A stretch of 41,370 bases of DNA from an uncultured Candidatus Actinomarina sp. (GTDB lineage: Bacteria > Actinomycetota > Acidimicrobiia > Actinomarinales > Actinomarinaceae). Every line of letters begins with the position of its first letter. Within the stretch, counting starts at the first letter, position 1. Positions 1-41,370 of this stretch are shown here, in pieces. The DNA is taken from NCBI GenBank assembly GCA_902555055.1, contig CACDQN010000001.1:231535-272904 (forward strand), given 5' to 3'. Under the pieces are notes generated by a model. It saw only the letters and a program-made list of their open reading frames with translations, was not told where the DNA came from and made no database searches. The translations under genes were made by a program, and so were the position numbers.

Positions 1-465
1 CCAATATCTTCTGTATTTAATTGGGCTAGATCATACTCACTTTGGTACTTTCAATTTGGGCTAGCGTGCTGTGCAATTGAGGTTATGGCAGTAAGTGGGC
101 CTAGACACGATTTTATGAGATTAGGAGTAATTCCACTACCCGCATCTCCTAGACAAGCCGATTTCATGATTGTTGCTGGAACAGTAACAGATAAAATGGC
201 CCCATCAGTTAAAAGGCTCTACGATCAAATGCCGGAACCAAAGTATGTTATTTCAATGGGTTCCTGTTCAAATAGCGGAGGTCCGTATTGGGATTCTTAT
301 TCAGTCACAAAGGGAGTTGACCAATTAATTCCTGTAGATGTCTATGTCCCTGGATGCCCTCCAAGGCCAGAAGCTCTTCAGGAAGGAATTATTCTTCTAC
401 AGAAAAAAATTCGCGGAGAAGACATGAAAGAAAAATGGACAGAAGTCCAAACAGAGCCAATATAA
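1..465 (+). CDS. nuoB: NADH-quinone oxidoreductase subunit B (partial, 5' end outside window)
   Basis: Frame is open from base 1: [40 protein letters not shown]...[14 protein letters not shown]...[13 protein letters not shown] motif and the other N2 cluster cysteines are present. Confidence 0.97.
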
Positions 466-466
466 G

Positions 467-1012
467 ATGGAAGAATTTTTAAATAAAATAAAGGAAAACT
501 TTATTAATACAGATGTAGAATTTGAAACAATAAATATCAAAGTCGATTCTTCACAGTGGGTCGAGACACATCAAAAACTTAAAGAAGAATTTGATTTAAA
601 ATTTTTCTCATGGCTATCTGCTATAGATTGGGATAATGAAGTTTCTATAGGAGAAGCACCAAAGGATAGCGTCTCACCCAGTTTTGAAATAATTACATGT
701 TTGTCTGATGTTTCTAATAATAATTTAGTTACCGTTTCAACCACCATTAACAAATTAGAGCCAAAGATTAACTCTCTTGTAGAAATATATGCAGGCGCTA
801 ACTGGCACGAGAGAGAAGCATTTGAAATGTTTGGAATCAATTTTGAAAATCACCCAAATCTTGAAAAATTATATCTTCCTGATGGTTACGAGGGAAATCC
901 TATGCTTAAGTCTTTCGAGTTAATTAGTAGAGAAGTTAAGCCTTGGCCTGGTGAAGTGGATGTAGAAGGTATGCCAGAAGAATCAGCTAGTGATGAGTCA
1001 GTAGATGGTTAA
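467..1012 (+). CDS. nuoC: NADH-quinone oxidoreductase subunit C
   Basis: WHEREAFEMFGINFENHPNLEKLYLPDGYEGNPMLKSF is the NuoC 30 kDa signature; lies between nuoB and nuoD. Confidence 0.95.
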   Translation: MEEFLNKIKENFINTDVEFETINIKVDSSQWVETHQKLKEEFDLKFFSWLSAIDWDNEVSIGEAPKDSVSPSFEIITCLSDVSNNNLVTVSTTINKLEPKINSLVEIYAGANWHEREAFEMFGINFENHPNLEKLYLPDGYEGNPMLKSFELISREVKPWPGEVDVEGMPEESASDESVDG

Positions 1013-2201
1013 TACACTAGACCCACAAAACCTTAATAATTTTTCAGAGGCATCTGTATCTGTAGAAATTGAAACTGAAGACATGACACTTAACATAGGT
1101 CCTCAACACCCATCAACTCATGGTGTTCTTAGATTAGTCGCAAAAGTAGATGGAGAAAAAGTTCATGATGTAAAACCTGTTCTTGGGTACATGCATCGTG
1201 GCTATGAAAAACTTGCAGAAGTGAGATCATACCCTCAAATCACTACACTTGTTAACCGCATAGATTGGGTTGCAGGATTTTCAAATGAAATTCCTTTTAT
1301 TGCTGGTGCAGAAAGACTAATGGAAATTGAAGTGCCTGAGAGGGCTAAACATATCAGATTAATTCTTACTGAGATGGCTAGAATTTCTTCACATTTTGTG
1401 TTTAATGGTGCATATGCTCTTGAAGTTGGTGCATTAACTCCAATTTTTTATGCAATGGAAGATAGGGAGAGAGTTTTAGATTTAATTGAATCAGTAACTG
1501 GTGGTCGCTTTCACCCCAACTTTAATCGAATAGGTGGAGTAAAACCAGCAGCTGGATCAGGGCCTACAACAAAAAAAGACATCCAAGATTTACCTGCTGG
1601 ATTTTATAGAGATACAAAAGTAGCAATGCAAAAAGTAATAGAGGCAGCTGACCAATTTCAAAATTTAATCGGCGGAAATGAAGTTTTTAAAAAAAGAACA
1701 AAAAATGTTGGTATCTTAACTGCTGAGACTGCAGAAGCCTTTGGAGTATCTGGCCCAATTCTTAGGGCTTCAGGAGTGAAGTCTGATTTAAGAACCCAAA
1801 CTGATTATTTGCCATATGATCAATTTGAATATGATATTCCTGTTGGAGAGAATGGAGATTGTTATGATCGATGGGATGTCAGAGTCAAGGAAATGGTTGA
1901 ATCAGCAAAAATAGTATTGCAAGCAATTGATTCAATTCCATCTGGACCACTACAAGCCAAGGTACCTAAGGTTATAAAAGTTCCTAAAGGACGAACATAC
2001 GTAAGAGCAGAAAATCCAAAAGGAGAAATGGGTTACTACATAGTATCAGATGGGGGGTTGGGACCGTATAGACTTAAAGTTCGAACAGCTTCATTCAGTA
2101 ATATTTCTATTTTACCTTTGCTACTCGAGGGAGCTTTACTCCCAGACTTAATTGCCATAATGGGTAGTTTAGATTTTGTTTTAGGGGATGTGGATAGATG
2201 A
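1005..2201 (+). CDS. nuoD: NADH-quinone oxidoreductase subunit D
   Basis: MTLNIGPQHPSTHGVLRL...MHRGYEKLAE...; 49 kDa subunit signature; overlaps the nuoC 3' end. Confidence 0.97.
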   Translation: MVNTLDPQNLNNFSEASVSVEIETEDMTLNIGPQHPSTHGVLRLVAKVDGEKVHDVKPVLGYMHRGYEKLAEVRSYPQITTLVNRIDWVAGFSNEIPFIAGAERLMEIEVPERAKHIRLILTEMARISSHFVFNGAYALEVGALTPIFYAMEDRERVLDLIESVTGGRFHPNFNRIGGVKPAAGSGPTTKKDIQDLPAGFYRDTKVAMQKVIEAADQFQNLIGGNEVFKKRTKNVGILTAETAEAFGVSGPILRASGVKSDLRTQTDYLPYDQFEYDIPVGENGDCYDRWDVRVKEMVESAKIVLQAIDSIPSGPLQAKVPKVIKVPKGRTYVRAENPKGEMGYYIVSDGGLGPYRLKVRTASFSNISILPLLLEGALLPDLIAIMGSLDFVLGDVDR

Positions 2202-3169
2202 CAGACGTCTTAGTCAAGGTAGGATTTCTTGCGCTTGCTGCATTAAATGGTGCAATCATTTTTACAATTATGGACGTTAAAGGTGCTTCATGGATGCAGA
2301 GAAGACCTGGTCCGTTACATGTAGGACTTAGAGGTTTTATATTTCCTCTTGCTGAAATACTTAAATTTGTTCAAAAAGAAGACATAATTCCGACTGAAGT
2401 GGACAGACCAGTATTTAAATGGGCTCCTGCTTATGTTATGGTCTCTTGTGTCGCACTTTTTGCTGTAGTTCCAATGAGCCCTACATTGGTTGTTGCAGAT
2501 TTAGAATTAGGTGTTTTCTTCGCACTTGCTATAAGCTCTCTTGGAACTATAGGTGTGTTAACTGCAGGCTGGTCATCTGCAAACAAATATTCCCTAATGG
2601 GTGGATTAAGAGCAGCAGGACAGCTCATAGCTTATGAGCTTCCACTTATACTTGCTGTTGTTGGGGTTGTTATCCAAGCTGAGACTATGTCATTAGTTGG
2701 GATTGTAGAAAAACAAATTGAATGGGGAGTACCTTTTGTTGTTGGCGGTCAGATAGTCGGATTCCTGATATTTATGGTTGCAGCGACAGCTGAAATGATG
2801 AGAGTACCATTCGATATGCCAATTGGTGAATCAGAATTGACAATGGGATTTATGACAGAATACTCAGGGATTAGATTTCTTATTTTTTATATTTCTGAAT
2901 ATATGAATATGTTTATTTTATGTGCAATTGCTTCAACCCTATTTCTCGGAGGCTACCATGTTCCACTTTTGCCAACTGAATGGGTTAACTTTTATGGACC
3001 TGTTGTTTTACTAACTAAGACTGCCATTTTAGGTTTTATATTGGTAGCTGTAAGGTGGTCACAGCCAAGATTTCGAGAAGATCAACTTCAAAACCTTGCT
3101 TGGAAAATACTTATTCCTGCATCTTTAATTAATATTCTTGTAACTGCAGTCATGAAAGTTGGATTCTAA
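2198..3169 (+). CDS. nuoH: NADH-quinone oxidoreductase subunit H
   Basis: Multi-TM protein with MQRRPGP..., AEMMRVPFDMPIGESEL and EYSGIRF motifs; 4-nt overlap with nuoD. Confidence 0.96.
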   Translation: MTDVLVKVGFLALAALNGAIIFTIMDVKGASWMQRRPGPLHVGLRGFIFPLAEILKFVQKEDIIPTEVDRPVFKWAPAYVMVSCVALFAVVPMSPTLVVADLELGVFFALAISSLGTIGVLTAGWSSANKYSLMGGLRAAGQLIAYELPLILAVVGVVIQAETMSLVGIVEKQIEWGVPFVVGGQIVGFLIFMVAATAEMMRVPFDMPIGESELTMGFMTEYSGIRFLIFYISEYMNMFILCAIASTLFLGGYHVPLLPTEWVNFYGPVVLLTKTAILGFILVAVRWSQPRFREDQLQNLAWKILIPASLINILVTAVMKVGF

Positions 3170-3654
3170 TGAAAACGTTTAAACCAAAAGTACCCGGATT
3201 CTTAATTGGAATAAAGATAGTAATTGTAAATATGCTTAAAACGCTATCTCCATTCCACTCAAAACCTAATGTGAATTATCCATTTGAAAAAGAAAAAGTT
3301 GCACCAAGAGCAAGAGGTGTTATTGCTCTAGATCAAGAAGCGTGTACTAGTTGTATGTTATGTGCACGACAATGTCCTGATTGGTGTATTTATATTGAGG
3401 GCCATAAAGAATTGCAACCTCCTTCAAAGCCTGGAGGCAGGCAAAGAAGTAGAGCCGTTCTGGATAGATTTGATATCGATTATGCGTTATGTATGTATTG
3501 TGGAATTTGTGTTGAGGTTTGTCCTTTCGATGCTTTATTTTGGACACCTGAATACGAGTATTCTGAATTCAATATGGGTGACATGCTCCATAACAAGGAA
3601 CGTTTAGACGATTGGTTAAAAACTGTACCTGATCCTGAAGGCCTAGAAAGTTAA
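3169..3654 (+). CDS. nuoI: NADH-quinone oxidoreductase subunit I (2x 4Fe-4S ferredoxin)
   Basis: Two CxxCxxCxxxCP motifs: CTSCMLCARQCP and CMYCGICVEVCP. Confidence 0.97.
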   Translation: MKTFKPKVPGFLIGIKIVIVNMLKTLSPFHSKPNVNYPFEKEKVAPRARGVIALDQEACTSCMLCARQCPDWCIYIEGHKELQPPSKPGGRQRSRAVLDRFDIDYALCMYCGICVEVCPFDALFWTPEYEYSEFNMGDMLHNKERLDDWLKTVPDPEGLES

Positions 3655-3655
3655 A

Positions 3656-3829
3656 ATGGAAATTTACGAAATTGTTACATACTTTACTTTGTTACTTCTT
3701 CTATTTTCAGCAGCAAGAGTAGTTACAACTTCAAATGTTATCCATGCAGCAATATCATTAGTTTTCACCCTTGCTCTTACTGCAACTCTTTTTTTACTTT
3801 TATCTACACAATTTGTGGCATACTTGTAA
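3656..3829 (+). pseudogene. nuoJ: NADH-quinone oxidoreductase subunit J, N-terminal fragment only (57 codons)
   Basis: MEIYEIVTYFTLLLLLFSAARVVTTSNVIHAAISLVFTLALTATLFLLLSTQFVAYL* matches the NuoJ N-terminus, then hits TAA at 3827-3829 and the sequence switches to NuoK in another frame. Confidence 0.85.
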
Positions 3830-4065
3830 GACGTAATGCAGTAATGGTTCTCCTTTCAATTGAGTTGATATTAAATGCAGTAAATATTAACTTTATAATC
3901 TTTGATTCCATGCTCGCTGATTCATTAATGCAAGGGCAAATTTTTACTATTTTTATAATTACAATAGCCGCCGCAGAGGTTGGTATTGGTTTAGCAATCG
4001 TATTGATGCTTTTTAGAAATAGGCAAACTGCTAACATAAACGAATTTGATTTGATGAAATGGTAA
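3811..4065 (+). CDS. nuoK: NADH-quinone oxidoreductase subunit K, lacking its normal N-terminus; first in-frame ATG is at 3844
   Basis: ICGILVRRNAVMVLLSIELILNAVNINFI...AAAEVGIGLAIVLMLFRNRQTANINEFDLMKW; NuoK-like from the GILVRRN motif onward. Confidence 0.88.
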   Translation: MCGILVRRNAVMVLLSIELILNAVNINFIIFDSMLADSLMQGQIFTIFIITIAAAEVGIGLAIVLMLFRNRQTANINEFDLMKW

Positions 4066-6074
4066 AATTTGATGCTAATTTTTTAGCAGAGACCGAACTT
4101 GTTTACACTGATGGCGGTATTTTAGCTGAGTATGCCTGGTCTTTAGTAGTCCTTCCTTTTGTAGCAGCATTTTTGATTACATTTATTGGAAAATACCTTC
4201 CATATAAAGGTGCTGAAATAGCGCTTGGAACGATTGCACTTATATTTATTTACAGTGTCTCACTTATGTTTCTTCATATAACAGAAGGGGTAGCCAATGA
4301 ATTTTTTGTCAACGTTGGAAGCATAGGTCAATTTGATATTGAATTTGGTTGGGTGGTAGATGGACTCTCCATTATGATGTATTTTGTTGTTGGTACTGTA
4401 GCTCTGCTTGTATTTATTTATGCTACAAATTATATGGAGGGTGAGATAAGATACACCTTCTTTTTTACTTCTTTAACACTGTTTGCTGGAAGTATGTTGG
4501 TATTAGTTTCGTCACCTACATTAATACAAATTTTGATTGGCTGGGAGTTAGTAGGAGTTTGCTCTTACTTATTAATTGGGCATTACTGGGAAAAGAAAGA
4601 CAATTCATCAGCAGCTATGAAAGCTTTTATAACAAACAAAATTGCAGATATTGGATTAATGATTGGAATTATTATTTTGGCTCTCAATACTGGAACATTA
4701 AGAATCTCAGAAATTCTATATCAATCAACACACGATTATGAAAAATTATCAAAGGTAGCTTTTGCTGCTGCTATCTTGCTTTTTATTGGCGCTATGGGCA
4801 AAAGTGCACAATTTCCTCTTCATGTTTGGTTGCCTGATGCAATGGCAGGTCCAACACCTGTATCTGCATTAATGCACGCTGCAACAATGGTGACTGCTGG
4901 TGTTTATTTACTAGCACGTATGTTTCCTTTCTATAAATCAATGGCTCCTGAAGCTTTAGACATTGTTATGCTATTTGGAGTTATCACGCTATTAGGAGCT
5001 GGCCTGGTAGCTATTGTTCAAGATGACTTAAAAAAAGTTTTGGCATATTCTACGGTAAGTCAATTAGGTTACATGGTTGCTGCAATTGGATCTGGAGCAT
5101 ATACAGCGGCATTGTTCCATTTATGGACACATGCTTTTTTTAAAGCACTTTTATTTTTAGGAGCTGGATCAGTAATCCACGCTGTTCACAGCAATAGCAT
5201 GCTTGAGATGGGTGGATTAAGGAAAGTAATGCCAAAAACTTTTACGACTTTTATTATTGGAACTGTAGCCTTGGCTGGCCTTCCTCCATTTGCGGGATTT
5301 TTTTCAAAAGATGAAATTCTTGCTTCATTTAATCATGAAGGCGAGACTACTTTTTTCTTCATAGCTGTTTTAGGCGCTTTTATAACTGCTTTTTATATGA
5401 CGAGGGCAGTATCGTTAACTTTCTTGGGAGAATATAGAGGACATGGGAATCCTCATGAATCTCACAATATGATGACTACTCCACTTTTAACATTGGCAGT
5501 TTTCGCTATTGCTTCTGGGTGGGTAAATATACCAGGTGTTTACACAGGATTTACTGACTGGGTTACAACCAGAAAAACAAAAATAGTCGAGTACCACCCT
5601 GAAAGCTTTGACTTATTTGCATTATCCAGTGGTTTGATAGCTGGATTACTTGGAATAGCTTTAGGTTATTATTTATATCAATTGCAAGGCAGTGCAGAAA
5701 CAGGAGATGACAAAATTAAAATTCAGCCTGTGTGGACAGTATTAGAAAATAAATACTACCTAGATCATTTTTATTTTCGATTTATTATTGATCCAATAAA
5801 AATTAATATATCTAAAGCCGTTGATAAATTTAATACAAATGTCATTGATAGGTTTATAAACGGTGTTGGTCAAATCGCCTCATTATTAGGAGGAGTTGTA
5901 TATAACAACATAGATCAAAATGGTATTGATAGATTTTTGAATATGTCTTCAAGTGGTACAGATAGTTTCGGAGGAAGGGTTAAACTACTTCAGACTGGAA
6001 GAACTCAACAATATTTAATGTTATTTTTAGGTGGCGTAGTAACAATTAGTTTATTAATTTTATTTATTATATAG
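4059..6074 (+). CDS. nuoL: NADH-quinone oxidoreductase subunit L
   Basis: 671 aa multi-TM antiporter-like subunit; GWELVGVCSYLLIGHYW, LHVWLPDAMAGPTPVSALMHAATMVTAGVYLL. Confidence 0.97.
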   Translation: MVKFDANFLAETELVYTDGGILAEYAWSLVVLPFVAAFLITFIGKYLPYKGAEIALGTIALIFIYSVSLMFLHITEGVANEFFVNVGSIGQFDIEFGWVVDGLSIMMYFVVGTVALLVFIYATNYMEGEIRYTFFFTSLTLFAGSMLVLVSSPTLIQILIGWELVGVCSYLLIGHYWEKKDNSSAAMKAFITNKIADIGLMIGIIILALNTGTLRISEILYQSTHDYEKLSKVAFAAAILLFIGAMGKSAQFPLHVWLPDAMAGPTPVSALMHAATMVTAGVYLLARMFPFYKSMAPEALDIVMLFGVITLLGAGLVAIVQDDLKKVLAYSTVSQLGYMVAAIGSGAYTAALFHLWTHAFFKALLFLGAGSVIHAVHSNSMLEMGGLRKVMPKTFTTFIIGTVALAGLPPFAGFFSKDEILASFNHEGETTFFFIAVLGAFITAFYMTRAVSLTFLGEYRGHGNPHESHNMMTTPLLTLAVFAIASGWVNIPGVYTGFTDWVTTRKTKIVEYHPESFDLFALSSGLIAGLLGIALGYYLYQLQGSAETGDDKIKIQPVWTVLENKYYLDHFYFRFIIDPIKINISKAVDKFNTNVIDRFINGVGQIASLLGGVVYNNIDQNGIDRFLNMSSSGTDSFGGRVKLLQTGRTQQYLMLFLGGVVTISLLILFII

Positions 6075-6082
6075 GAGGAAAA

Positions 6083-7651
6083 TTGGAAATATTAACAAAT
6101 GGGGTAGGGCTATCTGCAGTAGTCTTTTTTCCTTTAGTCAGTGCATTGGTTATAACACTTATTCCAAAGGGCCAAGAATTTCTAATTAAAGGGTTTGCAT
6201 TAGTTTCCTCAATAATAACTTTTGTCTTCAGTGTTTTACTGTTGTTGAATTTTGATTTTTCTTCGGCTGATCAATTACAACTAGGTAATAAAATTTCTTG
6301 GATTAAGAGTATCAATGCTAATTACGAAATAGGAATAGACGGAATTTCTTTACCATTATTAATATTATCAACCTTCATTACAGTGTTAGCAATTATTTAC
6401 TCTATAGAGCACTTACCAGAACCAAAAAGTCCGAAAGGATTTCTTGCATTAATACTTGTTCTTGAAACTGGAATGAATGGAACTTTTGTGGCATTAGATT
6501 TGATATTATTTTTCGTTTTTTTTGAAATTGTACTTTTACCAATGTATTTCATGATTGGTATTTGGGGAGACAGAACTGTTAGAACAGTTGCTGGATTAAA
6601 AAACCAGATTGAAACAAGACTATATGCAAGTATTAAGTTTTTTGTATTCACATTATTTGGTTCTGCGTTCATGCTTCTTGGCTTCCTGGGACTTTATTAT
6701 CGTGGAAATAAAACCTTTAGTATTCCAGAATTAATAGAGCTTGGCACAACGGGGGCTTTTACAGGTACTTTTGCAACACTCGTTTTTGCAGTTCTCTTTT
6801 TAGGTTTTGCTGTAAAGGTACCAATGTGGCCTTTACATACTTGGCTCCCTGACGCTCATACAGCTGCACCTACTGTAGGTTCAGTTCTTCTTGCAGCTAT
6901 TTTGCTCAAACTCGGTTCATATGGATTTGTCAGAATTGCAATACCAATTCTTCCAGAACAAGCAAAAGCTTGGGCACCTGCAATTGCAATTTTATCTGCT
7001 ATTGGAATAATTTACGGGTCGTTGGCTTGTTTAGCTCAAACTGATTTAAAACGCCTAATCGCTTTTTCATCCGTAGGTCATATGGGTTTTGTTATGCTGG
7101 GTATTGCATCTTTAACACCAATTGGGATTAATGCTGCAATGATTGGAATGGTTGCACACGGGGTAATTACAGGTTTATTATTTTTCCTTTCTGGATCCAT
7201 GGCCCACACTTATCACACTAGAGATATGGGAAGGTTGGGTGGAAATATGAAGCTTCTACCTAAGACTGGAGCTTTACTTGGATTTACTGCAATGGCATCT
7301 TTAGGACTGCCAGGTCTTGCTGGTTTTTGGGGTGAATTTATGGCACTGCTAGGTGCTTATAACCCTTTAGAGGGTTTAAATGTTACGGTATTTAGAACGT
7401 CCATGGTGGCTGGTGCCGTCGGTACTGTTTTAACAGCTGGTTATTTATTATGGATGTTACAAAGAGTTAATCTAGGAGAACCATCAGAAGAATGGATTGA
7501 TAAAGAACTTCATGATGCAGACGGATATGAACTAGCAGCTTGGATTCCACTTGTTATATTGACAATTCTAATTGGAGTTTTTCCAAAATTAATTTTCGGA
7601 GCTACAAATGACGCTGTAATTGCAATGTTATCTAAAGCTTTTGGGGGTTAA
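6083..7651 (+). CDS. nuoM: NADH-quinone oxidoreductase subunit M (TTG start)
   Basis: MWPLHTWLPDAHTAAPTVGSVLLAAILLKLGSYG; AGGAGG upstream of the TTG start. Confidence 0.96.
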   Translation: MEILTNGVGLSAVVFFPLVSALVITLIPKGQEFLIKGFALVSSIITFVFSVLLLLNFDFSSADQLQLGNKISWIKSINANYEIGIDGISLPLLILSTFITVLAIIYSIEHLPEPKSPKGFLALILVLETGMNGTFVALDLILFFVFFEIVLLPMYFMIGIWGDRTVRTVAGLKNQIETRLYASIKFFVFTLFGSAFMLLGFLGLYYRGNKTFSIPELIELGTTGAFTGTFATLVFAVLFLGFAVKVPMWPLHTWLPDAHTAAPTVGSVLLAAILLKLGSYGFVRIAIPILPEQAKAWAPAIAILSAIGIIYGSLACLAQTDLKRLIAFSSVGHMGFVMLGIASLTPIGINAAMIGMVAHGVITGLLFFLSGSMAHTYHTRDMGRLGGNMKLLPKTGALLGFTAMASLGLPGLAGFWGEFMALLGAYNPLEGLNVTVFRTSMVAGAVGTVLTAGYLLWMLQRVNLGEPSEEWIDKELHDADGYELAAWIPLVILTILIGVFPKLIFGATNDAVIAMLSKAFGG

Positions 7652-7653
7652 AA

Positions 7654-9132
7654 ATTTCTATAAATTACTTTGCAATATCTACTGAACTTATTGTAGTTTT
7701 TACAATAGTTGGTACTTTGATTTTAGACCTAATACTTCCAAGAAGGTCAAAGTACTATGTAGCTGCTTTTGCACTTTTAGGCACTCTATTTTCACTTGCA
7801 CCTCTTGTAGTCCAGTGGGTTAACTATACAAATCCAATATATGCATTTGAAGATAGTTTTGTTGTTGATAAGTTTTCTATTATTTTTAAAGGCCTTTTCA
7901 TTTTGATAACATATCTAACATTTCTTCTTTCAATTAACTTCATAGAAAGTGATAAATATTACCAAGGTGAATATTATTACCTTTTATTAAGCTCTCTTTT
8001 AGGAGCTCTCATTGTCAGCTCATCTAGAGACTTACTCACTATTTTTATTGGAATAGAATTAGCATCTACTCCAATGTTTCTTCTCTCTGGTTGGAAAAAG
8101 GGAGATAGGAAGTCTAATGAAGGTGCTATAAAATTTTTCTTGCTTGGTGTTTTGTCAGCATCATTAATACTTTACGGATTTTCACTTCTGTATGGTTTAA
8201 CTGGAAAAATTGTTTTTTCTGAAATCTCTTCATTAATCATTAATGGAGCACTTCAATCCTCTCCAGTGTTATTACTAAGTTCAATTTTAGTAATTTCGGG
8301 ATTAGGATTTAAAATCTCCATTGTTCCCTTTCATTCATGGGCACCAGACACATATGAAGGGGCGCCTTTACCTGTAACTGCATATTTATCTGTAAGTTCT
8401 AAAGCAACTGGTTTTGTTGCGCTTATAATTTTGCTCACAACAGTTTTTAGTAGTGCTGGTGAAAGCTGGGGAATAATATTGGCAATTATTTCTGGACTAA
8501 CTATGACGCTTGGCAATCTTGTTGCATTACAGCAATCCAATCCAGTTAGGCTTCTTGCATACTCTTCGATTGCACAGGCAGGTTTTATATTAGCTCCACT
8601 TGCTGTTGCTGGCATCACAGGTAACTTTCAAGATGGAATATTTGCTAGTGTTACATATTTAATAATCTATGCATTTATGAATTTAGGTGCATTTCTTTCT
8701 GTTCAATTATTTAGTAACCATGCAGGATCATCAAATTTTTATGAATGGGGTGGAATAGCAAAAAAATCACCTATTACTGGAGTCTTAACAACAATTTTCT
8801 TTTTTTCCTTAGCTGGAATACCTCCACTGGGTGGTTGGTTTGCAAAATTTGTTGTATTCAGAAGTATGCTCAGTACGGGTGAACCTATAGGTCTAACACT
8901 TGGTATTGTTGGTGCAGTAAATGCTGTTATAGCCTTGGTTTACTATGCAAGAATTTCAAAAGTTATATGGATGGATGAGTTAAAGGATGTAAATTCAGAA
9001 ACTAGCTTTCAATTTGAGAGCCCCTTAAAAGTAGTGGGAGTTTTTACTGTGTTAATAACATTCATCTCTGGAATATTTCCAGGAATTTTTAGCTATCTTG
9101 GTGAAGTATCATCAATATTTTTTGGCAATTAA
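7654..9132 (+). CDS. nuoN: NADH-quinone oxidoreductase subunit N; start codon uncertain (ATT at 7654 proposed; TTG at 7717 is the first standard start)
   Basis: PFHSWAPDTYEGAPLPVTAYLSVSSKATGF NuoN signature; NuoN-like residues ISINYFAISTELIVVFTIVGTLILDLILP extend upstream of the TTG at 7717. Confidence 0.9.
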   Translation: MSINYFAISTELIVVFTIVGTLILDLILPRRSKYYVAAFALLGTLFSLAPLVVQWVNYTNPIYAFEDSFVVDKFSIIFKGLFILITYLTFLLSINFIESDKYYQGEYYYLLLSSLLGALIVSSSRDLLTIFIGIELASTPMFLLSGWKKGDRKSNEGAIKFFLLGVLSASLILYGFSLLYGLTGKIVFSEISSLIINGALQSSPVLLLSSILVISGLGFKISIVPFHSWAPDTYEGAPLPVTAYLSVSSKATGFVALIILLTTVFSSAGESWGIILAIISGLTMTLGNLVALQQSNPVRLLAYSSIAQAGFILAPLAVAGITGNFQDGIFASVTYLIIYAFMNLGAFLSVQLFSNHAGSSNFYEWGGIAKKSPITGVLTTIFFFSLAGIPPLGGWFAKFVVFRSMLSTGEPIGLTLGIVGAVNAVIALVYYARISKVIWMDELKDVNSETSFQFESPLKVVGVFTVLITFISGIFPGIFSYLGEVSSIFFGN

Positions 9133-9135
9133 AAC

Positions 9136-10155
9136 TTGTCGACAATTAACTTTACTTCTTACATTAAAAGCAAATATCATATGAACGAATTTATATATTT
9201 TGATACTTTCATGCAAGAAGCACTTTATTCTGAATCAGGGTTTTTTAATACTGAAAATGTCAGATCTTCAGAAAAAGGAGATTTTTTAACATCTCCAGAA
9301 GTATCTCAATATTTTGGAGTCATTATTAGAAGCTGGATTGATAGCAAAAACTTTTATGAAAATATTGTTGAACTTGGGTCGGGGACAGGCTCTTTAATTG
9401 AGCAGATAGGTTTAAAAAATATAACTGCAGTAGAGCTATCCAGTACTGCAAGAAAAGTGATTGATAACAAAGGAATATTAAGTGTTAAATCTTATGAGGA
9501 TTTAAATATTTTGAGTGCGGACTTAGTCTATGGAAATGAAATATTAGATAACATTCCATGCTCAATTGCTGTGTATAAAGAAAATAATTGGTATGAGAAA
9601 GTAGTTGATATTAGTAAAGATAATTTGAGCTATGCTTATCAACCAATAAGAGATGAGCAACTGAATTGGATTAACTTAAATAAAATTGAACCCAATAAAA
9701 ATTACGAAGTAGAACTACAGACAAATATTGATAACTTAATTGCTAATTTAATTAATAGGTTTCAGCCAAAAAGTTTTTTATTTTTTGACTACGGTTATGA
9801 ACAAAAAAACAGAAACAAAAGAAAATACAAATCACTTCTTAGGACTTACAAGAAACACCATTTATCGGTTGATCCTATAGATGACCCTGGAAATGTTGAT
9901 ATCACTTATGATATTAATTTTTCTGCGGTAAAAGAAAATTTCAAATCTCTTGGTTACAGCGTATCTCTAAAAAAACAAAGGGAGTTTCTATTAGAAAATG
10001 GCTTTAACGATATTTATGATGATTTAAAAAACCAATATATCACTCTTGAAGGAATCGAAAAATTAAAAATAAATTCACAACTCAATGGTTTGAAAGCAAT
10101 TCTTGATTCCAACGGATTAGGTGACTTTTATTGTTTAATTGCTGAAAAAATATAA
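9136..10155 (+). CDS. MidA/NDUFAF7-family class I SAM-dependent methyltransferase (TTG start)
   Basis: FMQEALYSESGFFNTENVRSSEKGDFLTSPEVSQYFGVIIRSW, ELGSGTGSL, YGNEILDNIPC, FFDYGYE; 3 nt after the nuoN stop. Confidence 0.88.
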   Translation: MSTINFTSYIKSKYHMNEFIYFDTFMQEALYSESGFFNTENVRSSEKGDFLTSPEVSQYFGVIIRSWIDSKNFYENIVELGSGTGSLIEQIGLKNITAVELSSTARKVIDNKGILSVKSYEDLNILSADLVYGNEILDNIPCSIAVYKENNWYEKVVDISKDNLSYAYQPIRDEQLNWINLNKIEPNKNYEVELQTNIDNLIANLINRFQPKSFLFFDYGYEQKNRNKRKYKSLLRTYKKHHLSVDPIDDPGNVDITYDINFSAVKENFKSLGYSVSLKKQREFLLENGFNDIYDDLKNQYITLEGIEKLKINSQLNGLKAILDSNGLGDFYCLIAEKI

Positions 10156-10179
10156 ATTTATGTTTTTTATAATACAATT

Positions 10180-11016
10180 ATGAACTTTGTAAAAACTACT
10201 GCATTACTTACTTTAATGACATTAGTTGTTCTATTCTCAGCAACTGCCTTTGGTTTCGATTTAGTATCTGCGCTATTTTTTGCTCTTGTATTTAATTTTT
10301 TTATTTATTTTTTTTCCGGTACCTTAGCTATTAAATCAACAAGAGCTAGGCCTATAGAAAATGGAGAGTTTCAAGATGTTACTCAAATAATCTCGCATCT
10401 TATTCAAAAAGAGAAGATGCCTATGCCTGAATTATATGTAATTGATAGCGATCAACCAAATGCATTTGCTACTGGAAGGAATCCTAAAAATGCTAAAGTA
10501 GCTGTTACAACAGGTATATTAACTTTACTAAATAGAGATGAGCTCGAGGGGGTTCTTGCACACGAACTTTCTCATATAAAAAACAGAGATATATTAGTTT
10601 CAAGTATTGCAGCGATGTTAGCTGCTGCAGTTTCCTTTATGTCAAGGATGGCATTTTGGGGTGGAGGAAACAGGAATAGAAATACCCATCCAGCTATCAT
10701 TGTTCTTGCTTTTATTGCTGCTCCAATAGCTTCTTTAATCATTAGAATGGCAATCTCACGAACTAGAGAATTTGGAGCAGATAAAACTGGAGCAGAAATT
10801 TCTGGCAATCCCTTAGCTTTAGCTTCTGCACTTGAAAAAATTGATAGATTTTCAAAAGTACCCATGAATGTTAATCCAGCTGTTAGTTCATTGTTTATCT
10901 CGGACCCTCTTAAAGCTTTTTCTGGAAATAGCTTCAGTAAATTATTTTCTACACATCCTCCAACTATTGAAAGAGTTAAAAGATTAAGGCAGCGTCAAAG
11001 TGGTATTCGGTATTAG
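10180..11016 (+). CDS. htpX: HtpX-like M48 zinc metalloprotease
   Basis: N-terminal TM helices, LEGVLAHELSHIKNRDILVSSIAA (HExxH), SRTREFGADKTGAEISGNPLALASALEKI, STHPPTIERVKRL. Confidence 0.95.
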   Translation: MNFVKTTALLTLMTLVVLFSATAFGFDLVSALFFALVFNFFIYFFSGTLAIKSTRARPIENGEFQDVTQIISHLIQKEKMPMPELYVIDSDQPNAFATGRNPKNAKVAVTTGILTLLNRDELEGVLAHELSHIKNRDILVSSIAAMLAAAVSFMSRMAFWGGGNRNRNTHPAIIVLAFIAAPIASLIIRMAISRTREFGADKTGAEISGNPLALASALEKIDRFSKVPMNVNPAVSSLFISDPLKAFSGNSFSKLFSTHPPTIERVKRLRQRQSGIRY

Positions 11017-11350
11017 CGACACTCCTTCCATTGAGCCAGAACAACTTGAAAATTTAATTCAAGATGGCTTTAAGCTTATTGATGTCCGAGAACAAGATGA
11101 ATGGAATGCCGGACACCATCAAAGCGCTGAGCACATACCCATGGACACGATTACTGAAAGTATCGATAGATTTAAAGATAGCGAAAAGTATATTTTTGTT
11201 TGTCGCTCTGGTGCTAGATCGGGCAGGGTGACTAACTTTATAACATCTCAAGATATTGAATCTTATAACTTGTTAGGAGGGATGAAAGCCCTACAAAACT
11301 TTACAGAGAAAATTTTTAATTCCGAAGGAAATTCTGGACAAATCATCTAA
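11000..11350 (+). CDS. Single-domain rhodanese-like protein (GTG start)
   Basis: KLIDVREQDEWNAGHHQSAEHIPM...YIFVCRSGARSGRV; active-site Cys loop CRSGARS; overlaps the htpX 3' end. Confidence 0.9.
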   Translation: MVFGISDTPSIEPEQLENLIQDGFKLIDVREQDEWNAGHHQSAEHIPMDTITESIDRFKDSEKYIFVCRSGARSGRVTNFITSQDIESYNLLGGMKALQNFTEKIFNSEGNSGQII

Positions 11351-11353
11351 AAT

Positions 11354-12316
11354 TTGTCTGTGATAATTTGTATCGGTAATGCCCTTGTTGATTCTTTAGA
11401 ACAAATTGAAGAGTCCAAGATTGATGAATTAAATTTAAATAAAGCACGAATGACTCTAGTCGAAAAAGATCGTTCAAACTTCCTCCTTCGCAATATGAAT
11501 AATCCAGTCTATGAAGCTGGTGGATCTGCTGCTAATACTGCATACTGGATTTCCCAACTTGGAGGCGAAGCAGGATTTATTGGAAAAATATCAAATGATG
11601 ACCTAGGGGAACAATTCCAATCAAGCTTGAGAAATTCTGGTTTAAAAGATTTAACTGTTTATGAAGATGAAGATAATCAAACAGGCCTTTGTGCAATTTT
11701 TATCACTCCAGATGGAGAAAGAACTATGAATACATACCTTGGAGCAGGAGAACATTTATCAGTTGAAGATTTAGATAATGAAGAATTAGAAAAAGCAAAA
11801 ATTGTTTATATGGAGGGGTATTTATGGGATAAACCATCAAGTAAGTCTGCTTTTTTACAGGCTGCTAAACATAATAAAGAAACAGGAGGAAAAAACGCTA
11901 TAAGTTTGTCAGATGTATTTTGTGTAGACCTCCATAGAGATAGTTTTATTGAATTCATTAAAAATGATATTGATTATGTTTTCTGCAATGAGGATGAATT
12001 AAATAGTCTTTTTCAATCTGATTCTACTAATAGTTCAATTCATTACTTCTTAGAAAACTTTCCTAATGTCGAACAGCTAATATGCACCCTTGGTCCAGAG
12101 GGGGTCTTGATTTTAGCAAACGACGAAGAGTATCGTTTTGAGGCAACGGACACAATTGTTAAAGATAAAACTGGAGCAGGAGATTTTTTTGCTGCAGGGT
12201 ATCTATATGGCCTTCAAAAGAAACTATCTATAAACGAATCTGCTGAAATTGCCAATAAGAGCGCAGCTTATGCAATCAGCGAAATTGGAGTAAGGCCAAA
12301 AAAACCTTTTAATTAA
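11354..12316 (+). CDS. PfkB-family carbohydrate/adenosine kinase-like (TTG start)
   Basis: EAGGSAANTAYWISQLGGEAGFIGKISNDDLGEQF and the PfkB C-terminal motif DKTGAGDFFAAGYLYG. Confidence 0.9.
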   Translation: MSVIICIGNALVDSLEQIEESKIDELNLNKARMTLVEKDRSNFLLRNMNNPVYEAGGSAANTAYWISQLGGEAGFIGKISNDDLGEQFQSSLRNSGLKDLTVYEDEDNQTGLCAIFITPDGERTMNTYLGAGEHLSVEDLDNEELEKAKIVYMEGYLWDKPSSKSAFLQAAKHNKETGGKNAISLSDVFCVDLHRDSFIEFIKNDIDYVFCNEDELNSLFQSDSTNSSIHYFLENFPNVEQLICTLGPEGVLILANDEEYRFEATDTIVKDKTGAGDFFAAGYLYGLQKKLSINESAEIANKSAAYAISEIGVRPKKPFN

Positions 12317-13080
12317 TTAGTCCAGCCCAATACACTAATTAACTCTCTTCTATCATCATCAAACATCTCAATTTGCAAATTTTCGAAATCTATTTGCGCG
12401 GGCTTAGACGTTTTATCTTTAGAAAATATGATGAGATTATTTTCTGAGTCACCAGCAATGATTTTATTTCCATCTGGTGACCAATGAAGAGATTCATAAT
12501 AATAATTAGTAGGTGCTTTCGAACTAAAGACTTCTATAGTTTCGGTCCTATTTACATAGTAAATTCCAATTAATCTTGTTTCATAATCAGATGTGTCCCA
12601 AGGTTCAATTAATTTTTCACCATAGACGTTCATATTATTATTTTCGTAATTTGAAAAATTGAGTGATATTTCATCAGTTACTTGACCAGTGTCAATATTT
12701 ACCAATATGGCTTTTTGTTCATTATCAGATTGTGAATCCCAGTATCTCAACAGAATGTTGTCTTCTTGATATATTTGAGCATCGTAAAAATATATATCGT
12801 ATGAATAGTCATAAAGATCACTATTACAAATTATCTTTTTTTCTTCGAATGGTTTTTTTGAAAGATCTATATATAAAATGCAACTATCCAAAATGTCTGG
12901 AGCTGGTGGGATAATATTTTGTGTTTGGATTTCAACATGGTAAATGATTTTTCCTTCAAAATTAGAATTTTCTGTAAATGAATCATACTCCGGTAGAGGT
13001 ACCACCCCAAACATACCAACTATTAAAGTAGTAATTAAAAGAATTCCTGTAGAAATAAAAAGAAGACGTTTATTCGGCAT
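12313..13080 (-). CDS. Membrane-anchored hypothetical protein; possible WD40/TolB-like repeats
   Basis: N-terminal TM segment LLFISTGILLITTLIVGMF; HWSPDGNKIIAGDSENNLIIFSKD resembles a beta-propeller blade; overlaps the next - strand gene. Confidence 0.7.
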   Translation of the reverse strand: MPNKRLLFISTGILLITTLIVGMFGVVPLPEYDSFTENSNFEGKIIYHVEIQTQNIIPPAPDILDSCILYIDLSKKPFEEKKIICNSDLYDYSYDIYFYDAQIYQEDNILLRYWDSQSDNEQKAILVNIDTGQVTDEISLNFSNYENNNMNVYGEKLIEPWDTSDYETRLIGIYYVNRTETIEVFSSKAPTNYYYESLHWSPDGNKIIAGDSENNLIIFSKDKTSKPAQIDFENLQIEMFDDDRRELISVLGWTN

Positions 13081-14056
13081 TGATTTTTAAATTTTCTCTT
13101 ATGGAATTTAAATAAAGCCCAACAGCAACTAACACCCCACCCACCATGAATAAAATTAAAGGAGGCCAAATGTTATCAGGAAGTAACTCAGTTATTAGTC
13201 TTGGGAGATTTATGATTAAACCTAAACCACCTATAAAGAATATGACCTGCTCAGAAAGCTGAATGCTTCCCCATACAAAAACAATCGAACCCAAAATAAG
13301 CAAAATAATTTCAAGTAAATTATTACTTCCAACTAGATCATTAATAAAAATTATTGATCCAATTGAAATAGTTGATGATGCAAGGAAGTATCCTAACCAA
13401 CTCGGTTCAAGAACCTCATTCAAAGTATAAAGACCCCATATCAAACCAGTTGAAAATAAGAACAACCCGCCAGCCCATGGTTCTATATTCGGAAAAATTA
13501 GATTACCTAATGATCCTAAGAAAAATATTGATGTGTAAAAGAGTGCAATATGCTGAAAAATTAAGCCAGTTTTGATGTATAGATATATTGCATAAATAAG
13601 TACAAAAAAGGAAGCTAATAAAATTGAAGTATCATCTGAAAAATTAATCAGGTTTGTTGTACTTAAAATATTCAAAGAGAATACAACAACTGAAGCAAAT
13701 GAAATAGTTGATATCAGATAAAGAACAGATGAGACTCTTGCAGAAGATTTAAATATAAATAAATTCTTGTCTTCAAATTTTTCACTATAGTTTGCCGCAT
13801 ATATTAAGAATATAGTTGTTACAATCAAAAGAATTAATTGTGCCCAATAAGCTAAATTGTCCCAAATTAGCGGCAGCGTACCAAGTAAACCAGAAAGTAC
13901 AAAAAGGCTACCTATTAGTGTGATCGCTTTAGCAACTTTAGATTTTTGTGATGGATTTGCATCTTCTTCATATTTTAGAATTTCGTCATAGACAGATTGG
14001 GAAATAACACTGTTATCAAGCCATTTATCAACCAATTTATGTATTTTTTTATCCAT
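13070..14056 (-). CDS. DUF2157-like polytopic membrane protein
   Basis: Cytosolic N-terminus WLDNSVISQSVYDEILKYEE followed by about 10 TM segments beginning KAITLIGSLFVLSGLLGTLPLIWDNLAYW. Confidence 0.65.
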   Translation of the reverse strand: MDKKIHKLVDKWLDNSVISQSVYDEILKYEEDANPSQKSKVAKAITLIGSLFVLSGLLGTLPLIWDNLAYWAQLILLIVTTIFLIYAANYSEKFEDKNLFIFKSSARVSSVLYLISTISFASVVVFSLNILSTTNLINFSDDTSILLASFFVLIYAIYLYIKTGLIFQHIALFYTSIFFLGSLGNLIFPNIEPWAGGLFLFSTGLIWGLYTLNEVLEPSWLGYFLASSTISIGSIIFINDLVGSNNLLEIILLILGSIVFVWGSIQLSEQVIFFIGGLGLIINLPRLITELLPDNIWPPLILFMVGGVLVAVGLYLNSIRENLKINAE

Positions 14057-14135
14057 AAAATAATCCTAATCAAATAAAAATTCATCTCACTAATTTTTAT
14101 TTATAATCTAAACTCTATATAGACTTTATTGTTAT

Positions 14136-14217
14136 GCCGAGATGCCCGAGCGGCCAAAGGGAGCAGACTGTAAATCTGCCGGCTACGCCTTCGTAGGTTC
14201 GAATCCTACTCTCGGCA
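14136..14217 (+). tRNA. tRNA-Tyr (anticodon GTA)
   Basis: Acceptor GCCGAGA/TCTCGGC, anticodon arm GCAGA-CTGTAAA-TCTGC, long variable arm, T-arm GTAGGTTCGAATCCTAC; CCA not encoded. Confidence 0.96.
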
Positions 14218-14221
14218 CTTT

Positions 14222-14294
14222 GCCCTCTTAGCTCAGTCGGTAGAGCACTTCCATGGTAAGGAAGAGGTCTCCGGTTCAATCCCGGAAGAGGGCT
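14222..14294 (+). tRNA. tRNA-Thr (anticodon GGT)
   Basis: Acceptor GCCCTCT/AGAGGGC, anticodon arm CTTCC-ATGGTAA-GGAAG, T-loop GGTTCAATCCC. Confidence 0.96.
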
Positions 14295-14316
14295 CAGAGG
14301 CTAAACTAAGTCTTAT

Positions 14317-14390
14317 GGCGGCGTAGCTCAGTTGGTAAGAGCGCACGACTCATAATCGTGAGGTCGGCAGTTCAAGTCTGCCCGCCGCTA
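14317..14390 (+). tRNA. tRNA-Met (anticodon CAT, probably elongator)
   Basis: Acceptor GGCGGCG/CGCCGCT (G-U at pair 1-72), anticodon arm CACGA-CTCATAA-TCGTG. Confidence 0.94.
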
Positions 14391-14411
14391 CAAGTTAAAA
14401 AAGGAGAAAAA

Positions 14412-14573
14412 ATGGCTTCAGATAAAAGACCACCGATAACACTGGTCTGTACTGAAACTGGCGATCACAACTACGTGACTACAAAAAATAAGACCAATAC
14501 TCCAGATAGATTGGAATTAATGAAATATAGTCCCAGGTTGAGAAAACATACACTGCATAGAGAAAAAAGATAG
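14412..14573 (+). CDS. rpmG: 50S ribosomal protein bL33 (C-minus form)
   Basis: ATG at 14412 after [60 protein letters not shown], 53 aa. Confidence 0.95.
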
Positions 14574-14610
14574 CTTTATTGTTTTTTCATAATTATTCTT
14601 AGTTAAAGGA

Positions 14611-15195
14611 ATGAGTACTATATCTAAATTAAACAATAGTGGTGAGGAAATATCTAATTCCGAACTTGTCAAGAAATCACAATTAGGTGAAAAAGCTGCA
14701 TTTGAACAGCTTGTGATTAGACATCAGGAACTTGTTTTTTCTTTAGCTTATAAACTAACCGGTAATAGAGAAATGGCTAATGATGTTGCACAAGAATCAT
14801 TTATTCGTGCATGGAAAGCAATCGAAAAATTTAGAGGTGACTCTACTTTTAGTACATGGATTTACCGCATAACCGTCAATACAGCATGGACATTAAGAAA
14901 AAAAGCAAAGAAACATAATACCTTAAATATTGATGACACATATGAGCCAATTGTTATTGATGAAAAAAAAGATCCTGAATTAGTTGCCATAAATTCTGAT
15001 TTATCTTCTGTCCTGGTTAATGCTTTAGATAAGCTTCCTATAGAGCAGCGAATAATTGTTGAACTTAAAAATATTGAAGGTAGGTCGCACAAAGAAATTG
15101 CAGACTATTTAGATATTAGTGTCACTGCTGCAAAAGTAAGGCTTCATAGAGCTCATCAGAAACTAAGACTAATTTTAGAAGAGGTTGATAGATGA
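14611..15195 (+). CDS. ECF-type RNA polymerase sigma factor
   Basis: Sigma70 region 2 (AFEQLVIRHQELVFSLAYKLTGNREMANDVAQESFIRAWKAIEKFRGDSTFSTWIYRI) and region 4 (LPIEQRIIVELKNIEGRSHKEIADYLDISVTAAKVRLHRAHQKLR). Confidence 0.94.
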   Translation: MSTISKLNNSGEEISNSELVKKSQLGEKAAFEQLVIRHQELVFSLAYKLTGNREMANDVAQESFIRAWKAIEKFRGDSTFSTWIYRITVNTAWTLRKKAKKHNTLNIDDTYEPIVIDEKKDPELVAINSDLSSVLVNALDKLPIEQRIIVELKNIEGRSHKEIADYLDISVTAAKVRLHRAHQKLRLILEEVDR

Positions 15196-15566
15196 AAAAC
15201 TTTCTTTTTAACTTTAGAAAAAATATTTTGTGCAAAAGAACAAGAAATAAAATGCTTTCTTCTTATTTGAGTAATTCATACTTTGGATTTGATGACAATA
15301 TCCATGCTTCTTCTTGTATTAAATGTCAAGTTTCAGGTAAAAGGTATAGAGCTTTTAAAGAGGAATTAGATAATGAGTTAGGTAAAAACATAGAAGTACC
15401 ATCCGATTTCGCATCAAGAGTAATGTCATCTTTAGATAAAAAAGTAAAAACTACTACAAGTAAGGGCACAAAAATAATATTATTGACATTGCTCGGAATA
15501 TTATCAATTCTATTTTTAATATTTGGATACAAGCGCTCATCTAACAATTTAGAGAAGGAGCAATAG
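15192..15566 (+). CDS. Putative ZAS-type anti-sigma factor with one TM helix
   Basis: Overlaps the sigma gene stop; HASSCIKC fits HxxxCxxC; C-terminal TM segment IILLTLLGILSILFLIFGY. Confidence 0.72.
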   Translation: MKNFLFNFRKNILCKRTRNKMLSSYLSNSYFGFDDNIHASSCIKCQVSGKRYRAFKEELDNELGKNIEVPSDFASRVMSSLDKKVKTTTSKGTKIILLTLLGILSILFLIFGYKRSSNNLEKEQ

Positions 15567-15569
15567 CTA

Positions 15570-15643
15570 AGGGGTGTAGCTCTAATTGGCAGAGCGACGG
15601 TCTCCAAAACCGTAGGTTGTGAGTTCGAGTCTCACCGCCCCTG
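15570..15643 (+). tRNA. tRNA-Trp (anticodon CCA)
   Basis: Acceptor AGGGGTG/CGCCCCT, anticodon arm ACGGT-CTCCAAA-ACCGT, T-arm GTGAGTTCGAGTCTCAC. Confidence 0.96.
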
Positions 15644-15654
15644 CAGAGGTAATT

Positions 15655-15957
15655 ATGAATGAAATGAATAGAGAAATGAGAAGAATGTCAGAACGTGAAG
15701 AGCGTCTGGCAAAGAAGGCTGATAGAAATGTTGGAAAATACCAATCTGGTGAAAAAGTTTCAAGGCTTAAAAGAGTTACTAACTACCTAGGAGAAGTTAG
15801 AACAGAATTGAAAAGAGTTAACTGGCCTACATCTTCAACCCTTACTTCTTTTACTCTCGTCACTATTGTTACAATTGCTTTTTTTACAATTTTTATTTTT
15901 GGAATGGACTTTAGTTTTAAAAATACTTTGATTAATCTATTATCTTTCGGAGGATAA
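15655..15957 (+). CDS. secE: Preprotein translocase subunit SecE
   Basis: VTNYLGEVRTELKRVNWPTSSTLTSFTLVTIVTIAFFTIFIFGMD; ATG at 15655 after AGAGGT; upstream ORF extension lies inside tRNA-Trp. Confidence 0.95.
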   Translation: MNEMNREMRRMSEREERLAKKADRNVGKYQSGEKVSRLKRVTNYLGEVRTELKRVNWPTSSTLTSFTLVTIVTIAFFTIFIFGMDFSFKNTLINLLSFGG

Positions 15958-16586
15958 TGTTAGAAGAAACTGCAACAACAGAAGAATTAGATAATTCTGA
16001 CGAAGAGGTTCTAGAAGTAGAATCTCCTCCTACACATCCCTATGATTTACCTGGTGAATGGTTTGTCTTAAATGCCCAATCAGGACATGAGAAAAAAGTC
16101 AGGACAAATATTCTTACAAGAATCAAAAACCTCCACCTTGAAGACAAAGTCTATGATGTTGTTATTCCAACTGATGAGGTTGTTGAGATTAGGAATGGTA
16201 AAAAGGTCAATTTAGAAAAGAAAACATTTCCCGGATACGTTTTAGTCAGAATGGATCTTGATGACACAACTTGGTATGAAATTAGAAACACACCCTCAAT
16301 TATTGGATTTGTTGGTTCTGGAAAAAGGCCTATTTCATTATCTAGAAGAGAAATTGAAAGAATTTTAGGATCTAATGAAGAAGTTGAGCTTAAGAAAGAA
16401 TCTCCTAAATTTAAGCCAGACTTTGAAGTAGGGGAAACAGTAAGAGTTACTACTGGACCATTTGCAGACTTCAATGGAATAATTGAAGAAATTAATTTAG
16501 ATCAATCAAAAGTCACAGTTCTCGTTAATATATTTGGACGGGAAACGCCTGTAGAATTAGGATTTACAGACATAGTAAAAAACTAG
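15957..16586 (+). CDS. nusG: Transcription termination/antitermination protein NusG
   Basis: [51 protein letters not shown] domain [21 protein letters not shown]. Confidence 0.97.
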
Positions 16587-16594
16587 GAAAGATT

Positions 16595-17020
16595 ATGGCA
16601 AAACCAATAAAAGCACTACTTAAATTACAAATACCTGGCGGAGGTGCAACACCAGCACCACCTGTAGGTTCAGCCTTAGGTCAATATGGTGTCAACATAA
16701 TGGACTTCGTACAAGCTTTTAATAATGATACAGCAAGTCGACAAGGAGAAACTGTTCCTGTTGAAATCACAATATATGAAGATAATTCTTTTACATTTAT
16801 TACTAAAACAGCACCTGCTTCTTATTTAATCAAAAAGGCTATTAGTTTAGAGTCTGGTTCTCCAGAGCCACATAAAGAAAAAGTAGGCTCTATAACTAGA
16901 GACCAATTAAAAAACATAGCTGAAGCAAAGATGGAAGATTTGAATGCTAACGACATAGACGCAGCAATAAACATAATTGCAGGTACTGCGAGATCAATGG
17001 GAGTAACTGTAGAAAGCTAA
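16595..17020 (+). CDS. rplK: 50S ribosomal protein uL11
   Basis: [35 protein letters not shown]. Confidence 0.98.
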
Positions 17021-17063
17021 TTAATTTTGGGAGATAATATATCGCTCGGACCAAAGGAGAAAA

Positions 17064-17750
17064 ATGAAAAAATACGGAAAAAACTACAATAAAGCAAAGT
17101 CAAATATTCCGACTTCAAAACAAACTAAAGTTGAAGCTATAAAGCACTGCAAAGAGAATGCATCTGCAAACTTCGATGAGTCAGTTGATGTTGCCTTTTC
17201 TTTAGGTATTGATACTAAATCCGCAGAACAGAATATTCGAACTACTGTTTCTTTGCCAAATGGAACTGGTAAAGATGTAAAAATTGCTGTATTTGCAGGT
17301 GGAGAAGCTCTTACTGCAGCTGAAGAAGCGGGAGCTGATATTGTTGGAGGTAAAGAACTCGCTACTAAAGTTGCATCTGAACAAAAACTTGATGTAGACA
17401 TTGTTATTTCAACTCCGGAAATGATGGCCGAAGTTGGCCAACTTGGTAAAATATTAGGACCACAAGGATTAATGCCAAATCCTAAAACAGGAACCGTAAC
17501 TCCAAATGTTGCAAAAGCAGTAGAAGACTTTAAAAAAGGCAAAATTGAAATTAAAAATGATAAATTAGGTAATCTGCACATGTCCATTGGAAAAGTATCT
17601 TTTGATGAGGAAAAACTTCTTCAAAATTTTGAAGAAGTAATTGCTGAAGTTACTAGAGCCAAACCTTCTTCGTCTAAAGGAGAATATATTAAAAGTGTTC
17701 ACATGTCATCAACTATGGGGCCTTCAATCCCAATAGATATAAATTTATAA
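17064..17750 (+). CDS. rplA: 50S ribosomal protein uL1
   Basis: GKILGPQGLMPNPKTGTVTPNVAKAVEDFKKGKIE. Confidence 0.98.
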   Translation: MKKYGKNYNKAKSNIPTSKQTKVEAIKHCKENASANFDESVDVAFSLGIDTKSAEQNIRTTVSLPNGTGKDVKIAVFAGGEALTAAEEAGADIVGGKELATKVASEQKLDVDIVISTPEMMAEVGQLGKILGPQGLMPNPKTGTVTPNVAKAVEDFKKGKIEIKNDKLGNLHMSIGKVSFDEEKLLQNFEEVIAEVTRAKPSSSKGEYIKSVHMSSTMGPSIPIDINL

Positions 17751-17755
17751 TTTAT

Positions 17756-17785
17756 TTGTATTTAAATTTCGAATACGTTTATATT
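17756..17785 (+). promoter_or_regulatory. Candidate sigma70-like promoter for rplJL
   Basis: TTGTAT (17756-17761), 18-nt spacer, TATATT (17780-17785), immediately upstream of the rplJ leader. Confidence 0.4.
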
Positions 17786-17802
17786 ATAAAAGAACAATTA
17801 AA

Positions 17803-17880
17803 ACCAAAGACCGTTAGTCGTTGTTTATAAATCTAACGTAGGTAACTCGATTAAGGTCCTTGGTATGCAAGGATTTTTTT
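17803..17880 (+). ncRNA. L10-leader-like cis-regulatory RNA (antiterminator/terminator)
   Basis: ACCAAAGACC (17803-17812) pairs with GGTCCTTGGT (17855-17864), 9 of 10 bp; alternative hairpin TCCTTG-GTATG-CAAGGA (17857-17873) followed by T7 just before the rplJ ATG. Confidence 0.75.
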
Positions 17881-18474
17881 ATGGTTAGAGAAGATAAAGT
17901 ACAAGCAGTTAAAGATTTGGAAGAATTATTTCAATCTGCAAACTCCCTTGTTCTTGCTGAATATAGAGGATTAACTGTTTCGCAGCAGACCCAATTAAGA
18001 AGAGAATTAAAGAAAGCCGGAGCTTCATTTAATGTTGTGAAAATGACATTAGCTAAAAGAGCTGCAGAAAACATAGGCCTAGATTCTCTTACAGAATATT
18101 TTTCTGGCCCAACCGGTGTCACAGTAATTGAATCTGACCCTGTCGAAGCTGCCAAAGTATTAAAAGAATTTTCAAAAGACAATGAGGCTTTCGTAATCAA
18201 GGGTGGATTAATGGATTCAGAACCATTATCTGTTGATCAAATTAATATCCTTGCAAATATTGAACCTAGAGATGTGTTGTTAGCGAAAATAGCCGGAGGC
18301 TTTAATGCACCCCTAGTTAAAGTTGCGGCTGGCACTAAAGCAATAATTAGTAAGGCTGGATATGCATTAAGTGCATTAGTTGATAAAAAAGTTTCAAATG
18401 GTGAAGTTTCTGAAGTTAACGAATCAAATAATGATGATGTGACTTCTGATGAAGTTAGTAATGAGGAGGAATAA
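17881..18474 (+). CDS. rplJ: 50S ribosomal protein uL10
   Basis: MVREDKVQAVKDLEELFQSANSLVLAEYRGLTVSQQTQLRRELKKAGASFNVVKMTLAKRA; the listed ORF extension to 17860 lies in the leader hairpin. Confidence 0.96.
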   Translation: MVREDKVQAVKDLEELFQSANSLVLAEYRGLTVSQQTQLRRELKKAGASFNVVKMTLAKRAAENIGLDSLTEYFSGPTGVTVIESDPVEAAKVLKEFSKDNEAFVIKGGLMDSEPLSVDQINILANIEPRDVLLAKIAGGFNAPLVKVAAGTKAIISKAGYALSALVDKKVSNGEVSEVNESNNDDVTSDEVSNEEE

Positions 18475-18477
18475 CAA

Positions 18478-18864
18478 ATGGCAAAAATGACAACTGATGA
18501 GTTGCTTGGTGTCTTTGAGGAAATGACTGTTCTAGAGCTGAAAGATTTTCTTGATGCTTTTGAGGAGAAATTTGATGTATCTGCCGCAGCTCCTGTAGCT
18601 GTTGCTGCTGCACCAGCTGGTGGAGGAGATGATGCAGGTGCGGGTGCCGAAAAAGACGCATTCGACGTAGTTCTAGCAGCAGCCGGATCTCAAAAGATTC
18701 AGGTTATCAAAGAAGTAAGAGGTTTAACAAGCCTTGGTCTAAAAGAAGCTAAAGAACTTGTTGATAATGCACCATCAGACATTCTTACTGGTGCTTCTAA
18801 GGAAGATGCTGAAAAAGCAAAAGAAGCTCTTGAAGGTGCTGGTGCAACTGTAGAGCTCAAATAA
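18478..18864 (+). CDS. rplL: 50S ribosomal protein bL12
   Basis: Ala/Gly-rich hinge and [43 protein letters not shown]. Confidence 0.98.
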
Positions 18865-18880
18865 TATTACAATTATTTGT

Positions 18881-18908
18881 TTGCTTAAATAAAAAGTACT
18901 AATATACT
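18881..18908 (+). promoter_or_regulatory. Candidate internal promoter upstream of rpoBC
   Basis: TTGCTT (18881-18886), 16-nt spacer, TATACT (18903-18908). Confidence 0.4.
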
Positions 18909-18946
18909 CTACCTTTCGGGTAGCTGTTATTAATTTTTGAGGAGGC

Positions 18947-21900
18947 TTGTTGTCCGCTGTTCAGAATTCTAGACTTTCGTTTGCCAAGATTCCAAAAGTT
19001 CTAGATATTCCAGATTTATTAATTATACAAAAAGATTCGTTCAAATGGTTTATAGAAGAGGGTCTTAAAGATATCTTAGATGAGATATCCCCTATAGAAG
19101 ATTTCTCTGGCAGATTCTCATTAGAGTTTTTAAATCACTATTTTGAAGAACCTCTTAAGACCCTTGAAGATTGCAGAATAACTGACTCTACCTATTCACA
19201 ACCACTTTACGTTACTGCACAATTTTTAGATAGAGAAACGGGTCAAATAAAACAACAAACTGTTTTCCTCGGAGACTTTCCAATTATGACAGATACTGGA
19301 ACATTTTTGATAAATGGTACTGAAAGAGTAATAGTTAGTCAGCTTGTCAGATCTCCTGGTGTTTACTTTTCCCAAGAAATTGACAAAACATCTGATAAAG
19401 AAGTATTTATTGGAAAAATGATTCCTGGAAGAGGTGCATGGTTAGAGTTTGATACAGATAAGAGAGACACTTTGGGTGTGAGAGTAGATCGAAAAAGAAG
19501 ACAACACATTACTGGATTCTTGATGGCACTCGACGTTATTGAAAATAAAGAAGATGCAATTGAGCTACTTGGTGACTATCCATCAGTACATAATACTATT
19601 GATAGAGACCCTGACACCACAAGGGAAGCAGCTTTAATTGATTTATATCGAAAATTAAGACCTGGAGAACCAGCATCAGTTGAATCAGCTAAGAACCTAG
19701 TAAAACAAATGTTTTATACACCAAAAAGATATGATTTAACAAAAGTTGGTCGATATAAAGTAGAGCAAAAACTTGGTCGTCAATATGGAGAAAAAGATGC
19801 TGAAACATATACCACTGAGGGTGACGGAATGCTCAGGATTGATGACATGATTGACTCAATTAAATATGTAGTAGCTCTTCATGCTGGAGAAGATTCTTTT
19901 ATTAATAATAAAGGTAAAGAAATTCCAGTAAGACTTGATGATATTGATCATTTTGGAAACAGAAGAATTAGGACCGTCGGTGAGTTAGTTCAAAATCAAG
20001 TAAGAGTTGGACTAAGTAGACTTGAAAGAGTTGTAAGAGAGAGAATGACAACTCAAGAACCTGAAGCAATTACTCCTCAGTCTCTTATTAATATTAGACC
20101 TATACAAGCTTCACTTAAGGAATTTTTTGGAACAAGTCAGCTAAGCCAGTTTATGGATCAACCAAATCCAATTGCGGGCTTAACTCACAGGAGAAGGCTA
20201 TCAGCACTTGGTCCTGGTGGACTGTCAAGAGAACGAGCTGGATTTGAAGTAAGAGATGTTCATCCATCTCACTATGGAAGAATGTGCCCAATTGAAACTC
20301 CTGAAGGTCCAAATATTGGCTTGATTGGAACACTAGCAACTTACGGGAGGGTTAATAAGTTTGGATTTATAGAGACTCCTTATTGGAAAGTTGAAAATGG
20401 GGTTGTAAAGACAAATAGAGCTGTTTATCTCACTGCTGCCCAGGAAGATGAATACACAATAGCTCAAGCGAATGCTCCCTTGAAAGAAGATGGTACATTT
20501 CAGAACAAAAGGGTACTTTCTAGACAAAATGGTGGCGATGTTGCTTTTGTATCTGATAAAGAAATTGATTTTATGGATGTAAGTCCTAAACAGATTTGTT
20601 CAGTTACAACTGCTTTGATTCCATTTTTAGAACATGATGATGCCAACAGAGCACTTATGGGTTCCAATATGCAACGACAAGCTGTTCCATTAGTAAAAAC
20701 GGAAGCCCCATATGTCGGTACAGGCATGGAAGAAAATGTTGCAAGAGATTCAGGCGAGGCTCTTATATCTAATGTTTCAGGAAGAGTTGAAGAGGTTTCT
20801 GGAGACGAAATAATAGTTAAAGAAGAGGGAACAAATAAGAAGCATCGTTTTCCTGTTTTGAAATTTAAGAGATCAAACCAGGCTACAAGTTGGAATCAAA
20901 AACCACTTGTTTCCGTTGGAATAAAAGTCAAGCCGGGAGATGTATTAGCAGACGGCCCTAGTACTCAAGGTGGAGAATTAGCTCTTGGTAAAAACCTATT
21001 AGTTGGATACATGCCCTGGGATGGCTATAACTTTGAAGATTCCATTGTTATTTCTGAACGACTTGTAAAAGAAGATGTTTTGACATCCGTTCATATTGCT
21101 GAGCATGAAATAGAGGCAAGAGATACAAAATTAGGTGAGGAAGAGATAACAAGAGATATTCCAAACGTTGCAGAGGAAGTTTTGATGGATCTCGATGAAA
21201 TGGGAATTGTAAGAATTGGTGCCGAGGTATCTCCTGGAGATTATTTGGTTGGTAAAGTAACACCTAAAGGAGAGACTGAGCTCACACCAGAAGAAAGACT
21301 TTTACGGGCAATATTTGGTGAAAAAGCACGAGAAGTTAGAGATACATCTCTTAGAGTGCCTCACGGTGAACGAGGAAAAGTTATTGATGTCCAAATACTT
21401 AAACGAGATGATGGTGCTGATCTCCCTCCTGGAGTTAATCAAAAAGTTAGAGTTTATGTTGCAATTCAAAGAAAAATACAAGTTGGAGATAAACTATCTG
21501 GTCGACATGGAAACAAAGGTGTAATTTCAAAAATTCTACCTATTGAGGACATGCCTTATATGGAAGATGGAACCTCCTTAGATATTATGCTTTCACCTCT
21601 TGGTGTACCAAGTCGTATGAATCTTGGCCAAATTTTAGAGACTCATCTTGGTTGGGCTGCAGATCAGGGTTGGTCTGAGTATAAAGGATCGACTAAAGCT
21701 GCAAAAGGTGCAAAACCAGGAACCCTTATTTCTACCCCTGTGTTTGATGGTGCAGATGAAGAAGAGATTCATGAAATTCTTAGAAATGTAAATCCTAATC
21801 GTGATGGGGGTCTTCTTGTAAACGAAGATGGAAAAGCAACACTATATGATGGAAGAACCGGAGAGGCTTTTGATGCAAAAATTACAGTTGGGTATACATA

Positions 21901-22339
21901 TATATTGAAATTAATCCATTTAGTAGATGAAAAAATTCATGCCAGATCAACAGGACCTTATTCAATGATTACTCAGCAGCCTCTTGGAGGAAAAGCACAA
22001 TTTGGTGGTCAAAGATTTGGAGAAATGGAAGTTTGGGCTCTTGAAGCTTACGGTGCAAGCTATGCATTGCAGGAACTTCTAACAATTAAATCTGATGATA
22101 CCGTTGGTAGAGTAAAGGTATATGAGTCAATTGTTAAAGGTGATAACATTCCAGAACCGGGAATTCCGGAATCCTTTAAAGTTTTATTGAAAGAAATGCA
22201 GAGCCTATGTCTTAATGTGGAAATTCTATCTGCTGGTGAAGAGATTTCTATGAAAGACATCAGTGATGAATATGTTAAAACAGCCGAAACTCTTGGAATT
22301 GATATGACAAGACCTGAACAAGATGAGGCGGAGGTTTAA
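18947..22339 (+). CDS. rpoB: DNA-directed RNA polymerase subunit beta (TTG start)
   Basis: [12 protein letters not shown]...[56 protein letters not shown] upstream of TTG. Confidence 0.98.
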
Positions 22340-22342
22340 ATC

Positions 22343-25300
22343 ATGGAAAAAATATTTGATGAATTAAGTATTAGTCTTGCAACCTCAGATCAAATGAGAA
22401 GCTGGTCATTTGGAGAAGTAAAGAAACCTGAAACAATAAACTATAGAACATTGAAACCTGAGAAAGATGGTTTATTTGATGAAAGAATTTTTGGCCCGAC
22501 AAAGGATTGGGAATGTTCGTGTGGAAGATATAAAAGAATTAGATATAGAGGAATTAATTGTGAACGTTGTGGTGTTGAGGTTACTAGAAGAGAAGTTAGA
22601 CGTGAACGAATGGGTCACATTGAACTTGCTGCTCCCGTAACACATATCTGGTACTTTAAAGGAGTTCCAAGTCGTTTAGGTTATTTTCTTGATATGTCAC
22701 CAAAAGAACTCGAGAAAGTTATTTATTTTGCTGCATACCTAGTAGTTTCAATTGATTCGAAAAAAAGAACAAAAGATTTAGCTGAACTTGATGAAGCTGT
22801 AGTTGCAGAAGTAGAAATCGTCAACGAAGACTTTGAAGAGTGGGAGCAAAAAAGAATTAAACAAATGGATACAGAAATTAAAGCTATGGAAAATGCTAAA
22901 ATTCCTGAGCCTGAAATTCAAATAAGAAAAAAAGAAGTCGAAAAAGAAATAAAGCAAAAAAAAGCTAAATCAGATGCGGAAATAAAAGTTATTGAAGAAG
23001 CATTCTCAACGCTCAAAACTTTAAAACCTAAGACACTTATTGAAAATGATACATTATGGCGCGAAATGATTGACAAGTACGATGAATACTTTACTGGTGG
23101 AATGGGTGCAGAAGCTGTTAGGGAGTTAGTCCAATTAGTTGATTTAAAAGCTGAAATGGAAAAGTTAGAATCAGATTTAGAGTCTAAATCTGCTCAAAGA
23201 AGACAAAGAGCTATCCAAAGGATGAAAGTTATTAAACCTTTCGCCGATGGGAAAAACCCACCTGAAGCTATGATACTTGAAGTCATCCCCGTAATACCCC
23301 CTGAGCTCAGACCAATGGTCCAGCTTGACGGTGGCAGATTTGCTACCTCTGATTTAAATGACTTGTATAGAAGACTTATAAATAGAAACAATAGGCTTAA
23401 GAAACTAATTGAACTTGGTGCTCCTGAGATAATTATCAGTAACGAAAAACGTATGCTTCAAGAATCAGTTGATGCATTATTTGACAATGGTAGAAGAGGA
23501 AGAGCGGTAGCGGGTGCTGGAGGTAGAGGTCTTAAATCACTTTCAGACATGTTGAAGGGAAAACAAGGTAGGTTCCGTCAAAATTTACTAGGTAAGAGAG
23601 TTGACTATTCTGCTAGATCAGTAATTGTTGTTGGTCCTCATTTAGAACTTCAGCAATGTGGTCTCCCTAAAATGATGGCACTCGAACTTTTCAAGCCTTT
23701 TGTTATGAAAAGATTAGTTGAGTTAGGTTTAGCGCAAAATATTAAATCTGCAAAAAGAATGGTTGAAAGATCAAGAGCTCAAGTTTGGGATGTTTTAGCA
23801 GAAGTAATTGAAGAACATCCAGTATTGTTAAATAGAGCTCCAACCTTACATAGATTAGGAATCCAAGCATTTGAGCCAATATTAGTTGAAGGTAAAGCAA
23901 TTCAAGTTCATCCATTAGTTTGTGAAGCATTTAATGCTGATTTTGATGGCGATCAGATGGCTGTTCATGTGCCACTTTCAGCTGAAGCACAAGCTGAAGC
24001 AAGAGTACTAATGCTTTCCACTAACAATGTATTATCTCCTGCATCCGGAAATCCAATTGTCTCACCAAGTCAGGACATGGTTATTGGTTTGTACTACATT
24101 ACAGAATGTCATAAAGAACTTGATACTGCAAAACTTAACTTCGTTGACTTTAATGAAGCTCAGATTGCGTATGAGAATGGACATATAGAACTTCAAACTC
24201 CAATAAATGTAAGAGTTGGAGAATTAGCTGGTGATCCTGAAATCCATTCAGAGTTATATGGAAGATTTTCTGAATTGTTAACTGAAGAACCAGTTGATGG
24301 ATCAAAACTCATTCAAACAACTTTAGGTAGATTACATTTCAACTCTATACTTCCTCCTAATTTTCCTTTTATTCAAGCATCTGTGAGAAAACCACAAATG
24401 AAAAAAATTATCGCTGAAGCAATTGAAAGATATAACAAAGCAGAATTAAGAGTGTTTCTTGACTCAATGAAATCTGTCGGGTTTACATTTGGCGCTAAAG
24501 CCGGTTTAAGTGTAGCAATGACTGATGTAAAAACTCCTCCAAGTAAAAATCAAATACTTGAAAAATACGAAGGTGAAGCTGAAAAAGTTGAAAAGCAGTT
24601 TAATGCTGATGTCATCACTGAAAATGAGAGAAAACAAAAAATTATTGAAATATGGAATGAAGCTACTGAAGAAGTACAGGAAGCGATGAAGCTTGAACTA
24701 GAAGCAGAAGAGTTTAACCCAGTAGATATGATGGTTAAGTCAGGTGCTAGAGGAAACATGATGCAGGTTAGACAACTTGCAGGTATGAGAGGGTTAGTAG
24801 CTAACCCTAAGGGAGACATTATTGAAAGACCAATTAAGAGCAATTTTAGAGAGGGTATGTCTGTCTTAGAATATTTCATATCTACACACGGTGCAAGGAA
24901 AGGACTTGCTGATACAGCTTTAAGAACTGCGGACTCGGGCTATTTAACAAGAAGATTAGTAGATGTTGCTGCAGGGATTGTAGTTAAAGAATTAGGTGAT
25001 GAAAATATTGACTGGAGAGGTACTAAGAAAAAGGTAAAGATTGATGGAAAGGTAAGTAGATATTTACATTCAACCCTTTACGGCAGAGTATTATCTGAAG
25101 ATATAAAAGTTGATAAAAAATTAGTGCAACTCGATAATGGTCAGAAACTTACCAAAGGAACTTACATTGATGCAGAGGTTCTTGATGCTATTGGTAAATC
25201 TGGAGTTGATGATGTTCATGTATTGACTCCGTTTAACTCGCTTAACCCAGAATCAATGGATCCTTTGTGTTATGGATTTAGCCTTGCAACTGGAAAGCCA

Positions 25301-26257
25301 GTTGAGGTTGGTGAAGCAGTTGGTATTATCTCAGCGCAATCAATCGGAGAGCCTGGTACTCAGCTTACAATGAGAACTTTTCACACTGGAGGAGTAGTAG
25401 GATTAGACATTACATCTGGTCTGCCAAGAATTGTTGAGCTTTTTGAAGCAAGAACCCCTAAAGGTAAGGCTGTTCTTTCTCCAATTAATGGAAAGGTCAA
25501 ATCAATTGAAGTTACTCCTGAAGGTAATAGAACTATTTTAATTAATAACGAAAAAGAAGAAGTTGAGTTACTAGTTTTGAGACGACAAACTCTCTTAATT
25601 AATCAAGGAGATGCATTAGAAGCAGGACAGTCGCTAACTACCGGTCCAAAAGATCCTAAAGAAGTTTTACAAATAAATGGAGTAAGAACTTGTCAAGAAT
25701 ACCTTGTTGATGAAGTCCAAAAGACTTACAGAGATCAGGGAGTTGAGGTTCATGACAAACATGTTGAGATGATAGTTCGTCAAATGTTGAGAAGAGTAAG
25801 GATTGTTAAATCTAATGATTCTGAATTCTTGCCAAACGAATTAGCTGATACAACACAATTTAGAAAGACTAATCAAGAGTTAGTCAAAGACGGTAAAGTA
25901 CCTGCTGAAGGACGACCTGAGCTTATGGGTATCACAAAAGCTAGCCTTGCAACAGATTCATGGTTATCAGCAGCATCTTTCCAAGAAACAACAAGAGTGC
26001 TCACAGAAGCTGCTATGAAGAGAAGTAGTGACTCCTTGAGTGGTTTAAAAGAAAACGTAATTATTGGTACATTAATTCCAGCAGGTACTGGTTCAAATGC
26101 ATATCAATCATTTACACCTTCTTTGCCAGATGCTCCTGAGGTTTCGGAATTAGGATTTATGACACCATCCTCAGAAGAGTCTGATGATGATGCTTTGCCA
26201 AATCCTGCGCAATGGTTAGCTATGTTAGGTGAAGAAAAAGAGGATGAAGACGAATAA
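22343..26257 (+). CDS. rpoC: DNA-directed RNA polymerase subunit beta' (actinobacterial-type architecture)
   Basis: [23 protein letters not shown] (zinc site 1), [15 protein letters not shown] catalytic motif, [23 protein letters not shown]. Confidence 0.98.
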
Positions 26258-26275
26258 AAACTTATAAATAATAGG

Positions 26276-26304
26276 TTGTTGTAACTTTAAATTCGTCATA
26301 TACT
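26276..26304 (+). promoter_or_regulatory. Candidate sigma70-like promoter for the str operon (rpsL)
   Basis: TTGTTG (26276-26281), 17-nt spacer, TATACT (26299-26304), about 45 nt upstream of rpsL. Confidence 0.55.
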
Positions 26305-26349
26305 TCTTTTTCGGTAAGCCAAAAATTAAATTTATTGATTGGATAAATT

Positions 26350-26718
26350 ATGCCCACTATACAACAGTTGGTAAGAAAAGGACGAAAGTCTAAAGTGTCA
26401 AAAGAAAAGACACCTGGACTTAAAGGATCTCCTCAAAGAAGAGGCGTATGTACTCGCGTATATACGGTCACGCCTAAAAAGCCTAACTCTGCCTTAAGAA
26501 AAGTTTGTAGGGTAAGGCTATCCACAGGAACAGAAGTTACTGCATACATTCCTGGTGAAGGTCACAATTTACAAGAACACTCAATCGTTTTAGTAAGAGG
26601 GGGACGAGTAAAAGACCTTCCTGGTGTTAGGTATAAAGTGATTAGGGGAGCTCTCGACACCTCTGGGGTTACCGATAGAAAACAAGCTAGGTCAAGATAC
26701 GGAAGTAAAAAAGGTTAA
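26350..26718 (+). CDS. rpsL: 30S ribosomal protein uS12
   Basis: [12 protein letters not shown]...[21 protein letters not shown]...[28 protein letters not shown]. Confidence 0.98.
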
Positions 26719-26721
26719 ATC

Positions 26722-27189
26722 ATGAGAAGGGGACCATCTTTAAAACGAAAAGCAGAGCCAGACCCTATTTATAACAGCGTTTTAGTTTCACAGATAATTA
26801 ACCAAGTTCTCTTAGATGGAAAAAAAGATTTGGCAAGCGGTATTGTTTATAGTGCCCTTGAATTAGTAGAAAAACAATCAGGTTCTGATCCAATAAATGT
26901 ATTAAAAGATGCATTCGAAAATATAAAACCTCAAATTGAAACAAAATCTAGACGTGTTGGTGGTACTAATTATCAAGTACCAATGGAAGTTCCTTATCGA
27001 AGAAGTACAACTCTTGCAATCAGATGGTTAGTTGGTTCATCTAGAAAAAGAGGAGAGAAAACAATGTCCGAAAGACTTGGAAGAGAAATTTTGGATGCAA
27101 GTAATAAAACAGGAGCTTCTGTCAAAAAAAGAGAAGATGTCCATAAAATGGCAGAGTCAAATAGAGCTTTCGCTCATTACAGGTGGTAA
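26722..27189 (+). CDS. rpsG: 30S ribosomal protein uS7
   Basis: [35 protein letters not shown]...[14 protein letters not shown]. Confidence 0.98.
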
Positions 27190-27192
27190 ATA

Positions 27193-29280
27193 ATGTCTAG
27201 AGAAGTTGAACTTTTAAATTTAAGAAATATTGGAATAATGGCTCATATTGATGCTGGTAAAACTACGCTAACTGAACGTATTCTCTATTACACAGGTAAA
27301 ACTTATAAAATTGGTGAAGTTCATGACGGCGCTGCTGTTATGGACTGGATGGAGCAAGAACAAGAACGTGGAATAACAATTACATCAGCTGCTACAACCT
27401 GTTCTTGGAATAAGCACACAATTAATATTATTGATACACCTGGACACGTTGATTTTACAGTTGAAGTTGAGAGATCTCTTAGGGTTCTAGATGGGGCTGT
27501 AGCTGTATTTGATGGAGTAGCAGGTGTAGAGCCTCAATCTGAAACTGTATGGAGGCAAGCTGATAAATATAATGTTCCAAGAATCTGTTTTGTTAATAAA
27601 CTAGATAGAACAGGTGCAGATTTTGATTTTGATGTCCAGTCTATTATTGACAGACTTGAAGCTAAGCCAGCTGTTTTACATATTCCAATCGGAGCAGAAG
27701 CAGATTTTAAAGGTGTTATTGATCTTGTAGATATGAAAGCTCACACATGGTCAAAAGATGATGGTTCAGAGTGGGATATTTCAGAGATTCCTGAAGATAA
27801 ATTAGAAGAAGCACAACTAAAACGACAAGAACTTTTAGATGTTGTAGCTGAAGCAGATGATGATGTTCTTGAGAAATATTTTTCAGAAGAAGAACTCACA
27901 ACAGATGATATAAAGAAAGCTATCAGAAAAGGAACTCTTGATGGATTATTTGTTCCTGTATTAGCAGGTAGTGCTTTTAAAAATAAAGGTGTACAGTTAC
28001 TGCTTGACGCAGTTGTTGACTACTTGCCATCTCCTCTTGATATAGAAGAAGTAAAAGGTTTTAAACCAGGAGACGAAGAGAATGAACTTACACGAGAACA
28101 TAGTGATGACGACCCATTTTCCGCACTAGCTTTTAAAGTAGTTAGTGACCCTCATGTCGGTAAGCTTACATATTTTAGAGTATATTCTGGAACACTCAAC
28201 AAGGGTGATAAAGTTACAAATACCACAACTGGTAAAGAAGAGAGACTTGGTCGTATTTTAAGAATGCATTCCAACTCTAGAGAAGATATTGATTTTATTT
28301 GCGCAGGAGATATTGTTGCAGGAGTAGGTCTTAAAAATGCTAAGACAGGTGATACACTGTCTGCTTCATCAGACTTAATACAGTTAGAATCTATGACATT
28401 TCCTGAACCAGTTATTTCTGTGGCTATTGAACCAAAATCTAAAGCTGATGAAGAAAAGCTTTCTGAAGGCTTGCAAAAATTAGCAGAAGAAGATCCAACA
28501 TTTAGAGTACAGTCTGATGAAGAAACTGGTCAAACAATTATCTCAGGAATGGGAGAGTTACATTTAGATATTCTTGTTGACAGGCTAAAACGAGAATTTA
28601 AAGTTGAAGCAAATATTGGAAAACCTCAGGTTGCTTATAGAGAAGCTCTTAAAAAGAAAACAGATGTTGAAGCAAAATATATTCGCCAGAGTGGTGGTAG
28701 AGGACAGTATGGCCATGTAGTTATGGAGTTCGAACCAATTGAAGACGGCTATGAGTTTGTTGACTTAATTAAGAGTGGAAGAATTCCTAAAGAATACATA
28801 CCATCAGTAAATGCTGGAGTAGAAGCTGCTATGGAAACTGGAGTTCTTGCTGGATATCCATTAGTTAATGTTAGAGCAACATTGAAAGATGGAACCTACC
28901 ATGATGTTGACTCTTCTGAGATGGCGTTCAAAATTGCTGGGTCGATGGCTCTTAAAGATGGTGCAAAAAAAGCTGGAGTAAAACTTCTTGAACCAGTTAT
29001 GACAGTTGAGGTGGTAACACCAGAAGATTTTATGGGAGATGTTGTCGGAGATCTATCCTCAAGACGAGGAAAGATAGCTGAAATGGAGCAAAGAGGATCT
29101 GCAAAGGTCGTTAATGCTAAAGTACCGTTATCAGAAATGTTTGGGTATGCAACTGATTTGCGTTCTCGAACACAAGGCCGTGCAACATTTACGATGCAGT
29201 TTGACAGTTATGAAGCTGTACCAGACTCCATAACAAAAGAAATAACTGCGAGTATTCGTGGAGTAGAGGTTGAAGTCTAA
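27193..29280 (+). CDS. fusA: Elongation factor G
   Basis: [56 protein letters not shown]...[23 protein letters not shown]. Confidence 0.98.
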
Positions 29281-29320
29281 ATCTTGATTGATTTAGATTT
29301 TAAATAAAAGGAGAAAAAAA

Positions 29321-30505
29321 ATGTCAAAAGAAAAATTTGACCGAAGCAAGCCTCATGTGAACATCGGTACAATGGGACACATTGACCATGGTAAAACCAC
29401 ATTGACGGCCGCTATAACAAAAGTCTTAGCAGAGAATGAAGGTGGAGAAGCTACAGCTTTTGAAGATATTGATAAAGCACCTGAAGAAAGAGAAAGAGGA
29501 ATCACAATTCAGATTGCTCACGTAGAGTATGAGACACCTAACAGACATTATGCTCACGTTGATATGCCTGGTCACGCTGATTATGTTAAAAACATGATTA
29601 CTGGTGCTGCACAGGTTGACGGAGCAATTTTAGTAGTATCTGCTGCTGATGGCCCAATGCCTCAAACTAGAGAGCATGTGCTTCTAGCTAGGCAGGTTGG
29701 AGTTCCAGCTATAGCTGTCTTTCTTAACAAAGTAGACCAGGTAGACGACGATGAGTTGTTAGACCTTGTTGAAATGGAAGTAAGAGAATTACTAAATGAA
29801 TACGATTTCCCAGGTGATGATGTTCCTGTTGTCAAAGGTTCTGCTTTAGCAGCGCTTGAAGGCAAAGAGGATGGAGTTAAAGCTGTTCTTGAATTAATGG
29901 AAAATGTTGATAGCTACATCGAGGAACCTACAAGAATTGTTGACAAACCATTTCTTATGCCAGTTGAGGACGTATTTTCTATCACAGGTAGAGGTACTGT
30001 TGTAACAGGTAGAATTGAACAAGGAATTGTAAATGTCAATGATGAAGTTGAAATCGTTGGAATTAGAGAAACATCAAAATCAGTTTGTACTGGTGTTGAA
30101 ATGTTTAGAAAGCTACTTGATGAAGGTAGAGCTGGTGATAATGTCGGACTTCTTTTAAGAGGTGTAGACAAAGAAGATGTTGAAAGAGGTCAAGTAATTT
30201 CTGAACCTGGTTCAATAACACCACATACTAAATTTGAGGCTGAAGTTTATGTTTTAACTAAAGAAGAAGGTGGAAGACACAACCCATTCTTTAAAGGATA
30301 TAGACCACAATTTTATTTCAGAACAACTGACGTAACAGGTGAAGTGCACTTGGCAGAAGGTACTGAAATGGTTATGCCTGGAGATAACGTTCCAATTACA
30401 GTTGAATTAATTTCCCCAATTGCTATGGAAGAGGGAGTTAAATTTGCTATCAGAGAAGGTGGTAGAACTGTTGGGGCAGGACAAGTAACTAAAGTTATAG
30501 AGTAA
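29321..30505 (+). CDS. tuf: Elongation factor Tu
   Basis: [49 protein letters not shown]. Confidence 0.98.
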
Positions 30506-30513
30506 TAAAAATT

Positions 30514-30548
30514 AACCGGGAGTAGACTTTATACTCCCGGTTTTTTTT
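30514..30548 (+). terminator. Rho-independent terminator after tuf
   Basis: AACCGGGAGTA-GACTTTA-TACTCCCGGTT, 11-bp perfect stem followed by a T-tract. Confidence 0.93.
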
Positions 30549-30557
30549 GAGGAAAAA

Positions 30558-30869
30558 ATGGCAAAACAACAGCAAATAAGAATAAAGCTCAAAGCTTACG
30601 ACAACTATGTTGTAGATGAGTCTGCGCGTAAAATTGCTGAAACAGTGTTAAAAACACAAGCAAAAGTTAAAGGTCCCGTGCCTCTTCCTACTCAAATACA
30701 TAGATACTGTGTTATAAGATCTCCTCACGTAGATAAAAAATCTCGAGAACATTTTGAAATGAGAATTCATAAAAGACTTATTGACATTGTCGAACCAACT
30801 CCAAAGACAGTTGATTCTTTAATGAGATTAGACCTACCTGCAGGCGTTGAGGTTGAGATTAAGTTATGA
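30558..30869 (+). CDS. rpsJ: 30S ribosomal protein uS10
   Basis: [63 protein letters not shown]. Confidence 0.98.
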
Positions 30870-31498
30870 ATACGTTAATTGCCAAAAAAATAGGTATGAC
30901 TCAAATCTTTGATGAAGACTCAAATGCTCTCGGTGTTACTGTTTTAGATGTATCAGACTGTAGAGTTGTTCAAGTTAAAAATAGTCAAAAAGATGGATAC
31001 GACGCAGTTCAGTTGACTATTGGATCAAAAAAGAAATTATCTAAGCCACTTGAAAGCCATTACAAAAAATATAAAGTAGATCCAGGAGAAATACTTTTTG
31101 AAGTAAGAGTAAATGAAGATACAGATTTGAATCCTGGTCAAAAAATAAATGTAAAAGATTTTTTTGAAATAGGTCAAAAAGTTGATATAACTGGAATTTC
31201 TAAAGGAAAAGGATTTGCAGGCGTAATGAAAAGACATAATTTTTCTGGTCAAAAAGCCAGTCACGGTGTACATAAAGTTCATAGAGCTGGTGGATCAATA
31301 GGTAATGCATCTTATCCAGGTCATGTTTTCAAAGGTCAAAAAATGGCTGGGCGAATGGGTAATCAAAAAAGTACCATTCAATCTGTTACGATTGTCGGTT
31401 TAGATGAAGAGCAAAACTATCTTTTAGTTAATGGTTCAGTACCCGGAAATAAGGGTAATATCGTTCAAGTCCAAAGCGCTGTGAAGGTAACAAAATGA
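30866..31498 (+). CDS. rplC: 50S ribosomal protein uL3
   Basis: [24 protein letters not shown]...[37 protein letters not shown]. Confidence 0.98.
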
Positions 31499-32118
31499 CT
31501 GTAAAAATTGACACAATTAACATATCAGATAATAAAGTAACAAAAAAACAATATAAGTTTGAACCTATTGAAGAAATTAATCTTGGGTTACTTCACCAAG
31601 TAGTAAAAGGAAGTAGAACTAATTTTAGAAATAATACTGCTTCTGTAAAAACACGTGCACAAGTATCTGGAACTGGTGCAAAGCCTTGGGCACAAAAAGG
31701 AACTGGTAGAGCGAGACAGGGTTCTCTGAGGTCACCACAGTTTATAGGTGGTGGTATTGCTCATGGACCAGGAACAAGAGTTTATAGAGATAGAACACCA
31801 AAAAAAATGAAAAAGAAGGCACTGAACATGGCAATATCTCAAAGGCTATCTGAAGCATCAGTGTTTGTTCTAAGTGGAAAAGATTTTGAAACTCCATCTA
31901 CAAAACAAGCTGTTGGATCTCTTCAGGAACTTAAAATTGAAAGAGGCTTTACATTTGTTTATTCAGATAACGATGAAAACTTATATAAATCATTTAAAAA
32001 TATTAAAAACTCAAGGCTTGTATCTGTTAAAAAGTTAGCAGCAATAGATGTTATTTCTACAGACGACACAATATTTTCTGATAATGCTATTTCAGCATTT
32101 TTGGGAGATGAATCATGA
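31495..32118 (+). CDS. rplD: 50S ribosomal protein uL4
   Basis: GTGAKPWAQKGTGRARQGSLRSPQFIGGGIAHGP. Confidence 0.97.
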   Translation: MTVKIDTINISDNKVTKKQYKFEPIEEINLGLLHQVVKGSRTNFRNNTASVKTRAQVSGTGAKPWAQKGTGRARQGSLRSPQFIGGGIAHGPGTRVYRDRTPKKMKKKALNMAISQRLSEASVFVLSGKDFETPSTKQAVGSLQELKIERGFTFVYSDNDENLYKSFKNIKNSRLVSVKKLAAIDVISTDDTIFSDNAISAFLGDES

Positions 32119-32402
32119 AGTATTTAGAGGACGTACTCCTTGCACCTGTTATTTCTGAAAAATCTTATGATAGAATTTCAGAATCAAATTCGTACACTTT
32201 TTTTGTTGATCCAAAAACCGATAAGCCTCAAATTAAGAAAGCTGTAGAGCAAATGTTTGGTGTAAGCGTATTAAGAGTTAACACAATGTATCGAAAAGGT
32301 AAGAAAAAGCGTTTTGGGTACATCTATGGTCAACAAAGTACTAAAAAAATTGCAATTGTTACACTCCCAGAGGGTGAAACTATAGAAGCATTTGGAGTAT
32401 AG
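32115..32402 (+). CDS. rplW: 50S ribosomal protein uL23
   Basis: [49 protein letters not shown]. Confidence 0.97.
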
Positions 32403-32404
32403 GT

Positions 32405-33238
32405 ATGGGTTCTAAAAAAATAAGACCAGTAACACCGGGTATGAGAGGTCAGGTTTCAACTGACTTTAAAGATATTACTAAAAAGAAACCTGAAAAATCC
32501 TTATTGCAATCAAAAAAATCTTCTGGTGGCAGAAATAATAAAGGCAGAATTACCTCTAGACACAGAGGCGGTGGCCACAAACAAAAATACAGAATTATAG
32601 ATTTTAAAAGAGTTAAAGATGGAATCCCTGCTCGAGTTGCAGGTATAGAGTATGACCCTAATAGAAATGCTAGAATTGCCCTGCTTCATTATAAAGATGG
32701 TGAAAAAGCTTATATCATTGCACCTGATGGAATTAGTGTTGATGCAATAATTGAGTCAGGATCAAAAGCAGATATAAAAGATGGGAATTGTCTACCTTTA
32801 AGAAACATACCGGCTGGTACCTTTGTTCATGCTGTTGAACTTCGACCAGGTGGAGGAGCAAAAATGGCAAGATCAGCTGGTTCCTCAGTTCAATTAATGA
32901 GTAAAGAGGGTGAGTCAGCTTTACTTAGACTTCCTTCGGGAGAAATGAGAACTGTATCTATGGACTGTAGGGCAACAGTCGGAACTGTTGGTAACTCTGA
33001 AGCTGAGCTTACAAAATTAGGCAAGGCAGGACGAAGTAGATGGAAAGGCGTTAGGCCTCAAACGAGAGGTGTTGCAATGAACCCAGTAGATCACCCACTT
33101 GGTGGTGGAGAAGGTAAATCATCAGGAGGTAGAGTACCTGTAAGTCCTTGGGGAAAACCTGAGAAAAAAACTCGAAACAAGAAAAAGTACAGTAATAAAT
33201 CAATTGTCAGAGGACGATCTCAAAAAGGTAGAAATTAA
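32405..33238 (+). CDS. rplB: 50S ribosomal protein uL2
   Basis: [23 protein letters not shown]...[23 protein letters not shown]. Confidence 0.98.
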
Positions 33239-33240
33239 AT

Positions 33241-33504
33241 ATGGCTAGAAGTTTAAGAAAAGGACCATTTGTTGATGAGCATCTTTTGAAGAAGGTCGAA
33301 GATGCACAAAACACAGGTAATAAAAGTGTTATCAAAACGTGGAGCAGAAGATCAACAATTGTTCCTGAGATGGTTGGTTTGACTATTGCAGTACATAACG
33401 GAAGACAACATTTACCTGTTTTTATAACTGAAGCAATGGTTGGTCACAAATTAGGAGAGTTTTCTCCAACTAGAACATTTAGAGGACATCCGGGACAAAA
33501 CTAA
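33241..33504 (+). CDS. rpsS: 30S ribosomal protein uS19
   Basis: [20 protein letters not shown]...[52 protein letters not shown]. Confidence 0.98.
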
Positions 33505-33851
33505 TGGAAAATACAACAGTTAAAGCACAAGGAAAATATATTCGTCAATCACCATACAAGATGAGATTAGTACTCAACTTGATAAGAGGTTTAGAAGTAC
33601 AAGACGCACTCAATGTCTTAACATTCACAAAAAGAAAAGCTGCTACAGAAATAAAGCAGGTCTTAGAGAGTGCTTTAGCTAATGCAGAAGCTAACTATAA
33701 TTTAAATCCTTCAGATTTATATATTTCAAAAGCTATTGCAAATGAAGGCCCAACTCTTAAAAGATTTAGACCAAGAGCAAGAGGTAGAGCTGGAAGAATT
33801 AATAAAAGAACATCGCATTTGTTGATAGAGTTAGAAAGCGTAGGTGAATAA
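33504..33851 (+). CDS. rplV: 50S ribosomal protein uL22
   Basis: [28 protein letters not shown]...[20 protein letters not shown]. Confidence 0.97.
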
Positions 33852-34750
33852 TGGGTCAAAAAACACATCCTTATGCATTCAGAATTGGAATTGTAAATGA
33901 CTGGAAGTCACGTTGGTTTAATGGAAAAGATTACAAGGACTTAGTCAACCAAGATTATCAAATTAGAAAGTTTTTAACAAAAGAGCTACCTAAAGCAGCT
34001 GTATCACGAGTAGATATTGAAAGAAGAGATAAAGGTGGAACTTTAACTGTAGATATCCACACTGCTAGACCAGGAGTAGTTATCGGAAGAAAAGGTGTTG
34101 AAGCCGATAGATTAAGAAAAGGTATTGAAAAACTTTCAAAGCAACCAGTAAAACTTAACATTATCGAAATTCGTGAAGCTGAATTAGATGCACAACTTTT
34201 ATCAAGAGGAATAGCAGATCAATTGGAAAACAGAGTAGCTTTTAGAAGGGCTATGAAAAGGGCAGTTACGGCTGCATTAAAAGCTGGTGCGGAAGGCGTT
34301 AGAGTTGAGTGTTCTGGACGATTAGGCGGTGCAGAAATGGGTCGTAGAGAATGGTACAGAGAAGGAAGAGTACCTCTCCATACCTTAAGAGCTGATATTG
34401 ATTTTGGACGAGCTACAGCTCATACAACAGTTGGTGCAATTGGAGTTAAAGTATGGGTTTATAAAGGTGATGTAGTTGGTTCTAATAAACTAAGACAAGA
34501 AAAAATTTCAGCCGAAGCTAATTTAGCAAGTGGTGGACCTGCAGCGGGTAGGGTAAAGTCTGTTAAGTCAAGAGCAGAGGCAGCTGTTGGAGAACAGAAA
34601 AAATCAAAAATTCTTGAAGCTGGTGGTGGTAAGAAAGCCAGTGACGAAAAAAGTTCAAATATCGTTGAAGCTGGTGGCGGCAAAAAAATTACAAAAGAAG
34701 TAGCCCAAGCAGATTTTGAAGAAGAAAAATCAATATTGGAAGAAGAATAA
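33851..34750 (+). CDS. rpsC: 30S ribosomal protein uS3 with acidic/repetitive C-terminal tail
   Basis: [23 protein letters not shown]...[10 protein letters not shown]...[30 protein letters not shown]. Confidence 0.97.
34607..34687 (+). repeat. Two-copy in-frame repeat in the rpsC tail, [K/N]I[L/V]EAGGGKK, 51-nt period
   Basis: [10 protein letters not shown] (34607-34636) and [10 protein letters not shown] (34658-34687). Confidence 0.85.
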
Positions 34751-34759
34751 ATTATGTTA

Positions 34760-35167
34760 ATGCCTAAAAAAACAAAATTTAGAAAATCACATAGAGGCAG
34801 AAGAAAAGGCAACTCTAAAGGCGGTAATGTTGTTACTTTTGGAGATTATGGTATTCAAGCCGTTGAAACTTCATATGTAACTGGAAGACAAATTGAGGCT
34901 GCAAGAATAACTATTACAAGAACTATGAAACGTGGTGGTAAAGTATGGATTAATATTTTTCCACACAAACCAGTAACTCAAAAACCTGCTGAAGTAAGAA
35001 TGGGTTCAGGTAAAGGTAATGTTGAGTATTATGTTGCAGTTGTGAAACCCGGAAGAATAATTTTTGAAATTTCAGGTGTACCTGAAGATGTTGCTAGAGA
35101 AGCTATTAGAAAAGCTGGACACAAATTGCCAATGAAAACTAAGTTTGTGAAAAGGGATACCTTATGA
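34760..35167 (+). CDS. rplP: 50S ribosomal protein uL16 (ATG at 34760, or 34754)
   Basis: [23 protein letters not shown]...[40 protein letters not shown]. Confidence 0.97.
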
Positions 35168-35373
35168 GCGTTAATGATTTAAGAGAATTATCAATTAGTG
35201 AATTACAAAACAAAATAATTGATTTAAAGAAAGAACTTATGGACTCAAGATTCTCATTGGCCACAAGCCAATTGGAAGATACATCTGTTTTTAAAAAAAT
35301 TAAAAAAGAAATTGCACAGGCTAATACCGTTTTAACTGAAAAAATTAATAAAGAAAGTATTGAGGAAGTGTAA
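35164..35373 (+). CDS. rpmC: 50S ribosomal protein uL29
   Basis: [52 protein letters not shown]. Confidence 0.95.
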
Positions 35374-35375
35374 TT

Positions 35376-35639
35376 ATGACTGATTCAAATAGAACATTTA
35401 GGAAAACAAGAACAGGAATAGTTACTTCTGATTCAAGAGAAAAAACAGTAACTGTATCTATAGAAATTCAATTTCCGCATCCTAAGTATAAAAAAATTGT
35501 TAAGAAAACTAGAAAACTACACGCTCACGATGAGAGTTTTGAAGCAAAAGTGGGAGATACCGTAAAAATTATGGAAACAAAGCCTTATTCAAAGACAAAA
35601 AAATGGCGTGTTACAGAGATTGTTGAGAGAGCTAGATGA
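35376..35639 (+). CDS. rpsQ: 30S ribosomal protein uS17
   Basis: [45 protein letters not shown]...[21 protein letters not shown]. Confidence 0.97.
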
Positions 35640-36004
35640 TACAAAAAGAATCAAGATTAAAAGTTGCCGATAATTCTGGAGCAAAAGAAGTCCTTTGTAT
35701 AAAAGTTAAGGGTAGCTCTAGGATTAGATATGCAGGTTTAGGCGATGTATTTGTTGCAACTGTAAAAGATGCGATACCAGGTGGTCAGATTAAAAAAGGT
35801 GAAATAGTTAGTGCGGTTGTAGTTAGAACAAAAAAAGAAACCAGAAGAAAAGATGGTACGTATATAAGATTTGATGAGAATGCTTGTGTGATTATTAATG
35901 ATCAAGATCAGCCAAGAGGAACAAGAATTTTTGGGCCTGTTGGGCGAGAATTAAGAGAAAAGAAATTCATGAGAATAGTTTCTCTTGCACCGGAGGTTAT
36001 ATAG
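35636..36004 (+). CDS. rplN: 50S ribosomal protein uL14
   Basis: [50 protein letters not shown]. Confidence 0.98.
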
Positions 36005-36306
36005 TGAAAATTAAAAAAGGCGATACCGTGAAAGTTATCTCTGGAAAAGATGCAGGTAAGCAAGGTAAAGTTCTCCAAGCTTTTCCTAAGAAAGGAACAG
36101 TTTTAGTAGAGGGAGTTAATGTTACGAAAAAGCATCAAAAACCTCAAGGCCAAACTATGCAAGGTGGGGTAATTGATAAAAGTATGCCTTTAAATGTTTC
36201 TAATGTAGCCTTAGTTGTAAAGAAAAAAGCAGGAAGAGTTTCATATAAATTTGATAAAAATGGAAAAAAATACCGAGTTTTGGCTCAGACAGGTGATGAA
36301 GCATGA
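36004..36306 (+). CDS. rplX: 50S ribosomal protein uL24 (GTG start)
   Basis: KIKKGDTVKVISGKDAGKQGKVLQAFPKKGTVLVEGVNVTKKHQKP. Confidence 0.97.
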   Translation: MKIKKGDTVKVISGKDAGKQGKVLQAFPKKGTVLVEGVNVTKKHQKPQGQTMQGGVIDKSMPLNVSNVALVVKKKAGRVSYKFDKNGKKYRVLAQTGDEA

Positions 36307-36848
36307 TTCCTAGATTAAAAGAGCAATTTAGAAATGAGCTTAAAAGTACAGTTATGGATCAATTGAGCTTAGAAAATGTAAATGAAATTCCTACACTTGA
36401 AAAAATCGTAATCAACATTGGTGATGGAAAAGCTGCTACTGATGGAAGAGCCCTTGAGTCAATGGTAGATGAGTTAACAGCTATTTCAGGACAGAAACCT
36501 GTTATTAGAAGAGCAAAGAAATCCATTGCTGGATTTAAAATTAGAGAAGGAATGCCTATTGGCGTATCTGTCACATTGAGGGGCGATAGAATGTGGGAAT
36601 TTTATGATAGATTTGTTCAGGTTGTTGTACCAAGAATTCGTGACTTCAGAGGCTTTAATAAAAAATCCTTTGACGGTAACGGAAACTATACTCTAGGCTT
36701 AACTGAGCAATTAGTATTTCCTGAGGTTGAATACGATAAAGTTAGAGATATTCGAGGAATGAATATTACAATTGGTACTTCTGCTAACGATAACAACCAG
36801 GGTTATGTACTATTACAAACGCTAGGATTTCCGTTTAGGGAGAATTAA
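36303..36848 (+). CDS. rplE: 50S ribosomal protein uL5
   Basis: [13 protein letters not shown]...[41 protein letters not shown]. Confidence 0.97.
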
Positions 36849-36850
36849 AT

Positions 36851-37156
36851 ATGGCAAAGACAAGTAAAATAGCTAAAAATAATCAAAGAAAAAGAACTAT
36901 TGGTGTTTATTCCGACAGGCGTCAGGAACTATTAGATATCATTAAAGATCCTGAAACCTCATATGATGAAAAAAGAGAAGCACAAAAGAAGATTGCAAAA
37001 ATGCCAAGAGACGCATCTCCAACTAGACACAGAAATAGGTGTGAAGTAACCGGCAGACCTCGAGGTACACTAAGGAAGTTTGGAATGTCAAGAAACACAT
37101 TTCGTGACTTAGCATTAAAAGGTGAGCTTCCTGGAATTAAGAAAGCATCTTGGTAA
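36851..37156 (+). CDS. rpsN: 30S ribosomal protein uS14 (long, C-minus form)
   Basis: 101 aa; [51 protein letters not shown]; no CxxC zinc motif. Confidence 0.96.
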
Positions 37157-37157
37157 T

Positions 37158-37556
37158 ATGAACTCAGATCCAATCTCCGATTTCTTAACTAGAATAAGAA
37201 ATGCTTCTATGGTTAACAAATCAACTGTTTCTATTCCTCACTCAAAATTTAAACATGAACTTTCAAAGCTACTTAAAACTGAAGGCTATATCAGTGATGT
37301 AAAAGTAAATGGCGAATCTTCACAAAAAGAATTACAAATTGATTTAAAATATTCAGAAAACGGATCTCCAGTGTTGGCTGGATTAAACAGATTGAGTAAA
37401 CCTGGTCGCAGGCTATATGTTGGCTCAGATGAGCTTCCAAGAAACAATGGTGGATTGGGAACTGTTATTATATCGACATCAAGAGGTCTTCTTTCCGACT
37501 CAGAGGCTCGTAAACGTAAGTTAGGTGGAGAGTTAATTTGCGAGGTATGGTCATGA
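37158..37556 (+). CDS. rpsH: 30S ribosomal protein uS8
   Basis: MNSDPISDFLTRIRNASMVNKSTVSIPHSKFKHELSKLLKTEGYI...STSRGLLSDSEARKRKLGGELICEVWS. Confidence 0.97.
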   Translation: MNSDPISDFLTRIRNASMVNKSTVSIPHSKFKHELSKLLKTEGYISDVKVNGESSQKELQIDLKYSENGSPVLAGLNRLSKPGRRLYVGSDELPRNNGGLGTVIISTSRGLLSDSEARKRKLGGELICEVWS

Positions 37557-38104
37557 GTAGAATAGGAAACAAGCCAGTTGTAATCCCTGAAAAAGTTGAG
37601 TTGAACATTTCAGGAAACAAGATTTCTGTAAAAGGTCCAAAGGGCGAATTATTTACAGAAGTTGTTGATGATAGGATACAATTTGCTATTAAAGAAAATG
37701 AACTAATTTTTTCTAGATCTTCAGATTCACCAGAAGTAAGAAGTCTTCACGGTCTGTATAGGTCATTAGTTTCAAATGATATTCAAGGTGTAATTGAAGG
37801 TTATAGTAAAACACTTTTGCTTCAAGGCGTTGGACATAGAGCTACATTAAAAGGTAACGATATTGAGATACTTTGTGGATTTTCTCACCCAGTAATTTTT
37901 AAAAAAGTTGAAGGAGTTTCATTTGAAGTTCCTGACCAAAACACAATTATTGTATCGGGTATTGATAAAGCCTTAGTCGGTCAAGTCGCGGCTAATATAA
38001 GAGCTATTAAGCCACCAGAGCCATATAAAGGTAAAGGTATTCGTTATAAAGACGAATACGTTAGGCGAAAAGCAGGTAAAGCTGCTGTGACTGCGGGAGC
38101 TTAA
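37553..38104 (+). CDS. rplF: 50S ribosomal protein uL6
   Basis: MSRIGNKPVVIPEKVELNISGNKISVKGPKGEL...PEPYKGKGIRYKDEYVRRKAGKA; ATGA overlap with rpsH. Confidence 0.97.
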   Translation: MSRIGNKPVVIPEKVELNISGNKISVKGPKGELFTEVVDDRIQFAIKENELIFSRSSDSPEVRSLHGLYRSLVSNDIQGVIEGYSKTLLLQGVGHRATLKGNDIEILCGFSHPVIFKKVEGVSFEVPDQNTIIVSGIDKALVGQVAANIRAIKPPEPYKGKGIRYKDEYVRRKAGKAAVTAGA

Positions 38105-38110
38105 GTTTTA

Positions 38111-38458
38111 ATGAAAGTAAAAGATAAAAGATTACACAGAAAAATAAGGATAAGAAAAAAAATCTCTGGAACATCCGCTGTTCCTAGATTGGCTGTTTTT
38201 AAAAGTAACAACAATATTTATGTTCAAGCAATTGACGATTTAAATCAAGTTACAGTAGCTTCTGCAAGTACACTTTCAAAAGAAATTAAATCAAAGAATT
38301 TATCAAATGAATCAGCTAAGGAAGTTGGGGAGCTTCTTGGCTCAAAACTCAAAGATTTAAAAATTAAATCTGCAGTATTTGATAGAGGAGGTTACATTTA
38401 CCACGGTAGAGTTAAGTCTCTTGCAGACGGAGTAAGAGATAAAGGAATAGAATTTTAA
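38111..38458 (+). CDS. rplR: 50S ribosomal protein uL18
   Basis: [37 protein letters not shown]...[26 protein letters not shown]. Confidence 0.97.
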
Positions 38459-39009
38459 TGTCAGAGATAGAATTTCAAGAGAGTGTTATACACATTAATA
38501 GAGTCGCAAAAGTTGTAAAAGGTGGACGAAATTTTGCCTTTACAGCACTTGTAGCTGTAGGTGATGGTAATGGTAATGCAGGTATTGGTTATGGTAAAGG
38601 TTCAGAAGTGCCGCTAGCAATTCAAAAAGCAATTGAAAATGCAAAAAAGAATGTGCATGAAATACCAATGGCTGGATCTACAATTGTTCACACAATTATA
38701 GGTAAACATGGCTCCTCAAGAGTTTTACTAAAACCAGCAGCACCTGGTACTGGAGTAATTGCTGGTGGAGCTGCACGACAAGTGCTTGAAGTAGCTGGAG
38801 TTAAAGATATTTTAGCTAAATCATTGGGATCTCCAACACACTTAAATGTAGCTAAGGCAACTATGCAAGGTTTACTAAATCAGAGAACTCCAGATATCGT
38901 AGCAAAACTTAGAGGTAAAAAAGCTTCAGAAGTTGCACCTCCAGGATTAGTAGCTGCATATGAGAGTACAAAAGCTCAAAAAAAAGTACAGGTTGTAGAT
39001 GAAAGTTAG
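38458..39009 (+). CDS. rpsE: 30S ribosomal protein uS5
   Basis: [49 protein letters not shown]. Confidence 0.98.
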
Positions 39010-39178
39010 GATAACCTTAAGAAGAAGCTTGATCGGTCAGAAGCCAAAGGCTAGAGAAACTGTTAGAAGTTTAGGATTAAAGAAAATTAACTCATATACT
39101 GAAAGAGAAATTAACCCTATGATTCAAGGTATGCTCGACAAAATAGAACATCTTGTTGAAATTGAGGAAATAAAATAA
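38999..39178 (+). CDS. rpmD: 50S ribosomal protein uL30 (59 aa, absent from the ORF track)
   Basis: [59 protein letters not shown]; overlaps the rpsE stop and the rplO start. Confidence 0.95.
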
Positions 39179-39627
39179 TGAAAAAACTTAGATTTCATCA
39201 TTTAAAACCAACCCCTGGTTCAACTAAGCAAAAATTGAGAAAAGGTAGGGGTGAAGCTGGTAAAAGAGGAAAGACAGCTGGTAGAGGTACAAAAGGAACA
39301 GGAGCTAGAAAAACTGTTCCAGCATACTTCGAAGGTGGTCAGATCCCTCTTTACAGAAGAATTCCTAAATTAAGAGGTATTAAAAACGGTCCAAAAATGT
39401 CGTATGTCGTTGTAAATGTTAGTGAACTTGAAGAAAAAAATGTTGAAGGTGAGGTTACACCTGATTCACTTCGTGAACTTGGCTTAACAAGAAAAAAAGG
39501 CCTTGTCAAAGTTCTTGGTGATGGTGAAATAACAAAAAAAATTGACTTAAAAATCCATGCAATTAGTGAAATTGCAAAAAATAAAATCGAGAGTGCTGGC
39601 GGAACAGTAGAGATTATAGAAGAGTAA
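39178..39627 (+). CDS. rplO: 50S ribosomal protein uL15
   Basis: FHHLKPTPGSTKQKLRKGRGEAGKRGKTAGRGTKGTGARKTVPAYFEGGQIPLYRRIPKLRG. Confidence 0.97.
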   Translation: MKKLRFHHLKPTPGSTKQKLRKGRGEAGKRGKTAGRGTKGTGARKTVPAYFEGGQIPLYRRIPKLRGIKNGPKMSYVVVNVSELEEKNVEGEVTPDSLRELGLTRKKGLVKVLGDGEITKKIDLKIHAISEIAKNKIESAGGTVEIIEE

Positions 39628-39629
39628 AT

Positions 39630-40943
39630 ATGCAGCTCTCAATATTTAGATATATTTTTAAAATTCCAGATTTAAGAAAAAGAATATTTTTCACATTGTT
39701 CATGTTTGCTGTGTATCGATTAGGTGCAGCAGTTCCTGTTCCAGGTGTTGATTTAGAGGCTGTTCAACGATTAACTGACTCTGGATCTCAAGCTGGTATC
39801 TATGGTCTTCTTAATCTTTTCTCTGGAGGTGCTCTAGAAACTTTTTCTGTCTTTGCATTAGGAATTATGCCTTATATCACTGCAAGTATTATTTTACAAT
39901 TACTTACTGTTGTTATTCCTAGATTACAAAAGCTTCAAGAAGAAGGAGAGTCAGGTAGAAAAGTAATAACACAATGGACTAGATACATAACAGTTGTATT
40001 AGCGCTTCTTCAGTCAACTGCATTAACTTATCTTTTTTCCAGTGGAAGCCTCACAGGAGGTATATCTTTAATACCAAACTATACACCATCTAGAGTTGGC
40101 TTAATCGTACTTACGATGACTGCTGGAACTGCTTTTATTATGTGGATAGGTGAACTTATATCTCAAAGAGGTGTTGGTAATGGCATGTCATTAATTATAT
40201 TTGCAAGTATTGTTAGCCAACTTCCTGCACAATTTGGAGGAGCATACCAAGTCACCGCTGGTCAGGGAAGGATCGGTCAATTTTCATTTTTGATGCTTAT
40301 GTTCTTTTTAATGATTGTAGGAATAATCTATGTTGAACAAGGACAGAGAAGGATTCCTATTCAGTTTGCAAAAAGAGTTAGAGGTAGGAAAGTGATGGGA
40401 GGTCAAAGTACTTATATTCCACTGAAAGTAAACAGTGCTGGTGTTATCCCTGTTATATTTGCAACAAGCATACTTTTCTTTCCAGCTTTGGTGGCAACTT
40501 CTCTTCCACAAGATAACTCCGTAACTGCTGCAATTAGAAATTGGATAGATGTTAATTTAGCTAACTCTCAAGGAACAACCTGGTTTTACATTTTCTTCCT
40601 AGGGATTTTAATTATATTTTTTACATATTTTTATACAACTATCCAGTTTGACCCAGTTAGGCAGTCAGACATGATTAGAAGACAAGGTGGATTTATACCT
40701 GGTGTTAGACCTGGAATATCTACTACCAACTATTTATCACACATTCTTAATCGCATAACTTTACCTGGCTCTATATTCTTAGCTTCAGTAGCTGTATTAC
40801 CATCAATCGCTTCTGCTATTTGGGATATACCACTCGGCTTCAGTGGAATTTCAATTTTAATCACTGTTGGCGTTGCTTTGGAAACAATGAAGCAAATCGA
40901 AAGCCAACTAAGTATGAGAAACTATGAAGGATTCATTGATTGA
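39630..40943 (+). CDS. secY: Preprotein translocase subunit SecY
   Basis: AVYRLGAAVPVPGVD...LGIMPYITASIILQLLTVVIPRLQKLQEEGESGRKVITQWTRY... Confidence 0.98.
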   Translation: MQLSIFRYIFKIPDLRKRIFFTLFMFAVYRLGAAVPVPGVDLEAVQRLTDSGSQAGIYGLLNLFSGGALETFSVFALGIMPYITASIILQLLTVVIPRLQKLQEEGESGRKVITQWTRYITVVLALLQSTALTYLFSSGSLTGGISLIPNYTPSRVGLIVLTMTAGTAFIMWIGELISQRGVGNGMSLIIFASIVSQLPAQFGGAYQVTAGQGRIGQFSFLMLMFFLMIVGIIYVEQGQRRIPIQFAKRVRGRKVMGGQSTYIPLKVNSAGVIPVIFATSILFFPALVATSLPQDNSVTAAIRNWIDVNLANSQGTTWFYIFFLGILIIFFTYFYTTIQFDPVRQSDMIRRQGGFIPGVRPGISTTNYLSHILNRITLPGSIFLASVAVLPSIASAIWDIPLGFSGISILITVGVALETMKQIESQLSMRNYEGFID

Positions 40944-41370
40944 GTGAATTAAAAATATTTCTTGGGCCTCCAGGTGCAGGAAAAGGTACTCAAGCTATAA
41001 AGATTGCTTCAGAGTTTGGTCTAGCTCATATCTCAACGGGAGATATGCTCAGAGAACATATAACTAACAAAACTGATCTTGGTAAGATTGCTAAAAGTGT
41101 CATGGATGAAGGACAGTTGGTATCAGATGATTTAGTTATTGCAATGCTTGTTGAAAGATTAGGAAATGATGACTGTAAAAATGGGGCAATTCTTGATGGA
41201 TTTCCAAGAACCCTACCTCAAGCAAAAAGTCTAGAAGATATTAAAAACAAATTTCCAGTTTCGAAGGTATTTGTATTTGAAGTCGACGAGGAAGAGTTGA
41301 TTCAAAGGATATTATTGAGGGGACAAACTAGCGGTAGGTCTGATGATACAGAAGAGTCCATAAAAGTTAG
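40940..41370 (+). CDS. adk: Adenylate kinase (partial, TTG start, runs off the window)
   Basis: [41 protein letters not shown]...[14 protein letters not shown]; P-loop GPPGAGKGT. Confidence 0.96.
   Translation, partial: [143 protein letters not shown]

Follow-up and report, generated by a model that had tools for sequence, protein, structure and literature searches.

In the Candidatus Actinomarina genome assembly G000 (26 contigs, 1.01 Mb, completeness 82%), a nuoJ gene breaks off early and runs directly into a nuoK gene that lacks its beginning. The question raised by this locus is whether a living cell had lost the intervening sequence, or whether the loss was produced when the genome was amplified and assembled. 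The window, by which we mean the whole stretch of DNA that was analysed, is 41,370 nucleotides long and corresponds to C1:231535-272904 of G000. The features on which the argument depends are the following, with positions given in the window.

85..9132, + strand: nuo cluster 2, nuoB-C-D-H-I-J-K-L-M-N (open reading frames; cluster described in PMC7771536)
3169..3654, + strand: nuoI, intact, the anchor for our survey of relatives (open reading frame)
3656..3829, + strand: truncated nuoJ of 57 codons, 55 of which match the relatives' 172-aa NuoJ (open reading frame, alignment, Pfam)
3817..3821, + strand: deletion joint, 5-bp GGCAT common to the nuoJ-side and nuoK-side parents, with 411 nt missing relative to the genomes G018 and G020
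3822..4065, + strand: nuoK remnant, coding intact from residue 20 (open reading frame, alignment, PF00420)
4059..6074, + strand: nuoL, intact, the downstream anchor (open reading frame, comparison with relatives)

Together with nuoA and the start of nuoB, which lie just upstream of the window, cluster 2 comprises 11 genes, nuoA-D and nuoH-N, without nuoE, nuoF and nuoG; nuoJ and nuoK are present as remnants only. The initial annotation, made from the sequence by itself, had described a 57-codon NuoJ that runs without a gap into NuoK sequence in another frame, and the open reading frames bear this out: nuoJ ends in LLSTQFVAYL with its stop codon at 3827-3829, and NuoK sequence follows immediately in a different frame (...ICGILVRRNAVMVLLSIELILNAVN...). 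Residues 1-55 of the 172 in NuoJ are kept, with a 98-100% match to relatives, and residues 56-172 are lost, that is, everything from TM3 onward in a subunit that has five helices in complex I. The profile PF00499 matches the NuoJ remnant over positions 1-39 of 146 with 27.7 bits, which is below the curated cut-off of 33.2 that we would expect a full-length, functional NuoJ containing the TM3 stretch to exceed; on the intact NuoJ of a relative, the same profile scores 108.2 bits over positions 1-146.

NuoK has lost residues 1-19 (MIVQPVLVTAAALFSLGIY) on alignment, in agreement with the 15-20 N-terminal residues that had been estimated to be missing. The sole in-frame start for NuoK after the upstream stop at 3652 is the ATG at 3844, 15 nt past the NuoJ stop, which gives a product of 73 aa ending at 4065 and without the first transmembrane helix; an alternative start further upstream was considered and rejected, as there is none between 3652 and 3844. 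The match of PF00420 to this remnant covers positions 25-95 of 95, short of the full-length match with three helices that characterizes NuoK. An in-frame fusion of NuoJ and NuoK was likewise rejected. Although 411 is a multiple of three, the two genes overlap in different frames, and so the joint is out of frame. The remnants do match the complex I families NuoJ (PF00499, ND6) and NuoK (PF00420, ND4L), and the proteins of the relatives can be aligned with NuoJ/NuoK and NdhG/NdhE chains of known structure.

The extent of the loss can be read from the distance between the nuoI stop and the NuoK motif SIELILN, which is 201 nt in G000 and 611-614 nt in every relative measured. In the two nearest genomes, G018 (locus L006) and G020 (locus L007), with about 92-94% DNA identity to G000 over most of the region, the distance is 612, and therefore 411 nt are missing; this falls within the 400-450 nt proposed at the outset. 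The two copies of GGCAT stand at 2149-2153 and 2560-2564 of L006, exactly 411 apart. A short repeat at the joint had been predicted, and one of 5 bp is indeed found, but it had been given as ATTTGTGGC, the first part of which comes from the nuoJ side only; the shared part is GGCAT. Since two random breakpoints in this contig share at least 5 bp with probability 0.0085, the overlap is probably not due to chance. Slippage in the cell, a chimera formed on amplification and a collapse in assembly would each account for it equally well. Searched against the rest of the G000 assembly, the missing 411 nt gave only chance matches (best E 0.1). The joint sequence had no match in a collection of viral contigs, a result that carries no information here because the collection contains viruses.

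It is conceivable that normal gene variation has been misread, and that a short NuoJ is standard for cluster 2 in this genus. We therefore turn to the other genomes searched in this genus, 41 in number and one per species. NuoJ of cluster 2 was found in 34 of them, at its full length of 172 aa in every case. The remaining seven genomes, in which neither NuoI nor NuoJ of the cluster has a match, are 63-78% complete, and the cluster is present in all eight genomes of at least 90% completeness. With 172 aa in every other genome that bears the cluster, and with no point found in its support, we reject a short NuoJ as the norm and give that reading almost no credence. The broken nuoJ/nuoK is unique to G000 among 35 genomes. 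Comparison with related genomes had been suggested as a check for an assembly artefact, and its outcome favours one: all 34 relatives are intact, and about 411 nt longer at this point.

An 11-gene nuo paralogue cluster without EFG has been described in Ca. Actinomarinales by López-Pérez et al. (2020, PMC7771536), who compared it with the F420H2 dehydrogenase of Methanosarcina mazei. The damaged set is this known paralogue, with gene set and location in agreement: it has the same genes, again without EFG, and the same heliorhodopsin/iron-uptake neighbourhood, and it differs in the 411 nt across nuoJ/nuoK that are absent from the G000 assembly alone. The heliorhodopsin (PF18761, E 8.4e-88; C1 ~228.3-229.1 kb) adjoins cluster 2, and between both nuo clusters of the genome lie heliorhodopsin, an iron transporter and ferrochelatase, as the published description has it (PMC7771536). 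The other of these clusters is a complete nuoA-N set at C1 ~201.9-216.2 kb, about 25 kb upstream of the damaged one, with an intact NuoJ of 192 aa. Thus, one complete complex I cluster would remain to the cell even if the deletion were real.

Two further observations concern the surroundings of these clusters. The stretch of about 670 bp at C1:216306-217023 (L003 ~12306-13023), between nuo cluster 1 and an ABC transporter, includes a 188-aa TetR-like open reading frame and is missing in G018 and G020. Right after the cluster-2 nuoN, at 9136-10155 of the window, stands a SAM-dependent methyltransferase of the MidA/NDUFAF7 type (PF02636, E 9e-26; motif GDFLTSPEVSQYFG), which is found at the same place in G020. 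The mitochondrial MidA/NDUFAF7 member is a complex I assembly factor, and the methyltransferase may serve one of the two complexes.

If the break were an old one, as in a pseudogene or a decaying cluster, we should see relaxed selection and more lesions in the remnants and their neighbours. No other lesion was found. Relative to its relatives, the NuoJ remnant carries 8-10 synonymous and 0-1 non-synonymous differences, and the NuoK remnant 13-14 synonymous and 0 non-synonymous; on G000's own branch, the remnants have accumulated 18 synonymous differences and none that changes an amino acid. Over the cluster-2 genes compared, the ratio of non-synonymous to synonymous differences is 18:191 in G000, 8:87 in G018 and 20:115 in G020, so that G000 equals G018, lies below G020 and shows no excess. 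Purifying selection is undiminished on the remnants and on the neighbouring genes. Had the remnants been unconstrained along the entire branch, with about 3 non-synonymous changes per synonymous one, we estimate that some 50-60 amino-acid changes would be expected. Set against the zero observed, this would make the break younger than about 5% of the branch, by our own estimate, unless it never occurred in a cell. Judged from these substitutions, the break is either an artefact or else extremely recent.

The same data bear upon the idea of a long-established, selected rearrangement, in which a 57-aa NuoJ and a NuoK with two helices would serve in a functioning, non-canonical complex I. In its favour, the reading frames of both remnants remain open, neither has acquired an amino-acid change of its own, and the NuoK start 15 nt past the NuoJ stop makes coupled translation imaginable. 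However, the remnants are conserved to the same degree as in intact relatives and carry no compensatory change, the out-of-frame joint yields no fusion protein, and no relative shares the arrangement. Moreover, NuoJ has lost the conserved stretch VYIGAVIVLFLFGIM immediately beyond the joint, which belongs to TM3, the gate described in PMC7613608. In ND6, the mitochondrial counterpart of NuoJ, rotation of helix 3 opens or closes the water wire that runs between quinone site and pumping subunits (PMC7613608). We regard a working complex of this kind as highly improbable, and the break is most likely not a new kind of complex I. The initial annotation, which had raised a non-canonical or non-functional complex I, overstated the consequence, given a second complete nuoA-N cluster, the identity of the damaged set as the EFG-less paralogue, and undiminished selection.

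There remain a real but very recent deletion and an error of single-cell amplification or assembly. If the cell that was sampled, or a close relative of it, did suffer a deletion, the GGCAT microhomology could have been the site of slippage or of end joining; chance produces such an overlap in less than 1% of random joints. The joint is clean, outside it the contig and the relatives are collinear, the loss would be buffered by the intact complex I cluster, and a single break in about 141 kb indicates that the assembly is not riddled with errors. Against such a deletion stand the 34 of 34 cluster-bearing relatives that lack it, the presence of the cluster in all eight genomes of 90% completeness or more, the strong purifying selection on it, and the absence of any decay, which would confine the event to the estimated last fraction of the branch. 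We consider a recent deletion a minority possibility, which deserves to be kept in view.

An artefact must be weighed against the quality of the assembly as a whole. About 141 kb of C1 could be aligned to G018 and G020, and nuoJ/nuoK is the only place in it where a gene is broken. An apparent break at C1:163045-164217 was rejected, because the metK start of the relative had been over-extended, as was one at 33851-34750 of the window, which reflects length variation at the C-terminus of rpsC; the remaining flags are contig ends. This rpsC (ribosomal protein S3) has a repeated C-terminal tail, and the protein has 299 aa in G000 versus 305 aa in G020.

Single-cell genomes dominate this lineage: 175 of 182 Actinomarinales genomes in a 2020 survey were SAGs (PMC7771536), and nearly all the named Actinomarina relatives in our comparison bear single-cell isolate names. 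G000 is thus presumably a single amplified genome as well. For the SCGC pipeline, the main marine single-cell pipeline, the figures quoted from benchmark cultures are 1.5 misassemblies and 3.0 indels per 100 kb (PMC11247762), a rate at which about 2 misassemblies would be expected in 141 kb. On those figures the error rate is enough for one such event here, although most of the misassemblies counted may be of other kinds than losses of a few hundred bases.

The joint also resembles the known errors of MDA single-cell genomes (PMC1855051; PMC11247762) in that nearby same-strand segments are joined at a few shared bases, the intervening stretch is lost, and the product is unique to one assembly. 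Among direct-orientation MDA chimeras whose parts lie less than 10 kb apart, 90.9% have terminal complementarity (PMC1855051). Yet direct joins at this distance are a minority class, with 11 of 475 MDA chimeras and inversion as the commonest error type (PMC1855051), and G000 itself would have to be of MDA origin; their rarity counts against an artefact. So does the fact that no second assembly path containing the missing 411 nt was found in the G000 genome.

On balance, the 411-nt loss is probably a single-cell amplification or assembly error that is absent from the living population. This reading is favoured because the break is unique to one assembly, shows no decay, belongs to a lineage known mostly from SAGs, and falls within what the pipeline's error rate would allow; the 34 intact relatives and the 5-bp GGCAT at the joint are as an artefact would have them. 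Two nearby points that share GGCAT would have been joined during amplification or assembly of the single-cell genome, and the true order would be the genus standard: nuoI, a 172-aa nuoJ that overlaps nuoK by ATGA, a 101-aa nuoK, and nuoL. We infer that the two ends were joined in the laboratory or by the software, not in a cell. The initial annotation had offered a real deletion and a repeat-driven assembly collapse side by side, and it was right about the existence of a deletion by comparison with relatives, about its extent and about the short repeat; the consequence drawn for complex I went too far.

The main value of this result is therefore one of quality control. What we believe about the gene content of uncultured marine bacteria comes from assemblies of single cells and metagenomes, in which a joint that looks clean and has a short overlap can pass for the loss of a core respiratory subunit. 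It is less probable, and for us tentative, that a wild cell lost the function of its EFG-less second complex I through a natural, very recent deletion, with the 14-subunit complex left intact. If so, G000 would represent a naturally occurring mutant without the function of this paralogue, for which F420 has been proposed as electron donor: its NuoJ would lack transmembrane helices 3-5, including the water-wire gate helix, and its NuoK the first of three helices, so that assembly of the 11-subunit complex, or pumping by it, would be expected to fail, and the intact 14-subunit complex I would have to sustain the cell. Such a deletion would mean that a viable cell can lose the lineage's second complex I, and would bear on what that complex does.
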